Assembly: GCF_020696975.1 (NCBI RefSeq)
Contig: NZ_JAJGBK010000003.1
Span: forward strand, 62,001-126,000
From: Methanoculleus sp.
Lineage (GTDB): Archaea > Halobacteriota > Methanomicrobia > Methanomicrobiales > Methanoculleaceae
DNA: 64,000 nucleotides
Direction of reading: 5' to 3'
Of this stretch, positions 1-64,000 are shown piece after piece (within the stretch, counting starts at the first letter, position 1; every line of letters starts with the position of its first letter). A program made the position numbers and the translations under genes. The notes under the pieces were generated by a model, which had not been told where the DNA came from, did no database searches, and was given only the letters and a program-made list of their open reading frames with translations.

Positions 1-1
1 C

Positions 2-226
2 GAGGACGAACTTCGCGCCCGGCGGATTGAGGCTGACCGGAAGCGCAAGGTGCTCGAAGCCCGGATCGCAGCCCTTCAGGCGGAGTGCCAGGGGGTGCAG
101 ACAGAGTTCGACCGGTTCTCCCGCGAGCTGGACCGGAAAAAGCGAGCCCAATCAGAGGAGAGGGGGCACCTTGCCCGCATGCGGCAGGCGGACAGAGCAG
201 CGCGGGAGCATGACCGGGAACAATGA
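2..226 (+). CDS. C-terminal end of a coiled-coil protein (partial)
   Basis: An open frame enters from the left edge and stops at TGA 224-226. The 74 visible residues are very rich in Arg, Glu, Gln and Ala with heptad-like spacing (for example KVLEARIAALQAE), typical of a long coiled coil ending in a charged tail. The start and any catalytic domain lie outside the window, so no function can be given. Confidence 0.6.
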   Translation, partial: EDELRARRIEADRKRKVLEARIAALQAECQGVQTEFDRFSRELDRKKRAQSEERGHLARMRQADRAAREHDREQ

Positions 227-431
227 GTTGAGAGGCGCCTGAGAGGAAGGGAGTTCGGTATCCCGACTCAATGCGGTGAGGATTACCTGATGAGCCACAT
301 TGCTGGAGTGATCGGCCCTCTGCGGTCCCGCCCTTATCCTGTCTGCGTCGCCCGGTGGAACGATCCTCCCCGGCATCGCAACAATATTATTCTCCATAGA
401 GAATTATCCAGCCGGAACCGGGGGAGTTGCC

Positions 432-770
432 ACGAAGATCAGGGTCACCCGCTGTTTTGCAGAGGAGAGCGCCGATACGCCTGCGGTCCTCCAGATCGAG
501 GTCGATCAGGCGGACGTCCCCTCCGCAGACGAGATCCTGACGTTTGCATCCATGCACGGGAACTTCGTCTGTGTCTCCGACCGCATCTTCCGCCGGTTCG
601 AGATCCTTCTCCCCCCGGAGAGCCGTCTTGAGATCCTCAAAGATGCGCTTCTGGAGGTCATACGCCTCGAGCCGGGATCGGAGGGGCTCAACCCCTACGA
701 GGTCGAGGACTTCATCGATGCCCTCGAGAGGGCCCGGCAGAAGGTGCTGGGCGAGGACGAACCATCCTGA
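432..770 (+). CDS. Small conserved-looking protein, apparent ACG start
   Basis: The frame ending at TGA 768-770 is clearly coding (charged, amphipathic, last residues GEDEPS). The first ATG is at 552, giving 72 residues, but protein-like sequence continues upstream as KIRVTRCFAEES...VLQIEVDQADVPSADEILTFAS with no ATG, GTG or TTG. A strong ribosome-binding site, GGGGGAG (420-426), lies five bases before ACG 432 followed by AAG ATC AGG, and an AT-rich TATA-like stretch sits near 381-391. I therefore favour a 112-residue protein starting at ACG (read as Met), or an ATG mutated to ACG. A standard gene caller would give 552..770. The fold is not recognised. Confidence 0.55.
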   Translation, partial: TKIRVTRCFAEESADTPAVLQIEVDQADVPSADEILTFASMHGNFVCVSDRIFRRFEILLPPESRLEILKDALLEVIRLEPGSEGLNPYEVEDFIDALERARQKVLGEDEPS

Positions 771-820
771 CACCCCTCCCGGTTCGTTCACCTTTTTTGC
801 GGAGGACCACGAACCCATAA

Positions 821-1687
821 GTGATCGGAGTGGCAGAAGAGGAGAGAGATGGGTATGGGGGGCTTGCGGTCAACACCATCCATACCATGGACTGCATAGA
901 GGGCATGCAGCGCCTGGCGGCAGGTTCGGTCGATATCATCGTCACATCACCGCCTTACAACATCGGGAAGGAGTACAACTCCTACGACGACAAAAAGCCC
1001 CGCGAAGACTATCTCGACTGGATGGGACGGGTTGCCGCCGGAGTGGCGCGCATCCTCGCCGACGACGGCTCGTTCTTCCTCAACATCGGCGGCAAACCCC
1101 GGGACCCCTGGATACCCTTCGATGTCATCCAGCGGTTCCGTCCTCACTTCGAACTGCAGAACGTCATCCACTGGGTCAAGTCGGTCGCGATCGAGAAGGA
1201 GGATGTGGGCAACTACGAGCATATCGCCGGGGATATTGCCGTCGGCCACTACCAGCCGGTGAACAGCGCCCGCTATCTGAGCCAGTGCCACGAGCACATC
1301 TTCCACTTCACGAAGAAGGGCGACGTGGCCCTCGACAAACTGGGCATAGGCGTGCCCTACCAGGACAAGAGCAATATCGGCCGCTGGAAGGCAGCGGAAC
1401 GCGACCTCCGCGACCGGGGGAACACCTGGTTCATCCCCTACCGGACCATCCGCTCGTCCCGGCCGCATCCGACGAGTTTCCCGGAGAAACTCCCGGAGAT
1501 GTGCATCCGGCTCCACGGCTGCCGGCCCGGGACGCTCGTTCTCGATCCCTTCATGGGCATCGGGAGCACAGCGCTCGCGGCAATCGCCGTCGGCGCGGAC
1601 TATATCGGGTTCGAGATCGACCCGGAATACCGGGCGATCGCAGAGGCCCGGATCGCCGAAGCACGCCGGCAAGAAGGACCGAACTGA
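821..1687 (+). CDS. Orphan DNA methyltransferase (N4-cytosine/N6-adenine, beta class)
   Basis: This 288-residue SAM-dependent DNA amino-methyltransferase has the catalytic motif TSPPY at residues 42-46 (motif IV) and the SAM-binding motif DPFMGIGST near residue 240 (motif I). Motif IV before motif I is the beta-class order used by many N4-cytosine and some N6-adenine enzymes. No restriction endonuclease gene is adjacent, so it looks like an orphan regulatory or protective enzyme. The start is GTG 821 or GTG 830; neither has a decisive ribosome-binding site, and conserved-looking sequence begins around [13 protein letters not shown] is a plausible target, because related archaeal orphan enzymes modify CTAG and that tetramer is rare here, but the specificity is inference. 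Confidence 0.85.
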
Positions 1688-1768
1688 TGCAGACTCTTTC
1701 TTCGGGCATGACATACCCGGCTCTGCCCCCACCATTATTCCTCAAAAAAATGGCCTGAACCACGTACA

Positions 1769-1776
1769 TTATATAA
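1769..1776 (+). promoter_or_regulatory. TATA box of the fdhAB operon
   Basis: TTATATAA lies 37-44 bases before the fdhA start, predicting transcription from about 1798-1802. A clear ribosome-binding site GAGGGAG (1802-1808) follows, five bases before ATG 1813, so the untranslated leader is very short. Confidence 0.65.
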
Positions 1777-1812
1777 TTCAGGCGGCATGTAGTCCCTGCC
1801 AGAGGGAGAATA

Positions 1813-3873
1813 ATGGATATCAAGTATGTGTCTACGACATGCCCGTACTGCGGCACCGGGTGCGGGTTCAACCTTGTCGTCCGGGACGGCAAGGTCTTTG
1901 ACGTGGCGCACTGGCAGCGCGCACCCGTCAATGGGGGCAAACTCTGCCCCAAAGGACGCTATGCCCACGAATTCATCAACAGCCCCGACCGCCTCACAAA
2001 ACCGCTCATCAAGAAGGAGGGCGGGTTTGTCGAGGCGACGTGGGACGAGGCCTACGACCTGATCGCGGAGAAGTTCAAGTCCTACAAGCCCGACGAGATG
2101 GCCTGCTTCTCCTCCGCACGGACATCGAACGAGGAGAACTACCTGATGCAGAAATTCGCACGGGTGGTCCTCAAGACGCCGCACGTCGACCACTGCGCCC
2201 GGCTCTGCCATGCATCCACCGTCGCCGGGCTTGCGGCGGTCTTCGGGTCCGGCGCGATGACCAACTCGATCGTGGACATCGCCGAGTCAAAGTGTGTCTT
2301 TGTTCTTGGGAGCAACACCTTCGAGCAGCACCCGCTGATCGGGCGGAGCATCATCCGCGCAAAGGAGGGCGGCGCGAAGGTGATCGTCGCCGATCCGCGC
2401 AACACACCGACCGCCAAGCAGGCCGACCTTTACATGCCGTTCGTCTCCGGGACGGATGTCGCCATCCTAAACGGCCTGATGCAGGAGATCATCAAGAATG
2501 GCCGCGAAGACAAGGATTTCATCGCGAACCGGACGAAAGACTTCGAAAAGCTCAAGGAAGTCGTCATGAAGGATGATTACAGTCTTGAGAATGTCTCGAA
2601 GGTCTCCGGTATCCCGGTCGAGAGTCTCAAGACCGCCGCCGAGTGGATTGCAGAGGCCGATGTTGCCACGCTCATCTACTCGATGGGGATCACCCAGCAC
2701 ACCGTCGGCGTCGACAACGTCAAATCGACCGCTAATCTGATGATGCTCACCGGCAACCTGGGCAAACCCGGCGGCGGCGTCAACCCGCTCCGCGGCCAGA
2801 ACAACGTCCAGGGCGCCTGCGACATGGGAGCCCTCCCGAACGTCTACTCCGGCTACCAGAAGGTCACCGATGAGGCGACCAGAAAGAAGATGATGGAGAC
2901 CTGGGGTGTCGAGGATATCGCCGAAGGCAGGGTCGGCTACACCGTCACCGAGATGGTCAACATCCTTGCCGACAACCCCGGCGAACTCAAAGCGTTGTAC
3001 ATCATGGGCGAGAACCCGATGCTCTCCGACCCGGACATCGAGCACGTCAGGCACGGGCTTGAGAACCTCGAGTTCCTGGTCGTGCAGGACATCTTCATGA
3101 GCGAGACCGCCGAACTTGCCGACGTCGTTTTGCCTGCGGCATGCTACGCGGAGAAGGACGGCACCCAGACGAACACCGAGCGGCGTGTCCAGCGCTGGAA
3201 GAAGGCCCAGGACCCGCCGGGCGAGGCGAAGGAAGACTGGAAGATCATCAGCGAACTCGCGAGCCGGATGGGCTACGCGAAGCAGTTCCCCTACCAGAGT
3301 GCGGAGGAGATCTTCAACGAGGTCGCCGCCGTCACGCCGTCCTACCACGGCATGTCCTACGCCCGTCTCGACCCGGACGGCCTGCACTGGCCATGCCCGA
3401 CGGCGGAGCACCCGGGCACCCCGATCCTTCATAAGGAGACGTTTGCCATGCCCGACGGTCTCGGGGTCTTCTCGCCCATCGAGTGGAAACCCCCCGCCGA
3501 GGTTCCGGACGCCGAGTACCCGTTTGTCCTCACGACCGGCCGCACCATCTGGCAGTGGCACACCGGCACCATGACCCGCCGATCGTGGAGCCTCGAGAAG
3601 GAGGCGCCCATCGGCTGGATCGAGATCAACCCCGAGGATGCGAAGGAACTCGGAATCAAGGACAACGAGGTCGTCCGGGCAAGCACCCGCCGCGGGTCCG
3701 TCGATATCCCCGCACGGGTCACCCCCGGGATCATCAAGGGAGTGACGTTCATCCCGTTCCACTACAAGGAGCACCCGGCAAACAGGCTGACTCATAACGC
3801 GCTTGACCCCGTAGCAAAGATCCCGGAGTTCAAGGCCTGCGCCGTGAAGGTCGAGAAGATTGCGGAGGTGTAA
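1813..3873 (+). CDS. fdhA: F420-dependent formate dehydrogenase, alpha (catalytic) subunit
   Basis: This 686-residue molybdopterin oxidoreductase oxidises formate to CO2 and passes electrons through FdhB to F420, feeding methanogenesis. The N-terminus has the [4Fe-4S] motif CPYCGTGC (residues 10-17) completed by Cys in LCPKGR. ARLCHAS places Cys132 at the Mo/W-ligand position where some relatives use selenocysteine, so this is the Cys form. The C-terminal part matches the molydopterin-dinucleotide-binding domain (TTGRTIWQWHTG, then THNALDP). Length is normal for the family. It is the first gene of an operon with fdhB, which starts three bases after the stop. The TATA box and ribosome-binding site are well placed. 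Confidence 0.96.
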   Translation: MDIKYVSTTCPYCGTGCGFNLVVRDGKVFDVAHWQRAPVNGGKLCPKGRYAHEFINSPDRLTKPLIKKEGGFVEATWDEAYDLIAEKFKSYKPDEMACFSSARTSNEENYLMQKFARVVLKTPHVDHCARLCHASTVAGLAAVFGSGAMTNSIVDIAESKCVFVLGSNTFEQHPLIGRSIIRAKEGGAKVIVADPRNTPTAKQADLYMPFVSGTDVAILNGLMQEIIKNGREDKDFIANRTKDFEKLKEVVMKDDYSLENVSKVSGIPVESLKTAAEWIAEADVATLIYSMGITQHTVGVDNVKSTANLMMLTGNLGKPGGGVNPLRGQNNVQGACDMGALPNVYSGYQKVTDEATRKKMMETWGVEDIAEGRVGYTVTEMVNILADNPGELKALYIMGENPMLSDPDIEHVRHGLENLEFLVVQDIFMSETAELADVVLPAACYAEKDGTQTNTERRVQRWKKAQDPPGEAKEDWKIISELASRMGYAKQFPYQSAEEIFNEVAAVTPSYHGMSYARLDPDGLHWPCPTAEHPGTPILHKETFAMPDGLGVFSPIEWKPPAEVPDAEYPFVLTTGRTIWQWHTGTMTRRSWSLEKEAPIGWIEINPEDAKELGIKDNEVVRASTRRGSVDIPARVTPGIIKGVTFIPFHYKEHPANRLTHNALDPVAKIPEFKACAVKVEKIAEV

Positions 3874-3876
3874 GAG

Positions 3877-5142
3877 ATGGCAGGAAAAGGAGATTTACTC
3901 TACGCGTGGACAACGGACGACGAACTCCGCGCGAAAGCGGAGACGGGCGGGGCGGTCACCGCGCTGCTGCGCCACGCTCTCGAGAGCGGTATGGTCGACG
4001 GGGTCTTTGCAGTCAGGAAAGGCGCGGACGTCTACGACGCGGTCCCGGCACTGATCACCGATCCCGCCGAGATCGGGGGGATTGCCGGGTCGCTCCACTG
4101 CGGCACCCTGCTCCTCCCCAAACAGATGCGGCGGTGTCTCCTCGCGACCGACCCGAATATGCGGATCGCGACGGTCCTCAAAGGCTGCGACGTCAAGGCG
4201 ATCTACGAGATGGCGAAGCGTGGCCAGGCCAACCTGGACAACATCATCGTGATCGGCTTAAATTGCGGCGGCACCATCCGGCCGGAGACGGCGCGGATCA
4301 TCGTCCGCGACAGGCTCGGTCTTGATCCCGATTCGGTCGTCAAGGAGGAGATCGACAAAGGGAAGTTCATCGTCGAGACAGAGGACGGCCAGCACGCCTC
4401 CGTCTCGATCGACGAACTCGAAGAAGGAGCGGAGGACCTCCTCGGAAACGAGGGGCTCGGCCGCCGCTCGAACTGCCGCCGGTGCAAGATCAAGATCCCC
4501 CGCCAGGCAGACCTCGCCTGCGGCAACTGGGGCGTCATCGGGGAAAAAGCCGGCAACGCAACGTTTGTCGAGGTTTGCTCCGAGAAGGGGGCGAACCTCC
4601 TCAACGCCGCCGTGCAGGCGGGCGCGCTGGCGACGGAGACGGCTCCGGCAAAAGGGATCGAGATCCGGGGCAAGGTCGAGAACGCCATGCTCAAACTCGG
4701 CGACAAGTGGCGGGCCCGCTACTTCGGAGCGCTCGGCGAAGGAACGGAGCGCCTGAACAAGATCCGCGAGCAGACGAGCAGGTGTATCAAGTGCTACTCC
4801 TGCATCGAGAACTGCCCGATCTGCTACTGTATCGACTGCAGCACAAGGAAGGATTATCTGGTCGAACCGGGCGTGATTCCGCCCCCGTTCATGTTCCACC
4901 TCATCCGGTTCGCGCACATCTCCGACTCCTGCGTCAACTGCGGCCAGTGCGAGGAACTCTGTCCCGTCGAGATCTCGAACTCGGTCTTCCTCCACGCAAT
5001 CCAGACCGATCTCGAGAAACTCTTCGGGTTCCACCCGGGCGAGGACATGACCCCGCCGGTGCTGGCGCTCGTCGAGGAGAAACCGGAGCGCGAACGGCTT
5101 GAGGCGACGGGAAGCGACCAGATCTTCGACATCTTCCGCTGA
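3877..5142 (+). CDS. fdhB: F420-dependent formate dehydrogenase, beta subunit
   Basis: This 421-residue flavin/iron-sulfur subunit transfers electrons from FdhA to coenzyme F420. The N-terminal and central parts match the FrhB/FdhB F420-reducing domain (CDVKAIYEMAKRGQ; CRRCKIKIPRQADLACGNWG). The C-terminus carries two ferredoxin-like [4Fe-4S] motifs, CIKCYSCIENCP near residue 305 and CVNCGQCEELCP near 350. It is translated from ATG 3877, three bases after fdhA, and both are needed for an active dehydrogenase. It ends just before the convergent ClC gene. Confidence 0.96.
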   Translation: MAGKGDLLYAWTTDDELRAKAETGGAVTALLRHALESGMVDGVFAVRKGADVYDAVPALITDPAEIGGIAGSLHCGTLLLPKQMRRCLLATDPNMRIATVLKGCDVKAIYEMAKRGQANLDNIIVIGLNCGGTIRPETARIIVRDRLGLDPDSVVKEEIDKGKFIVETEDGQHASVSIDELEEGAEDLLGNEGLGRRSNCRRCKIKIPRQADLACGNWGVIGEKAGNATFVEVCSEKGANLLNAAVQAGALATETAPAKGIEIRGKVENAMLKLGDKWRARYFGALGEGTERLNKIREQTSRCIKCYSCIENCPICYCIDCSTRKDYLVEPGVIPPPFMFHLIRFAHISDSCVNCGQCEELCPVEISNSVFLHAIQTDLEKLFGFHPGEDMTPPVLALVEEKPERERLEATGSDQIFDIFR

Positions 5143-5148
5143 CGGGGT

Positions 5149-7041
5149 TCAACCCTCCACCATCGGCCCTTTTTTCCCGTCAGAACTGCTTTCCGGCGCC
5201 GTATGGGGTTCTATCAGGGTGCTGTTCGCCGTAGAATGGTGTTTCCCCCCGGATTGCGACGCCTTTCTGACATACGCTTTCATGATGTCCGTTCGGGTGA
5301 CAAAACCCGAGAGCATCCTCGGGTCTTCTGCCGGGACGACGGGCAGATGGTGGATGTCGTGCTCGGTCATCAGATCCAGGGCCTCGCGCAGCGTGCAGGA
5401 ATGATGCACAGTAAAGACCCTCGAACTCATGACATCCTCCACCAGTATGTCGTGCTCGCCGTTCGCCCGGTTATCCCGGACATCATCGAGGGCGATCATG
5501 CCGACAAGCTTCCCTTCACCATCAAGCACCGGAAACCCGGTATGCAGCGTCTCGTCGATCAGACGGAGCACCTTTCCAGTGGTGTCATCGGACGATACGG
5601 CGACGATCCGGTCGCGGGGCACCATAACGTCGTCCACGTGGATTTCCTGGAGAATCTCGATGGTATACTCGTCGCGGTGGGCCGCCGACCGGGACCGGTT
5701 CAGCACCTGTTCACGGAAGATGGTGGACTGACCGATGAGAAGAACCGCCACCGAGACGGCACCCATCGCCGGCACGAGCAGGGAAAAGTCGCCGGTCATC
5801 TCCACGACCATGATCATGACTCCGATCGGCGCGTGGGAGATTGCCCCGAAGAGAGCGATCATCCCGACGACGACGAAGACCGGCACCGATTCAATGGGCA
5901 CGCTCCCCGGGAAGGCGAGGTGCAGCAGCGACCCGAAAGCGCCACCTGTCGCCCCGCCGATCACCAGCCCCGGCGCGAAAACGCCGCCGCTCCCCCCGGA
6001 GCCGATGGTGAGCGACGTCGTCAGGATCTTCGCAAACGGGAGAAAGAGCAGCACCCCGATCGGGAGCATGTTGTACAGCGAAAGTTGTGTGAAACCATAT
6101 CCGGTTCCAAGGCTGGCGAGCCCGACGATTGCCGCTTCAGGAGAGAAGGCCGCAAGAGCAAGAACGAACGTGCCGGTGAGAAATGCCCCGGTGAAGGGTT
6201 TGAAGTGATTCGGGATCTTCAGACTGCTGAATACCCTTTTAAAAACCCTGTTCGTCCCGTAGAACGTGTTTATGTAGATCAGGCCGACGGCAGTCGAGAC
6301 CACGCCGAGGAGGATGAAGAACGGAATCTGGGAGACGTTCCAGAAGGTCACCCCGGGGCCGAAGACCGGTTCAAAGCCTTCAACCAGGCCAAAGATGGCA
6401 TACCCGATGACCGAAGCCAGAAACGCGGGAACGATTGCTTCGGTCTCGAAATCCTGTTTGTAAAGGATCTCCGCAGCGAGGATTGCCCCCCCAAGAGGCG
6501 CCATAAAGATCGTGCCGATTCCGGCGCCGACACCGGTGGCGATAGCAAGCCTCCGCTCACGCGCAGAGAGGCCTAAAAGATCGGCGGCGATCGAGCCGAA
6601 GCCGGCCGACATCTGTGCGGTCGGTCCTTCACGTCCGGCGCTTCCTCCCGTCGAGATGGTCAGGACGGCAGTGACCGCCTTGATGAGGGGAACGCGCCAG
6701 CGTACCCGTCCCTCGCCATGAAACGCTTTTATTGCCGCATCGGTCCCGTGCCCTTCCGCTTCCGGAGCTAAGGTGTAGACCAGAAGGCCGGAGAGGAGTC
6801 CCCCGAAACATATGACGGGGAGAATCATCCAGAGATGATCGGGAGGGGTCCATTGAGCGATATCCTGGAGAGTTTGCCCTTCCTTTGGGAGCTGGAACCC
6901 GACGATGCCTTCCATGAAAAATGCAGTTCCCAATTTCAGTCCTTCAAAGAAGAACAGAGCACCGATACCGGAGATGAGACCGACAACGATGGCGATGAGT
7001 ATAATCCTTCTATAGGGAGTGACGGTTTCCTCGATCTGCAT
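5149..7041 (-). CDS. ClC-family chloride channel/transporter with two CBS domains
   Basis: This 630-residue membrane protein moves chloride through or across the membrane, either as a channel or as a Cl-/H+ antiporter. Signature segments are GSAGREGPTAQ near residue 135 (the GREGP filter motif) and GSGGSGGVFAPG near 350 (the GxFxP-type motif), within about ten or more hydrophobic helices. A C-terminal pair of CBS domains (from about 465, with VDDVMVPRD and VEDVMSSRV) suggests regulation by adenine nucleotides or ionic strength. ATG 7041 was taken as start; no clear ribosome-binding site precedes it. A TATA-like AAATAACATAAATG sequence on this strand, around 7060-7080, fits a short leader. It lies between fdhAB and fdhC but is convergent with fdhB. 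Confidence 0.92.
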   Translation of the reverse strand: MQIEETVTPYRRIILIAIVVGLISGIGALFFFEGLKLGTAFFMEGIVGFQLPKEGQTLQDIAQWTPPDHLWMILPVICFGGLLSGLLVYTLAPEAEGHGTDAAIKAFHGEGRVRWRVPLIKAVTAVLTISTGGSAGREGPTAQMSAGFGSIAADLLGLSARERRLAIATGVGAGIGTIFMAPLGGAILAAEILYKQDFETEAIVPAFLASVIGYAIFGLVEGFEPVFGPGVTFWNVSQIPFFILLGVVSTAVGLIYINTFYGTNRVFKRVFSSLKIPNHFKPFTGAFLTGTFVLALAAFSPEAAIVGLASLGTGYGFTQLSLYNMLPIGVLLFLPFAKILTTSLTIGSGGSGGVFAPGLVIGGATGGAFGSLLHLAFPGSVPIESVPVFVVVGMIALFGAISHAPIGVMIMVVEMTGDFSLLVPAMGAVSVAVLLIGQSTIFREQVLNRSRSAAHRDEYTIEILQEIHVDDVMVPRDRIVAVSSDDTTGKVLRLIDETLHTGFPVLDGEGKLVGMIALDDVRDNRANGEHDILVEDVMSSRVFTVHHSCTLREALDLMTEHDIHHLPVVPAEDPRMLSGFVTRTDIMKAYVRKASQSGGKHHSTANSTLIEPHTAPESSSDGKKGPMVEG

Positions 7042-7805
7042 GGAATACAGGGAGTAAGTTTGTTTAACATTTATGTTATTTGATTAACTTCGCGCGGCAA
7101 TATATAGCAGAAGGCTATGCGCGTCTGTCAGACATCCCGGTGCGCCTTCACAGTCGGCATTGCTCCCGGAGCTGCCCGGGTGGCCTCCCGCGATGACATC
7201 CTGGTGCCGGTTACCACCAGATGCCCGGCAGCACCCCTATAATCCCCGATATCCCGGGAACGGTGAAAATATCTGAGCAGGCCCGCAACCGCCGGAAATC
7301 CCCGGCATATGCGCCTCACAGGAGTGCAACCACAACCGTAAAGGAGACGCTCCTGCAACGGCACCCATCCCCCGAGAGGAACGGGCGACCGGTCGAGAGA
7401 GGACCACCCGGAGCATATATAACTGAACCACGGCAGACATGGCATCCTTGAATCACCCAGGGACGATTATTTTACCGGGTTTTTGCCGCCCTGAAACGAG
7501 TACGGCTCGCGATCAGGAGATCCGCGCGCCTCCTCCCGGATATCCGCCCAAATACCATCCCAAAAACCTGTTTTATTCCGCGTGCAGCCAAAAGTGAAGG
7601 CAAAAGAGCCGTTTGTCGACTATTGATGTTTAGTTGCAGGAATTAACTTGCGGCAGAGATAAATGCTTGAATTTAGATTATACGTCGCAGGCATAACGAT
7701 CATTTCGAAACCTATTAATAGCACTCTCAAATTACTGATTAATTAGACCTATCCATTCGGATTACCTGATGGTATAGGTAGGACGTTTAGAGAGGTGTAT
7801 GAAAA
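7042..7805. other. Long intergenic region between ClC gene and fdhC
   Basis: About 760 bases hold no convincing gene. Visible signals are the ClC promoter region with the inverted repeat AACAT-TT-ATGTT near 7066-7077, and a strong TATA-like GCATATATAAC at about 7413-7423. That TATA lies some 20 bases before ATG 7439, which opens a 52-codon frame ending at 7597 with unremarkable composition. The fdhC leader contains several AT-rich elements (ATTATAC near 7677; CCTATTAATAG at 7711-7721). The last 200 bases before fdhC are much more AT-rich than the rest and probably carry its regulatory sites. Confidence 0.5.
7711..7721 (+). promoter_or_regulatory. Candidate TATA element of fdhC
   Basis: CCTATTAATAG lies about 85-95 bases upstream of fdhC in an AT-rich tract. 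It is one of several possible TATA elements there. If used, the mRNA would have a leader of roughly 60 bases containing the GAGGTG ribosome-binding site at 7791-7796. Confidence 0.3.
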
Positions 7806-8678
7806 ATGGTGTTCCATCCTCCAGTTGCTATCGTAGCAAAAGCGGGTGATGCAGGAAAGTACAAGGTCGGACTGCCGGCCTGGAACATGGTCCTGCGTGG
7901 TATCCTGTCCGGAGCGTTCATCGCGATGGGTGCTGCTCTGGCGACGGTCTGTTCGACCGGTATCCAGGCAACCGACGTTGCGATGCGGTTCGGTGCCGCG
8001 AGTCCCGGTATCTCCCAGCTCATTCTGGGTGCTGTCTTCCCTGTTGGGCTTATCATCACGATCATGACCGGTGCCGAACTCTTCACCGGCGACGCGATGC
8101 TCGCCCCCATGGCAGCGTTCATCCACAAGGTCAGCTGGGCAAGCGTGCTCAACCTCTGGGTCTGGGTATATATCGGAAACTTCATCGGGTCGGTTATCTT
8201 CGCGTACATCATGGCATACGGGCCGTGTGTCAGCTACGATGCCGCCGGAGTCGCAACAATCACCGCGTTTGGTACGAGAGCAGTAGGGATAGCGGCTGCA
8301 AAGACGAGTTACGTCGGCGCTATGGCGTTATGGTCGCTCTTCCTCAAGGCAATTGCCTGTAACTGGCTCGTCAACCTTGCTGTCCTGCTCGGTATATGCG
8401 CCGATGACGCGATCGGCAAGATCGTCGGTATCTGGTTCCCGATCTTCGCTTTCGTCGCCAGCGGGTTCGAGCACAGCATTGCGAACATGTACTTCATCCC
8501 GGCAGGCATCTTCGTCACGGGTATTGACCCCTCAACGGCGGTCGCTACGGTCAACTGGGTAAACATGTGGACCAACAACGTGATTGTGGTCACACTCGGC
8601 AACATCGTCGGCGGTCTGTTCTTCGTCGGTGTCCTCTACTGGGTCGCATTCAGAAAGGAAATTGCAGCCCTCAAGTAA
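7806..8678 (+). CDS. fdhC: Formate/nitrite transporter (FNT) family formate channel
   Basis: This 290-residue integral membrane protein has the six-helix FNT pattern with segments such as GALFIAMGAAL-type and GAELFTGDAM, typical of FocA/FdhC formate channels. It would take up formate for FdhAB. ATG 7806 is preceded by GAGGTG at good spacing; an out-of-frame ATG at 7799 is ignored. The next gene follows after 12 bases, so the two are probably co-transcribed. Placement 2.7 kb from fdhAB supports a formate rather than nitrite substrate. Confidence 0.92.
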   Translation: MVFHPPVAIVAKAGDAGKYKVGLPAWNMVLRGILSGAFIAMGAALATVCSTGIQATDVAMRFGAASPGISQLILGAVFPVGLIITIMTGAELFTGDAMLAPMAAFIHKVSWASVLNLWVWVYIGNFIGSVIFAYIMAYGPCVSYDAAGVATITAFGTRAVGIAAAKTSYVGAMALWSLFLKAIACNWLVNLAVLLGICADDAIGKIVGIWFPIFAFVASGFEHSIANMYFIPAGIFVTGIDPSTAVATVNWVNMWTNNVIVVTLGNIVGGLFFVGVLYWVAFRKEIAALK

Positions 8679-8690
8679 CCCTGATTAACG

Positions 8691-9200
8691 ATGCAGATTG
8701 GAAATGTCAAAGTGAGGGTGTCGCCAGTTGTCCTGGCGGTCTTCCTCTTTTTTATTGTCCTGATGGCAGCGTATGTCCTTGCTACCGGGGATGTACACTT
8801 GTTGATCTGGGGCGTACCCGTGGCGGTCATGCTGGTCCTCATACCAATAGCGCTCAACTATATGAGCCAGACACAGTATGCGTCACTGGTGCCCGTATAC
8901 GAAGCAGAAGCGAAGAATGCCCGGATACGGGAGATTAACCTGAACAGGCTCGGCGAACCGGTACGCATAAAGGGTGTCGTCGAGCGGGTGTATTTCCAGT
9001 TCCTCAACCGGCCGCAGTACCTCGTCGCCGACCGGACGGGTGAGATATCGGTCAAGATGTTCACCTCGCCGGCGGAAGACGTAAAGAAGGGGGATGTGGT
9101 CGAGGTGCTCGGAGTCGTCGTCAAACGCTACATCCTGTCCGGGGATGCGGTCATCAACTGCGTCTCCATACGGAAGATCAAGAACGATCAGCAATCCTGA
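8691..9200 (+). CDS. Membrane-anchored OB-fold protein
   Basis: The 169-residue protein starts with two hydrophobic helices (about residues 10-32 and 38-57). A soluble domain follows that resembles a small nucleic-acid-binding-type OB fold (about 85-165: VRIKGVVERVYFQF, then KGDVVEVLGVVVKRY). The barrel probably faces the cytoplasm or cell surface next to the membrane. It begins 12 bases after fdhC and is likely its operon partner, but nothing shows a direct role in formate transport. Function unknown. Confidence 0.7.
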   Translation: MQIGNVKVRVSPVVLAVFLFFIVLMAAYVLATGDVHLLIWGVPVAVMLVLIPIALNYMSQTQYASLVPVYEAEAKNARIREINLNRLGEPVRIKGVVERVYFQFLNRPQYLVADRTGEISVKMFTSPAEDVKKGDVVEVLGVVVKRYILSGDAVINCVSIRKIKNDQQS

Positions 9201-9276
9201 CGCCCGGAGGGTGTCAAGCAATTCAGTGAAGGGACGGCGGAAACAATACGGTTTCCTGCCAACATCACCTTCGTAT

Positions 9277-10875
9277 CTAAAACGTATTTTCAAGTCCGTC
9301 ATCTATGGGCTTTGCTCGAGGTTTTTTGTTGAGTTCCTCGATATACTCCTCGAAGAGATGGATCCGGGTGCTCACGGGGAAGGGAATCCCGATGGTGCTG
9401 ATGACCGCTTCACCCGCCTCAAGCGTCTGAATCTCGGTATCGAGACGCGAGAGGTCCTGCTTTGCGCTGCTTGCTATCATCTCGCGGTCCCCCCGGTCGG
9501 AGAGCCCCATCACCACGAAGGTGTTTAACTGGGCAAGGACCCGGGCATCGATGTTCTTCGGCTGCTGGGTGACCACGCAGAGCCCCACGCCGAACTTCCG
9601 CCCCTCCATCGCGGCTTCCCGGAAGATCCGGGTGTTTCCAAGCCCCGAGCCCAGCACCCGCTGGGCTTCCTCGATGGTGATCAGCACCTGTTTTGGCTCC
9701 TCCTCGCTCTTTGCATCCTCACCCTGGTGGCTGCGCATGATCTTGCGCGTTATGATCGAGAGGACAAAGAGTTCGCTCTGTTCGCTCATCCCCGGGATAT
9801 CGATAAGAACGACCTTGTTCTCGTGAAGCGCTTTCATGATGTCCGGGATCGAGGAACCCTGCCTCCTGAGAAAATCCCGGTTACGGTTGAGCATGCCCGC
9901 GACCCGCCGCTGCATCACCGAGAGTGTGCTCGGCGAGAAGTTTTTCAGGTCGTTCGCAATCCGGGGATGCCGGCCGGTGTAGGTATCGGCATCAAACGTT
10001 GCAAAGTCGGTGTTCTGGAAGAAGTCGATCACGTCCGATCCCGGCGTGCTCTCGAGCATCTCCACGACCTCACGCTGGGGCGGTGAGTGCTCGTAGAGGA
10101 GGAGGAGGTCGGGCATCCGGAAGTCGTCGTAGTCAAGATAGAGCTGGTTTAAAAGATACTTTCTCCTGAACTCCTCCGACCGGGTGGAGAAGACCGCGAG
10201 CCCTTCCCGGCCGGCCTGGTAGTGGATGAGCCCCAGGGTATCCTGACCGCTCGACGACCGCCCACCGGCAACGTACTCGCCGTGCGGGTCGACAATAAGG
10301 AGCCCGAACGCCCGGGCCTGCATGCAGGACGCACAGAAGACCTTCATGAAGTTGCTCTTCCCCATGCCCGTCGTGGCAAAGACGCCCATGTGCTGGCGCA
10401 TCACCGCCGGATGGAGCGCCACCCTCACGTCCCGAAGCACACCCTGACCGGTCTTCATCACACCGACCTCGATCTCCCCCATCACCTGCCGGAGGAACGC
10501 GAAGTCGCGGGACTCCGGCCGCTCAACGCGGGAGAACTTCGCGGGGATCGTCCGGGGTTTCCGGAATGCGCCGTCTTCTCCCACGTAACCGAGCGGGATC
10601 GCCTCGACGAGGATGAAGACGTCCTCCCCAATCTCGTAGAAGTGCTCGGTATGGGGACGGGTATCCCACTTGGGGTCGGAGAAGTTGCAGTCGTGGAGAA
10701 GGTCGCTCACCTTGGCAAAGAACGTCAGCCCTTTGACGCGGTCGGTGATCTTTAAGATGTCCCCGAGGAAGAGTTCCTCATCGTGGGGGATGGCAAACCG
10801 GTAACTGAGCACCCGGTCCCCGATCAGCCGGTATTTCGAGGCGTCGTCGCCGTCAATATCGATCAAACTCATCAT
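9277..10875 (-). CDS. herA: HerA DNA translocase/helicase ATPase
   Basis: HerA is a hexameric FtsK-like ATPase that works with NurA and Mre11-Rad50 to resect DNA ends for homologous recombination. The protein of about 532 residues has an N-terminal HAS-barrel-like region, Walker A TTGMGKSN near residue 168, DPHGEYV near 195, Walker B with LITIEEAQRV near 398 and a C-terminal arginine-finger region. I chose ATG 10875 or the adjacent ATG 10872 (MMSLIDIDGDD), preceded by GGTGAT. An upstream start at 10908 would add eleven unlikely residues. It overlaps the nurA end by about 23 bases and is last in the four-gene operon. Confidence 0.93.
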   Translation of the reverse strand: MMSLIDIDGDDASKYRLIGDRVLSYRFAIPHDEELFLGDILKITDRVKGLTFFAKVSDLLHDCNFSDPKWDTRPHTEHFYEIGEDVFILVEAIPLGYVGEDGAFRKPRTIPAKFSRVERPESRDFAFLRQVMGEIEVGVMKTGQGVLRDVRVALHPAVMRQHMGVFATTGMGKSNFMKVFCASCMQARAFGLLIVDPHGEYVAGGRSSSGQDTLGLIHYQAGREGLAVFSTRSEEFRRKYLLNQLYLDYDDFRMPDLLLLYEHSPPQREVVEMLESTPGSDVIDFFQNTDFATFDADTYTGRHPRIANDLKNFSPSTLSVMQRRVAGMLNRNRDFLRRQGSSIPDIMKALHENKVVLIDIPGMSEQSELFVLSIITRKIMRSHQGEDAKSEEEPKQVLITIEEAQRVLGSGLGNTRIFREAAMEGRKFGVGLCVVTQQPKNIDARVLAQLNTFVVMGLSDRGDREMIASSAKQDLSRLDTEIQTLEAGEAVISTIGIPFPVSTRIHLFEEYIEELNKKPRAKPIDDGLENTF

Positions 10876-11896
10876 GGTAATCACCAAAGATGCCGGTGTA
10901 GTCGGCAAGGTTCATGCCGAGCAGGTCCATGCCACGGATGATGTCCTGGCGGACCTGGTCGACCGCATCCTTCCCGATCTTGGTCGTGAGATGGGCATCG
11001 AGGAGCGGGTAGGGGTAGCCCGGGACCCTTCCGTCGTCGGCAAAACTGGCGAGCGCGGAGAAGACCCGGTCAACCATCTCAGGGCTGTAGTATTTCGGGA
11101 TCTCCACCTTGAACGCGCGCTCCGCCCGCGGGTGCAGCCGCGCGACGTACTGCTCGCCCCGCTGCTTCCAGAGGTAGGTCTCCCGGCGGTCGATCAGGCC
11201 ATCGGCGGCGGAGACACAGATGTACCAGGGTTCAGGGACACCAAGGTCGCGGGCAAGCCCTTCCGCCGCCGGGACGATCGGGTGCCCCCCGCCCCAGGTG
11301 AGCGACGTCCGCTTCGTCACCGCGGCGATGAGCACTCCCCGGAGATTGCAGAGGTTCAGGAGGTTCTCGACAACCTCGTCGTGGCTTGCGTGGCGGACCT
11401 GGAGCGTGCCGTCGAGAACGATGAGGTCCCCGGTATCGAGTTCCGCGGCCATCTCCATCGCCGCCCAGAACTCGAGGGTATCCCGGATGACCGCGGTGTT
11501 CCGGATCGGGTCGTCGTGGTCGAGGTGCACCTTCGGGGAGGAGTGGAAACAGTCGTAAAAGAGCGTATCAAAATCCTCGTTCCCGGTCCCCGGGTTGACC
11601 GTGACGATGTGGAGAGGCGTCGTCCGACGGCAGAGACGCGCGTCGCCGGCATACGCGCTGACCGATGCCCGGACGGCGGCAATCGCAAAACAGCCTGCAT
11701 CGAGGACGATGGCGTTGCTCCCGTCCACCGCGCAGACGGCCCCGCCGAACTCGGGGCGGCAGCGGCGGTACGATGCCACGTCGAACCCGCCGGCGGCTTT
11801 GAATCGCCCGGCAAGGTCCTCCGGGACGGAATCGCGGATCCTTCCTGCGACCCGCCGGATCGCGTTCAGGTAGAGGGTCTTCTGTTCCACCATCAC
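10853..11896 (-). CDS. nurA: NurA 5'-3' nuclease
   Basis: This 347-residue NurA-domain nuclease pairs with HerA in 5' end resection. The metal-binding motif VDGSNA sits near residue 58, and a second acidic motif, LIVLDGTLQ, lies near the middle, as in RNase H-like NurA folds. The start overlaps the rad50 stop by four bases, indicating translational coupling, and the end overlaps herA. Gene order and coupling make the assignment secure even though NurA proteins are divergent. Confidence 0.9.
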   Translation of the reverse strand: MMVEQKTLYLNAIRRVAGRIRDSVPEDLAGRFKAAGGFDVASYRRCRPEFGGAVCAVDGSNAIVLDAGCFAIAAVRASVSAYAGDARLCRRTTPLHIVTVNPGTGNEDFDTLFYDCFHSSPKVHLDHDDPIRNTAVIRDTLEFWAAMEMAAELDTGDLIVLDGTLQVRHASHDEVVENLLNLCNLRGVLIAAVTKRTSLTWGGGHPIVPAAEGLARDLGVPEPWYICVSAADGLIDRRETYLWKQRGEQYVARLHPRAERAFKVEIPKYYSPEMVDRVFSALASFADDGRVPGYPYPLLDAHLTTKIGKDAVDQVRQDIIRGMDLLGMNLADYTGIFGDYHDEFDRY

Positions 11897-14800
11897 TCGA
11901 ACTCCTGAACCCTGCTTGCCTGGTCCGCCCCCATCTCGACCATGAGTGTCGTCGAGAACTCGTCCTGAACCTCCGTGATATGGGATATGAGGAGGATCTG
12001 GGGGAAATGGGCCTCCTGGGTCCGGAGTGCCCGGAGGAGGTTGTTTCGCCGCCCTTCGTCCTGGCTCCCGAAGATCTCGTCAAAGATCAGGAACGTGGAG
12101 TCATGCACCTGGTTCACCTCGGCAAGGAACCGGGAGAGGGCGACCCGGAGGGCTATGGCGATGTCGTCCTGCTCCCCGCCGCTGAACCGGTCGGCCGGGT
12201 AGTCATCTCCCATATCGTGGACGAGGACGGTGAAGTCGTCGTCCAGCATCACCGTGCCGTAGCGACCATCGGTGATCTCGGCAAGCACCCTCCCCGCCTC
12301 CTCCTCGATCCGGTCCCGGACCACCTGCAGGAGATAATCCCCGTAGTCCCTGATGAGCGACCGGGTCAGTTTGAGGCGGCCGATCTCCTCGGTGAGCGTC
12401 TCCTGCTGCCTGACGAGGTCCTCCGACCGGGAGAGTCTCACGGTCTCGCCCTCGATATCCGCCTTCAGGCTGCTTATCCGGGCAGCCGCCGCATACTTCT
12501 GCTCGCGTGCCGCAGCAAGATCCCTCTCACAGGCCGCGAGCGCCTCCTCTGCTGCCGCGACCGTCTGTTCATCAAAACCGAGCTCTTCGATGGCCGCCCT
12601 GGAGCGGAGCAACTCGCTCTCCCGTGTCGCGAGGAGGTTTCGTTTCGCCTCAAGCGCCCGGGAGAGACGCGGGACCTCCTCGAGGCGGACCCGGAGTTCA
12701 AGCGCTCTCCGCTGTGCCGCTTCGGCACGGCTGCACTCCTCACCGAGGCTGGCGAACCGTCCCGGATCGAACGAGAGGCGCGCAAGCGCATCCTGCGCGA
12801 TATCCTGCCTCCCCCGGAGAACGTCTATCTTTGCGAGAGTGGCGTTCAACTCCTCTTCCAGTGCCGGCCTCCTCTGAAGGCGCGCCTGCGCCTCGGCGTA
12901 CGCGCGGTAGGACGCCTCAAGAGCCTGGGCTTCACTCTCCAGGCGCTGCCGGGTCTCGGGGTCGAACCCGAGCCGGGAGATCTTCGTCTCGACCTCCTCT
13001 TTACGGGCAAGATAAGTCTCGACCTCGGCGATGAGCCGCTGCCGCTCCTCCTGGAGGGCAGGGAGGCGGCTGCACTCGCCCCGGAGGGTATCGGCCGCCG
13101 CCCGCTTCCCGGTGAGGGCCTGGATCCGCTCCTTGAGGGCAGTGTGCGCCGCAGGGTCATACCCCTCCACGCCGAGCGCCCGTATCGCGGCACGGTGCTC
13201 TCCGGCCTCAGCCTGCCACCGCTGCAGGGCCCCCGCGCTCTGCTCGTACCGGGACGCATAAAGAGCATGCTGCTCTTTTAAGCGCTGGTAGGCGAGACGC
13301 TGCCGGTGAAGGTCCTGCAGCGTGGCGGTCAGGGTCTCGCGGTCGACGGTTGCCTTCGTATACTCGTGCTCGAGATCCGCAAGCGTCTTCTGCATCGACC
13401 CGGCAGCGGTTGCAAGGTCCCCGACCAGTCCCTCGTAATGCTCGCCGAGGCTCTGGTGGCACATCGGGCAGGACCCTTCCGGACCTGCGGTGAGGATCTC
13501 CGCCCGGTGTTCTGCCAGCCGCCGGATCTCCTCGCGGATCGCCTCCTGGCGCTCGGCACATGCGCTGAGCCGCGAGGTCAGGTACTCCTTCCGGCTCTCT
13601 GCGGACTCGATCTCTTCCTCGATGGCGCCCATCCCGGCAAGTTGCCGGGCAAGCCCGGCGATCTCGCTTTCGAGCAGGCTCATCTCTTCGGACGCGGTGC
13701 GAACCTCCTGCAAACACCGCTCCTCCCGCCGGGCATACTCCTGAGCCTGAAGGAGCACCTCTTCACGTGCCCGAAGGGCATCGAGATCGTGGACCTCCGC
13801 CTCGAGCGCACGAAGGCGCCGGACCTTCTCCTCGATCCCCTCGACCTCGGCCCGGTTCTCCCGGACCCGCCGCTCTGTCTGGACGAACCGTTCGTCCATC
13901 CGGGCGAGTTCTTCGCGGAGGGCGTCATACTCCGGCTGAAGTGCCTTCAGCGCCGCGATACGGTCGCGGAGGGTCTGCCACTCCCCGACCTGCCGTTCAA
14001 GCCCGGCAACCGCCTGCTTGCTCTCGCTCAGTGCGGCGAGTTCGGCTTCGATCTTCGCGCGGCGCTCACCGTACTCCCGGCCCTGCTCCTCTGCGGCCTT
14101 CGCTTCAAGGGTCAGGCGGTCCGCGGCGACCTTTTCCTCCGCCATCATGGCGAGTTCCGCCTTCAGGGATTCGTATCGACCGGCAAGGCGGGCAAGTTCT
14201 GCAAGTTCGTCCTGAAGTTGCTGCCGCTCCGCAATCTCTGCCTCCTCCTCCCGGCACTCGGTACGGAGCCGTGCAATCTCGCTCGTGAGCATCTCACTCT
14301 CCCGCGCGAGGTGCAGGTAGCGGTCGCGCACCGAAAGCAGCCGATCACGCTCTTTGCGGGCGCGCTCGAGCATCTCCGCGGCATCCCTCTCCCCGGCACC
14401 GATCCGCTCCAGTTCGTCCTCCGCATGGGCAAGTTCGGTGCGAAGCGTCACGAGACGGTCGCGAATGGCAGCGGCGTCGAGTTCCTGGAGTCTTCCCGAC
14501 AACTCCCGCAGAGTTCCTTCCCGGGTATCGATGACCCCTTTGAGGTCCTCCATGCTGTCCTTCTTGAGGTAATCGATGCCCAGCACCTGCATGAACCAGT
14601 CTTTGCGGGACCCGGCACGGCTCTCAAGCAGGGTGAGGAGTTCCTTCTGCCCGGCGTAGATGGTGTTGCGGAAGTCGCCCGCGCCCATGCCGACGATCCG
14701 CTGCACTTCCTGCCCAACCTTCTGGACGCTGCTTGCGAGGAGTCTCTGGTTCAGGTAGAGGTTCGCCTCGTGGAGAGTCGAGGAGGGGCGCCGCTTGAAC

Positions 14801-15066
14801 CTGCGGACGACAGCGTACTCGTTGCCGCCGGCTAAAAAGTCGAGGCGGACCTCACAGACGTCCTGCGGTCCGGCAAAGGAGCTGACGATGTAGTTTCCAT
14901 CGAGCCCGGTCCCCTGGAGCCCGTAGAGGGCAAAGAGGATGGCAGCGACAATACTGCTCTTGCCGGTCCCGTTGTTCCCGACGATACCCGTGATGCCGTC
15001 CTGGAAGGTGATCTCCTGGTCGCGGAACCGCTTGAAGTTCCTCATCCGGAGTTTATTCAGAAGCAC
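11893..15066 (-). CDS. rad50: Rad50 DNA double-strand-break repair ATPase
   Basis: This 1057-residue SMC-like ATPase forms the Mre11-Rad50 complex that tethers and processes DNA ends. It has Walker A GNNGTGKSS at residues 30-38, a long coiled coil broken near residue 533 by the zinc-hook motif CPMC, and a C-terminal ABC signature FSGGEQ near 960. Walker B/D-loop residues follow in FLIFDEIFGSQDEG. Length is typical for archaeal Rad50. Its start lies inside the end of mre11 (14-base overlap) and its end overlaps nurA, so the four genes form one tightly coupled operon. Confidence 0.96.
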   Translation of the reverse strand: MLLNKLRMRNFKRFRDQEITFQDGITGIVGNNGTGKSSIVAAILFALYGLQGTGLDGNYIVSSFAGPQDVCEVRLDFLAGGNEYAVVRRFKRRPSSTLHEANLYLNQRLLASSVQKVGQEVQRIVGMGAGDFRNTIYAGQKELLTLLESRAGSRKDWFMQVLGIDYLKKDSMEDLKGVIDTREGTLRELSGRLQELDAAAIRDRLVTLRTELAHAEDELERIGAGERDAAEMLERARKERDRLLSVRDRYLHLARESEMLTSEIARLRTECREEEAEIAERQQLQDELAELARLAGRYESLKAELAMMAEEKVAADRLTLEAKAAEEQGREYGERRAKIEAELAALSESKQAVAGLERQVGEWQTLRDRIAALKALQPEYDALREELARMDERFVQTERRVRENRAEVEGIEEKVRRLRALEAEVHDLDALRAREEVLLQAQEYARREERCLQEVRTASEEMSLLESEIAGLARQLAGMGAIEEEIESAESRKEYLTSRLSACAERQEAIREEIRRLAEHRAEILTAGPEGSCPMCHQSLGEHYEGLVGDLATAAGSMQKTLADLEHEYTKATVDRETLTATLQDLHRQRLAYQRLKEQHALYASRYEQSAGALQRWQAEAGEHRAAIRALGVEGYDPAAHTALKERIQALTGKRAAADTLRGECSRLPALQEERQRLIAEVETYLARKEEVETKISRLGFDPETRQRLESEAQALEASYRAYAEAQARLQRRPALEEELNATLAKIDVLRGRQDIAQDALARLSFDPGRFASLGEECSRAEAAQRRALELRVRLEEVPRLSRALEAKRNLLATRESELLRSRAAIEELGFDEQTVAAAEEALAACERDLAAAREQKYAAAARISSLKADIEGETVRLSRSEDLVRQQETLTEEIGRLKLTRSLIRDYGDYLLQVVRDRIEEEAGRVLAEITDGRYGTVMLDDDFTVLVHDMGDDYPADRFSGGEQDDIAIALRVALSRFLAEVNQVHDSTFLIFDEIFGSQDEGRRNNLLRALRTQEAHFPQILLISHITEVQDEFSTTLMVEMGADQASRVQEFE

Positions 15067-16213
15067 TCTCCACCTCTTTGTGGCGCGCGATGACCGACCG
15101 GAGGACCGCCGTTCCGGTCTTCTTCACGAACTCCTCGTCGCCCCCGGCAAGGTGCTCCCTCTCCACGAAGCGCTCGAACTCGGCGACGTAGTCGAGGCCG
15201 ACGAGCGAGTCCTCGTAGAAGATCCGGGACGGATCGTCGACGGCAAGCACCTGCAGTTTGAGGTCAAGCATCCGGCTCCGGACCTCCGCGAGGGCCTTCT
15301 GATCGAGTGCACGGAGCGTCTCGCGGCGTATCCCGTCGAGGGTGACCTGGCAGATCGCCTGGTAGACCTTCTTACCCGCGCTATCGGCCGCATCGAGGAT
15401 CCCATCCACGACCTCTCTGGCCGAGAGCCCGTCGCAGTTGATCCGGCCGAGGCTGATCATGGGGGTGCGCGGGAGGTCGATATGCTCGACCTTCCCTGAC
15501 GCCAGGTCTACAGCAAGACCACCCTTCTCCTCCGCTATCTCACCGTAGTTGCAGTGCTCAAGCGACCCGCTGTACCAGGCGTTGTCGGCGACCTGCACCT
15601 GGTTGTGATAGTGGCCGAGAGCGATATAATCGAACCGGTCGGAGAGGATCGTCGCATCCAGTTCGTGCTCGGCGACGGTGTGCAGCCTTTTATCCTTCAG
15701 GATGCTTGCAAGACCGTGGGTGACGAGAACATTCGTGCCGGAAGAGAACTCGATCCCCTCATACGCCGTCCGGTATCCTTCGGGAAGGAGCATATTCGGT
15801 ATCAGGTGAAAGACGGCGTCCCCGAGTTCGACTTGCCGGTAGCGGTTGTGGTGAGCGACGTAGAGATCGCCTGCCCGAAAGCCGCCCCGCTCGAGCACCT
15901 CAAACGGCGATGCCGTGTAGCGGGTCTTTGCCATACTGTGGTTGCCAGCGACCATGAGCACCGGTATTCCCGCGTCCCGCAGGCGGGAGAGGGCGTCGAG
16001 CGCCGTCGTGTAGGCGCGGGTCTTCGGCTTGACCTGGTGAAAGAGGTCGCCCGCATGGACGAGTGCATCGGGGCGTAAGCCGATGATCCGGTCGATGGCG
16101 GCAAGGAAGTTGTCGTAGATGAACTGTTCGCGCAGGTTCATCCCGGTCTCCGGATCTACCCGGTTAAAAGCCGACAATCCGAGATGCGTGTCTGCCAAAT
16201 GAACGATCTTCAT
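15053..16213 (-). CDS. mre11: Mre11 DNA repair exonuclease/endonuclease
   Basis: This 386-residue calcineurin-like phosphoesterase has the metal-ligand motifs HLADTHLG at the N-terminus, HAGDLFHQ, VAGNHSM, VTHGLAS and LGHYHN, all expected for Mre11. It nicks and trims DNA ends within the Rad50 complex. I start at ATG 16213 (MKIVHLADTHLG). A longer frame to 16300 would add 29 residues lacking similarity and would cross the promoter. A TATA-like element about 30 bases upstream suggests a nearly leaderless mRNA. First gene of the mre11-rad50-nurA-herA operon. Confidence 0.95.
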   Translation of the reverse strand: MKIVHLADTHLGLSAFNRVDPETGMNLREQFIYDNFLAAIDRIIGLRPDALVHAGDLFHQVKPKTRAYTTALDALSRLRDAGIPVLMVAGNHSMAKTRYTASPFEVLERGGFRAGDLYVAHHNRYRQVELGDAVFHLIPNMLLPEGYRTAYEGIEFSSGTNVLVTHGLASILKDKRLHTVAEHELDATILSDRFDYIALGHYHNQVQVADNAWYSGSLEHCNYGEIAEEKGGLAVDLASGKVEHIDLPRTPMISLGRINCDGLSAREVVDGILDAADSAGKKVYQAICQVTLDGIRRETLRALDQKALAEVRSRMLDLKLQVLAVDDPSRIFYEDSLVGLDYVAEFERFVEREHLAGGDEEFVKKTGTAVLRSVIARHKEVESASE

Positions 16214-16238
16214 GCCCAATAAGTCTCCGTGTCCCCTG

Positions 16239-16248
16239 TGTATAAATG
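16239..16248 (-). promoter_or_regulatory. TATA box of the mre11-rad50-nurA-herA operon
   Basis: On the minus strand CATTTATACA lies about 26-35 bases before the mre11 ATG at 16213. The spacing predicts a leaderless or almost leaderless transcript. Confidence 0.5.
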
Positions 16249-16307
16249 CCTGATCTCCGTGGCGTGAAAGTGTTCGGCACGGCCCCGTTGCCTGAAACAC
16301 GCTTAAA

Positions 16308-16319
16308 CTAATATATCCT
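16308..16319 (+). promoter_or_regulatory. TATA box upstream of the SepCysS pair
   Basis: ACTAATATATCC is centred near 16313, about 30 bases before GTG 16344. It would drive the small helical gene and pscS and argues for the internal GTG start. Confidence 0.5.
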
Positions 16320-16343
16320 CACTGATATTTGTATGGTGATCTC

Positions 16344-16526
16344 GTGTCAAAAAGAGCCGTAGATGCAGTTTTTCAGGCGCTCTTCCTCCTCTCCGACCTC
16401 CGGTATCTGCTACGGGAGACAGCTCCCAGGCATGACCTTGACGAGGCGCAGAAAGCGCGCGCCGCAACAACCCTCGAGAAGGTGAAGCGGCAGATCGCAA
16501 CCCTTGAAGAGGAGTTGATCCGGTGA
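16344..16526 (+). CDS. Small helical protein translationally coupled to SepCysS
   Basis: About 60 residues, all predicted helical, ending KRQIATLEEELIR. GTG 16344 is preferred to ATG 16329. GGTGAT (16332-16337) forms a ribosome-binding site before it, and a TATA box about 30 bases upstream would leave the earlier ATG untranscribed or at the very 5' end. The stop TGA overlaps the GTG start of pscS (GTGA, 16523-16526), so the two are coupled. The protein could be a helper of Cys-tRNA synthesis or simply a co-expressed factor; the family is not recognised. Confidence 0.6.
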   Translation: MSKRAVDAVFQALFLLSDLRYLLRETAPRHDLDEAQKARAATTLEKVKRQIATLEEELIR

Positions 16527-17701
16527 AGTGTGCAGTCGATATCGAATCCCGCGACGTCGAGGAGATGTACATCAACATCGACCCCATCCAGGCGGGCGGA
16601 CGGCTCACCGCCGATGCCATGAAGGCGGCGATATCCTTTGGGGACGGCTACTCGGTCTGCGACAACTGCCGAAACCCTCCCCGGCTCGACTACATCAAAA
16701 ATCCCCCCATCGCGCAGTATCACGCGGACCTTGCCGCGTGGCTGAACATGGACACCGCGCGGGTGGTCCCCGGAGCGCGCCGGGGGTTCCAGGCGGTCGC
16801 GAGCACCTACGTGGAGAAAGGCGATCCGGTCATCCTCACGTCGCTTGCCCACTACACGGAGTTCATGGCGGTCGAGGCGGCCGGCGGGATCCCGCGGGAG
16901 ATCCCGAAGGATGAGTTGAACCACATCACCCCCGACGCCGCGGCAGAGAAGATCGAGGCGGTGATCCGGGAGTTCTCGCGCACTCCACCCCTGCTCTTCG
17001 TCGACCATGTCGACTACCAGTTCGGGAACGTCCACGACGTCGCGGGCATCATAAAGGTCGCCCACCAGTACGACATCCCCGTCCTCGTCAACGGGGCCTA
17101 CACGGTCGGGATCATGCCCGTCGACGGCAAAGCGCTCGGCGCCGACTTCGTGGTCGGGTCGGGCCACAAGAGCATGGCGGCCCCGGCACCCTCGGGCGTC
17201 CTTGCGACGACAAACGAGCACGCAGAGCGGGTATTCCGGACGACGCAGGCAAAGGGGGACGTAACGGGCAGGACGTTCGGGTTAAAGGAAGTCGAGATGA
17301 TGGGCTGCACCCTGATGGGTGTCACTGTCGTCGGCATGATGGCCTCGTTCCCCCATGTCCGGGAGCGGGTGCAGCACTGGGAGACCGAATTGGCGCACTC
17401 GCAGGCGGTCGTAGACGCACTCCTCTCCATCAAGGGGACGAAGGTCCTCTCCGACTACCCGCGCCAGCACACCCTGACCCGGATCGATACCCGGGAGTCC
17501 TTCGATACGGTGGCGCAGCAGCACAAGAAGCGCGGGTTCTTCCTCTCAAGCGACCTGAAGAAGCGGGGGATCACCGGGGTCATCCCCGGCTCCACCAGGG
17601 TCTGGAAGTTCAACACCTTCGGGCTGACGGAGAAGCAGATCCGGCACGTCGGGGAGTCGTTTGTCGAGGTTGCCCGGGCAAACGGGCTGAATATTGTCTG
17701 A
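16523..17701 (+). CDS. pscS: O-phosphoseryl-tRNA:Cys-tRNA synthase (SepCysS)
   Basis: This 392-residue PLP enzyme converts Sep-tRNA(Cys), made by SepRS, into Cys-tRNA(Cys) using a sulfur donor. It is the main cysteine route in many methanogens. The PLP-binding lysine lies in GSGHKSMAA near residue 216, and the N-terminal CDNCRNPP segment supplies cysteines typical of the catalytic set. Translation begins at GTG 16523, overlapping the upstream stop. ThiI and LarE genes downstream on the other strand are also sulfur-transfer enzymes, giving this locus a common theme. Confidence 0.94.
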   Translation: MKCAVDIESRDVEEMYINIDPIQAGGRLTADAMKAAISFGDGYSVCDNCRNPPRLDYIKNPPIAQYHADLAAWLNMDTARVVPGARRGFQAVASTYVEKGDPVILTSLAHYTEFMAVEAAGGIPREIPKDELNHITPDAAAEKIEAVIREFSRTPPLLFVDHVDYQFGNVHDVAGIIKVAHQYDIPVLVNGAYTVGIMPVDGKALGADFVVGSGHKSMAAPAPSGVLATTNEHAERVFRTTQAKGDVTGRTFGLKEVEMMGCTLMGVTVVGMMASFPHVRERVQHWETELAHSQAVVDALLSIKGTKVLSDYPRQHTLTRIDTRESFDTVAQQHKKRGFFLSSDLKKRGITGVIPGSTRVWKFNTFGLTEKQIRHVGESFVEVARANGLNIV

Positions 17702-18029
17702 AGAAAGATCTGGAAATTCATTTTTTGAGCGGGCGCGTGTGTGCTGGAGCGCTGCCCTACCTATCGCGTATCTGAATTTTGAGAGTTTTCAGGCACCTTT
17801 CGCTTGCGTACACCCATGCGCGGATTTCCAGTGGATATCGCGTCTGGGGGGTAGAGACAGGGGAGGGGGGCATACCCTCCTCCCCTGCAACCCCTCGCAC
17901 CTAACGGTGCTCATGCACCTGCCCTTCGGCCAGTCGCACTCCCCAAAACGTGATATCACCACGGAAGCCGTGTAGGGGCGTGTGTAATAGAAGGTAGGGA
18001 AAAAGGGCATGGAAGCGTGAGGAAAACCT
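17702..18029. other. Intergenic region with a strong GC hairpin
   Basis: No gene is seen in about 330 bases between the convergent pscS and thiI. A near-perfect stem of 13 base pairs (CAGGGGAGG... at 17858-17870 with its complement at 17875-17887, four-base loop) could terminate transcription or belong to a small RNA. The rest contains short GC-rich tracts and no start codon with a plausible frame. Confidence 0.5.
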
Positions 18030-19208
18030 TCACCCGGCCTCCTCAACCACCCCGTTCTTCGCGCGATACCGTCGCACCGTCCTCGCCGCCTGCTCCGCGA
18101 GGCTCGCCACATCGTTCTCTTCCTCAATCTGCGCAATCGTCTCCGCGGGCGCCGCCGTCGAGGGGTAGCGGGGGGCGACCGTGCACCCGACATTACCGGG
18201 CCGGGCATTGAACGTCCCGATGACGCGGGCGCGCTCGATGATCTCCTCCTTATCGAACCCGATGAGCGGCCGGAGGACCGGAACGGGCGTCGCCGGAGCG
18301 ATCACCGCCATGTTCGCGAGCGTCTGGGAGGCCACCTGCCCCAGGTTGTCGCCGTTGACGAGCGCGTAGGCGCCCCGCTCTTCCGCGAGGATCCCCGCCA
18401 CCCGGAGCATGAACCGCTTGCAGAGGATGCACCGGTAACGGGGTTCTTTCAAGCCCGTGATCACCTCAAAGAACGGCTCCATCTCCACGACGAGGAGGTC
18501 GAGCGGGTGCCCCGGGACCCAGGCGGAGAGCCGGGCATGGTTCGCGAGGACGTTCTTCTCCTCGTCCTCCCCCCCGAACCTGCCGCTCCTCATGTTGACA
18601 TGCACCATCCGGCACCCCCGGCGCATCATCAGCCACGACGCAACCGGCGAGTCAATCCCTGCCGAGAGGAGGCCGATCACTTCGTCCTGCGTCCCGTAAG
18701 GGAGCCCGCCCGGCCCCCTGATCATCTCATCGTAGACAAGGCCGCCGAACTCCCGGGCCTCCACGAAGACCTCATAATCGGGCGCCGTCAGGTCCACCCT
18801 GGCCTCCGGTATCCGGTCGAGAACGGCTGAACCGACCGCAGCCCCCAGCTCCTGGCTGTTGAACCCCGTAACACCCGACCGGCGCGCCCGAACTGCAAAC
18901 GACATCCCCGGCCGGAGGCGCCGCTCCGCGTGCTCGACGGCTGTGGCCGAGATCCCCTCGATATCGGCTGTGGTCACCGTGCAGACGCTCGCGCTCGCGA
19001 CCCCGAAGGTTCTCGCGGCCGCCGCAGCGATCCGCCGGGGCTCATCACCGTAGATCAGGACCCTTCCCCGGGGGGTCTCGATGCGGTGGGTGAGCCCTTC
19101 GGCCTCAAGAGCGAGCCGGATATTCTCCGTCATGATCGATATGAACCGCCGTTTCACCGGCTCACTCTTGAGGAATATCTCGCTGTACCGGATCATCACC
19201 GCTTCCAC
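18030..19208 (-). CDS. thiI: ThiI-type tRNA 4-thiouridine sulfurtransferase
   Basis: This 392-residue protein has an N-terminal ferredoxin-like/THUMP region (to about residue 160) for tRNA binding and a PP-loop ATPase domain with SAGIDSPVASW near residue 183. It adenylates U8 and inserts sulfur to make s4U. It has no C-terminal rhodanese domain, as usual in archaea, where sulfur comes from other donors. The start at ATG 19208 lies inside the end of the upstream larE-like gene (13-base overlap), so the pair is an operon. Confidence 0.9.
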   Translation of the reverse strand: MEAVMIRYSEIFLKSEPVKRRFISIMTENIRLALEAEGLTHRIETPRGRVLIYGDEPRRIAAAAARTFGVASASVCTVTTADIEGISATAVEHAERRLRPGMSFAVRARRSGVTGFNSQELGAAVGSAVLDRIPEARVDLTAPDYEVFVEAREFGGLVYDEMIRGPGGLPYGTQDEVIGLLSAGIDSPVASWLMMRRGCRMVHVNMRSGRFGGEDEEKNVLANHARLSAWVPGHPLDLLVVEMEPFFEVITGLKEPRYRCILCKRFMLRVAGILAEERGAYALVNGDNLGQVASQTLANMAVIAPATPVPVLRPLIGFDKEEIIERARVIGTFNARPGNVGCTVAPRYPSTAAPAETIAQIEEENDVASLAEQAARTVRRYRAKNGVVEEAG

Positions 19209-19969
19209 GAGTCCGCACCCCCCTCCCGATAGCCCGCCTGAGCTATCACGACATCCTCAAAGCCGAGCTCTTTCACCGCATCGAGCAACTCTTCCAGCCT
19301 CCGGCGGTATGCCGGGTCGGCCTCGATAGAGGCCCGGCGCCCGTCGGTGCACCGGACCCGTATAGTCCCCGGGATCTCCCGCGCAAGAAGGGCTTCCGCA
19401 GCAGCGACAAGCGCAAGGCATTCCCGGGTGACCGTCTCCCCGGTGGGGATGCGGGTCGCAAGGCATGCGGACGGCGGTCGGACGGGAACCCCGAGCTCCC
19501 TCGCAAGGGCCTCGACATCCTCCTTTCCCATACCGCACTCGGCAAACGGACTCCTGATCCCGAGTTCGGAGAGAGCCCGCAGACCGGGCCGCGTGTCCGC
19601 CCGATCGTCGGCGTGGGTCCCATCGACCACCGTCCGGCACTCCCGCCGCTTCGCCTCCGCGACGATTGCCTCCATCATCGCCCGTTTGCAGACGTAGCAC
19701 CGGTCCGGCCGGTTCTCCCGGACCGCGGGGATATCAAGCATATCGAGCGTTATCACGACGTGCGGGACGCCCAGACGCTCCGAGAGCTCTCGAGCCGCCG
19801 GGAGTTCACCCGGGGGGGTAAGACCGGTATCGACGCTGACGGCGATCGCCCGAACCCCGTGCCGCCGGGCGAGGGCCAGCAGGACCGAACTGTCCGTCCC
19901 GCCGGAGAGCGCGACCGCAATGGGCTCAAAGGATCTCAGGAGCGAAGCCAGGCACGACATATCTCGCAT
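19196..19969 (-). CDS. larE: LarE-like ATP-dependent sulfur transferase
   Basis: The protein of about 257 residues has an N-terminal PP-loop LSGGTDSS (near residues 20-27), an RCYVCK motif near 90 and PSACLATRIP near 165, all typical of the LarE/ExsB branch. LarE inserts sulfur into pyridinium cofactors, from its own cysteine or an iron-sulfur cluster. With no larB/larC nearby the actual substrate here is open, and it might serve another thiolation. The start is ATG 19969 or ATG 19960 (MSCLASLL). It is co-transcribed with thiI. Confidence 0.82.
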   Translation of the reverse strand: MRDMSCLASLLRSFEPIAVALSGGTDSSVLLALARRHGVRAIAVSVDTGLTPPGELPAARELSERLGVPHVVITLDMLDIPAVRENRPDRCYVCKRAMMEAIVAEAKRRECRTVVDGTHADDRADTRPGLRALSELGIRSPFAECGMGKEDVEALARELGVPVRPPSACLATRIPTGETVTRECLALVAAAEALLAREIPGTIRVRCTDGRRASIEADPAYRRRLEELLDAVKELGFEDVVIAQAGYREGGADSWKR

Positions 19970-20104
19970 CTTCTCTTCTTATACTCGCTCGAACTACATG
20001 AATCTTCGCGCATCACGCCAATCAGGTTCACAAATCGCGGCAATTTAAGTCTTTGCACCAGGAGCAAATGATTTTTAACAGAGGCACTCCGAATGTGTAC
20101 TGAT

Positions 20105-20731
20105 ATGGCGAAGAAAGCGAGTGCCAAACAGGCAGAACCCATGAAACTCTTCTATATTTTTTACAATCAGGAGCGCTGGGACAACTGGATCAAAACGCTG
20201 GAAGATGCAAGTTTCGAGCCGGCAGAAGGCGAAGAAGTCTCCGAAGGGGAGCAGATGCTCTACAGTTTCACCGAGGATATCACCCTCTCGGTCTTAAAGA
20301 TCATCCGCCTCTACCAGAATGGCCGGTTCACGAAGGAGGAGGCCATCGAGAAACTCGACGATGTGGAACTGATCGTCATGACCGGCCTCCCCGAGGGAGA
20401 CCTCGAGGACATCATCGGATCGCTCCAGCTCTCGCTGCTGGTGCTCTTTACCGCCTGCCGCAAATACCTCGATGGCGAGTTTGATAAGGATATCAAGACG
20501 CTCGTGAAGAAAGGCCGGGGTATCGACGAGGAGAACCTCGAGGAAGCGCTCGAGGTTGCGGCAAATATCGGGGCCGCCGTGGTCGACGGGGCCACCTGCT
20601 GTGCGAAGTACATCAAGGACGACGCGGAGAACCCGAGCCTCTTTGACGAGTGGCTCATCGAGATCGAGACCATGAGCAACGCCATGAAGTCGCTCGCGAA
20701 GTTCGACGAGGAGCCTGGAGAAGCGTCGTGA
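20105..20731 (+). CDS. DUF2150 family protein
   Basis: The acidic, helical protein of about 208 residues matches the archaeal DUF2150 family pattern (KLFYIFYNQERWDNW at the start, then EDITLSVLKIIRLYQNGRF). Function unknown. I prefer ATG 20105 (MAKKASAKQ) over an earlier in-frame ATG at 20093, since the second has the usual basic start. The stop TGA overlaps the GTG start of the next gene, indicating coupling. Confidence 0.82.
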   Translation: MAKKASAKQAEPMKLFYIFYNQERWDNWIKTLEDASFEPAEGEEVSEGEQMLYSFTEDITLSVLKIIRLYQNGRFTKEEAIEKLDDVELIVMTGLPEGDLEDIIGSLQLSLLVLFTACRKYLDGEFDKDIKTLVKKGRGIDEENLEEALEVAANIGAAVVDGATCCAKYIKDDAENPSLFDEWLIEIETMSNAMKSLAKFDEEPGEAS

Positions 20732-21180
20732 TTGCGGATAAGGCCCGGTTCCGGGCGGCACGGAAACTTGAGCGGGCTGCGGGGTTCCGGCTCCCGGACC
20801 ATATCTTCTCGGGCGCGTTTCTTGAGTCGCTCGGGAGGGCAATCAACTTCGATAACCTTGACCACCGGATGCACGAACAGCTCCTCGCCTTTTTCCGTGA
20901 CTTCATGGACTGCAAGTGCAAGAACGCTCCCTTCTGCGGGTGCCCGGAGAGGAAGTTCACCTTAACCATCATCGAGTTCCGGGAGATGGGGCTCGACCAC
21001 CGCCAGATCAGTGCCCATCTCCTCGATGAATACGGGATCGACCTCTACCCCGCCGACATCCTGAGTTTTCTCGAAGACTCCGTTCACATGCTTGAGGCGA
21101 TACGGGACGTCGCCGAGCTGCAGGGGCGCGAGAGGCTGGCGGAGAACGCCATCGATCATATCAGGAAGATCGAGCACTAG
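20728..21180 (+). CDS. Cys-rich small protein, DUF5814-like
   Basis: This 150-residue protein starts at GTG 20728 and overlaps the DUF2150 stop (GTGA). It contains a compact cysteine motif CKCKNAPFCGCPERK near residue 65, likely a metal site, followed by a helical segment ending in DHIRKIEH. The pattern resembles the DUF5814 region found in some archaeal helicase-like proteins, from memory only. Coupling to DUF2150 suggests they act together. A longer frame from 20650 is a shadow of the upstream gene. Confidence 0.65.
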   Translation: MIADKARFRAARKLERAAGFRLPDHIFSGAFLESLGRAINFDNLDHRMHEQLLAFFRDFMDCKCKNAPFCGCPERKFTLTIIEFREMGLDHRQISAHLLDEYGIDLYPADILSFLEDSVHMLEAIRDVAELQGRERLAENAIDHIRKIEH

Positions 21181-21225
21181 GCCGGCCCCCCCGCGTTTCT
21201 CCAGCACTACCGGGACACCCGGCGC

Positions 21226-21660
21226 TCAAGCCGCCGCGTTCCGCATCATGGGGGCGACGTTGCATCCCGCCATCTCCCCGAAGCAGAAGAGGAACCGCTC
21301 CCTGATACTCTCCGGGAGTCTTCCCTCAGGGATGAGTTCAAACCCAAGTTTTTCATAAAACCCGATCAGGGGAAGGGTAGAGTGGATGTAGATCGTCTCG
21401 GAGCCGCATTCTTCGAGAAGTCTCTGCACGGCCTCCCTCGCATACCCGCTCCCGCGGTACTCGTCGCGGGTGAAGACACAGTCCATCTCGAGGCCACCCG
21501 GGTGGCGGGTGCAGCGTGCCGTCGCCGCAAGGGTTCCGTCAATAAAGACACCGAAGATCCTCTCCCGGCCCGGGTCGGCCTTCTGGCCGCGGTAGTGCGT
21601 CCAGATCTCCTCTGCAAGCGGGAACTCTTCATGCTCCAGTTCACGGACTTCTTTCGTCAT
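21226..21660 (-). CDS. GNAT-family N-acetyltransferase
   Basis: The 144-residue GNAT protein has the acetyl-CoA-binding loop pattern RDEYRGSGYAREAVQRLL in its middle and YEKLGFELIPEG at the end. I start at ATG 21660 (MTKEVRELEH); an upstream GTG 21681 would add seven residues. Substrate unknown. The acidic CGSETIYIHSTLP segment is usual for the fold. Confidence 0.82.
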   Translation of the reverse strand: MTKEVRELEHEEFPLAEEIWTHYRGQKADPGRERIFGVFIDGTLAATARCTRHPGGLEMDCVFTRDEYRGSGYAREAVQRLLEECGSETIYIHSTLPLIGFYEKLGFELIPEGRLPESIRERFLFCFGEMAGCNVAPMMRNAAA

Positions 21661-21774
21661 CGTGGATACGGATTGTCGCACCTGTTATTTCAACGGAACC
21701 GGCAGGGCATCTTCGGTGTTCAGAATGGATAGGATTGCCCCGCCCGGGTGCTCCAGTGAAGTCTCCCGTCGAGA

Positions 21775-23220
21775 TCAGAGCACGCCGGGCCAGGGGATGC
21801 CGAGTTTTCCGGCAAGCTCCTTCAGTTCGTCATGGATACCACGATCCATCCTGAGAAGCAGCAGGACGTAGACCAGGCCGCCGAGTGCGACCGCCGCGAG
21901 GACGAAGACAACGTTCGTGAGCGGGACGAGGTACGAGTAGCCCGCGATGACGGCCGCCATGACGAGCGCGGCAAGGACGATATTGCCCACGGCCCGGGGT
22001 TCTATCCGCACCCGGATGCTCCGGGAGAGAGCGCGATGGGCGAGCGCTGTGTTCAGCACCATGGTGACGAGCGTTGCCGCCGACGCCCCGACGATGCCGT
22101 ATGTCGGGATGAGGGCGAGGTTTAGCGCAATATTTGCAGCAACCGCAATTGCCGTCACCCGGAACGAGTCTCTCGGCCGGTCGAGGGCGATCAAGGTCAT
22201 CGTCAGAAGGAACATGAAGGCATGGGCTACCTGGACGAGCAGGAGTATCATAAGGGCCGGTGCCCCGGTGGAGAACGACGCCCCATAGAAGAAGTAGAGG
22301 AGCCGCTCGCCGAGGATCCAGCCGCCGAGAACGACCGGGACCGCAAGCAGAAGCGAGTAGGTGAAGGCGCGGGCAAGCGCACGCTCCACCGAAGCGAGGT
22401 CGTGCTGTTTCCCCCAGTAACTGATCTTCGGGTAGAGCGTGGTATGGAGCGCTGTGGTGACGAACGTTGCAGCCAGTGTGAGCTGGAGCGCCACGCGGTA
22501 AATACCGACCTCGGTATCGGTCAGGAAATAACCGATCATGATGGTATCGGCGTACGAGAAGACAAGGGAACCGCTTGAACTGAGAAAACCCCAGAATGAA
22601 AAGGCAAAGAGGCTCACGATGTGCGAGCGGCCAAACGGTGCGAGCTTGAGATCGAGGAACCGGTAGTTGACGAGCCCCGCCGCGAGGAGCCCGGCAACGA
22701 ACCCCCCGGCGAGCCCCGCAACACCGTAGCCGAGGACGACCGCAACGACCTGGACGACGACACGGACCAGGTTATCGATCAGGTGGCCGATCTGGTTGAC
22801 ACCGACCTTCCCGCTGCCGTAGACCCCGTTAATGGTGATGCTCGTGAAGACGCTCGCGACCAGCGCAAAGACCAGCCAGGGAAAGACCCCTGATGAAGTG
22901 ATGTCGACAAGGTATGGCTGTGCGATGAGGAGGAGGGCCACCGAGACGACCACCAGCATCACGCGGAGGACGAGAAACGCGGTAAAATATGCATTCTGAT
23001 CCTCGCCCTCGCTGATCCGCTTTACCGCGGCACCCCCGAACCCTCCGTCCCCGATCAGGTTGAAGATGCTGAAGTAGGCAACAAAGAGGAAGTACGCACC
23101 CAGTATCGCGGGACCGACAGTGTGGGCAAAGAGCATCGTGGAGAGAAACCCGACGGCGGTGAGGCCCAGGGTTGAGGCGAGGCTGATGAGGCTCTGACGC
23201 TGGATCGGGTCAATACGCAT
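21775..23220 (-). CDS. Polysaccharide/lipid-oligosaccharide flippase (Wzx-like, MOP superfamily)
   Basis: The 481-residue protein has 12-14 predicted membrane helices throughout and the polysaccharide-biosynthesis-export pattern (RQSLISLASTLGLTAVGF at the start, FSTGAPALMILLLVQ mid-way). It probably flips undecaprenyl- or dolichyl-linked glycans across the membrane. ATG 23220 is preferred to 23322, whose extra 34 residues are non-membrane and cross the divergent promoter. A TATA-like AAACTAATAAATT on the minus strand near 23275-23290 fits. It opens the surface-polysaccharide island. Confidence 0.9.
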   Translation of the reverse strand: MRIDPIQRQSLISLASTLGLTAVGFLSTMLFAHTVGPAILGAYFLFVAYFSIFNLIGDGGFGGAAVKRISEGEDQNAYFTAFLVLRVMLVVVSVALLLIAQPYLVDITSSGVFPWLVFALVASVFTSITINGVYGSGKVGVNQIGHLIDNLVRVVVQVVAVVLGYGVAGLAGGFVAGLLAAGLVNYRFLDLKLAPFGRSHIVSLFAFSFWGFLSSSGSLVFSYADTIMIGYFLTDTEVGIYRVALQLTLAATFVTTALHTTLYPKISYWGKQHDLASVERALARAFTYSLLLAVPVVLGGWILGERLLYFFYGASFSTGAPALMILLLVQVAHAFMFLLTMTLIALDRPRDSFRVTAIAVAANIALNLALIPTYGIVGASAATLVTMVLNTALAHRALSRSIRVRIEPRAVGNIVLAALVMAAVIAGYSYLVPLTNVVFVLAAVALGGLVYVLLLLRMDRGIHDELKELAGKLGIPWPGVL

Positions 23221-23377
23221 GACACGGGCAAGATACCCCCTGGGTCGGAACACAGCATTGGTTTCGCCGTCAAAAAATTTATTAGTTTTGAGCGCAAGCA
23301 AGGGGCGAGAGCAGTCCGGCAAGACGGGTCTTCCCGGTCCGGGACGCGAGGCAGCAAAAATTACTGGCGGTGAGATC

Positions 23378-24307
23378 TTGGATGTAGGGGTGATCGGTGT
23401 CGGAGTGATGGGCAGGAACCATGCCCGCGTCTATTCGGAATTGAAGGCGGTGGACTCGCTCCACCTGCACGACCTCAACCAGAAGGCAGCCCGCGACCTT
23501 GCCGGCGCTTTCGGGGCAACAGCCTCCCCGACAGTTGCGGACCTGCTCCGAGACGTAGACGCAGTGAGCGTCTGCGTCCCGACGCCTTACCACTTCAAGG
23601 TTGCCGAGCAGGTACTCGACGCAGGGGTATCCCTCCTCATAGAGAAACCCGTCTGCGCCACAGCGGAAGAGAGCCGGCGGCTTATCGGGAAGATCCCGAA
23701 CGGTCTCGTCACCGGGGTCGGACATATTGAACGGTTCAACCCGATCGTCCCCGAGATCAAGAAGATCGTCCGGGATCCGCTCTATATCGAGATGAAGCGG
23801 CATAACCCGGCCTCGTCCCGGGTGAACAGTTCCTCGGTTGTCGAAGACCTGATGATCCACGACGTGGACATTGTGCGAAACGTCCTCCTCCCCGCCGGGG
23901 ACTATCATCTCACCGGCGGCGGCAACCAGGATGTCTGCAGCGCCCTCTTCTCATTTAATGGGACACCTGTCTACCTCTCGGCAAGCAGGAAGTCTTCAAA
24001 GAAGATCCGGATGATCTACATCGAGGAGGAGGAGTTCACCATCGAGGGGGACTTCATGGCCCAGGAGATCTATATCCACCGAAAACCCGGGCAGTACGCA
24101 GCCGATGATGAGCGTTACGTGCAGGAGAACATCATCGAGAAGGTGCTCGTGAACAAGCAGGAGCCGTTAAAACTTGAACTCTCGACGTTCCTTGACTGTG
24201 TCGCCAAAGGAAGGGAGTTCCCGGTCAGCCCTGCCCAGGCACTGCTGAATATGGAGATCTGCGAGGACATTGCGCGGTGCTTCTCACCTATGATGGTGCT
24301 GGCATGA
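23378..24307 (+). CDS. Gfo/Idh/MocA-family oxidoreductase (nucleotide-sugar 3-dehydrogenase type)
   Basis: The 309-residue NAD(P)-dependent enzyme begins at TTG 23378, preceded by GGCGGTGA, with the Rossmann motif GVIGVGVMGRNHARVY and the EKPVCAT signature near residue 90. Closest in pattern are WlbA/WbpB-type UDP-GlcNAc(A) 3-dehydrogenases. The longer frame from 23219 has no Rossmann-like start. It overlaps the next gene by ATGA (24304-24307). Together they should make an oxidised amino-sugar nucleotide for surface glycans. Confidence 0.85.
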   Translation: MDVGVIGVGVMGRNHARVYSELKAVDSLHLHDLNQKAARDLAGAFGATASPTVADLLRDVDAVSVCVPTPYHFKVAEQVLDAGVSLLIEKPVCATAEESRRLIGKIPNGLVTGVGHIERFNPIVPEIKKIVRDPLYIEMKRHNPASSRVNSSSVVEDLMIHDVDIVRNVLLPAGDYHLTGGGNQDVCSALFSFNGTPVYLSASRKSSKKIRMIYIEEEEFTIEGDFMAQEIYIHRKPGQYAADDERYVQENIIEKVLVNKQEPLKLELSTFLDCVAKGREFPVSPAQALLNMEICEDIARCFSPMMVLA

Positions 24308-25737
24308 GCGGCAGGCTGCAGTCGATCGTCAACGCGAGAGGCCCGATCAAGAAGATCGGTGTCGTCGGGATGGGTTACGTTGGTATTCCGGCCGCGGTGC
24401 TCTTTGCCGACGCACCGGAGTTCGAGTCAGTCGTCGGATTCCAGCGTGATTCCCCGTCCTCCGGCTACAAGGTCGCCATGCTGAACCGGGGGGAGTCGCC
24501 GCTCAAGGGTGAGGAGCCGGGGCTTGAAGAGCTCCTCAGCAGGGTCGTTGGTGCGGGTAAGTTCCGGTGCACATCGGATTTTGCAGCGATCGCGGAGTGT
24601 GATGCGGTGACCCTCTCCATCCAGACCCCGTTTAAGGACCCAAAAGACCTCATTCCGGACTTTTCTGCCCTGACCGAGGGACTTCGCGCGGTGGGGAAGA
24701 ATCTCTCGGAGGGCACGCTCGTGGTCCTCGAATCGACCGTAACCCCGGGAACGACCGAGCGCATGGCCCGCGATGTTCTCGAAGAGGAGTCCGGGCTCGT
24801 CGCCGGGGAGGACTTTGCACTGGCGCACGCCCCCGAGCGGGTGATGGTCGGGCGGCTGCTCCGGAATATCCGGGAGCACGACCGGATCGTCGGCGGGATC
24901 GACGACGTCTCGACGAGGCGTGCGGCCGAACTCTACCGGCCCGTTCTCACGACCGGCACGATCATCCCGATGACCGCGACCGCGGCCGAGGTGACGAAGA
25001 CCGCCGAGAACGCCTTCCGCGATCTCCAGATCGCCGCGGCAAACCAGCTCGCCCTCCACTGCGAGGCAATGGGCGTCAACGTCTACGACGTCCGGGCGGG
25101 AATCGACTCCCTGAAGGGTGAGGGGATCACCCGGGCGGTCCTCTGGCCCGGGGCCGGGGTCGGCGGCCACTGCCTGACAAAAGACTCCTGGCACCTTGAG
25201 AGGGGGGCACAGGTCCTCGGCGGCGATCTGTGGTATCCGCACGGGGCCGGGTCGATCTTCGGCGTCGCACGAGCGATCAACGAATTCATGCCCCGGCACA
25301 TGGTCCACCTGACGGTCGAGGGGCTCAAACGGGCCGGGAGATCCCCGGAGGGTGCGAAGATCGCGCTCCTCGGGTGGGCGTTCATCCAGAACTCGGACGA
25401 CACCAGAAACACCCCCGCAGAACCCTACCTCGCGACGATGAAGGAGGCGGGCGCGGAGGTCGGGGTCCACGACCCGTTCGTTGAGAACTATCCGGGCATC
25501 GAGGTCTCGCACGACCTGGACGCGACCCTCGCGGGGGCGGATGTCGTCACGGTCTTCACGGCTCACCACCACTACGCCACGCTTGATCCTGCACGGGTGA
25601 AGGAACTCTCGGGCCGGGAGCACCCGGTGATCGTCGACGGCAGGAACGTCATCGACCCGGATCTTTTCATCCGGGCGGGGTTCATCTACAAGGGCATTGG
25701 CCGGGGTGACAGGAACAGTCACCCTCTCACCCCGTGA
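24304..25737 (+). CDS. UDP-sugar 6-dehydrogenase (WecC/UDP-ManNAc dehydrogenase type)
   Basis: The 477-residue nucleotide-sugar dehydrogenase has the N-terminal NAD site VVGMGYVGIP, the central STVTPGTTE motif and the catalytic-Cys segment GVGGHCLTKDSW near residue 290. It oxidises UDP-HexNAc to the uronic acid. Translation is coupled to the upstream Gfo/Idh/MocA gene. The two give the UDP-GlcNAc(3NAc)A-type precursors known in methanogen N-glycans; the exact sugar is inference. Confidence 0.9.
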   Translation: MSGRLQSIVNARGPIKKIGVVGMGYVGIPAAVLFADAPEFESVVGFQRDSPSSGYKVAMLNRGESPLKGEEPGLEELLSRVVGAGKFRCTSDFAAIAECDAVTLSIQTPFKDPKDLIPDFSALTEGLRAVGKNLSEGTLVVLESTVTPGTTERMARDVLEEESGLVAGEDFALAHAPERVMVGRLLRNIREHDRIVGGIDDVSTRRAAELYRPVLTTGTIIPMTATAAEVTKTAENAFRDLQIAAANQLALHCEAMGVNVYDVRAGIDSLKGEGITRAVLWPGAGVGGHCLTKDSWHLERGAQVLGGDLWYPHGAGSIFGVARAINEFMPRHMVHLTVEGLKRAGRSPEGAKIALLGWAFIQNSDDTRNTPAEPYLATMKEAGAEVGVHDPFVENYPGIEVSHDLDATLAGADVVTVFTAHHHYATLDPARVKELSGREHPVIVDGRNVIDPDLFIRAGFIYKGIGRGDRNSHPLTP

Positions 25738-25747
25738 CGGTGATGCC

Positions 25748-26818
25748 ATGAAGGTCGCACCAGTCGTCGACGGCGGGCGGCCTGCATGCGGGAGCCTGCA
25801 TGCCCGAGGTCTCCTCCAACATCCACCTGCAGGCCGGGGGTATGCGGAATGGGCCGATATCAGTACAAAACCAGAGATATCAATCATTATTCCGTTATTC
25901 AACAAAGGGCCCTATATCCAGCGGGCGTTGCAGTCTATCGTGGACCAGACCTTCCAGGACTTTGAAGTCATCGTAGTAGACGGAGGGTCAACGGATAACG
26001 GCCAGGATAAAGTGAAGGAGTTCGGGGATCCCCGGATCTGGTTTGTCCGACAGCAAGGGACCGGGGTCTCCGCCGCGAGGAACCAGGGAGTGGGCATAAG
26101 CAGGGGTGATCTCATCACGTTCCTGGATGCCGATGACGAGTGGATGCCCCATCATCTGGAAACGATCCTGATGTTACAGAAAGAGTTTCCAGACGCAGGA
26201 GCCTACACGACGGCATACAAGATTCAGAAGGTGAGTGGCAGGCTTCGCTGGGCAAAGTATCGGGCGATTCCACCTGCACCCTGGAAGGGCTTAATCCCGA
26301 ACTATTTCAAATCCGCCACGCTCGGCGAATATCCGGTGTGGACATCGGTTGTATGCATCCCTAAGGAGATCTTCATCGAGATGGGCGGGTTCCCCGAGGA
26401 TGCATGGTTTGGAGAAGATGCCGACCTGTTCGGCAAGATCGCCCTCAAATACCCTATAGCGTTCAGCTGGTATATGGGAGCAATCTATCACTGGGAGGCT
26501 GCCAACAGGATCTGCGGACGGCAACTGCCTCTTGCTCCGGAGCCGTTTGTGAAAACCGCCATCCGATCGATAGAGAGCGGCGGGGTTCCCGGGGAGATGC
26601 TTAATGATGTAAAAGAATACGTCATGAAGAAGGAGATTGCGAGAGCTGCACGATGCCTTGTCGCCGGTGAAGCAGGTGAAGCGGCCCGGATATTGGAGGC
26701 CTGCAGGACAAATTACCTTCGGCGCAGAAGGCTGATCTTGCGTACCATGGCTGCCATGCCGTCTCCGTTGTTTCAGGTGGGCCTTAGACTGAGAGAGTTG
26801 ATCGACATATATATTTAA
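25748..26818 (+). CDS. Family 2 glycosyltransferase
   Basis: The GT-A fold starts around residue 45 (ISIIIPLFNKGPYI), with FEVIVVDGGSTD and the metal-binding LDADDEW near 135. The first ~40 residues (MKVAPVVDG... to the IST before KPEIS) are low in similarity and may be a poor start region, but no later start codon exists in frame. It begins 11 bases after the dehydrogenase stop. The acceptor is unknown. The same domain is decayed in a pseudogene at 30.3 kb. Confidence 0.85.
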   Translation: MKVAPVVDGGRPACGSLHARGLLQHPPAGRGYAEWADISTKPEISIIIPLFNKGPYIQRALQSIVDQTFQDFEVIVVDGGSTDNGQDKVKEFGDPRIWFVRQQGTGVSAARNQGVGISRGDLITFLDADDEWMPHHLETILMLQKEFPDAGAYTTAYKIQKVSGRLRWAKYRAIPPAPWKGLIPNYFKSATLGEYPVWTSVVCIPKEIFIEMGGFPEDAWFGEDADLFGKIALKYPIAFSWYMGAIYHWEAANRICGRQLPLAPEPFVKTAIRSIESGGVPGEMLNDVKEYVMKKEIARAARCLVAGEAGEAARILEACRTNYLRRRRLILRTMAAMPSPLFQVGLRLRELIDIYI

Positions 26819-27050
26819 GATACGGCAGGAGCCGACAACCCGGGGTGAGGCGGAGTCGCAAGCCCATAAAGAGCATGGGCTGCCTGCGGAATCGTGCCCC
26901 CGACGCAAGAAGGGAGTAACCAGGAGATCGGAAGTCCAAAGATCAGGGGTTCAAGAAGAAGTATTTTTTCAAAAGAGTCTCAACAGAGCCGGATCACCTG
27001 AGATCTCGGTAAGTTTATTAGGTTAATGCCGGTATAAGCCCTGCGAAGGG

Positions 27051-28322
27051 ATGTCTGCAGTATCCTCGATATCCAATGGTTCGCAGAAGGCGTACGAAGT
27101 CTGGTCCCTGCTCGGGAAGGGTGTAATCAAAGAGCTGCTTAATGTCGGACTGAGAGTTCTAAACACCATAGTGCCGAAGAAGGATAACCAGATCCTCTTT
27201 GCAAGCCTGCCTGACTATTCAGACAACGCAAAAGCGCTGTATGAATACGTCATAGCCAATCAGGTGCAGCAACCATACGATACCGTCTGGCTGGTCAATG
27301 ACCCTGAGATACTACAGGTGCTGGCCCGGAACGGGGTCACGGCACATATCGAGAAGAGTATTCGTGGAATCTATACCGTCTTCAGATCGAAGTATATCGT
27401 CGTGACCCATAACCACTACTGCAGGTTCAAAGCGAAGAACCAGTATCTGGTAAACCTCTGGCACGGGATGCCGCTGAAGGCCATGGGCTATGCAGACCGT
27501 CTCGAAACAGAGGATGCACTGCATGACATCCGAAAGGGGGTAGAGGCCGAGGATATCCTCATTGCGACATCGAGTATCACGAAGAACACGCTGGTCACCA
27601 GTTTCCTTATCGATCCGCGAAAGGTCGTCATTACCGGTCAGCCGCGGAACGACTATCTCTTCATGAACCACAGGGAACCTGAATTGGCCGAATTGCTCGA
27701 GAGGGACGTCTCCGGTTATAAAACACTGATACTCTATATGCCGACGTTTCGGGTGGGTTACGGCAGGGTCGAAGGCACGGCAGAGCACCTGGACCTGCTA
27801 CGATCTGAATGCCTCAACAGGTTCTTGCAAGACAATAACATACTCTTCGTCCTGAAACTCCATCCCTATGAGGAACAATACTGGCTTTCTCAAGAGAGTT
27901 TCAAAGAGTCGGATGGGAATATCGTTGTCTTAAGATCGGAGCGGCTTACGACCAGCCTTACCAGCATCTATGAGGTGCTCGGTGAGTTCGATATACTGAT
28001 CACCGACTACTCTTCGATCTACTTTGATTTCTTGCTCCTGAATAGACCAATAATCTTCTTGCCGCTGGATCTGGAAGAGTATTCACAAACGCGGGGCTTT
28101 CTGCTGGAGCCTTACGACTTCTGGACACCGGGGCCAAAGGTCGCAACAACTGACGCGCTTATCGATGAGATCCAGAGGTGCATTGCCGATCCTGCGTATT
28201 ATGAACAGGAGAGGATGACGGTCAACAACCTGATCAACGGGTTCCAGGATGGGAATTCATCCAGGCGAGTCTGGGAAGAGATCCTCTCCAGGACGAAGGG
28301 CTCTGACCGAGGAGGATTTTAG
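27051..28322 (+). CDS. CDP-glycerol glycerophosphotransferase-like enzyme (TagF/TagB family)
   Basis: The 423-residue protein has the Glyphos_transf signatures LWHGMPLKAMGY near 140, ATSSITKNT with ITGQPRNDYLF after it, then KLHPYEEQYW and ITDYSSIYFDFLLLNRP near 320-340. Bacterial homologues add glycerol or ribitol phosphate to teichoic acids from CDP-alditols. GCGAAGGG precedes ATG 27051 and a TATA-like AGTTTATTAGG lies near 27010. Its convergent neighbours are GpsA and a sugar/alditol nucleotidyltransferase, which would supply CDP-glycerol or a similar donor, so I infer a glycerophosphate polymer or modification. Confidence 0.82.
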   Translation: MSAVSSISNGSQKAYEVWSLLGKGVIKELLNVGLRVLNTIVPKKDNQILFASLPDYSDNAKALYEYVIANQVQQPYDTVWLVNDPEILQVLARNGVTAHIEKSIRGIYTVFRSKYIVVTHNHYCRFKAKNQYLVNLWHGMPLKAMGYADRLETEDALHDIRKGVEAEDILIATSSITKNTLVTSFLIDPRKVVITGQPRNDYLFMNHREPELAELLERDVSGYKTLILYMPTFRVGYGRVEGTAEHLDLLRSECLNRFLQDNNILFVLKLHPYEEQYWLSQESFKESDGNIVVLRSERLTTSLTSIYEVLGEFDILITDYSSIYFDFLLLNRPIIFLPLDLEEYSQTRGFLLEPYDFWTPGPKVATTDALIDEIQRCIADPAYYEQERMTVNNLINGFQDGNSSRRVWEEILSRTKGSDRGGF

Positions 28323-28330
28323 AGCGATTC

Positions 28331-29311
28331 TCAACTTCGATACTTATACTTAAGGAGAAGATCGGCGGTCTTCCTCAGACCGTTGTTGCCGCTCAGTACC
28401 TCATAAACAAACGTTGCAATAGGCATATTGATACGCTGCCGGTTTGCCAACTCAAGTATCCCTTTGACGGACTTCGCACCCTCGAAGGTCACGCCGGACT
28501 CAAAATACGGAGCCTTTATGATATTCTTCCCGACCATCAATCCCAGTGTTCGATTACGGCTTTTATCCACATTTGCTGTCAGATTAAAATCCGCAAAACA
28601 GCAGAACTTCGTGAATATCTCCTTATCGCGGGATATCACCTCCAGGAAGGAACACATCTCCTTATAGCAGATATTCAAGAACGTATAGTGCTCGTTATAG
28701 TTACTATAGACCGAGTCCCACATCCCCGTCCCAATAGCGTAGACGTTCTTGAGCACACCGCACAACTCGACCGCCCTGACATCGTCGGAGAAATCAAGGG
28801 TGAACTCCTCGAAGAGCTCCGAGATCGCTGCCCTTACGGAGGGACTGTCGGTGCCGACTGTTGCCCCTGCGATATGGCCGTATGCAATCTCATCGGCAAA
28901 GTTCGGTCCGGAGAATGAGGCAATCTCAGGGTTCCCTGTCTCCTCAGAGATTATCTCGCTCATCGTCTTTAACGACGGATACTCCAGACCCTTGGAGACC
29001 GTAACGAGGATTGCACCCCTCACGTTATCACGGATGGTATGAATGACCGATCGGACCTCGCTGGAGGGCACAGCAATAATAACAACCTCGCAGTCCTGAA
29101 TATCCGCTCCATCGCCGATCAGTCTTGCGTGAATATTGGGGTTTAAGAGCAGACCCGGGAAGTAGTTCGTGTTGGATCTGTCATGGTTAATCGAATCAAC
29201 AACCTCCTGCCGCCTTCCATATATGGTAACCTCACCTGCCTGCCTTGAGATGCTCTGTGCAAGGGCGGTACCCATACTTCCAGCGCCGATGATCCCGACG
29301 TTTCCTATCAT
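28331..29311 (-). CDS. gpsA: GpsA-like NAD(P)-glycerol-3-phosphate dehydrogenase
   Basis: The protein of about 326 residues starts at ATG 29311 (MIGNVGIIGAGSMGTALA) and carries the GpsA motifs SGPNFADEIA near 145 and ELCGVLKNVYAIGTG near 195. DFNLTANVDKSRNRTLG near 255 includes the DLxxT..S.NR catalytic region. GpsA makes sn-glycerol-3-phosphate, the bacterial stereoisomer; archaeal lipids use sn-glycerol-1-phosphate from EgsA. A dedicated role in CDP-glycerol formation for the neighbouring TagF-like gene is therefore likely. The ATG overlaps the upstream gene's TGA. Confidence 0.85.
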   Translation of the reverse strand: MIGNVGIIGAGSMGTALAQSISRQAGEVTIYGRRQEVVDSINHDRSNTNYFPGLLLNPNIHARLIGDGADIQDCEVVIIAVPSSEVRSVIHTIRDNVRGAILVTVSKGLEYPSLKTMSEIISEETGNPEIASFSGPNFADEIAYGHIAGATVGTDSPSVRAAISELFEEFTLDFSDDVRAVELCGVLKNVYAIGTGMWDSVYSNYNEHYTFLNICYKEMCSFLEVISRDKEIFTKFCCFADFNLTANVDKSRNRTLGLMVGKNIIKAPYFESGVTFEGAKSVKGILELANRQRINMPIATFVYEVLSGNNGLRKTADLLLKYKYRS

Positions 29312-30057
29312 TGAATCTGCCCTCGCGTGCCATCGGACATTCCTGCAATGCACTCTGCATACTCATAATCGTGGATATCATCGATCTCGGTCCACGGTCG
29401 CCCGTTTGTATACAAGTATGCAAGGCTTCCATCCTGCGATAAGGACTTGTAGATAAAGTCGTAATAGTTATTCAGGTCATCAGCAATCAGCACCTTCAGC
29501 AGGCGTTTTGCTCTATCAAGGTCGATTTTAGCGATCTTTGAGATCCCGATGAACTCCCCTGTCGCTTCTTCTATCGGCACATGCTTTCCCATCTCTTCTA
29601 TCCGGCTATCCACGACCCTCAGTTTAAAGGACTCGTTGGTGAGCGGCTTTCTGTTATCGACCACGATCGCAGTCCGGCGTATATCCAGGAGCTCACGCAG
29701 TATTGCATAGTCGTAGAGCATGTCGCCGTTAAATACGACAACGTCTTCATCTACGTCCGCAAGGCCGATATCAAGCGAGTAAGCCGTATTTGTACGGGCG
29801 TAATCCCAGTTATAGGCCAGACGAACCTCGATACCATATCGGCTCTCAAGCGCCCTGCAGGCATCCAGTACGACATGCCTCTTGTAGCCGGCAACGATGA
29901 TGACCGCATCTACACCAGACGAGGCCAGGTCTGCCACCATCCTCTCCAGCAGCGTGCACCCATTGACGGGGAGCAGGCATTTCGGGCCAATCTTATCCAG
30001 ATCGATATCGCGGCTTAATCGTCGCCCCCGTCCCGCTGCCAAGATTACTCCGATCAA
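29308..30057 (-). CDS. NTP transferase (LicC/CDP-alditol cytidylyltransferase-like)
   Basis: The 249-residue nucleotidyltransferase has ILAAGRGRRL at the N-terminus, an NGDMLYD motif near residue 110 and the C-terminal PWTEIDDIHDYEYA pattern of LicC/phosphocholine cytidylyltransferase-like and sugar-nucleotide enzymes. With gpsA (ATGA overlap) it most plausibly activates glycerol phosphate or a related alditol phosphate to a CDP derivative. The nucleotide and substrate are not proven. Confidence 0.75.
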   Translation of the reverse strand: MIGVILAAGRGRRLSRDIDLDKIGPKCLLPVNGCTLLERMVADLASSGVDAVIIVAGYKRHVVLDACRALESRYGIEVRLAYNWDYARTNTAYSLDIGLADVDEDVVVFNGDMLYDYAILRELLDIRRTAIVVDNRKPLTNESFKLRVVDSRIEEMGKHVPIEEATGEFIGISKIAKIDLDRAKRLLKVLIADDLNNYYDFIYKSLSQDGSLAYLYTNGRPWTEIDDIHDYEYAECIAGMSDGTRGQIQ

Positions 30058-30264
30058 AGCAACTGGAGTTTCAGTTTTAAAATATATAGTTTTCCCAGCG
30101 CTCCGGATATCTCGTTGTAGTATCGCAAAGGCCGTTGTTGAGGAGGACCACCAGGCTGGCTGCTGCGCACTATTCTGGGTAGCGGCCTTACTACGGCATT
30201 TTGGGCCCGGGGTTTCCTGCCAGGATTCTTCTTAATCTCGAACACCGGCTAGTGAAGAGTTATA

Positions 30265-30535
30265 TTACAATCTCAACAGAACCTCAAGGTGTCCAGGCAG
30301 CCATTCATCATCCGCATCCAGAAACACAACCAGCCCCACCCGGCCCATCTCAATCCTCCGATCCTCGCCGGCGATATCCCCTGATTCTCCTGCTGGATCA
30401 GTTGGATCCAGGGGGTCGTCAATCTCCTTGACAACTGCAACCCCATCGTCGGAACCGTCGTCCACCACATTCACCTCAACGTCCTGGACAGTCTTGGCGA
30501 GGACCGAGTTTACGGCGCGGGCAATGTATAATCAA
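30265..30535 (-). pseudogene. Decayed family 2 glycosyltransferase
   Basis: On the minus strand the fragment reads IARAVNSVLAKTVQDVE, then VNVVDDGSDD and VVKEIDDP in one frame. It continues as QLIQQENQGISPARIGG in another frame and returns to the first as LVVFLDADDEWLPGHLEVLL before a stop at 30265. This is the donor-binding half of a GT2 domain, like the intact gene at 25748-26818, with at least two frameshifts. The N-terminal and C-terminal domains are lost. Confidence 0.75.
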
Positions 30536-30559
30536 GGAACTGTCAAATAGAGATATTAC

Positions 30560-30573
30560 TCTCGCTAGCGAGA
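30560..30573. repeat. Perfect 14-bp palindrome with CTAG centre
   Basis: TCTCGCTAGCGAGA is a perfect palindrome in the AT-rich gap between the GT2 pseudogene and the next glycosyltransferase. It could be an operator or a cruciform. CTAG itself is rare in this window. Confidence 0.4.
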
Positions 30574-30734
30574 ATCTCTGTATCAGACTACTTTGGGGGC
30601 ATGGGCGTATGATTTCAGCAGTGGCACGGTGACCGTATGATTCAAAGTTAATTCACTCTTGATAGGACAGCAGAAGGTTATAAGAAATTATGGAAAAGGT
30701 TCAGTTGATCTGGAACTTTTTCGACAGACGCTGA

Positions 30735-31526
30735 CTAATTTTTTGCCTTAACTTCATCGATCTTCGCCAGTTTTTTGTTGTCACCCATTTGCTTTATGAG
30801 ATATCTCCAAATGATAGACGGGAAAAAGATACCAAGAGGTAGCAATCCACGAATCCCCATATTTTTCTGTATTACCTTTATTTTTTCAAGATAGTTTGCT
30901 ATAATCTGGTTCTCGCTCTCCCCTCCTTTCAGGTAGTACACTACAGGTATACCAATATACGTCGTACTTCGCCCGGATCCAATTAAGACCCGGAGCAGCC
31001 AATCAAAATCGGCGTAAATTTTATAATTAGTGTTAAATTCCCCATATTTTGTAAAAGTAGATCTTTTAGCAAAGGTGGTTTGATGGCAATATCCTCTGCG
31101 GATCAGATCCAGGATACCGGTACGGTAACTGGAACACCGCTGCTCATCAACTGCATCATAATAGATATAATCTCCGTAGAGTATATCACTGTCCGGGTTA
31201 GCACTGAATCTTTCAGCGATATTTCTCAATACATCATTGTCGTGAAGATAGTCCCCCGCATTTAAGAAGTAAACAAGATCGCCGGTCGCGCGTTCCAGCC
31301 CTTTATTCATGGCATCGTAGATACCATCATCCTTCTCAGACACCAATATGTCAATATATTCCTCGTAATTTTTTACAATCTCAAGGGTTTTATCGGAAGA
31401 TAACCCATCGATAAGGATGTATTGGATGTTTGTATAAGTCTGGTCGACAACACTTTTTATTGTTCTATCTATAAGTTCTTCGCAATTAAAGCATACAGTT
31501 ATTATGGATATTTTACAATCTTCCAT
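30735..31526 (-). CDS. Family 2 glycosyltransferase (WcaA/PF00535-like)
   Basis: The 263-residue protein is a compact GT-A enzyme with KISIITVCFN at the start, ILIDGLSSDKT near 40 and LVYFLNAGDY near 90. Codon and base use are much more AT-rich than neighbours at 25-29 kb, consistent with transfer. A minus-strand TATA-like TTTTATAG about 25 bases upstream and a GGATGAT ribosome-binding site support ATG 31526. Confidence 0.85.
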   Translation of the reverse strand: MEDCKISIITVCFNCEELIDRTIKSVVDQTYTNIQYILIDGLSSDKTLEIVKNYEEYIDILVSEKDDGIYDAMNKGLERATGDLVYFLNAGDYLHDNDVLRNIAERFSANPDSDILYGDYIYYDAVDEQRCSSYRTGILDLIRRGYCHQTTFAKRSTFTKYGEFNTNYKIYADFDWLLRVLIGSGRSTTYIGIPVVYYLKGGESENQIIANYLEKIKVIQKNMGIRGLLPLGIFFPSIIWRYLIKQMGDNKKLAKIDEVKAKN

Positions 31527-31553
31527 ATAATCATCCTTTTAGAGGCTATAAAA

Positions 31554-31578
31554 CATCATAGGTATGTTATCTATGATG
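31554..31578. repeat. Short inverted repeat before the glycosyltransferase
   Basis: CATCATA (31554-31560) and TATGATG (31572-31578) form a 7-bp inverted repeat around the promoter of the gene starting at 31526. It could be a regulatory site or a terminator stem for the upstream transcript. Confidence 0.3.
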
Positions 31579-31736
31579 TCACCCGGTTATTAACATTGGG
31601 TTACGAAATTAGAGTAAACCGCCGGGTGCTTTTGAACCCTATACTCCTCTTCGGAACATTGCAATATCCTACAGAAAAGAACGAAATAGTTCAAATATTC
31701 CTGAAATTTCCGCAGCTCGGGCTGTTCCGGGGTTTG

Positions 31737-33044
31737 TTATTTGAGGATGGTCCGATAAAACGCAAGATACTCACGTGCCATCCTCTCCAGCCCGAACCGC
31801 CGTGCCGCGTCCTCCGCGGCCTCCCACCCCATTCGCTGTCGGAGTTCCTCGTCTTCGAGCAACTCAAGAACCCGCCCTGCCATCGCGCGGGCATCCCCCA
31901 CCGGCACGAGAAATCCCGTCCGCCCCTCCACGATCTGCTCAGGGATGCCGCCGACCGCGCTCGCCACAACCGGGGTGCCGCAGGCCAGGGCTTCGAGGAC
32001 GGTGTTAGGGAAGGTGTCGGCCCGAGCAGGATGGAGATAGAGGTCGGCGGCCTGGTAGTAGCAGGCGACCTTTCGGGGGTCTTTCTGGTAGGGGATGAAC
32101 CGGATCTCGATATTGCTAATCCGTTCCGGCGGGGCTGCTTCGCCGAGGGCGATGCAGAGCACCTTTGTTCCGGTTTTTGCGATCATCTCAAGGGTTGACT
32201 GCAGGGTCCTGTAATCCTTCCAGATGTTCTTTCGGATGCCGTTTGCTGCAAAGAGGAGGACCTTTGCACCATGCGGGAGCCCGAGTTCCCGTCGGGCCTC
32301 TGCCCGGTCAGCGGGGTGGAAGATACCTAGATCTACGCCGTTGGGAATTACCCCCGATGCCACGATCCCCGGTTTCAGCATCGATTCTTCGACCTTATCC
32401 ATGAGCCACCGGCAGGGGGTGACGACATACAGCCGGCTCATTCTATAGATCTCTGCCTTGCGCTGCCAGTTGTAGGCCGTCGCATCTTTCCTGATCGCCG
32501 GATAAATCGAGAGAGCCGGACAGTCACCGCACCCGGTCTTCCACCGCTCGCAGCCAAAGGAGTGAGCGCAGTGACCGGAAAGGAGCCAGGCATCGTGGAG
32601 GGTGAGCACGGTCGGGACCTGGTGGCTGAGGTGGGGGAGGGCACGGAGGTCGAAGTAACCGCCATGGAGGTTGTGGCAGTGAAGTATATCGGGGGGTTCC
32701 GGGGTTAGATCGAGCAATTTCCAGGTTCCAGGGTGATCAAAGTCCTCATAGCCTTTAAGATAGGCGTCGATCCGGTCGGGATTTGTCAGGAAGTCAACTA
32801 ATTTTGTGACACCTGATGCATGAGGAAAATTCCGGATACTGGCTGGAACGAGTCGGAAAATTTTGTTAAATCTACTTTGAATGGAAAAAACGTCAGAATT
32901 CCGGGATTTTTTTATCCCTACAGTCAGCCATGAGTGGTGACCATAAGCGCGGTAAGACGTATAGAGGTCCCATGCAATTTTTTCGGCACCCCCGGCGATG
33001 TCATGCGTGCTTACCTGAAGGATGTGAAGAGCAGGTTCACTCAT
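31737..33044 (-). CDS. Family 4 glycosyltransferase
   Basis: This 435-residue GT-B enzyme has AGGAEKIAWDLY near the start and the nucleotide-sugar-binding C-terminal segment EALACGTPVVASAVGG near 355. It contains a cysteine cluster HCAHSFGCERW with TGCGDCP near 175-190, unusual for the family. Base composition is high-GC, unlike its neighbours. It overlaps the upstream deacetylase gene by eight bases. Confidence 0.9.
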   Translation of the reverse strand: MSEPALHILQVSTHDIAGGAEKIAWDLYTSYRAYGHHSWLTVGIKKSRNSDVFSIQSRFNKIFRLVPASIRNFPHASGVTKLVDFLTNPDRIDAYLKGYEDFDHPGTWKLLDLTPEPPDILHCHNLHGGYFDLRALPHLSHQVPTVLTLHDAWLLSGHCAHSFGCERWKTGCGDCPALSIYPAIRKDATAYNWQRKAEIYRMSRLYVVTPCRWLMDKVEESMLKPGIVASGVIPNGVDLGIFHPADRAEARRELGLPHGAKVLLFAANGIRKNIWKDYRTLQSTLEMIAKTGTKVLCIALGEAAPPERISNIEIRFIPYQKDPRKVACYYQAADLYLHPARADTFPNTVLEALACGTPVVASAVGGIPEQIVEGRTGFLVPVGDARAMAGRVLELLEDEELRQRMGWEAAEDAARRFGLERMAREYLAFYRTILK

Positions 33045-34080
33045 TAAACCAATCCTTCATCCAGGATGAAAATACTTCTACATCCCAGCCTCTGACCAGC
33101 ACTCTGGGGAGACGGTACGGGTCTGTACTTCCAATGAGGGTTAAGCCATAGTTGGCGCATGCTGTAGTGATACCCGCTTCTTTCACTATCTCGACGGTCT
33201 TTCGATTAAAGTCTACTCGGCCGCCAAAGGGGTATGAAAAATTCTGCACTGGGTGACCAAGCATCTCCTCAAGTGATTCTTTACCCCGGATAATCTCCGT
33301 CCTTTGTATACCCACTGGCTGCATAGAGAGCATTGTGTGTGTTGCCGTATGTGCTCCAATTTCTATCAGCCCTCCCCGATCAAGCTCTTTTAATTCGCTT
33401 ACATTGAGGGGTCGGTGTGTCTCCCGCCCAGTTCTTGGCATCCCTGCCCATTGCGCGATAGTGGAAAGGATGGACTCTTGCTCTTCATGGGAGAGGGGCT
33501 TGAGGAGCCGATGAAGGTCTCGGTAAACAGCATGTTGTGGACCAGGATCAGATGCCATGGTCACGTTCCAGGATTTTGGCTCGATCTCATATCTACGTCT
33601 ACTCTCGGCCCCTAGGTCTCCGGACAGATCCCAATTCCATTTTCTTCCTTTGACGGTAAGTTCCAGTTGATCTGGGAGTTGATCCGATAGCAGCAGTAAC
33701 CTCTCCAAATCATCCCACCAGAACTCTCTGTCGCTGTCAACATGGCTGGACGTTACAAATACTGTGGCCGGAATCCCATATTTTTCTAAGAGTGGTTTTG
33801 CATTCCAGAGATTGTCCGCATAACCGTCGTCAAAAGTTATGACGACAGATTTATCCGGAACTTTCCCTGCTTTCAGTGCCTGATACAACTCAGAAAGACT
33901 AATGGGATTATAATGCTCGGAAATATATTCAAGATGCCCGGCAAAATGTTCAGGAGTGACGCTGAGAAGCTGCGGGTCAGTATCCAGGGTTACCACACGG
34001 TGATAAAGGAGGATTAGCCCTTGAGAGTGAAGACCCTTCCAGATTCGATCTGGTAATTGTATCAATCTACGGATGCCCAT
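33037..34080 (-). CDS. Polysaccharide deacetylase (NodB) family protein
   Basis: The 347-residue protein has the NodB signature VITFDDGYADN (about residue 105) with the second motif IGAHTATHTMLS near 240, giving the Asp/His/His metal site of carbohydrate esterase family 4. ILLYHRVV at the start is also typical. It probably removes N- or O-acetyl groups from the glycan made here. There is no signal peptide, so it may act in the cytoplasm. Confidence 0.88.
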   Translation of the reverse strand: MGIRRLIQLPDRIWKGLHSQGLILLYHRVVTLDTDPQLLSVTPEHFAGHLEYISEHYNPISLSELYQALKAGKVPDKSVVITFDDGYADNLWNAKPLLEKYGIPATVFVTSSHVDSDREFWWDDLERLLLLSDQLPDQLELTVKGRKWNWDLSGDLGAESRRRYEIEPKSWNVTMASDPGPQHAVYRDLHRLLKPLSHEEQESILSTIAQWAGMPRTGRETHRPLNVSELKELDRGGLIEIGAHTATHTMLSMQPVGIQRTEIIRGKESLEEMLGHPVQNFSYPFGGRVDFNRKTVEIVKEAGITTACANYGLTLIGSTDPYRLPRVLVRGWDVEVFSSWMKDWFNE

Positions 34081-34092
34081 TGTTATCCCAAG

Positions 34093-34848
34093 TCAGTTGT
34101 CTGTTTTGGACTTCACCGCGCGGACGGTGATAAGCACTTGATAATCAGGATCTTGATATTCAAAATGTTCTGGTTTGAGTTCTTCGGCAGCAAGACCATG
34201 TAAGAGGGCAATCGCGACGAGTACGTTTCCATACGCCTCAACTTCGACATTATCTGTTGAGAACTCTTTTTCAAAGAGCCGCTGTGCCGACTGCGTAGTG
34301 AAACGCCAGAACTCACCCCACCGGTCCATGTCATAACGAGATATCTGGCTTATCCCCGGGACCGTTAGTAGGAGGACACCGCCCGGTTTCAGGATGCGGT
34401 GAAGATGGTTTACTGCTGAAGGGAGGTCGTAAACAAACTGGAGAGTCTGGGTCAGGATGACGCAGTCAAAGGAATTAGATGGAATATGATCTGCGTGCGC
34501 GATGTCAGCCACGATCGTAGCGGATGGGTTCCCCTTAACTGCATGGAGTATATCGGACTTTTCAACACTGGTGCCACCGAATTTTTTGGTGTAGGTGTTG
34601 TCCCCAATCTCCAACACTCTGCCGTGAATATCCTCTTTGTGCTGCGAAAGGAAGTTTTCGATATAGTGTCGATCAATAGGTTGCCCCCGGTCGTAGCCGA
34701 AGAGGGTGCTGGCTGGATAGAGACGATCTAGTTTTCCGAGATCGATCTGACAACGGAACCGTCTTTTTATACCCAATGATATATATCCTATCTGATGTAA
34801 TATGCCAGAGGCGACGGATTTCATTAGAATAAATATTGTTGCTGGCAT
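34093..34848 (-). CDS. SAM-dependent methyltransferase (class I)
   Basis: The 251-residue methyltransferase has VLEIGDNTY near residue 80 as the SAM motif and SNSFDCVILTQTLQFV plus LKPGGVLLLTVPG further on. Its start at ATG 34848 directly follows the TAA of the FkbM gene; the internal ATG at 34824 (MKSVASG) is an alternative and neither has a clear ribosome-binding site. It probably methylates a glycan or lipid intermediate. Confidence 0.82.
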   Translation of the reverse strand: MPATIFILMKSVASGILHQIGYISLGIKRRFRCQIDLGKLDRLYPASTLFGYDRGQPIDRHYIENFLSQHKEDIHGRVLEIGDNTYTKKFGGTSVEKSDILHAVKGNPSATIVADIAHADHIPSNSFDCVILTQTLQFVYDLPSAVNHLHRILKPGGVLLLTVPGISQISRYDMDRWGEFWRFTTQSAQRLFEKEFSTDNVEVEAYGNVLVAIALLHGLAAEELKPEHFEYQDPDYQVLITVRAVKSKTDN

Positions 34849-35604
34849 TTATGAAATATCCTGCCTTCGAGCGTAAACCAGACAGAACCACGTTGTTTGA
34901 GAGTGCAGGCGGAAAGGGGGTTTACTGGCGCTACATGTTTCCCTATCAAAGTCATGGATCAGATATCTGAACCTATTTCGATCGAGGATTGTCAGTAGTT
35001 CTCCCAATTTTTGACTTTCGTCTGGCCAGCCATGGTATTCGATCACCATTTCATTTATATTATGAAGTTTTCCAGATTCTTCTATTTCTTGAAGGACAGC
35101 TAACTCCTGTCCTTCGATATTGAGCTTTAAAAAATCGATAGTGCCCGAGATGTATTTACTCAGTCGGACAGTCTGTATTTTCATGTTACCTTGAGAATTT
35201 TGGACAATTTTCCCTCCATCTACGTTATCTGAGCTGAAACTTAGGACGCCCTCATCTTTTGCCAAGCCTGCGTTAATTAAGGTGACGTCATTCAGACCGT
35301 TAGTGGTGAGATTATGCTGTAATATCTTGAAAATTTCTGCGTCCGGCTCGAAGCATATGATCCTGGCTTCAGGATATACGGACTTAAAATAAAGCACAGA
35401 CATTCCAATACATCCGCCACCGTCGATGATAAGGGGCTTGGGTTTTTCACTCTCAAAATGATAAATTAAGCGGCAAAAGATGTCCTTATACTCAACATAT
35501 AGAGATAGAATGTCTGTGTATGTGATCCGGTAACTCCCAATCCTAGTTATGCCCATCTGGAATCGGGCTTGGATTATTGATCCCACATTCCGCAGGTCTT
35601 CCAT
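34849..35604 (-). CDS. FkbM-family methyltransferase
   Basis: The protein of about 251 residues has LIIDGGGCIGMSV (SAM motif I) near residue 62, RIICFEPDAEIF, and LKLNIEGQELAVLQ near 165, typical FkbM patterns. The start codon is ATG 35604 (or GTG 35607), immediately at the end of the transposase gene whose TGA overlaps it. The N-terminus may therefore have been reset by the insertion, but the protein length is normal for the family. Confidence 0.8.
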   Translation of the reverse strand: MEDLRNVGSIIQARFQMGITRIGSYRITYTDILSLYVEYKDIFCRLIYHFESEKPKPLIIDGGGCIGMSVLYFKSVYPEARIICFEPDAEIFKILQHNLTTNGLNDVTLINAGLAKDEGVLSFSSDNVDGGKIVQNSQGNMKIQTVRLSKYISGTIDFLKLNIEGQELAVLQEIEESGKLHNINEMVIEYHGWPDESQKLGELLTILDRNRFRYLIHDFDRETCSASKPPFRLHSQTTWFCLVYARRQDIS

Positions 35605-37220
35605 CACAAATAGTATTTTTCATATTCCTTCCCTAACAACCCCAAAATCTTCCACAACTCCTCATTCAGATTCGCCACCCGTTTCACCCTCCTCCCCTCC
35701 TCGACCACCACGAACTCCCGCACCCTCCGGAACCGGAAGAACACCCACTTCATCGTGGGTCGTTGCGTCTGTTTTTTCGTCTGGCTGGTCACCGTCTCCC
35801 CGGTTCGCGCCAATTCCTGCCGCAACCGAAACTCCGTAAGCGCATAGATGAACAGGCAGAGTACCATGACCATCGCCAGTGCCTGGATCCGGGATGTCTT
35901 CTTCAGAAAGATCTCCGCGACCCGAAACGACGTATCCTTCAAGAACCGAAACCCGCGTTCCACCGCTCCCTGTCCTTTGTAGTTGGCGAGCAGTTCGTCG
36001 GCCGACACCGCCGGATCGTTCGTTGCCAGGACAAACCTCCCGAGGATCCGCCGCTCTTCGGCAAGAACCTCAGGATTGTCCTCGATCTCCGCTATGACCT
36101 TATATGACACCAAAACCGGTTCCCCGTTCTTCGGTCGCCCTCGGCTCTTCTCCTGCTTCCGGGTGATCGTAGTGACGTCAAGATCAGAGAACTGGTATCG
36201 TGGACGCTTGCTGAGCCACAACTCAGCTGCTCTACGCGCATCCGGTTCACAGGCAAATTCCCGGGCACAGAGTTTCCGCAAAGATTTCCTCGCCTGATCA
36301 AGGTTCTTCGTTAGGTTCTTCTCAAACGTCTTCTCCTCCCGTTCATACATCGGAGCAGACCGATACAAAACCCACTTCTGCCGGATCCCGGCATACTCGC
36401 TCGAGTGTTCCTGGTAGGTGTAGCGGTCGTCGGTGCAGGGCAGAAATGGATCGTCGGTTCGAACCAGATTCTGCACCTCGCTGATCGTAACGGGAACCCG
36501 GCTGATCCAGAATGTGTGTTGCCCAAGAGTTTGCAGGTTCTTAGCCGTGTAAAAGGCCGAATCCGCCACATGGTAGACTTTCTCATCCGATTTCAGGTTC
36601 TCGTTGAGGTGCTGGATGATGGATAAGATCGATTCTTTGTCAGATTCGTTGCCGGAGAACGTCTGAAGGAAGAGCGGGACCCCATACTGATTTGAGGCCA
36701 TCCCGAGGACAAACCGTTTGAGATCCCACCGGCCATCCTTCGGATGGCCGTAGGTGATCGTGATCTCGCCCAGATCACAGTCGGGCTCATACGCCCCGGT
36801 GACGCTGAAGTTGGTGGTATCGACATGGATGCAGTGAGAACCGAAGTCGGTGGTAAGGAGACATTCTGCCACGATCTCGTTGAATAACTCAGTTGGGCCG
36901 TAGGCGGCGATCGCATCCAGGGTGCGGCCGAGCACATCGTCGTTGAGGTGGTCCCGGGTGACCCCGGCACCAAGGAGACGTTCAACGGCAATGTCATCGA
37001 AGAAGTCAGGGAACAGGTAGAGCCGGCGTTCGATGAACCCGAGACCGTTGAGAACCATGGCCTTGAGCACCTGAGCATGGGTGAGGTTGTGGTGACGGGT
37101 TTTTGGGAGGGCGGCATCAATCACACCGGCGATCTGCAGGGAGTCGTAGGCACCGGCGACAATGCCGAGATGACCGATGGAGAGGATCGAAGAGTCATCA
37201 AAACCATCAACGAGAGGCAT
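35604..37220 (-). CDS. IS1634-like (IS4 superfamily) DDE transposase
   Basis: The transposase of about 538 residues begins at ATG 37220 (MPLVDGFDDSSI). It has the N-terminal domain of the IS1634/DUF4277 type, acidic residues in HVDTTNFSVTG near 140 and YHVADSAFYTAKN near 220, and the C-terminal GQGAVERGFRFLKD with the catalytic Glu near 430. It appears intact. No clear target-site duplication was found. The inner ends share a weak CCGCARG-type sequence near 35590 and 37258 that might be the terminal inverted repeats, giving an element of about 1.67 kb. It lies in the polysaccharide island. Confidence 0.85.
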   Translation of the reverse strand: MPLVDGFDDSSILSIGHLGIVAGAYDSLQIAGVIDAALPKTRHHNLTHAQVLKAMVLNGLGFIERRLYLFPDFFDDIAVERLLGAGVTRDHLNDDVLGRTLDAIAAYGPTELFNEIVAECLLTTDFGSHCIHVDTTNFSVTGAYEPDCDLGEITITYGHPKDGRWDLKRFVLGMASNQYGVPLFLQTFSGNESDKESILSIIQHLNENLKSDEKVYHVADSAFYTAKNLQTLGQHTFWISRVPVTISEVQNLVRTDDPFLPCTDDRYTYQEHSSEYAGIRQKWVLYRSAPMYEREEKTFEKNLTKNLDQARKSLRKLCAREFACEPDARRAAELWLSKRPRYQFSDLDVTTITRKQEKSRGRPKNGEPVLVSYKVIAEIEDNPEVLAEERRILGRFVLATNDPAVSADELLANYKGQGAVERGFRFLKDTSFRVAEIFLKKTSRIQALAMVMVLCLFIYALTEFRLRQELARTGETVTSQTKKQTQRPTMKWVFFRFRRVREFVVVEEGRRVKRVANLNEELWKILGLLGKEYEKYYL

Positions 37221-37268
37221 ATGGAAGGTTATTTGCTGAAAGTACAAAGATCTTGCGGTTTTGGATAT

Positions 37269-37892
37269 TCAGAGAGGGGTGATTTTTACTGCGGATGATC
37301 GGCTATAATATGTTTCATTGTTTTCCCGATACCGCTGGTGGACTGCACCTGCTGCAAAGTCTGCGGCCTGTATGCAGGGTTCTGTTCGAGAATCAACGTG
37401 TTCGACGACGAGTTGGTCAAGTGGTGTCGCACAGGGAACGCCGTTATCGAACATGCGGTAAGCGAGATAGTCGTCAAAATGGTCACGTTGAAGGTTGTAC
37501 ATTGATTTGTCCATGCAGACGTAAATATATCCTTCGATCGCATATTGGTTGGCAATCTTGGATATCAGTGACCTGGTGAGATAATTATAGACGATCTGCT
37601 GTTTATCCCTCAGCCTACCGTACACCTGATCCTTCCGGAGCACCGCATAGGCGATGTCGAGATCGCAATCGGCTATGCACTGCAAAATACGGTTTTTGAT
37701 CAACCCTTTTGTGTTGTTATACTTGAACTCAGGGAGATCCCTGAGTGATTTCTTGAGTTTTCTCTGGCGGATCTTTTTAAAACAGCGCCGAATCGTCTGC
37801 TCATCACGGACTACAAGGGCCGCAAGGACAAAATAACGAGACGCCCTTTGTCCAAATCCGAGGTCTCCAGATTCATCGACGTATATTTTCAC
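37269..37892 (-). CDS. DUF3800 domain protein
   Basis: The protein of about 207 residues starts at GTG 37892 (KIYVDESGDLGFG), the usual DUF3800 N-terminus, whereas ATG 37943 would add a non-matching 17 residues. Conserved acidic residues (DESGD near the start and LVVEHVDSRTEP..QAADFAAG at the end) suggest an RNase H-like metal site. DUF3800 proteins often lie in mobile or defence regions; here it adjoins the transposase. Function unknown. Confidence 0.8.
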   Translation of the reverse strand: MKIYVDESGDLGFGQRASRYFVLAALVVRDEQTIRRCFKKIRQRKLKKSLRDLPEFKYNNTKGLIKNRILQCIADCDLDIAYAVLRKDQVYGRLRDKQQIVYNYLTRSLISKIANQYAIEGYIYVCMDKSMYNLQRDHFDDYLAYRMFDNGVPCATPLDQLVVEHVDSRTEPCIQAADFAAGAVHQRYRENNETYYSRSSAVKITPL

Positions 37893-38083
37893 GCAATAGA
37901 TAATTGGGGGTACGCCCCATAAAGACTGTGAGGATTCCGGCACCCTCCCGCCTCACACCGGTGTGTCCTGTGATGCACCTCTCCACCTGGGCCGTCATCC
38001 CGATATACCCGCGGACACCCAATTTTCAGACTTGTTAGCAAAATAAGAAACATTCATATTACCGAATCGACAAAGGAAAACCC

Positions 38084-38611
38084 ATGATTGGTTCCCCGGC
38101 AAACCGTCTATTCTGTCTTGTCCTCCTGCTTCTGGTCATTCCGGCCGCGGTCTGCGGCGCTCCGGTCACCCGGACGCTCTCGACTGCGGAGCCCGGGGCG
38201 GATGAGGTATTCACCGTCTCGCTCTCGATCGAGGATATGGCCCTCGGCGGGGTGGTCGAGACGCTGCCGGGCGGCTACGCCTTCGCGGGAACCGAGCACC
38301 CTGACGACCGGGTCCTCGTCCGGGGCCAGCAGGTCGCGTTCGCGGTGATGAACGATACCGCGGTGACCTACTCTGTCCGGGCCCCCGCCTCCGGGAGCGG
38401 GGATATCACCGGAACGTGGGAAGACTTCCTCGCCGAATCGGACGGCCTGATTGCCGCATCCCACGTCGCGGTGGACGGGATCGAGACGTCGGCAGAGAGC
38501 GCCGGTGTGGGCCCGACCGCCTCTCCTGCACAGCAGGCCGCCTCGCCGTTTGCGGTCCTCGCGGCGGTTGCCGGCCTCACCCTCGCCGGGTGGTGGGGTG
38601 GTCGGCGATGA
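38084..38611 (+). CDS. Exported protein with signal peptide and C-terminal membrane anchor
   Basis: The 175-residue protein has an N-terminal signal (RLFCLVLLLLVIPAAVCG), a beta-rich exposed region (about 25-145) and a C-terminal hydrophobic anchor SPFAVLAAVAGLTLAGW with GGRR. AAGGA precedes ATG 38084 at good distance. It overlaps the binding-protein gene by ATGA and should be co-translated with the ABC uptake operon. It may be a surface accessory to substrate capture, perhaps for haem, siderophore or cobalamin. Family not recognised. Confidence 0.72.
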   Translation: MIGSPANRLFCLVLLLLVIPAAVCGAPVTRTLSTAEPGADEVFTVSLSIEDMALGGVVETLPGGYAFAGTEHPDDRVLVRGQQVAFAVMNDTAVTYSVRAPASGSGDITGTWEDFLAESDGLIAASHVAVDGIETSAESAGVGPTASPAQQAASPFAVLAAVAGLTLAGWWGGRR

Positions 38612-39828
38612 ACCGATGGTGCCTCCTCTTCTTTGCCGTCCTCCTGCTCATCGCCGTCCCGGTCTCGGCCTCGCCGGGTGGCGGCATCCCCGGGGATACC
38701 GACGGTGACGGGGTGCTCACTAGCGCCGATTACGCGTCGGCGGCCCTCGCCTACCTTGATACCGCCTACATGAACGGCGCCGGAGACCTCGACCGGACCG
38801 ATATCCGGGACGCCGCCTGGGTCTACACCCACTGGGACGGCCGGCCGTGCGAGATCACCGACTCGACCGGGAGGACGGTGACGCTCTACCGTCCCCTGCG
38901 CCGGGTCGTGACCTTCAGCGGCGAGTCCCTTGAGACCCTGCGGTCGCTCGGGTTCGATATGGAAAACGTTGTCGCCGTCGACAAGTACAGCCACGGTAAG
39001 GATACCTTCTTCCCCGAATGCCAGGAGAAGGCAAACGTCGGGTCGATCTGGTCGCCCGACATGGAGCAGGTCCTTGCTGTCCGGCCGGACGCGGTCTTCC
39101 TCTACGCCACGATCAGCACCGCGGCCTGCGACGATATTCAGAGTAAACTGGAGGCAAGCAGCCCCGGGATCCGGGTCTTCCGGTTCGACTGCTTCAAGCC
39201 CGCCACTTACCCGGGTGAGATCCGGACGATCGCCTCGATGGTCGGCCGCGAAGAGCGCGGCGAAGCGTTTGCCTCCTTCTACGAGTCGACGATGGACCGG
39301 ATCCGGGACGGCACGGCGGACATCCTGGCCGATGAGCGTGCCCGGGTCTACTTCGAGTACTGGTTCGACTACACGACCGTTGCGGCCAAAGCGGGATACA
39401 ACGAGAAGACCGAACTTGCCGGAGGGGTGAACCCCTTCGCCACCGGGACCACCGAGTATCCCGTCGTCGACCCCGAGGCGATCGTCGTCACCGACCCGGA
39501 GGTCGTCGTCAAACTGGCCGGGCAGGGCCTGGCCGCCGGCGGCTACGCGGGCCACGACCCCGCGGCGCTCGAGGCCGTCCGGTCGGGGCTGCTTGAACGG
39601 CCCGGATGGTCGGGCATCTCCGCGGTGGGGGACGGCCGCGTCTACGTCATCCACTCCGACATCCTCGGGGGCGCCCAGCACTTCATCGGGACGGCCTACC
39701 TCGCGAAGTGGTTCTACCCCGACCGGTTCGCCGACCTCGACCCGCATGCCGTCCACCAGCGCTACCTCACCGAGTTCCAGGGGATCGACTTCGACCTCGC
39801 ATCTCAAGGGACGTTCGTCTACCCGTGA
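38608..39828 (+). CDS. ABC transporter substrate-binding protein with dockerin-like N-terminal module
   Basis: The protein of 406 residues starts at ATG 38608 (MNRWCLLFFAVLLL) with a signal peptide. It is followed by PGDTDGDGVLTSADY (EF-hand-type dockerin repeat) and a second segment GDLDRTDIRDAAWVY, and then the FecB/BtuF fold (VTFSGESLETLRSLGF, IWSPDMEQVLAVRPD). The family binds ferric siderophores, haem or cobalamin. The dockerin-like part is an uncommon fusion that may hold calcium or dock to a surface protein. Next come the permease and ATPase genes. Confidence 0.86.
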   Translation: MNRWCLLFFAVLLLIAVPVSASPGGGIPGDTDGDGVLTSADYASAALAYLDTAYMNGAGDLDRTDIRDAAWVYTHWDGRPCEITDSTGRTVTLYRPLRRVVTFSGESLETLRSLGFDMENVVAVDKYSHGKDTFFPECQEKANVGSIWSPDMEQVLAVRPDAVFLYATISTAACDDIQSKLEASSPGIRVFRFDCFKPATYPGEIRTIASMVGREERGEAFASFYESTMDRIRDGTADILADERARVYFEYWFDYTTVAAKAGYNEKTELAGGVNPFATGTTEYPVVDPEAIVVTDPEVVVKLAGQGLAAGGYAGHDPAALEAVRSGLLERPGWSGISAVGDGRVYVIHSDILGGAQHFIGTAYLAKWFYPDRFADLDPHAVHQRYLTEFQGIDFDLASQGTFVYP

Positions 39829-39839
39829 CCGGTGCAGCC

Positions 39840-40892
39840 ATGGAACAGAATGTCATACTGCGAGAGGGGTATACCCGGCTGAAGAAGACCCGGACGCTCT
39901 TCATCGGCGGCCTCCTCACCGCCCTCATCATCCTCATCGGCGTCGCGATCACGCTCGGGTCGGCCGACCTTACCGTGGGCGAGTCCTACCTCGCGATCCT
40001 GGCCGGCCTCTTCCCCGGGACACTCAACGCCCCTGACCTCGCAACGACCATCGTCTGGGACTTCCGGCTCCACCGGGTCCTCTTCGCGGTCGCTGCCGGG
40101 CTCGGGCTCGCGGTGGCGGGCTGTGTCATGCAGGGCATCCTCCGTAACCCGCTCGCAAGCCCCTTCACCCTCGGGATCGCGTCTGCGGCCACCACCGGCG
40201 CCTCGATCGCCATCGTCCTCGGTGCCGGTGTCGCCGGTGGGGAGTACCTCGTCATCGGCAACGCCTTCCTCTTCGCCCTGCTTGCCGCGCTCGCCATCTA
40301 CGGTATGGCCCGCTACCGGGGGATCGGGTCCGAGACGATGGTCCTTGCCGGGATTGCCGTCATGTACCTCTTCTCGGCGGTGACCTCGCTTCTCCAGTAC
40401 GTCGGCAGCGCCGAGCAGCTCCAGGCGGTCGTCTTCTGGACGTTCGGCTCGATCGACAAGTCCACCTGGCCGAAACTCGGGATCGTGAGCCTTGTCCTCG
40501 CCTGCACCATCCCCTACCTCATCTACCGCGCCTGGGACCTCAACGCCCTCGCGGAAGGCGACGAGGTGGCCGCCAGTCTCGGGGTGCCCGTGGAGCGCTC
40601 GATGATCGTCTTCATGCTGATCGCCTCCCTGCTCACCGCGGTGATCATCTGTTTCACCGGGACGATCGGGTTTATCGGGCTCGTCGCCCCGCACATCACC
40701 CGGATGGTCATCGGCGGCGATTTCCGCACCCTTCTCCCCGCCTCGGGCCTTGTCGGGGCTCTCCTCCTCCTTGGCGCCGACAGCATCGCGCGGAGCGTCC
40801 TTGCGCCGCAGGTCCTCCCCGTCGGGATCGTGACCGCGTTCCTCGGGGTGCCGTTCTTCATCTATCTCTTTCTCAACCGGAGGAATGCCTGA
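39840..40892 (+). CDS. FecCD-family ABC permease
   Basis: The 350-residue permease has the BtuC/FecD pattern of about ten helices and the conserved GTIGFIGLVAPHITRM motif near residue 270. ATG 39840, with GGTG eight bases upstream, is preferred to GTG 39825, which overlaps the previous stop. The ATPase gene starts at the overlapping TGATG (40890-40894). Substrate: iron-siderophore or cobalamin-type. Confidence 0.92.
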   Translation: MEQNVILREGYTRLKKTRTLFIGGLLTALIILIGVAITLGSADLTVGESYLAILAGLFPGTLNAPDLATTIVWDFRLHRVLFAVAAGLGLAVAGCVMQGILRNPLASPFTLGIASAATTGASIAIVLGAGVAGGEYLVIGNAFLFALLAALAIYGMARYRGIGSETMVLAGIAVMYLFSAVTSLLQYVGSAEQLQAVVFWTFGSIDKSTWPKLGIVSLVLACTIPYLIYRAWDLNALAEGDEVAASLGVPVERSMIVFMLIASLLTAVIICFTGTIGFIGLVAPHITRMVIGGDFRTLLPASGLVGALLLLGADSIARSVLAPQVLPVGIVTAFLGVPFFIYLFLNRRNA

Positions 40893-41680
40893 TGGCCCGG
40901 CTCTCGGTCGAAGACCTCTCGTTCGCCTACCGGGACCGTGAGGTGCTCCGCGGGATCACCTTCTCGGTCGCCGCCGGCGAAGTCCTCGGGCTCGTGGGGC
41001 CGAACGGGTGCGGGAAGACGACACTCATCCGGTGCATCGACGGCATGCTCACTCCCCGGAGCGGCAGGGTGCTCCTCCAGGGGCAGGAACTCCGCACGAT
41101 GCACCGCCGCGAGGTTGCCCGGGCGATGGCCTACGTGCCGCAGTCGGTCGGGAACCAGACCTCCTCGACGGTCTTTGAGACCGTCCTGATGGGGCGCCGG
41201 CCGTACCTGAACTGGACCGTGAGCCCGGCGGACGAGGAGAAGGTTGCGGAAGCGCTCGACCTCCTCGACCTGCGGGACCTCGCGCTCCGGAAGGTCAGCG
41301 AACTCTCGGGCGGGGAGCGCCAGCGGGTGATGATCGCCCGGGCGCTCGTGCAGGAGACGGGGGTGGTCCTCCTTGACGAGCCGACGAGCAACCTGGACGT
41401 CTGCCACCAGATGGGGGTCATGGAAGTCCTCCGCGGTCTTGCCAGCGAGAGGGACCTTGCGGTCGTCATCGCGCTCCACGACCTGAACCTTGCGGCCATC
41501 TACTGCCACCGTCTCATGGTGCTCTCGGCCGGGACGGTCTACGGCTACGGGGCGCCGGAGGAGGCGCTCACCGAGGAGATGCTCCGGACGGTCTACGGCA
41601 TCCAGGCGGTAGTGAAGCGGGACCTTTCAGCACCCTATATGGTTCCGGTCCGGCCGGGACACCCGGCGGGCGAGGTTTAG
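40892..41680 (+). CDS. ABC transporter ATP-binding protein (FecE/BtuD type)
   Basis: The 262-residue ATPase has Walker A GPNGCGKTT near residue 35, the LSGGERQRV signature near 140 and Walker B VVLLDEPTSNLD. It energises the FecCD permease. Its start overlaps the permease stop, and it ends the operon at 41680. Confidence 0.95.
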   Translation: MARLSVEDLSFAYRDREVLRGITFSVAAGEVLGLVGPNGCGKTTLIRCIDGMLTPRSGRVLLQGQELRTMHRREVARAMAYVPQSVGNQTSSTVFETVLMGRRPYLNWTVSPADEEKVAEALDLLDLRDLALRKVSELSGGERQRVMIARALVQETGVVLLDEPTSNLDVCHQMGVMEVLRGLASERDLAVVIALHDLNLAAIYCHRLMVLSAGTVYGYGAPEEALTEEMLRTVYGIQAVVKRDLSAPYMVPVRPGHPAGEV

Positions 41681-41883
41681 GCCCTTTTTCTCACCTCCCG
41701 GGCGAATATGGCGATGACCGCGATGAGGACGACCTGCCACACCCGCAGGCCCCCGTCACCAACTGTTGCTCCGGGCAACCCCGAACCGTCCGTGGGTGCC
41801 GGCATGGCGCGGCTCGTGCGTCCGGAGTAATTATCCCTGGCCGGTCCGTCAGCCGCCGGGGAAGGCAGGCCCTCCAGGCCCAA
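41677..41883 (-). CDS. Possible small membrane protein
   Basis: A 68-codon frame overlaps the ABC ATPase stop by four bases. The N-terminal part is Pro/Gly-rich and the C-terminus has one hydrophobic segment (WQVVLIAVIAIFA) followed by REVRKR. It may be a small anchored protein or chance; no ribosome-binding site supports the start. Confidence 0.25.
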   Translation of the reverse strand: MGLEGLPSPAADGPARDNYSGRTSRAMPAPTDGSGLPGATVGDGGLRVWQVVLIAVIAIFAREVRKRA

Positions 41884-41904
41884 AAATAGGTTCGTTGATC
41901 GTAG

Positions 41905-42396
41905 TTACCTCGGCCGCGGGCGTCTCTCGACCCGCTCCGTCGTGACGACCTCGGATGGCGGGGGTTCCTCCCGCTTCATGGCCTCCGCCTCCTCCCTGCT
42001 CGGGGGTGTCATGGCCCCGGCCGACTGGATCAGGCTGAAGTCCGCTGCCTCGGGCCAGTTGTCTTCATCGAAGCCTGGTTCGTCGTCCAGCCGCCGCTTG
42101 TCGATGTTCACGACGAAGTCGTCGTCCCCGGGCCGGTAGATCACGGCTTCGGGCGGGATGGCAAATCTCTTTGCCGCCATACCAAGTACGCCGCCGTACC
42201 TGAGCACCAGGTACTGCACCCGGCCTTCGGGGAACCCGATCCGCATATCCGAGATCTCGCCAAGATCGTCTCCCTGCGGGTTGATCACGTTCTTGTCCAG
42301 GATATCGTCGGCCGACATGAACCACTGTTCTGCGGCCGTCCGTGTCCTGCGTTCCAGGATAACCTCTGATCGCTCCTGCATCTTCTCCATCTCCAT
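41905..42396 (-). CDS. PRC-barrel domain protein
   Basis: The protein of about 163 residues starts at ATG 42396 (MEMEKMQERSE) after GGGAG. Its central part (SADDILDKNVINPQGDDLGEI, then VLRYGGVLGMAAKRFAIP) matches PRC-barrel proteins, which bind tRNA or protein partners in photosynthetic or RNA-processing contexts. The C-terminal ~60 residues are charged and likely disordered. An upstream frame to 42549 adds 51 unsupported residues. Confidence 0.8.
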   Translation of the reverse strand: MEMEKMQERSEVILERRTRTAAEQWFMSADDILDKNVINPQGDDLGEISDMRIGFPEGRVQYLVLRYGGVLGMAAKRFAIPPEAVIYRPGDDDFVVNIDKRRLDDEPGFDEDNWPEAADFSLIQSAGAMTPPSREEAEAMKREEPPPSEVVTTERVERRPRPR

Positions 42397-42613
42397 CGCT
42401 CCCACATCAGGGAGGCGCACCCCCTGAAGTGGGGCGTGCACTGAGTGCCGGGCCTCCATAAAATGATTACGCCTGCAGGCACAGGATCCGCCGGGCCGGT
42501 CTGCCCTTCCTGCCGGAAGGGATGGTGAAAAAATGGGCGGTTTTGGCAATATTTGTCATATTTTTTACTCTTTATCGAAATGCGTCCATTTATTTGCCCT
42601 GGAAAAAATAGAT

Positions 42614-42623
42614 TTGTTTATAT
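42614..42623 (+). promoter_or_regulatory. TATA box of the gene at 42648
   Basis: GTTTATATAC is centred about 29 bases before ATG 42648, predicting a nearly leaderless transcript. Confidence 0.55.
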
Positions 42624-42647
42624 ACTGCGTGCGTCAATCCCCTCTTC

Positions 42648-42941
42648 ATGGGGTCTACCATCAGACTGAATCTCACCACGATTCTCGAGGCAACGGGCGA
42701 GTTGCAGCGCTTCCTTGACCTGGGCGCTGCCAGCCTGCAGGCGAAAGGGGCGTTATCCGAAGAAGCCTCCGAGGCCCTGATCTTTGGACTGGCCGACGAG
42801 CTTGAGGATCACCTGCGGGCGATGCGTGACAGGCAGGGGTCTGCCGGCATCAGCGATCTTAAAGCCTGGACCCGGGCCTGGATCGACGAGCGGCAGGGAG
42901 CACTCGCAGAAGGTTTTCGACCGCAGAGGGACCGGGGATAG
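42648..42941 (+). CDS. Small helical protein, unknown function
   Basis: The 97-residue protein is mostly alpha-helical and acidic (SEEASEALIFGLADELEDHLRAM). It starts at ATG 42648 with a TATA box at the distance expected for a leaderless mRNA. No family was recognised. Confidence 0.6.
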   Translation: MGSTIRLNLTTILEATGELQRFLDLGAASLQAKGALSEEASEALIFGLADELEDHLRAMRDRQGSAGISDLKAWTRAWIDERQGALAEGFRPQRDRG

Positions 42942-43048
42942 GTGTCACCCTCCCGGGGCGGACGATACCCGGCGATCGGCGGGCGGGCCGGCCCGGGTCT
43001 CCGGGTGACCTTATCATTTATTACCACCTGTATCACAATGCGCCCCCG

Positions 43049-43543
43049 ATGCCTCACTTCGACCTCTTCTTCAAGACCGAGGAACTGCGGCGGAGGCTTG
43101 AGCCACACCTCCGGCTCATCCCGCCGTATTTTCAGTTCACAGTCCGGACCGGGACGCCGGAGGTCCGTTACTTCGACCAGAAGGACCCGATGTGGAAGGG
43201 CTTCCCCTTCCCGGTCCCTGATAAAACCGTCTACGTCTTTGACGACGCGATCCCCGCGCGGGCCCTCGGGGGCGGGATGCAGAACCGGGCGAGTATCAGG
43301 GTCACACCGGAGGACAGGGATGATGAGGCGATCATCCTTCGCATCTGGCACGAGATCCTGCACGCGATCGGGCAGCCGGCCGATGATATGGTCAAGCGGG
43401 CGGGCGAGTGGCAGAGCCTCTCCGACCGGCTTATGTGGGCGGCCTGGCAGTCGCTCTCCCGGCCGCTCGATGTGCCGCTCTGGCACCGGAAGTTCTACTC
43501 CTGGCTGACGGACCGGGCAGCCGCCGGGACAGGGGGGAGGTAG
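43049..43543 (+). CDS. Small HExxH-motif protein, possible metallopeptidase
   Basis: The 164-residue protein contains IWHEILHAIGQPADD near residue 110, i.e. HExxHxxG followed by a possible third ligand Asp. This resembles a zinc peptidase (metzincin-like) site. The N-terminal part (PHFDLFFKTEELRRRL) may be a small binding domain. No signal peptide. Function unknown, but the motif is notable. Confidence 0.65.
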   Translation: MPHFDLFFKTEELRRRLEPHLRLIPPYFQFTVRTGTPEVRYFDQKDPMWKGFPFPVPDKTVYVFDDAIPARALGGGMQNRASIRVTPEDRDDEAIILRIWHEILHAIGQPADDMVKRAGEWQSLSDRLMWAAWQSLSRPLDVPLWHRKFYSWLTDRAAAGTGGR

Positions 43544-43653
43544 AGCCGCGGGCAGGCTCCCGGCGCCCCCTTAACGGCCGTGGCGTGGCTTCTTAGGCTA
43601 TCGGGTCTCTGCCTGCCGGCAAATTTATCGGAGGGCAAAGGCAATCTGATAGA

Positions 43654-44568
43654 ATGAGATCTCTCGCGATTTTATTCACTCTCATGCTTGCTCTCGGCCT
43701 GTCTTTGATCTCGGCCGGTTGCATGCAGAACGAGTCCGGTGCAGCTGACCTGACACTGAACAATACTGTACCCCAGGCACAGTACACCTCGAACGAGACG
43801 CTCGTCGCCTTCGTCGAGAGCGCGGCTGCTTATGTAAGAGAGAACGGGAAAGAGAAGGCTCTCGCTGAATTCAGCGACCCGAACGGCTCGTTCATCCAGG
43901 GCGAGCTCTACATCTACGCGTATGACTTCAACGGCACCACCCTCGCCCACCCGGTCAACCCGGAGAAGGTCGGCGTCAACCGCCTGAATGAGACCGAGGG
44001 GAATGTGGGCGCGTTCCTCCGGAAGATGAACGATGCGATCCGGAGCGGGGAGAGTTTCCACCGGATTGCCTACATCAACCCCGCACATAATGGAGCGGTT
44101 GAATCAAAACTCACGTATGCCGTGCAGATGGACGAGAACTGGTGGCTGGGGTCCGGGATCTACACAGGCCCTGCCGATCTGCCTGCGGCAGCAAACCCGA
44201 CGGTCCGGGCCGATTACCCCACGATGGTCGGTGTCTGGAGAGCGGACGACGGGGCCGTGTACTCCCTGAACGATACGATCGAGGAGATGCCCGCCGGAGA
44301 GAACACATGGGTGGTCAACGCGCAGAACGACCGGGTCATCAGCGGGTTCAAGGTCTTCTCCCTGCCGGACGGAACGGTGGAGAACCAGACGTTTGTAGGG
44401 ATATTCAACCCGGACAAAGAGACCATATCGTTCATCGACCAGCCGGGAGGATGGGCGACGGGATCCCTGGCCGATCAGGACACCCTCTTCATTGCCTGGA
44501 CGAATCCGGGCGGTGATGCGGCAACGATGGCAGGAACTCTGACCCTCCACCGGGACAATACCGCATAA
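43654..44568 (+). CDS. Lipoprotein with Cache-like sensor domain
   Basis: The 304-residue protein has an N-terminal signal with a lipobox LISAGC, then a Cache-like extracellular domain (LVAFVESAAAYVRENGKEKA, ending in LTYAVQMDENWWLGSGIY). A C-terminal beta-rich domain follows (VGVWRADDGAVYS, FVGIFNPDKETIS). It probably binds a small ligand at the cell surface; there is no kinase domain in the same gene. It ends before TCTCTCTTTTTCTC, a likely terminator. Confidence 0.75.
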   Translation: MRSLAILFTLMLALGLSLISAGCMQNESGAADLTLNNTVPQAQYTSNETLVAFVESAAAYVRENGKEKALAEFSDPNGSFIQGELYIYAYDFNGTTLAHPVNPEKVGVNRLNETEGNVGAFLRKMNDAIRSGESFHRIAYINPAHNGAVESKLTYAVQMDENWWLGSGIYTGPADLPAAANPTVRADYPTMVGVWRADDGAVYSLNDTIEEMPAGENTWVVNAQNDRVISGFKVFSLPDGTVENQTFVGIFNPDKETISFIDQPGGWATGSLADQDTLFIAWTNPGGDAATMAGTLTLHRDNTA

Positions 44569-44583
44569 TACTCTCTCTTTTTC

Positions 44584-44805
44584 TCAGATATGATCTAAGG
44601 GCCGGGACCCTCGAAGTCTCCCGGAGGATACACCGCCGGGTCTTCCCGCGTGGTCCCTATCGGGACGGCGGGCACCCAATTCTTCGTCAGGGCTCTCCGG
44701 GAGATTGAACCGGATTCCCAATTCTCTGCAGGCGGTCTTCTCCTGCTCCGTTACGGTGTCGGACGTAATGCCATAACCGGCCTCTAAATCCCCATAATTG
44801 TTCAT
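44584..44805 (-). CDS. Possible small protein
   Basis: A 73-codon frame (MNNYGDLEAGYGITSDTV) in the ~330-base gap before the symporter gene. The first 40 residues look protein-like, but the last part is Arg/Gly-rich as in out-of-frame sequence. No family recognised. Confidence 0.25.
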   Translation of the reverse strand: MNNYGDLEAGYGITSDTVTEQEKTACRELGIRFNLPESPDEELGARRPDRDHAGRPGGVSSGRLRGSRPLDHI

Positions 44806-44897
44806 TTAACCGGATTTTTCCGGGCATTCTCCACAATCCGCGGCGATGCATTCCGAAATCCTCAAAACACCAGAGGAAAACTTATACTGGTTTCTGG

Positions 44898-46502
44898 ATG
44901 ACCCTTGAACTCCTGATTATCCTGCTGTACCTCGCAGCGATGCTTGCCATCGGTTTCATCGTCCAGCGCCGTGGCGGCGTCGAGACGTCGAAGGGGTACC
45001 TGGTCGCCAATAAAAATGTCGGTCCCCTCCTCATCGGGGGGACGCTCTTTGCCACGTTCTGGGGCGGCGGCACCCTGCTCGGGGGTGCCGGGGCGGCCTA
45101 CGGCGGCCACATGCTCGCCACCATCGCGGACCCGTGGGCCTCAGGCGTCACGCTTCTTCTGATGGCGATCTTCTTCGTGACGATTCTGCGGAAGATGAAG
45201 ATCGCGTCCCTCGGTGAGATGTACTACCTGCGGTACGGGACGCGGGGCGCGCTCATCGCCTCGCTCCTCTCCCTCCCCACGCTCCTCTTCTGGACCTCGG
45301 TGCAGATCCTCGCCATCGGCAAGATCCTCAACGTCCTGGTCGGCCTTCCCGGCGTCGAGAGCGCCGTCCTCGCGGGGCTGATCGTGATAGTCTACACCTA
45401 CCTCGGCGGGATGCTCGCCGTCATCATCACCGATAACATCCAGATGGTTCTGATCCTCCTCGGCCTTGCGTTCCTCATACCGACGGGCATCGCGTTCGTC
45501 GGCGGTTTCGAGGTCATCGCCGCGAACACCCCCACAGACTTCTGGTCGATCCTCCCAAGCGACGCCTCCCCGAGCGGTATCGGGTGGACCCTCACCGGCA
45601 TTATGGCCTGGTTCGCCGCATGGTGCGGTATGGGGCTTGGCAGTCTCGCGTCGCTCGATATCTCGCAGCGGGTCTTCTGCGCACGCGACGACCGGGCCGC
45701 GAAGCAGGGGCTCTGCCTTGGCGCGGGGCTCTACTGGGTCGCCGGCCTCGGGCCCATCTTTCTCGGCCTGCTCGGGATCGTGATGGTCAACACCGGCATG
45801 ATCGACGGCGCCATCCTGGCCGAGGACCCCGAGCTGATCGTGCCCTTCCTGGCAAAGACCCTGCTCTCCCCCTGGATGATGGCCATCTTCGTAGGCTCCC
45901 TGATGGCGGCGATCATGTCCACGGCGAGTTCCGCGATCTTCGCGTCGGCCGCCGTGATCTCGACCACCATCGTTCACGGCGCGGTCTCCGATCACGCCAG
46001 GGACGACAGAACGGTGCTGCGGTTCACCCGCGCTCTCGTCGTCGTCATCGGGCTCTTCAGCATCGGGATCAGTTTCGTTGCCCCCGGCCTCTACGACCTG
46101 ATGATCTTCGGGTTCACCCTGCTCTTCGCCTGCCTCTTCTGGGCGCTCGTCTGCGGCCTCTTCTGGAAGCGGGCGAACGCACCCGGCGCCATCGCCTCGA
46201 TGGTGGGCGGCCTCATCACGACGGTGGCGGGCGCCGTCGTCCTCTCGGTGCAGCAGGGGACGCCGACCCTCGTCCCGCCGGACAACGAGTGGACGGTCTT
46301 CTTCACCTTCGCCCCGACGGTCGTTGCCGGGATCATGATGTACGCCGTCTCGATGCTGACGCAGAAGACGCATCCCCCCGTCCCGCTCAAGGATACGGAC
46401 GGGGTTATCCTCAAGTGGCCGGACCTCGAGGCGGCAACCGGCGGGGCGGTGACGGGGAAGGGGTATCCTGTGGCCCGGGCGGCGGCAGGCGACGAAGAGT
46501 GA
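44898..46502 (+). CDS. Sodium:solute symporter family protein
   Basis: The 534-residue membrane protein has about 13 helices and the SSS pattern (AMLAIGFIVQRRGGVETSKG at the start; FWGGGTLLGGAGAAYG; TASSAIFASAAVIS). It would import a solute with Na+; substrate unknown (SSS proteins take proline, pantothenate or sugars). A GAGGAAAA sequence and TATA-like ACTTATACTG lie before ATG 44898. Confidence 0.9.
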   Translation: MTLELLIILLYLAAMLAIGFIVQRRGGVETSKGYLVANKNVGPLLIGGTLFATFWGGGTLLGGAGAAYGGHMLATIADPWASGVTLLLMAIFFVTILRKMKIASLGEMYYLRYGTRGALIASLLSLPTLLFWTSVQILAIGKILNVLVGLPGVESAVLAGLIVIVYTYLGGMLAVIITDNIQMVLILLGLAFLIPTGIAFVGGFEVIAANTPTDFWSILPSDASPSGIGWTLTGIMAWFAAWCGMGLGSLASLDISQRVFCARDDRAAKQGLCLGAGLYWVAGLGPIFLGLLGIVMVNTGMIDGAILAEDPELIVPFLAKTLLSPWMMAIFVGSLMAAIMSTASSAIFASAAVISTTIVHGAVSDHARDDRTVLRFTRALVVVIGLFSIGISFVAPGLYDLMIFGFTLLFACLFWALVCGLFWKRANAPGAIASMVGGLITTVAGAVVLSVQQGTPTLVPPDNEWTVFFTFAPTVVAGIMMYAVSMLTQKTHPPVPLKDTDGVILKWPDLEAATGGAVTGKGYPVARAAAGDEE

Positions 46503-46639
46503 GGATGTTCCCTCGCCCCCATGACGGCGGCGATCGGGTTGCCGCGAACTTTGACGACCGGGGATGGTTCGGGCTCACAATCTGGAGTACTCCCGCCGCA
46601 CCTGCATTTTTATGAATGCCCTCGGAGAAATTATGATCA

Positions 46640-47902
46640 ATGAGACTGCCGCACGAAAGCCGGTCCGGGAAGGGTAGCGAGGCTGGAGCGCCGGCGATCT
46701 CGCCGGACGAGTTCTCGCAGAGACTTGCATCCACCCGGATTGAGGCGGAGAGGATCATCGCCGCGGCAGAAAATGACCTGGCCACTCTTGCCGGGATGAA
46801 GTGGAGCCTTGAGTACACCTCGCCCATCCTCGGAGCGGTGCTCCTGATCAACCTGGGGCTTTCTATCGCATACACAGGTGAGTATCTCCTCTACTGGATT
46901 ATGGCGTCCTTCATATTCCTGATGATAAACCCCTTCCTCCTTCTGCTCCCGACCAATACGGGGGATCTGAAGTCTTACATCAGGTATTTCAACGATCTTG
47001 GGAATCGCGAGAGGACGAGTCTTGAGGAGATCATCTCGTGGGAGAGTCTCGAAAAGGGCGCCGCCATCCCTGCCGAGGCGATAGAGACGGCTAGAAGGCT
47101 CACGCAACAGAGGGACTCCCTCTACGAACTCGGCTGGAACCTCTTCTTCATCAACTGCCAGCCGCTCGCCCCGGGTTTTCTCGTGCTCTTTACCCTCTCC
47201 TCGATCTTCGCACTTGCAGGCTGGCTCGTGAACGGTGAGTTTGCACCGCACTCCGCCGTGATCGTCGTCATCCAGTCCGCCGCAATCATCGTCTTCTATG
47301 TCGCTATCGTGTATGTGCAGCCGTACTCGCGGGGCTTTTTTGCGGGGGTACTCGGCATGCAGTCCCGCATCAAAGAGCAGTATAATGAGGCCTGGACCAG
47401 GGGGCTGAAGTATGCGCTCACCGCCGCCGTCGTGACGACCGTTGCCGGCATCATCACCATCGCGGCGATCGTCCTCCCCGGGGTGACCTACAAGAGTTTC
47501 ATCTCCGCCGAGGCCGATATCGAGCTCGGGGCCGGCATGTTCGCCCTTATCTTCCTCGCGCAGATGATCGTCGTGCGGCACCTGCAGGGAGGTTACAGCC
47601 GCACGCTCGTCGAATCCCTCCTCTCATCCAGGATCGAGACGATCCACGAGGAGGTGCTCCCGGCCGTCGGAAACCTCGTCGCGGCGTCGCTGGGCGGCAC
47701 CGTGACGGCGCAGATGGCACAGGATCTCGAGAGAATAACCCTTGACCTCACCCGGTACCGGGCGCTCAAGATCGACTACGCGTCGCTCTTCGGCTACTTC
47801 CCCGTCTGTATGGTGACGCCGGACGTCGGTGTCATCATGCGTGTCGCCGGGACGGCGGACGACGGCCGAAAAAGATCCCCGGCCGACAGGATGGCAGCGT
47901 AG
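46640..47902 (+). CDS. Integral membrane protein of unknown function
   Basis: The 420-residue protein has a soluble helical N-terminus (about 1-55), two helices near 60-105, a charged middle (GDLKSYIRYFNDLGNRERTS), then about five more membrane helices to residue 335 and a soluble tail. No catalytic motif is recognised. It stands alone between the symporter and the M13 peptidase gene. Confidence 0.7.
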   Translation: MRLPHESRSGKGSEAGAPAISPDEFSQRLASTRIEAERIIAAAENDLATLAGMKWSLEYTSPILGAVLLINLGLSIAYTGEYLLYWIMASFIFLMINPFLLLLPTNTGDLKSYIRYFNDLGNRERTSLEEIISWESLEKGAAIPAEAIETARRLTQQRDSLYELGWNLFFINCQPLAPGFLVLFTLSSIFALAGWLVNGEFAPHSAVIVVIQSAAIIVFYVAIVYVQPYSRGFFAGVLGMQSRIKEQYNEAWTRGLKYALTAAVVTTVAGIITIAAIVLPGVTYKSFISAEADIELGAGMFALIFLAQMIVVRHLQGGYSRTLVESLLSSRIETIHEEVLPAVGNLVAASLGGTVTAQMAQDLERITLDLTRYRALKIDYASLFGYFPVCMVTPDVGVIMRVAGTADDGRKRSPADRMAA

Positions 47903-48093
47903 GTTCCCGGCAACTCCCGGGTAGGTCCGACCGATCTTCATCAAGCGATGCCGTTTCATGCTTGAACGATATCCGCCTGCCCCCGTGCCTGCAGGCATCG
48001 CGCACCGCCCCTTATTCCCTGAACCGCCGCACGAAACGGGATGGAAACGCGAATCACAACTCTTATTCCCCGGGAAAAAAACATTCTCTCCTT

Positions 48094-50136
48094 ATGAGAC
48101 GCGTTCTTCTGACCCTTCTCCTGATTGCCTGTCTCACCTGCGCCGGGTGTTTCGCCCCGGATGATACAGCGATCCCTGATCCCGTACCGCAACCGCCCGA
48201 TAGCGAGTTCGCCCTCAACGAGTCCGTCCATCCGGGCGACGACTTCTATGCCTACGTCAACGATGCATGGATAGCGGAACACCCCATCCCGGCCGATAAG
48301 CCGTATTACACGACATTCACCGGGATGCGCGATCAGGTGGATAACGACCTCCGTACTCTCCTTGAGGATGCGGCGGCCGCACCGGAGAGCGCCGATCGGA
48401 ACGTCACCCTCCCTGGAAGATTCTACCGGTCGGGCATGGATACCGGGGCGATCGACCGGGAGGGACTCGACGGGCTCTCAGACCTCCTCGCCATGATCGA
48501 CGCAATCGACTCCCGGAGCGATCTGACCGGGACCACGGTCGTTCTCCTGAAAGAGGGGTTCGATCCGGTCTACTATTACTGGGCCGGGGCCAATCCCGAG
48601 AACAGCACCGTGATGGTTGCGGCCCTCTACCAGGGCGGGCTCGGCCTGCCGGACCGGGACTATTACTTCCGCGACGATACGAAAAGCCTTGAGATCCAGG
48701 AGGCCTACCGGGATCACATAGCCCGGGTGCTGGTGCTCGCCGGAACCTCCTCAGAACAGGCCGCCGCCGACGCAGAGACCATTTACGCACTGGAAGAGGC
48801 CCTCGCTGCGGCCCACCTCACCTCTGAGGAGAACCGCGACCTGCAGATGACCACGAACATCTACACCCTCGCCGAACTCGAGGAGCGGTACCCCGCCATC
48901 GGGTGGGAGACCCTTGCCGCCATCCCGGGCTCCGGCCCGGTCGATACGGTGCACATCTATCAGCCGGGCTACGTGGAGAGGCTTAACTCCCTGCTCGCGA
49001 CCGCGCCGCTTGATGACTGGAAGGTTTACCTGCGCTACCGGCTGATCGACCGGGCATCTCCCTATCTCTCTTCATCCTTCGAGGAGGAGCACTTCGCCTT
49101 CTACCAGACGGCGCTCTACGGTGTTCCCGAGATGAAGCCCCGGTGGCAGCGTATCGTAGCGGCGGAGAATGAGTTCCTCGGCGATCTGGTGGGGCAGGCG
49201 TATGTCGCCCGGTACGTCGATCCCCGGACCCGCGATATGGTGTCGGGGATGTTTTCTGCCATCCGCGAGACGTTTGATACGCGGATAGCAGACCTCACCT
49301 GGATGAGCGAGCCGACAAAAGCCGCGGCTCGCGAGAAACTTGCCGCCATGGGGGAGAAGATCGCGTATCCCGACCGATGGACGGACTACTCGGGACTGAA
49401 CCTCTCGGATTCGTACATGGGGAACGTCCGTGCCGCCAGAGCCCACACCTTCATCCACGGGCCGGAAGGGCTTGAGAAGATCGGCGGGCCGGTCGACCGG
49501 AGTATCTGGTTCATCCCCCCGCAGACGGTGAACGCCTACTACGACCCGACCAGAAATGAGATGGTCTTCCCCGCAGGCATCCTCCAGCCGCCGTTCTTCG
49601 ACCCGGATAGAGACCCCGCCTTCAACTACGCGGCACTCGGCTGGGTGATCGGGCACGAGATGACGCACGGTTTCGACGACCAGGGGAGGCAGTACGACAA
49701 AGATGGGAACCTGAGGGACTGGTGGACGGAGGAGGACGCCGCGAACTTCAACAACAGGACGGTCCTGCTCGTAGCCGAGTATGACGCGTTCGAGGTCCTC
49801 CCCGGCCTTTACGTCAACGGCAACCTCACCCTCGGGGAGAACATCGCCGACTTCGGGGGCCTGACCATAGCCTACCACGCCTGGAAGAAGGTGGAGAACG
49901 GGTCGGCCGACCCCGCCGCGGACCGGCGGTTCTTCCTCGCGGCCCCGCACCTCTGGAGGGCGAACGACCGGGAGGACTTGCTTCGGAACCAGGTGCTGAT
50001 CGATCCGCATTCACCGGCGAAGTTCCGGGTGAACGGCGTTCTCTTCAACATCCCGGAGTTCTACGAGGCCTTCCCGGAGATCGGGCCCGGCGATGCTCTC
50101 TATCGCGAGGTCGAGGAGAGGCCGGTTATCTGGTGA
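48094..50136 (+). CDS. M13 (neprilysin/PepO) family metallopeptidase, lipoprotein
   Basis: The protein of 680 residues starts at ATG 48094 with an N-terminal lipobox TCAGC. It has the M13 zinc motif GHEMTHGFDD near residue 520 and GENIADFGGL near 582, which supplies the third ligand Glu, plus the NAYYDPTRNEMVFPAG substrate segment. These surface endopeptidases cut peptides. An earlier ATG at 47962 would give an N-terminal region without a signal, so I reject it. Confidence 0.92.
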   Translation: MRRVLLTLLLIACLTCAGCFAPDDTAIPDPVPQPPDSEFALNESVHPGDDFYAYVNDAWIAEHPIPADKPYYTTFTGMRDQVDNDLRTLLEDAAAAPESADRNVTLPGRFYRSGMDTGAIDREGLDGLSDLLAMIDAIDSRSDLTGTTVVLLKEGFDPVYYYWAGANPENSTVMVAALYQGGLGLPDRDYYFRDDTKSLEIQEAYRDHIARVLVLAGTSSEQAAADAETIYALEEALAAAHLTSEENRDLQMTTNIYTLAELEERYPAIGWETLAAIPGSGPVDTVHIYQPGYVERLNSLLATAPLDDWKVYLRYRLIDRASPYLSSSFEEEHFAFYQTALYGVPEMKPRWQRIVAAENEFLGDLVGQAYVARYVDPRTRDMVSGMFSAIRETFDTRIADLTWMSEPTKAAAREKLAAMGEKIAYPDRWTDYSGLNLSDSYMGNVRAARAHTFIHGPEGLEKIGGPVDRSIWFIPPQTVNAYYDPTRNEMVFPAGILQPPFFDPDRDPAFNYAALGWVIGHEMTHGFDDQGRQYDKDGNLRDWWTEEDAANFNNRTVLLVAEYDAFEVLPGLYVNGNLTLGENIADFGGLTIAYHAWKKVENGSADPAADRRFFLAAPHLWRANDREDLLRNQVLIDPHSPAKFRVNGVLFNIPEFYEAFPEIGPGDALYREVEERPVIW

Positions 50137-50241
50137 GGGGATTCGGTCAGGCCGGAGAGCGCTGCCGGCCTCGAATTACAATTTTTAATATAAGCGATCG
50201 GACCCCGGTGAACCTGGACCGCCCCTGCTCGCGAGAATAGG

Positions 50242-50745
50242 TCACTTCTGATAACCTTTAACCTCGAGAACCGGACCTGTCAGTCGGTCTTCTGCAAACC
50301 TCTTCGCCTCGTCGGGGGTGAACGCGTACTCCGGCTCATATCGGCTCCCTCTCGGGCGAAGACGCATTCCGATCCGGCAAAAGAGGCGTTGCCCCTCGGC
50401 TGTCGGTAATGCAACAATCCCCTGACCCTTACCGGCAGCAATCTTTGCTACTTCCTGCATCAGCCGCTTCCCGTAACCCCGGTGATCCTGTATGACCCCT
50501 ATGCGGGAGACGTAGATGTTCTTCTCGTCGCCGTAGCGTGTGCAGAACGATAGCGCTCCAAGTAGTTGTTCTTCGGGGGATTCGAGGATTAACAGGTCCT
50601 CGTCAAAGTCCGCGATCCCGTCCCATGCATACCTGGCTCCGCTGTTTGAATGGATTATGTCCGCCCATTCTCGCCGGGCTCGTTCCAATACTGCTTCTCT
50701 CTCCTGGTTCCTCCCAGGGATGAGCGTAACCGTCAGGTCGTCCAT
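50242..50745 (-). CDS. GNAT-family N-acetyltransferase
   Basis: The 167-residue protein has VIQDHRGYGKRLMQEVAKI as the acetyl-CoA loop and GDEKNIYVSRIGVIQ before it. It stands alone; substrate unknown. Confidence 0.8.
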   Translation of the reverse strand: MDDLTVTLIPGRNQEREAVLERARREWADIIHSNSGARYAWDGIADFDEDLLILESPEEQLLGALSFCTRYGDEKNIYVSRIGVIQDHRGYGKRLMQEVAKIAAGKGQGIVALPTAEGQRLFCRIGMRLRPRGSRYEPEYAFTPDEAKRFAEDRLTGPVLEVKGYQK

Positions 50746-50973
50746 ATTCTCTGATAAAGAGTATTCTCCGGTCTTCCTTTTTAAAACCAGACGATGACGC
50801 CCACCAGGTGGAGAATAAATCCGCGATTGTGGCTCTATTCCAGAATTCCTAATGCTGGCCGGTCCGGATGGGTTTGTAGTCGGAACGCCGGGGGCGAGCG
50901 GATAACGGGGCCGGAGCGGGAGCAGGCTCCGGGGGAGAACAGGGCTATCGCCTTCTTCAGAGCCCCCCGGCCC

Positions 50974-51456
50974 CTACCGGCGAACACGGTATCCGGCTGC
51001 CGTGAGGATATTGATGACGGCATCATCCCATTCCCTGCCGGAGAGCCCTTTTAACGTCGGCTGCACCCCCTCCCAGAGCCGGCCGAGTTCGTCGTCGTCC
51101 GGGAGGAACGTTGTCTGGTACATCACGCGTCCGGCCCTTTTGCCCTGGGCATCGAGGATGACCAGGCGCCAGCAGCAGTAGTCGCGGCAGAGGTCGGGGC
51201 GTGTCAGGTGGACGGTGCACCATCCCTTTTCCGTCTTCCCATCGAATCTCAGAAAGGGGCATGCCTCCGGCAGCTCCTTGATGCTGCTCCTGTCCTCGAA
51301 GAACACGATCTTGTCCGGGTCGACCTGCACTTCCTTCGTCTCCCCGGTATAGGCGTTGTGCACGACGAAGGTGTGGTTGCCGCGCTCTTCGATCGTCGCG
51401 TAGACGTTTCGCATGTGGCTGCAGCAGCTGCCGCACTGGCAGCACTTACACGCCGT
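50974..51456 (-). CDS. YkgJ-family cysteine-cluster protein with apparent ACG start
   Basis: The 146-residue body from ATG 51414 includes RFDGKTEKGWCTVHL and DLCRDYCCWR motifs of the YkgJ Zn/Fe-cluster family. In the same frame, upstream of this ATG, the sequence reads ACKCCQCGSCCSHMRN, a typical YkgJ N-terminal cysteine cluster, but no ATG, GTG or TTG precedes it before an in-frame TGA. An ACG at 51456-51454 (ACG GCG TGT AAG) follows GGGGAG by nine bases. I therefore annotate an ACG start, 160 residues; the strict alternative is 50974..51414. Confidence 0.6.
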   Translation of the reverse strand, partial: TACKCCQCGSCCSHMRNVYATIEERGNHTFVVHNAYTGETKEVQVDPDKIVFFEDRSSIKELPEACPFLRFDGKTEKGWCTVHLTRPDLCRDYCCWRLVILDAQGKRAGRVMYQTTFLPDDDELGRLWEGVQPTLKGLSGREWDDAVINILTAAGYRVRR

Positions 51457-51560
51457 GGCGACCGCCTCCCCGAATGCCGGGCGGTTGGTGTACTGGTATG
51501 CTCATTACCCGGTAGTACTCATCGCAACGATGAAATACCTGCCGGGAACTCCCATCCCGG

Positions 51561-53921
51561 TCACTCCGCGACCTTTTTCAGCGTGAACCGGAACGCAGCG
51601 CCCTTCTCGGGGTGGCCGGCCACCCGGTCCTCGGCCCAGACCCTGCCGCCGTAGCGCTCGACGAGGATCTGCACGAGGTAGAGGCCGAGCCCCTCGCCGA
51701 CGCCCCGCTTCTTCTTCTCGTACCGGCGGAATATCTCGTTCTTCTCAGTGTCCGGCACACCCGGGCCCGTATCCTCGACCGTCACCAGCACCTCGCCGTT
51801 CTGTTTCTCGACCCTGACGGTGATCTCGACATCGGGACCACCGAACTTGACGGCATTGCCGATGAGGTTGTTGAAGATCACCGGGAGGAGGTCGTCCGCC
51901 CGGACCCGGTAGTGAGCCCCGGTATAGTGGATGGCCCTGCCCGGGAAGTTCTCGATCACCCTGCTGACTGCCATATCGAGATCCATCGGTTTGAGTTCGC
52001 GAGATGCCTGATGGATCCGGCGGATGGTGGAGACGGTGCCCAGGATCTCGATACTCTTCTGGATGCTTCGCTGGAGGTTTTCTGCGTATCTGCCGGCCTC
52101 GCCATCCAGCATATCGACGAGCAGTTCGGCGTAGAGGTTCGAGACGTTCTCGGTGTTCCTGATGTCGTGCGTGAGGATGTCAAGGTAAAGGTTAGCCTCC
52201 CGGTTGGATACCTCCAGTTCGTTCTGGAGCCGGAGAAGGTCTTCAGTCCGGCGCTGGAGGCCCTCCTCTGCACGTTTGCGCTCGGTGATATCCTGCGCGA
52301 ACTCGATGAGACCGGTAAGTTCTCCTGATTCGTCGGTGACGGGATACCCCCGGAGGAAGAAGACCCTCCCGTCGGGTGTGGTGATCTCGGCCTCCCGGGG
52401 CTGCCTGGTCTCCCGGGCAAGGACAACCGGGCATATGTCGCAGACACCTGTACGGTTGTGCCATATCTCGTAGCATTGATGCCCGACCAGGTCCGCCGGT
52501 TCCCTGCCGATGAATGCGGCGGCGGCGCGGTTGACCCAGAGCACCTTGAGGTCCGTGCCGTAGTAGGCGAACATCTCAACAGTCGAGTCGAGAATAAGGG
52601 CTTTCTCCCGTTCTGCCCGCCGCAGGGCATCCTCGGTCCGCTTTCGCTCCGTGATGTCCCAGGCGTTTACGACAAAGCCCCTGATATGGGGGTCGCCTAT
52701 GAGGTTGGTCACGATCGCCTCGATCATGTGCATTCCGCGCGGACCCCTGAAGCGGACCTCGAACTGCATGCTCTCTCCCGGCCTCCGCGCCAGTGCCGAT
52801 ACCATCTCTTTGACCTGCGGCAGATCTTCAGGCTGGATCATATCGTACGCATGCCGCCCGACCAGTCTCTCGGACGGAAAACCGTCTATCTGCTCGATAG
52901 ACGGGCTCGCAAACCGGATCGTTAATTCCTCGTCGATGATGAGGATGAACTCGGAACCTTTCTCGATGAGGGTCCGGAACGTCTTCTCGCTCTCCCGCAG
53001 TTCGGTCTCCGCCCGGTGCCGCTGGAGGGCAATCGAGGCAAGGTTCCGGAAGACCTCGACGGCCCGGAAGTTGACCTCCCCGCCCTCAAGCCGGGTGAGG
53101 ATCACGGCCGTCCCGAAGACCTCGCCTTTCCAGGCGAACGGGATGCAGTACATCGGTCCGAATCCGGCAATGGCCTCGAACTTACGGCAGACCTCATGGG
53201 AGATCTGGCCGAGGGCGATCTCCTGCAGCCCCCCCTTCACCTCCTCGATCTCGCCGCTGAGCATGATCTCCCGGATGTGCGGGGGGAGTCCGACCGAGAT
53301 CCCGGTGAGCCCCTCCCCGAAGACCTCGATGATATCCGGCAGGAACGGCTCGATGCCGAAGAACGCCCGCGGGCTCAGGGTGCCTGCCTGGATGTCGGCG
53401 GCGCTCACGATGACGACGGAACCGGGCGCGAGTTCATGGAGGTAGGCGCCGATTGCAGAGAAGACGTCGGCTTCGGGCGGCATTGCGGCGAGTTGTGTCG
53501 CCGCCCGGGCGAGGAAGGCCAGATCGGCTGATCTCCGCCGCACCTCTCCTTCGGCGGCTTCCCGGCGGGTGACGTCGCGGAAGCGGACGATCCAGTCGCC
53601 GGTCTCCTCAACCCGCCGGGAGGAGACGGCGTACCACCGTTCCCCGGCCCGGACCGTGACTTCGCCGGACCCGGTGTGGGTGCAAAGCAGCGCGAGGACC
53701 CGCTCCCTCTGGTCGGCGTCCGGGAGGATCCGGTCGGCGACGATGCGGACCGCATCCGCACCGCGGGCGTCGCCGGCTGAGATCCCGGCGAGGCGCTCCA
53801 TGGACGGGGTGATGGCCCGGACGTTCATGCCGGAATCGGCGAGGATGACGGCATCCCCCATGGCTTCCAGTATCTGCAGTATCTCGGGTCGTACCTCCAT
53901 ATCCGGCTCAGTGGTCTGCAT
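51561..53921 (-). CDS. Multi-PAS/GAF sensor histidine kinase
   Basis: The 786-residue kinase begins at ATG 53921 (MQTTEPDMEV) with an N-terminal PAS domain (about 10-120). A GAF-like domain follows (about 150-310), then PAS domains near 320-440 (VNAWDITERKRTEDA) and near 455-580 (IEFAQDITERKRAEEG). The HisKA-type helix has LDILTHDIRNTENV near 605, with the phospho-His in HDIRN, and the HATPase domain has NAVKFGG and VGEGLGLYLVQ. No receiver domain or adjacent response regulator is seen. A variable N-terminal region upstream to 53996 is not supported. Confidence 0.9.
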   Translation of the reverse strand: MQTTEPDMEVRPEILQILEAMGDAVILADSGMNVRAITPSMERLAGISAGDARGADAVRIVADRILPDADQRERVLALLCTHTGSGEVTVRAGERWYAVSSRRVEETGDWIVRFRDVTRREAAEGEVRRRSADLAFLARAATQLAAMPPEADVFSAIGAYLHELAPGSVVIVSAADIQAGTLSPRAFFGIEPFLPDIIEVFGEGLTGISVGLPPHIREIMLSGEIEEVKGGLQEIALGQISHEVCRKFEAIAGFGPMYCIPFAWKGEVFGTAVILTRLEGGEVNFRAVEVFRNLASIALQRHRAETELRESEKTFRTLIEKGSEFILIIDEELTIRFASPSIEQIDGFPSERLVGRHAYDMIQPEDLPQVKEMVSALARRPGESMQFEVRFRGPRGMHMIEAIVTNLIGDPHIRGFVVNAWDITERKRTEDALRRAEREKALILDSTVEMFAYYGTDLKVLWVNRAAAAFIGREPADLVGHQCYEIWHNRTGVCDICPVVLARETRQPREAEITTPDGRVFFLRGYPVTDESGELTGLIEFAQDITERKRAEEGLQRRTEDLLRLQNELEVSNREANLYLDILTHDIRNTENVSNLYAELLVDMLDGEAGRYAENLQRSIQKSIEILGTVSTIRRIHQASRELKPMDLDMAVSRVIENFPGRAIHYTGAHYRVRADDLLPVIFNNLIGNAVKFGGPDVEITVRVEKQNGEVLVTVEDTGPGVPDTEKNEIFRRYEKKKRGVGEGLGLYLVQILVERYGGRVWAEDRVAGHPEKGAAFRFTLKKVAE

Positions 53922-53996
53922 GCGGCCCGGCCCCGTCCGGCAGGATCGCCATAGGAAGATCCTCGTTGCAGGGCTCTTCACGGGGAGAACGTCCAC

Positions 53997-54320
53997 GGGA
54001 AGTATATAATGATCTGTCCTGTCATCCTCAGGATGAGCACCCCGCGGCCGGCCCCTCCGGCGCCACCGTGCATGAGGACGGCGGGTGGCAGGGCTACGGC
54101 CCGTGGCATCGGTTCACAATGGGAGATCTCCCCTCACCGGGGAGATGGCCCCGATGCGACCCCGGCGATGAGAGCAGTGAGAGCGCACCCGCAGCAGAGT
54201 GGCGGGAACTGCCGCCAATAGGAAGATGTCAGGATATTTTGAAAATGCAGCCCGTTTGGGGATATTTATATGAGGGAATACGATGAATAGAACCAGTCAA
54301 AGAAATAGCAGGGTACCTGT
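53997..54320. other. Intergenic region before the first small basic-protein gene
   Basis: About 320 bases between the kinase start and the small gene hold no convincing frame. The 3' end contains the TATA box GATATTTATA and a conserved leader (see the gene at 54321). Otherwise GC-rich and featureless. Confidence 0.4.
54263..54270 (+). promoter_or_regulatory. TATA box of small basic-protein gene copy 1
   Basis: TATTTATA is 58 bases before ATG 54321. The matching gene at 58450 has TATTTATA at 58394-58401, 56 bases upstream, and both share a downstream ATAGAACCAG and a GGTACCTGT immediately before the ATG. Confidence 0.6.
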
Positions 54321-54458
54321 ATGCCAACAAGCAAGAAACAGATGGAGAAGTTAAACAGAGCGAAGAAGGCCAAGGCAGAAGAACTCGCGCAGCAGGCGGC
54401 TGCGGGTAGTCAGGCTGCCAAGAAGAAACTCAAGAAACTCGAGAAGAAGATTAAGTGA
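54321..54458 (+). CDS. 45-residue Lys/Ala-rich basic protein, copy 1
   Basis: This small protein (MPTSKKQMEKLNRAKKAK at the start, ending KKLEKKIK) is strongly basic and helical. A second gene at 58450-58587 encodes a protein differing at only a few positions (Q/M at 8, A/V at 14 and others). The identical length, shared leader sequence and conserved TATA spacing argue that both are real. It may bind nucleic acid or act as a small structural factor. It follows a kinase and precedes a frameshifted zinc-ribbon gene. Confidence 0.7.
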   Translation: MPTSKKQMEKLNRAKKAKAEELAQQAAAGSQAAKKKLKKLEKKIK

Positions 54459-54514
54459 GTTGCCCGGGGCTTTCAGCTGTTTTTATTTTCTTTTTCGACC
54501 GCCGCTCTGAACTC

Positions 54515-54653
54515 TTATAACTGGTCCTCAATCGATCCGTTGGCGTCGCGAAGGGTCACGATCCTGCCGCAGCCGCCACAGACGATCGGTTTGTTCGCTT
54601 TCAGGTGCTCGACCGTAACCTGAAAGCGGAAAATTGCAGTCCTGGCAGCGCAT
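54515..54653 (-). pseudogene. Frameshifted zinc-ribbon protein
   Basis: On the minus strand ATG 54653 opens MRCQDCNF and after one extra base (in the AATTTTCCGC tract, 54625-54634) the frame reads RFQVTVEHLKANKPIVCGGCGRIVTLRD...GSIEDQL to TAA 54515. CxxC...CxxC is a zinc-ribbon pattern. The single base insertion, or a sequencing error in a homopolymer, breaks it; without it the protein is about 46 residues. Confidence 0.65.
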
Positions 54654-54969
54654 TGTGAGTCTGGGACGCCTTTTATCAAGCATACCCAGATTTAAGGGCT
54701 GCGAGGGGATAGTTTTCGATAGGCGGCTTCTTACCAGTCTAATCGTGTCAAACCGGATTACGATGCACTCTTTCCACCTCTGCCACGGGGATCTTTGTGG
54801 ATTCTGCGGGTAGTTGTCACCCATAAAGCCAACGGGATCGCACATACCTCGCTCTCATACTTGTTCATCCGTTTTTACGTGTAAATGCGAAGAATCATCG
54901 ATCACGGCAATCAACGATTGTATTCAGGAGTACTTACTTCATATCGCATTACGGACGACTGAATAAGGC
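54654..54969. other. Intergenic region upstream of the MFS gene
   Basis: About 320 bases with no gene. AT-rich patches near 54900-54950 probably hold the MFS promoter. An imperfect TATA-like GCCTTTTATC lies on the minus strand near 54670 and may serve the zinc-ribbon gene. Confidence 0.35.
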
Positions 54970-56196
54970 ATGGTTACACCGTTCAAACCAACGAGATGGA
55001 CGCTGCTTTTCCTCCTGCTTGCAGCCATGATGGTTCTCATGGGAGGAGCTGCAGTTGCGCCGGCTCTCCCCTTGATCAGCGAAGCATTTCCCGATGCACC
55101 AGAAGCCATGATCTCCATGATCATTACGCTTCCCGCGCTTGCGATAGCCCTCACCGGCTTTTTCATCGGAGAACTCTCGGACAGGATCGGCAAAATACCG
55201 GTCCTTGCCGCCTCTGTTGCTCTCTTCTCCATCGCGGGGTGTTCCGGATATTTCCTCACCACCTTACCCGCAATACTGGTCGGGAGGTTCATCCTCGGGA
55301 TCGGCATTGCCGGGATCATCTGCACGACGTCCGCCCTGATTGTCTGCTATTACGATGGGATCTCCCGCGCCAGGGTGCTCGGGTACCAGGCGGCCGCAAT
55401 GGGCATGGGAGTGGTGGTCCTCGAGATCAGCGGCGGGTATCTCGCAGGGATATCCTGGCGTGCGGCGTTTCTCATCTACCTGGTCGGTGTCGTCATTCTC
55501 GCGGGTGTTCTCCTGACGATGAGGGAACCCGCTCGCGTGAACGTCGAGAAGACGGCGGGAGCACCCGAAGAGACCTTCCCGGCCTCCCTCCTCCTCCCGG
55601 GATATGCAACCGTGTTCCTCGGGAATATGCTGTTCTTCCTGGTGCCCACGAAGTTCCCTTACCTGATTGCGAATCTGGATGTAGCACGAATCCTGGGCGA
55701 AAACTTCGCGCTTACCGCCGGGATATTCCTGGGAGCCATGGGCTGCGCCTCTTCGCTTGTGGGACTCGTTTACGGGAGAGTCGCCTGGAGGTTCCACCGG
55801 TATACCCTGCTCACCCTTGTCTTTGTCTTCTTCGGGACCGGTCTGTGCGGCCTCGGGTTTGCCACGTCGCTTCTCGCCGTCGGGGTCTCCGTGATCCTCG
55901 TCGGTCTGGCCCAGGGCATCCTGATGCCGACGATCCTGAGCTGGATCGCCGCGATCACGCCGAAACCGTTCATCGGCAGGGCAAGCGGCGGGTTCTCGGT
56001 GGCCATGAACCTCGGCCTGTTCGTCTCCACGCTTGCCATCGTGCCGGTCATCGCCGTTGTCGCGACCTACGGCAACCTCTTTCTGGCGTTCGGGTCTGCG
56101 GCGTTTGCGCTTGCCCTGCCGTATGCTCTCGCGATGGTGAAAAGGCAGTTTGCCCCGCGGGAGGTTGCCGTTGACCTGAGGCCCGGGGCGGAGTGA
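54970..56196 (+). CDS. Major facilitator superfamily transporter
   Basis: The 408-residue protein has 12 hydrophobic segments and the typical loop LSDRIGKIPVLAA between helices 2 and 3. It resembles drug/solute efflux permeases. The C-terminus ends VAVDLRPGAE, and the last ten codons are repeated, degenerate, at 63364-63396. The 3' end and the 150 bases after it form one copy of a dispersed repeat. Confidence 0.9.
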   Translation: MVTPFKPTRWTLLFLLLAAMMVLMGGAAVAPALPLISEAFPDAPEAMISMIITLPALAIALTGFFIGELSDRIGKIPVLAASVALFSIAGCSGYFLTTLPAILVGRFILGIGIAGIICTTSALIVCYYDGISRARVLGYQAAAMGMGVVVLEISGGYLAGISWRAAFLIYLVGVVILAGVLLTMREPARVNVEKTAGAPEETFPASLLLPGYATVFLGNMLFFLVPTKFPYLIANLDVARILGENFALTAGIFLGAMGCASSLVGLVYGRVAWRFHRYTLLTLVFVFFGTGLCGLGFATSLLAVGVSVILVGLAQGILMPTILSWIAAITPKPFIGRASGGFSVAMNLGLFVSTLAIVPVIAVVATYGNLFLAFGSAAFALALPYALAMVKRQFAPREVAVDLRPGAE

Positions 56197-56346
56197 AATC
56201 TTTTTTTGCGGTTCCGTAGTTCAGGTTGTGCTGCGAACGGGGTTTGGTTGACCTGGAGAGTGTTGTTATCACCCTCCGCCGGGCATCTCTCTTTGTGATT
56301 CTGGAGAGGGCGTCTTGAACCCCTCTCCTGCAAGATAACCGGAGAC
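56164..56346 (+). repeat. Dispersed repeat copy A (MFS tail + HEPN tail remnant)
   Basis: About 183 bases match, imperfectly (roughly three quarters identical by eye), the segment 63364-63548. Its left part is the MFS C-terminus. Its right part, read on the minus strand, matches the C-terminal codons of the HEPN gene (VSGYL.GEGF..PSP). Both copies share TGTTGTTATCACCCTCCGCC and CCCTCTCCTG at corresponding positions. They are direct repeats flanking about 7.0 kb. Confidence 0.75.
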
Positions 56347-56525
56347 AATTGGGAGTCCATTTCCCCGGTATGCCGGGTGGCCGGGAACCCTGCTGTGCCG
56401 TTGGCAGACTCCGGGAAGGCAGGCCCTGGATGCGAGGAGAATGCCTCGCGGTCGGCCTCTACGAGACCACTGCGGATGGGGTCGGCGGATGTGAGGTCAC
56501 GGGCCCGGACAGCGCTCCTGACGTT

Positions 56526-56853
56526 GGCAGCAGTGGCAGCAGATTGCAGCAGAATGGCAGCAGTTGCTGCCAACAAGAGATCGCCCGGAACGAGGAGGAT
56601 TCTGGGAAAACTGGCTGATATACTGGTAGAGATCTATGTATGTAATTATATGTACAGCAGAATAGGAGAACGGAGAGCACGGGCGATTGGCCTCCCACGG
56701 GGAACCGGGGTGCCTGTGTTTCCCGCACTGCTGCACATGAATTGGTGAAGTCTTTGTATCGGGACGGAGATGCCGATCTGAGCCTCAGAAATGCTTTGCT
56801 CATTGGCAGCAGTTGCTGCCAACGTGCTGCCAGATGCTGCCAACGTTGGCAGC
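56526..56853 (+). repeat. Iterated-motif element, copy 1 (GGCAGCA type)
   Basis: A non-coding element of about 330 bases. The left arm has GGCAGCA at 56526 and 56535, the degenerate TGCAGCA at 56545, GGCAGCA at 56556 and its complement TGCTGCC at 56565 (step sizes 9, 10, 11, 9). The right arm has GGCAGCA 56805, TGCTGCC 56814, 56825 and 56835, with CCAACGTTGG at 56840. The arms are mirror images, forming a long terminal inverted repeat. The interior contains TGTACAGCAGAATA (56651) and CCGGGGTGCCTGTGTTT (56705), both shared with copy 2. Confidence 0.75.
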
Positions 56854-56892
56854 GGCCGACCGATAGTAAGGAGATGCGGTGGCCTCGTTTAC

Positions 56893-56941
56893 AGTATCTA
56901 TCAGAATGTATCAAATTGATAGATACTATGATAGGTCTATC
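56893..56941. repeat. Cluster of GATAG palindromes between the two elements
   Basis: AGTATCTATC (56893-56902) and GATAGATACT (56918-56927) are a perfect 10-bp inverted repeat with a 15-base spacer, followed by GATAG-GT-CTATC at 56930-56941. The motifs point to a protein-binding site or stem structure. Confidence 0.55.
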
Positions 56942-56991
56942 GGGCCTGGAACAATGATACCGCCATCTGGCCGGACGACGGCCCGACGAAT

Positions 56992-57316
56992 GACAGCAAT
57001 GACAGCAGTTTTCAGCAGAATGACAGCAACTGCTGTCAATGAGACGGTGCCAGGAGCGGTGAGGATTCTGAAAATGCTGCTCTACATGGGGTATATACCT
57101 GTACAGGTACATATATGTACAGCAGAATAAGAGAACGGAGAGCATAGACGATGAGCGTGCCGGTGACGTCCGGGGTGCCTGTGTTTTCCGTGCTGCTGTC
57201 ATTCAAACAGGGGAAACTCCGGATTGTGCCCTGAATTAAGAAATCGCATTTATTCATCACTTGTTGAATGACAGCACCTGCTGTCAACGTGCTGTCACTT
57301 GCTGTCATCTGCTGTC
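56992..57316 (+). repeat. Iterated-motif element, copy 2 (GACAGCA type)
   Basis: The counterpart of the element 466 bases upstream. The left arm has GACAGCA at 56992 and 57001, a degenerate TTCAGCA at 57011, GACAGCA 57022 and TGCTGTC 57031 (same steps 9, 10, 11, 9). The right arm has GACAGCA 57270, TGCTGTC 57279, 57290, 57300 and 57310. Every intact motif and its complement differ from copy 1 by the same change (GG to GA in the forward motif). Interior matches are TGTACAGCAGAATA (57116) and CCGGGGTGCCTGTGTTT (57170), 465 bases from copy 1. Confidence 0.75.
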
Positions 57317-57690
57317 ATTCTCCACGCATGGTCAACCCCGGCGATTGCATAGTCCTCCCGGCGGCCGCCGGTCATGCAACGCTTCAACCACCCTGGCTCA
57401 TGATCAACTGGTAGTCCTCTTTCGGGTTCTCTCGCATCGCCTGTCCCCTGATATGCCCGGACCACATCTTGTTCGTAATGGGTTGAACTTCACCAGGTGA
57501 GTGAAGACCTTGATGGGCCTGAGGCTGATCCGGGGCGGGAAGAGTTCGTTGCCGAGGTTCGCCGGTGCGGTGAAGATCCGGGATGCGTCTTCGTACATCG
57601 GTGAGGTGACCTCAGAGGCCCCGGCGATTGCAGGTGGGAGGACCTGTCTGTCAACCCCGCCAGATTAATGGAAGATCATCAGTATACCCA
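57317..57690 (-). pseudogene. Degraded coding remnants
   Basis: No intact gene is seen. On the minus strand one frame reads VDRQVLPPAIAG.. and FPPRISLRPIKVFTHLV, and another reads MRENPKEDYQLIMSQGG before a stop near 57400. VDRQVLPPAI resembles VDRGLLPPAI in the HEPN gene at 63.5-64 kb, so part of this may be a HEPN remnant. Weak evidence. Confidence 0.3.
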
Positions 57691-57747
57691 TACAGAAAGG
57701 AGTTCGATCCAATCACGGCAGAAGGAGAAGCAGGTGCAATCCATCAA

Positions 57748-58302
57748 ATGGCCCGGCGGATGGCGGCCGCGGTGACAAAGGGAGATCTCGGGTTGCTCCT
57801 CGCCGAAGAGGTCGGTCGTTACTCGCTTATGGATCTTCAGATCATCGGGGGACGGCTGCACGCGGAGATGATCCGGCTGCCCGACCCCTACCGGAAACAG
57901 ATCCACCCCTACATCACCGAACAGTTGTTCGGCGCTCACCACCAGCTTCTTGCCATGCACCGGTCGGGCCGGTTCCTGTCCATGACCGAACCGATCACTG
58001 ATCGTGCAACGTTCGTTGAGTTCTGCCGTATGATCCCCGACGGATGCTTCCGGTGGGATGAATCCACGGAACGGATCCCGTTTCGTTATACACCCCGGCA
58101 TCGGGTCTTTTACTACCTCATGTCGGCCTTCACGATCTTCGTGCTCGACCGCCCGGGCCACCCGGTGGGGACGCCGTTCCCGGGAGGGTTCCGGGTCGAA
58201 GAACGCAACGGGTCGTATTATTGTCTCATCCGCGACCGCGAAAAGGAGGTCCCGTTCTCGATCTGCAACTTCTGCCCTGCCCTGCAGACTGAGGAGGGGT
58301 GA
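57748..58302 (+). CDS. DUF2115 (UPF0305) family protein
   Basis: The protein of about 184 residues has RYTPRHRVFYYLMSAFTIFV and the C-terminal SICNFCPAL motif, typical of methanogen DUF2115 proteins. The cysteines may bind metal. I prefer ATG 57748 (MARRMAAAVT); TTG 57628 would add 40 residues of lower quality. Function unknown; it lies between the repeat elements and the second small basic-protein gene. Confidence 0.8.
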   Translation: MARRMAAAVTKGDLGLLLAEEVGRYSLMDLQIIGGRLHAEMIRLPDPYRKQIHPYITEQLFGAHHQLLAMHRSGRFLSMTEPITDRATFVEFCRMIPDGCFRWDESTERIPFRYTPRHRVFYYLMSAFTIFVLDRPGHPVGTPFPGGFRVEERNGSYYCLIRDREKEVPFSICNFCPALQTEEG

Positions 58303-58393
58303 TCACGGCGATGAAGTCCGCTCACCACCTGAAGGGATCTGAAAGGAAGGCGAAGCCGGCACCCTTTTCTTGATCGGTACAACGATACACGGG

Positions 58394-58401
58394 TATTTAT
58401 A
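58394..58401 (+). promoter_or_regulatory. TATA box of small basic-protein gene copy 2
   Basis: TATTTATA, 56 bases before ATG 58450, with downstream ATAGAACCAG and GGTACCTGT matching copy 1 at 54263. Confidence 0.6.
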
Positions 58402-58449
58402 CAAACAAAGAAGATATAGAACCAGCCAGAGACGTGGCAAGGTACCTGT

Positions 58450-58587
58450 ATGCCGACAAGCAAGAAACAACTGGAGAAACTGAACAGAGTAAAGAAAGCC
58501 AAGGCGGAAGAACTCGCGCAACAGGCGGCCGGGGGGAGCGAGGCCGCGAAGAAGAAGCTCAAGAAACTCCAGAAGAAGATCAAGTGA
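58450..58587 (+). CDS. 45-residue Lys/Ala-rich basic protein, copy 2
   Basis: Paralogue of the 54321 gene: MPTSKKQLEKLNRVKKAK at the start and KKLQKKIK at the end, same length. An overlapping 63-codon frame from 58434 is a shadow. A CCCGGGTTTTTTT sequence after the stop (58600s) is a likely terminator. The conserved leader suggests shared regulation. Confidence 0.7.
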   Translation: MPTSKKQLEKLNRVKKAKAEELAQQAAGGSEAAKKKLKKLQKKIK

Positions 58588-59033
58588 GCCGCCGGAGTGC
58601 CCGGGTTTTTTTCTACGACAAATAAGCCTGTGCGCCGCAGGGATGGCGCCGGTCGTGTACGGGATATGGCGCAGGACGACCTTCTGCTGCAGAGCATCCG
58701 AGAGCCTGTCGCCGCCATCCGCATGAACACGTCGGGATGCGGCCGGATGGAGAGGAGCAGGCCGGCTATCCGGTGACGGGCTTTAACCACGTTTTTTCCC
58801 GCCCCGGGGGGCCATGATACGCGCTGAGATCCTTTCGCTGAGCCGAGCGGAGTCTGCTTCTCTTCATCGCTCTCGCGCCCGACCGAAACATTTAGGATAT
58901 ATTAAATAGGGTCACGGCGATGACATGATATTTATCTTTCAGAAATATCCCGGATTCTACCGCACCATGGAATCTGAAGGATACTAATTGGATAATCCCG
59001 GAACAGGCGGGTTTCCAGGAGTGTCGATTAATA
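58588..59033. other. Intergenic region before the 59-63 kb operon
   Basis: About 445 bases without a convincing gene. It contains a CCCGGGTTTTTTTCT terminator near 58598-58612 and AT-rich AGGATATATTAAATAGG near 58890-58906, a plausible TATA region for the 59034 operon. Confidence 0.45.
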
Positions 59034-60041
59034 ATGGCAGACAGTGACAAGGTGAACGATATTTTTGGCAGGGCCGGGGAGATTGCATCCGGCGCTGCTG
59101 ATAAGGCAACCGTGATGATCGACTCTGCAGCGGCCAGGGTCTCAGCGGGTGTCACGGAGATGCGCGAGGAGTCCAGAGCATCTCCCCGTATAGACGACGG
59201 CAACTATGCACGGGACGGCGACGCTCACGCAGCTGCGGAGGCGGGCGATTACGTCCTCTCCGGTGAACTCTGTGTCTCCGACACGGCAGACGATGCAGCG
59301 GCGGAGATTGCGGTCAAGCATTCTGCAGGCGAGGTCGTGAAAGGATGCGTGCAGAAGAGGTTCGACGGCTTCAAGAGCGGTTTAGCGAATAGGAAACTCC
59401 TGATCACCGCAGGAGTCATGGCCCTGGTCTGGTTTGCCCTGACCATCCTCCCGGCCCTGGGGTTCAACCCGGCGCCGGTACAGTCCCTCTCGTTCCTGAC
59501 CTTCGCGCGGGGCGGGCTCTCCGGCGGCGTGCCGGGGTTCATCGGCGGCCTCATCGGGAAGGGCCTGATCGCCTACTTCGCGACGCTGCTCATCGTCGGC
59601 GGGATCTCCGGCGAGAGCATCGTCGCAAGCATCCGCTCTTTTGCCGCACAGTTCTCCGGGCAACGGTGGGATATCACATCGATCGCCCCTCTTCTCATCG
59701 GCGGCGGTTCGGCCCTCTTCGTCTACAACTTCCTCGCGGGAACATCGTCGTTCATGAACTGCATGGTGGGGATCGTGGCGTTCCTCATCGCGGCCCGCGC
59801 TCTGGCGAACCGGGCGGGCTGCGTGCGGCAGGTCGTTGCCGCGGTCTTTGCAAAAGAGGGCAGGGCCGACTCAGGACTGGTCACGAAGGTGATGGCGGGA
59901 TGGGCAGGAGGGTTTGCTCTCGGCGTCGTCCTCTCCATCTTCGGGGGATACACCTGTTACATCGCCGGGTTCCTCCTCCTCGTGGCCGGCGCCGTCCTGA
60001 TGGTCACCGTGCAGAAGCAGGCGGGAGGTGTCCCGGCATGA
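59034..60041 (+). CDS. Membrane protein of unknown function (operon with 60038 gene)
   Basis: The 335-residue protein has a soluble N-terminus of about 115 residues rich in Ala, Asp and Glu, then about six hydrophobic helices (LLITAGVMALVWFALTILPA, and several GG-rich segments to residue 325). No motif for a known transporter. Its stop overlaps the ATG of the next gene (ATGA), so the two are co-translated. A conserved-looking two-gene unit with no recognised family. Confidence 0.75.
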   Translation: MADSDKVNDIFGRAGEIASGAADKATVMIDSAAARVSAGVTEMREESRASPRIDDGNYARDGDAHAAAEAGDYVLSGELCVSDTADDAAAEIAVKHSAGEVVKGCVQKRFDGFKSGLANRKLLITAGVMALVWFALTILPALGFNPAPVQSLSFLTFARGGLSGGVPGFIGGLIGKGLIAYFATLLIVGGISGESIVASIRSFAAQFSGQRWDITSIAPLLIGGGSALFVYNFLAGTSSFMNCMVGIVAFLIAARALANRAGCVRQVVAAVFAKEGRADSGLVTKVMAGWAGGFALGVVLSIFGGYTCYIAGFLLLVAGAVLMVTVQKQAGGVPA

Positions 60042-63000
60042 GGCCGATGGCGAGACTGCTGCTCGTGCTCCTTGCAGCCTTCTTCCTTACCGGAACCGCG
60101 GCTGCAAGCTACTCGCTCACCGATACCAACAACTACGACTACAAACTGGCGAGCAAGTACATCCACAGCATGGAAGACGAGGGGTTCGTCGTCGATATGC
60201 CGATCGGCGTCTACAAGAAAGGGACGGACGAACTTCTTGCGACCGAGAACACGCTGTTGATCATCGGCAACCTCGGGAAGGTAGACCCCGAGGCGGAACG
60301 GCTTGTCCTGACCGAGATCCCGACGGATGTCTACAGTTACACCTACCAGGGCGACGCAGGCGGCGGCGAGATCAGGCAGATTACGGGAAAAGTCACTGCC
60401 GGCCGCTACATCTTCACCGAGTTCGGCCTCACCACGAAGTACAAGACGGTGGGCGAGTATGCCAGTTACTTAAAGACCGTTCTGGAAGAATCGGTCAAGA
60501 GTTCCAGTGCTGAGATCGAGTACGTGGATACTACCATAAACGGACACCGCGTCATCGGCGTGCGCGAGTTGACGGACGATCTCAACTGGGCGGCCGGCGG
60601 CAACGTCGCGGATAATCACCTGGAGAACACGTTCACCTACTACGTGATCCGCGAGGACTTCTACCCAGCGGGCTCAGGGCTTGCTTACATCAGGATACGG
60701 GGCCATGTCGGCCTCGAACATGACAACGGCCGGTCATTGACGTATGATCCGTATCCCTCGGAGAGCCAGGTGGCTACGGCACGCTCCGAGATGAGGAAGG
60801 CGTACGAGGATGCGAACAAGGTCGTGGACTCGGTCATCGCCGATGCGGCGAACGCAAAGGGAACGCTCATCGTCGGGAACTATGACGAGGTCTTCGGCGG
60901 CTACGGCGGCGGCGCCTTCTCTATAAACACTCCGGGCGGGGGCGCCGGCGAGAGCGATTACGGCATACCGCTCGCGGTCATAACCGGGATCGGTGCCGCA
61001 GGAGCCGCGGTTGCGGGCGCTGCAGCGGCGGTCGGCGGCGGAAGGGGCGGCAGCGAGACGGAGCGTACCAGCACCTACCGGATGAGGATCCGCAAGGACT
61101 TCGAGGATTACATCGTCTGCGGGAAGAGTCCCGAGACTATATACGCCCAGATGATCGAGATCACCGCGGAGGGCGAGGAGATCGAGCGCGACGACCTCAC
61201 CGCGACGCTCTCGATAACCTCCGGCGGCGGCCTCCGGGTCGAAGATCCGACGTTCACCGGCGGCTACATGGGAGCGTTTGTCTCAGCGGATGAGCACGAG
61301 CAGGCCAAGGAAGGGATCGTCAGGGTGGCCTACACCGGAAAGGGCGGGTCGTTCACGAACAACATCCACTTCCGGATCATCGGCGAGCCGAGGATCCGGT
61401 TCCCCGAGCAGGGGAAGGCGATGGACCTGCGGCTGAACGTCCTCTACGGCGATGGGATGACCTACGACGTCGAGGTCGAACTCGTCGACTTCATCGAGCC
61501 GCCGAAGGAGGTCACGATCACCCAACTCGACGAGGCGCCGTTCACGAGCTCCCTCGAGCAGATCGACGAGACGCACTACATTGCAAAGATCGTCAACACG
61601 AGCCCGCTGCCCGAGAAGGGAGCCCAGGTGACGAGATACGGCGCGAGGGTCATCGCCACCACCGAGGATGACGAGGCCGTCGAGGAGGCGTTCACGGTGA
61701 TCTTCTACCCCGAGGGCATCAGCGTCACCGACGTCGTCTACGACGACGAGGGGCACGCCCGGTTTGCGGCCTACGACGATCTCGACACGGAAGAGGACGA
61801 CGTCCAGCCGACCGGCTTCATCGTGAACCTCGCCGTGAGGGTGACCGAGGGCGAGAAGGAAGTGGTGAAACTCCTGGACGGGACGGAGTACACGCCCGTG
61901 TTCGGCGAACTCAAGGGAACCGACCCGAGGACGGAGGTCCTCGCATCGAGGTTCAAGTACACCATCGAGAAGAAGCCGGACAACACCAACAAGGCCTACA
62001 AGTTCACCCCCGCGCAGCAGATCGGCGAGGATGAGAAGAATCCGTACTTCCTGGAGCTCCCGATCACCTGCGAGTACGGTGACGAGACCTACGAGCTCGA
62101 TCTCCCCATCCGCCTCATCGGCGACAAACTCGGGGTGCGCAAGGACCGCGAGACCGAACTCGCCCTCTTAAAGAAGAGGATCCAGAAGTTCGGCATCAAC
62201 CCGGACACCGCCCGGTTCCTGCGGGAGAACGTGCAGAACTTCACTGCCGCCGAGCTCCGCCTGATGAGCAAGAAGATCGTCTACGACTCGATCGTCTACT
62301 ACACCCAGGAGTCGGCGGACTTCATGGAGACCGCCGATACCATGGACGACTGGATAACCTTCCTCTCCGTCGTGAAGTGGTTCGGCGACCAGGCGTTCTC
62401 CTACCTCATGACCATTTACACGGGGCCTGCGGGAGAGGCGATCCTCACCCCCACGAAGGAACTCACGGTCGAGCTGATCGGCGAACTCTCGGCCGACCTC
62501 TTCATGGGCAACGGGGTGAACTGGGACGAGATCAAGGTCGGTGTGCACATCTCCGAGATGATCGAGAACTACACCAAGTCGTGCTTCGAGGATATCGGCA
62601 AAGCGAATCCGAAGAAACTCGCCCAGGTGATCGCGGGGCTCTGCGTCTTCAACCTGGTGCGCCACTACACCTTCGATCTCGACGAGAACGGGAAACGCAG
62701 CCTGTACAACGCGATCATCTCGTCGTTCTCCGACATCTCGCTCGAGTTCTTCTCGAAGAAGTTCGGCGATTTCCTCAAGGGCAAGGTCAACGACCCGAAA
62801 TCGGGCCTCTCCAAGCTCCTGAACTCGTCGGCGGCCAGGATGCTCGAGGATATGATGCCCGAGGGCAAACTCGCGGTTCCGGGCGTGAACACCCTCACGG
62901 AAGACGTAGCGGTAGGCCCCATCCTCCAGAAGTACGTGGAAGGGCTCTTCGGCGTCGGTGCGTCCTACGTGACGGAGGAGTTAGGAACGGCTGCTGCCGA

Positions 63001-63220
63001 GACCCTCTATGTGAAGGTGACGGTAGACGTGCCCGGCTCGGAGCGGGAGATCGACTGGTATGTCGTCATAAACCCGATGAAGGCGGTCGACAAACTCCTG
63101 GAGTACATCTTCACGTCGCTCTACGAGTCGTTCCCGTTCCCGACCGCGGAACTCGGGGAAGCCGCCGAGCGGCGCGACCCGCTCTACATGGATCCGAAGA
63201 CCAACCAGCGGATCGGATAA
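60038..63220 (+). CDS. ~1060-residue exported membrane-anchored protein, unknown function
   Basis: ATG 60038 gives MRPMARLLLVLLAAFFLTG, a signal peptide. Residues 25-305 form a first soluble domain (YSLTDTNNYDYKLASKYIHS, ending near AFSINTPGGG). A hydrophobic segment PLAVITGIGAAGAAVAGAAAA (about 309-331) follows. After it come ~350 residues of beta-rich, Ig/Cadherin-like repeats (VSADEHEQAKEGIVRVAYTG; TITQLDEAPFTSSL) and a helical C-terminal region (LKKRIQKFGINPDT on to YVVINPMKAVDKLLE). I cannot assign a family. The internal membrane segment means one large domain lies on each side of the membrane if the signal is cleaved. A poly-T terminator follows at 63224. Confidence 0.75.
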   Translation: MRPMARLLLVLLAAFFLTGTAAASYSLTDTNNYDYKLASKYIHSMEDEGFVVDMPIGVYKKGTDELLATENTLLIIGNLGKVDPEAERLVLTEIPTDVYSYTYQGDAGGGEIRQITGKVTAGRYIFTEFGLTTKYKTVGEYASYLKTVLEESVKSSSAEIEYVDTTINGHRVIGVRELTDDLNWAAGGNVADNHLENTFTYYVIREDFYPAGSGLAYIRIRGHVGLEHDNGRSLTYDPYPSESQVATARSEMRKAYEDANKVVDSVIADAANAKGTLIVGNYDEVFGGYGGGAFSINTPGGGAGESDYGIPLAVITGIGAAGAAVAGAAAAVGGGRGGSETERTSTYRMRIRKDFEDYIVCGKSPETIYAQMIEITAEGEEIERDDLTATLSITSGGGLRVEDPTFTGGYMGAFVSADEHEQAKEGIVRVAYTGKGGSFTNNIHFRIIGEPRIRFPEQGKAMDLRLNVLYGDGMTYDVEVELVDFIEPPKEVTITQLDEAPFTSSLEQIDETHYIAKIVNTSPLPEKGAQVTRYGARVIATTEDDEAVEEAFTVIFYPEGISVTDVVYDDEGHARFAAYDDLDTEEDDVQPTGFIVNLAVRVTEGEKEVVKLLDGTEYTPVFGELKGTDPRTEVLASRFKYTIEKKPDNTNKAYKFTPAQQIGEDEKNPYFLELPITCEYGDETYELDLPIRLIGDKLGVRKDRETELALLKKRIQKFGINPDTARFLRENVQNFTAAELRLMSKKIVYDSIVYYTQESADFMETADTMDDWITFLSVVKWFGDQAFSYLMTIYTGPAGEAILTPTKELTVELIGELSADLFMGNGVNWDEIKVGVHISEMIENYTKSCFEDIGKANPKKLAQVIAGLCVFNLVRHYTFDLDENGKRSLYNAIISSFSDISLEFFSKKFGDFLKGKVNDPKSGLSKLLNSSAARMLEDMMPEGKLAVPGVNTLTEDVAVGPILQKYVEGLFGVGASYVTEELGTAAAETLYVKVTVDVPGSEREIDWYVVINPMKAVDKLLEYIFTSLYESFPFPTAELGEAAERRDPLYMDPKTNQRIG

Positions 63221-63236
63221 TTCTCTTTTTTTTTGG
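63221..63236 (+). terminator. Poly-T terminator after the large operon
   Basis: A run of nine or more T residues, in TTCTCTTTTTTTTTGG, directly after the stop of the gene at 60038, as expected for archaeal U-tract termination. Confidence 0.5.
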
Positions 63237-63363
63237 CCGGGGTTGAACGTCCGGCGAATCGGCCGGGGACGAAGTTACGTATCGCGTTTGCAGGTGTCGG
63301 GCATCGGCGCCGCGAACTATTAACTTCTCCCAGAATTGGTATTCTACGGAGCCCCGGAACAGG

Positions 63364-63548
63364 GTTGCCGTCGACGTGAAGCCCGAAGCGGAGTGAGATA
63401 TTTTTTGCGGGGTTCTGTATTTTCAGGTAGTGCTAAAAGCCGGGTCCGGTTGAGTGAGCGAGTGTTGTTATCACCCTCCGCCGGGAACCTCTCTTTGCGA
63501 TCACGGGGAGGGAGTCTCAAACCCCTCTCCTGTAAGGTAACCCGAGAC
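63364..63548 (+). repeat. Dispersed repeat copy B (degenerate MFS tail + HEPN tail)
   Basis: Matches 56164-56346. The left end encodes VAVDVKPEAE then stop (63394-63396), paralogous to the last residues of the MFS protein VAVDLRPGAE, with an upstream remnant EPRNR. The right end is the C-terminal coding end of the HEPN gene. Both copies are in the same orientation and about 7200 bases apart. Confidence 0.75.
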
Positions 63549-64000
63549 GATATCGAAGATCGTTCCCGCGACGGCAACCTTCGCAGACCACATGGCTCCT
63601 GTAAGGTAACCCGAGACGATATCGAAGATCTGCTCTGCCTCGCGCACGGTTCCGTTGGCGGAGGCTTTACCGTACGTCAGGCCATAGTCGGCGGCCTCCC
63701 GCGCGGTCTTCGCTCTGCGGAGGTCGGAGACAATTGCAGGAGGCAGCAGCCCTCTGTCGACGAACAACTCTTCGATGGCGGCTATAAGGCACTCGTGGCT
63801 CTTCTCGACGTAACCAGCGCTAAAGAGCAGCGATTTGCAGGCGTGGAACATTGAGTAGTATGCTTGATGATCGTCCACTTGAAGTCCGAGTCACAGAGGG
63901 AGTTCTTCGCCGAATCGAGATCTCGTTTCGCTTCGGCTAACTCCTTCTCGACCATCGCACTGCTTGCGGGCCGTTTGACCACACCCCGGCGGCTCACGCA
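63501..64000 (-). pseudogene. Frameshifted HEPN-domain gene (likely toxin half of HEPN/MNT pair)
   Basis: On the minus strand MVEKELAEAKRDLDSAKNS (from ATG 63955; or an earlier GTG 63997 or a start beyond the window) leads to DFKWTIIK, then the frame is lost by one missing base near 63861-63864. With that base restored it continues as AYYSMFHACKSLLFSAGY, EELFVDRGLLPPAI and on to a stop at 63501. This is the HEPN pattern of MNT-HEPN toxin-antitoxin pairs. The C-terminus has a tandem duplication with IFDIVSGYLTG twice. The 5' end may lie outside the window. Confidence 0.7.
63527..63630 (-). repeat. In-frame 69-bp tandem duplication in the HEPN C-terminus
   Basis: A 35-base sequence CTCCTGTAAGGTAACCCGAG... 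occurs at 63527-63561 and 63596-63630, i.e. offset 69 bases (23 codons), so the peptide IFDIVSGYLTG is repeated in frame. A recent slippage or unequal-exchange event. Confidence 0.75.

Follow-up and report, generated by a model that had tools for sequence, protein, structure and literature searches.

The window that we have analysed is a stretch of 64,000 nucleotides from Methanoculleus sp. (contig NZ_JAJGBK010000003.1), and positions refer to it unless another locus is named. It contains two similar elements built of 7-bp motifs (iterons), termed copy 1 and copy 2, that lie within decayed sequence of a gene we call rep. The features are as follows.

56405 to 56525, + strand: decayed remnant of rep preceding copy 1, from the part that lies between winged helix and linker (blastn flank alignment)
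56508 to 56840, + strand: rep pseudogene fragment 1 (G type), linker region, residues 733-843 of P0001 (tblastn, E = 1.4e-14)
56526 to 56571: left iteron cluster of copy 1, three GGCAGCA, a degenerate TTGCAGCA and TGCTGCC
56640 to 56722: central block of copy 1, TATGTACAGCAGAATA ... CCGGGGTGCCTGTGTTT
56805 to 56854: right iteron cluster of copy 1, GGCAGCA followed by three TGCTGCC
56526, 56535, 56556 and 56805, + strand: exact motifs of copy 1
56565, 56814, 56825 and 56835, − strand: exact motifs of copy 1
56883 to 56925: unrelated dispersed palindromic repeat between the two fragments, ATCTATCA...TGATAGAT
56935 to 57366, + strand: rep pseudogene fragment 2 (A type), residues 720-860 of P0001 (tblastn, E = 6e-18)
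56992 to 57037: left iteron cluster of copy 2, three GACAGCA, a degenerate TTTCAGCA and TGCTGTC
57105 to 57188: central block of copy 2
57270 to 57316: right iteron cluster of copy 2, GACAGCA followed by four TGCTGTC
56992, 57001, 57022 and 57270, + strand: exact motifs of copy 2
57031, 57194, 57279, 57290, 57300 and 57310, − strand: exact motifs of copy 2

The original prediction described paired elements whose motifs had changed in concert, and the pairing is real. Exact counting gives eight GGCAGCA/TGCTGCC and no GACAGCA/TGCTGTC in copy 1, and ten GACAGCA/TGCTGTC and no GGCAGCA/TGCTGCC in copy 2, with no crossing between the copies; the window-wide average predicts ~0.1 per 330 bp for either motif. 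The left-arm steps of 9, 10, 11 and 9 are the same in both copies, as had been claimed, when the degenerate third motif (TTGCAGC / TTTCAGC) is counted. The interior blocks reported as shared are also found, the copies aligning with 74-77% identity in register at a spacing of 465-466. A lone interior TGCTGTC is present at 57194 in copy 2, and intact A-type genes likewise have one. The counterpart of the central block of copy 1 (56640 to 56722) in intact genes exhibits reduced synonymous change.

On sequence comparison both copies are decayed fragments of one rep gene region, interrupted by in-frame stops. The rep frame is recognisable by tblastn from 56508, and fragment 1 has a TGA at 56616-56618 together with further stops. 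Its flank (56405 to 56525) aligns by blastn with the corresponding position of the relatives L034, L035, L037, L041 and L061. Fragment 2 extends from VYRAW through the linker to VNPGDCIVLPAA, and the first of its in-frame stops is the TGA at 57040-57042. Taking alignment and structure prediction together, the element is the coding sequence of a ~130-residue linker of Rep that is predicted to be disordered. The suggestion of a stand-alone element, a MITE or an RNA gene was wrong; the sequence is the portion of a rep gene, in this case a pseudogene, that codes for the linker. Its proposed boundaries are in fact those of gene fragments, with homology running past the arms into rep; the motif arms are as described, but in place of a ~325-bp element the rep homology reaches from ~56405 to 57366.

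Within the window's own genome these two copies are the only elements of this kind, and we found no intact rep there. A third decayed rep copy, of iteron class GGTGAAAA/TTTTCACC, occurs in that genome on contig C29, at L193 (G000:C29:57088-58158), and GTGAAAA-type motifs are present in its linker. The relic site in the window is common to several species (L034, L035, L037, L054, L055 and L061). Further copies with coherent motif variants had been anticipated, and ~26 full relatives falling into two coherent classes were found in genomes of the same genus. The rep gene is spread across Methanoculleus and other Methanomicrobiales, with homologues in 34 of the 47 good genomes searched across the order. 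In the intact relatives the element lies in frame inside open reading frames of 959-1295 amino acids, always following a winged-helix-like region and preceding CxxC motifs of zinc-ribbon-like type. In the protein the left arm reads DSNDSSFQQNDSNCCQ and the right arm NDSTCCQRAETCCH.

The iterons of a window copy are nearly identical to those of the intact gene L059, with mismatches at 1 of 63 iteron positions versus 79 of 277 non-iteron positions (p = 3e-7). Comparison of copy 1 with L034 revealed no significant extra conservation of iterons after gene death (4/62 versus 41/287 mismatches, p = 0.14), and comparison of L037b with L041 gave no support for it either (2/42 versus 5/282). The idea that relics are kept as solo origins is unsupported by these two comparisons. 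Compact forms with fused arms (L040, L044, L054, L055 and L061) are confined to relics and to genes that are damaged, a pattern compatible with deletion between repeated dyads.

The domain order of the intact protein is putative primase, MCM-like AAA+, winged helix, linker and zinc ribbon. Residues 5-325 match a phage protein annotated as a DNA-directed DNA polymerase (tblastn, 2e-58); no Pfam AEP model scored above cut-off for this putative N-terminal primase domain. Residues 354-686 weakly resemble the putative Rep of small Methanothermobacter plasmids, and a predicted structure of only moderate confidence (mean pLDDT 67, pTM 0.43) matches MCM AAA+ helicases in Foldseek (E = 8e-9). A wHTH-like region lies at ~645-740, the linker has a pLDDT of about 25, and CxxC pairs follow it, for which Pfam zinc models scored below cut-off only. 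No Pfam or NCBIfam family naming Rep was found above cut-off, and PDB sequence searches returned no significant match; the single PHROG match (2e-7) is of unknown function.

These properties fit the arCOG07809 protein (Mpal_2033), reported to contain primase, helicase, HTH and Zn-finger domains and to be encoded by small integrative elements with integrases in methanogens (Makarova et al. 2014, PMC4158269). The two are alike in helicase, HTH and Zn finger, in the whole domain set reported there if the N-terminal domain is a primase as predicted, and in their methanogen and Methanomicrobiales hosts, and we propose membership by matching domain order and host group, not by direct comparison with Mpal_2033. 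The helicase is called SF1 in that report, whereas the fold match here is MCM-like. The part of the report drawn on here describes the protein and the elements and no origin; relative to that description the linker iterons, their variants and the covariation with the helix presented below are new.

A gene for Orc1/Cdc6 lies directly upstream of rep at 15 loci of the Methanoculleus A/G subfamily (PF22703 above cut-off), and none was found near rep in the other subfamilies. This paralogue (L052 11496-12656 and 14 similar loci) is linked to rep in the one subfamily only, and such linkage may account for some of the numerous cdc6 paralogues that these archaea have. A small conserved open reading frame is also found directly upstream of rep (L052 10691-11227 and equivalents), ending in ...FQRVARGEAxSAPLFPLVPG and without a Pfam match. 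Integrase-like reading frames, assigned by eye, lie upstream of rep in L112 and L128.

Across 46 homologues the linker DNA contains two motif clusters whose sequence varies from gene to gene, including GGCAGCA, GACAGCA, TGCAGCA, GTTGCAA, GGTGTAAA and TTTCAGCA, and in other genes GTGTAAA, ACTTCAA and TTGCCCA. We permuted codons among equal residues of each linker, a shuffle that keeps both protein and codon usage. The motif excess over these synonymous shuffles had p ≤ 0.01 in 28 of the 46 linkers, and 26 of the 46 surpassed all windows of equal length in the gene to which they belong. Eighteen fail the shuffle test, and in a few of the linkers (L088, L127 and L129) there was no motif excess of any degree. 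The two arms are coherent: when the best 6-mer is taken from the left half, it is met again on average 2.57 times in the right half of the same linker, compared with 0.59 times in other genes and 0.61 times in controls from the gene body. A motif chosen in the linker is 35-626 times as dense there as in the flanking locus. The sole close motif pair outside the linkers is in L128 and consists of an overlapping palindromic match, and there was no iteron cluster near the rep promoter. The linkers carry several short repeats specific to one replicon, as do iteron origins. Three otherwise open rep genes have in-frame tandem expansions of the right iteron unit, with ~153-bp units in L049 (8539-9451) and L050 and ~174-bp units in L051 (7856-8430).

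The dN/dS ratio is 0.73 in the linker versus 0.18-0.26 elsewhere in the gene. Within the linker pS is 0.23-0.33 in the arms and centre and 0.41-0.48 in the remainder, although the synonymous-identity profile alone is noisy (sd 0.10 for gene-body windows), so that dN/dS and the shuffles carry the argument. The elevated dN/dS and the lowest synonymous change in arms and centre indicate stronger constraint on the linker DNA than on the protein. Moreover, the change of motif from G to A converts Gly to Asp in the left arm, whereas in the right arm it is silent (TGC/TGT); this points to a cause at the level of DNA. One and the same place is occupied by different motifs in proteins whose identity is as low as ~46%. 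The central block is only mildly AT-rich. The minimum GC over 60 bp is mostly 0.35-0.48, falling to 0.23-0.32 in L120, L118, L121 and L084; most linkers have no strong AT-rich stretch.

The type of iteron follows the putative recognition helix of the winged-helix region. All eight GACAGCA genes have the helix GLSYQKT (in one case GLPYQKT), and all seven GGCAGCA and G/T-mixed genes have GLSYYQT, a 15/15 association with a Fisher p of 1.6e-4 that is not corrected for kinship. In addition GYTA pairs with GTTGCAA (five genes) and GYTT with TGCAGCA (two genes). With overall distance removed, the winged-helix segment shows the strongest correlation with iteron type (partial r as high as 0.30, compared with −0.24 to about 0.2 outside it), and the recognition-helix window gives the highest value. 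Two genes of one genome, L045 and L058, agree over this domain apart from the recognition helix, a small number of scattered residues and their iterons, and the well-supported sisters L064 (QK, GACAGCA) and L103 (QR, GTGTAAA) differ in both helix and iterons. Independent changes are few, with four pairs on the best tree and one on well-supported branches.

Taking these sequence data with the analogies below, we consider it probable that this is an iteron replication origin inside its own initiator gene, as in lambda O, and that the copies in the window are two dead ones, remnants lying in tandem of a pair of rep genes that belonged to an integrative element. The window elements are not a new element class; they are a fossil pointing to a likely intragenic iteron origin in an archaeal replicon family that has received little study. 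Of the ideas put forward at the outset, a replication-like site and repeats read by a protein of diverged specificity are the best supported. We infer binding, strand opening, origin activity and incompatibility. The linker-coding DNA would be the replication origin of the element, with two clusters of 7-bp iterons flanking a central block. The winged helix, encoded just upstream, would read both clusters, the MCM-like helicase domain would be loaded at the central block and open it, and the primase domain would start synthesis. Initiator and origin would travel as one unit. A change in the recognition helix would accompany a change of all the iterons in the same gene, generating separate specificities (G, A, T, GTTGCAA, GTGTAAA and others), and the cassette of DNA-binding domain and iterons might be swapped.

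The assignment of the linker DNA as origin draws on lambda O (PMC7466680), repABC plasmids (PMC3155836) and SaPI Rep (PMC7581432). The lambda origin lies in the middle of the O gene, and silent mutations of its iterons abolish function (PMC7466680). It thus has iterons inside an initiator gene, as here, but O lacks primase and helicase, and here there are two iteron clusters and an unrelated protein. In repABC plasmids oriV lies within repC and is also abolished by silent mutations; this is an origin inside initiator coding sequence, as we propose, but it is without iterons and its key feature is an A+T-rich tract (PMC3155836). The Rep helicases of SaPI and SCC and the alpha protein of phage P4 are likewise self-contained initiator helicases with a C-terminal DNA-binding domain reading iterons; unlike here, the SaPI iterons lie downstream of the gene and P4 alpha has a Toprim primase (PMC7581432, PMC4234260). 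ORF904 of pRN1, in a combination resembling the one predicted for Rep, has AEP primase, helicase and winged helix in an archaeal replicon, but the helicase is SF3 and the origin is a downstream stem-loop without iterons (PMC4234260).

The iterons might instead be intragenic regulatory or partition sites, an operator or centromere bound by Rep or Orc1/Cdc6. Both autoregulation and partition use iterated binding sites, and at the 15 A/G-subfamily loci Orc1/Cdc6 could be the reader. Yet the sites lie ~2.5 kb into the gene, away from a promoter that has no iteron cluster near it, and Rep carries a predicted primase domain and a helicase domain. We regard this alternative as unlikely. Orc1/Cdc6 as a general reader is disfavoured because subfamilies without it nearby also have iterons.

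It is quite improbable that the linker is simply low-complexity coding sequence (DSNDSS- or CCQ-rich), homogenised by slippage and gene conversion and with no function as DNA. The linker is predicted to be disordered and evolves fast, in-frame repeat expansion (L049 and L050) and deletion between dyads (L040) do happen, and conversion could spread some iteron changes. Against this, motif counts exceed those of synonymous shuffles, conservation in the arms is seen at synonymous sites and not in the protein, and the G-to-A change is silent on one side only. Nor would such a process account for a motif type that tracks the DNA-binding helix, or for different motifs at one place in proteins so far diverged.

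Pairing of the arms as an RNA hairpin or DNA cruciform seems more doubtful still. Both copies fold far better than shuffled sequences (z = −6.4 and −6.8), and a stem-loop is the origin in the pRN family (PMC4234260). However, each arm is itself built of direct and inverted motifs at helical-turn-like steps, and the strong RNA folding is explained by these dyad motifs. All four motifs of L114 have the same orientation and those of L109 are mixed, so inverted arms are not conserved, and the helix covariation favours reading by a protein. An Rfam scan of the elements gave no match at E up to 1, and with arm orientation varying across homologues we rejected a structured RNA. The hairpin proposal is weakened.

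The possibility that two copies of a non-autonomous transposon, or of an element with terminal repeats, inserted close together can be dismissed: there are two similar copies 466 bp apart and the sequence is multicopy in the genus, but the copies elsewhere are in frame in one gene at one position rather than at independent insertion sites with target duplications, and the boundaries are those of gene fragments, with rep homology beyond the arms.

Returning to the intragenic origin, we lean somewhat towards a broader proposal, of a family of archaeal mobile replicons with the origin within the disordered linker of their own primase-helicase initiator, and many compatible specificities arising by exchange or co-mutation of the recognition helix and adjacent iterons. 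Few replication origins of integrative elements in archaea are known. If correct, the proposal would provide predicted origins, from sequence alone, for a widespread group of methanogen elements, and a natural series of recognition helices matched to their binding sites. It would also give a simple account of how several related elements share one genome, and an example of a single stretch of DNA serving as both protein linker and replication site, with DNA constraint above protein constraint.

Other repeats lie nearby. The repeat between the two fragments is a ~30-bp imperfect palindrome, TATCTATCARAATGTAWCAAAYTGATAGAT, present twice in the window's own genome (window 56883-56925 and G000:C1:126787-126816) and at 90-98% identity in many genomes of the genus; in L044 two copies lie upstream of a Fic-like gene. 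Two pairs of dispersed ~190 bp repeats, at 56163-56349 and 63363-63551 and at 58391-58588 and 54260-54459, are also found in relatives, with 79-82% identity within the pairs.
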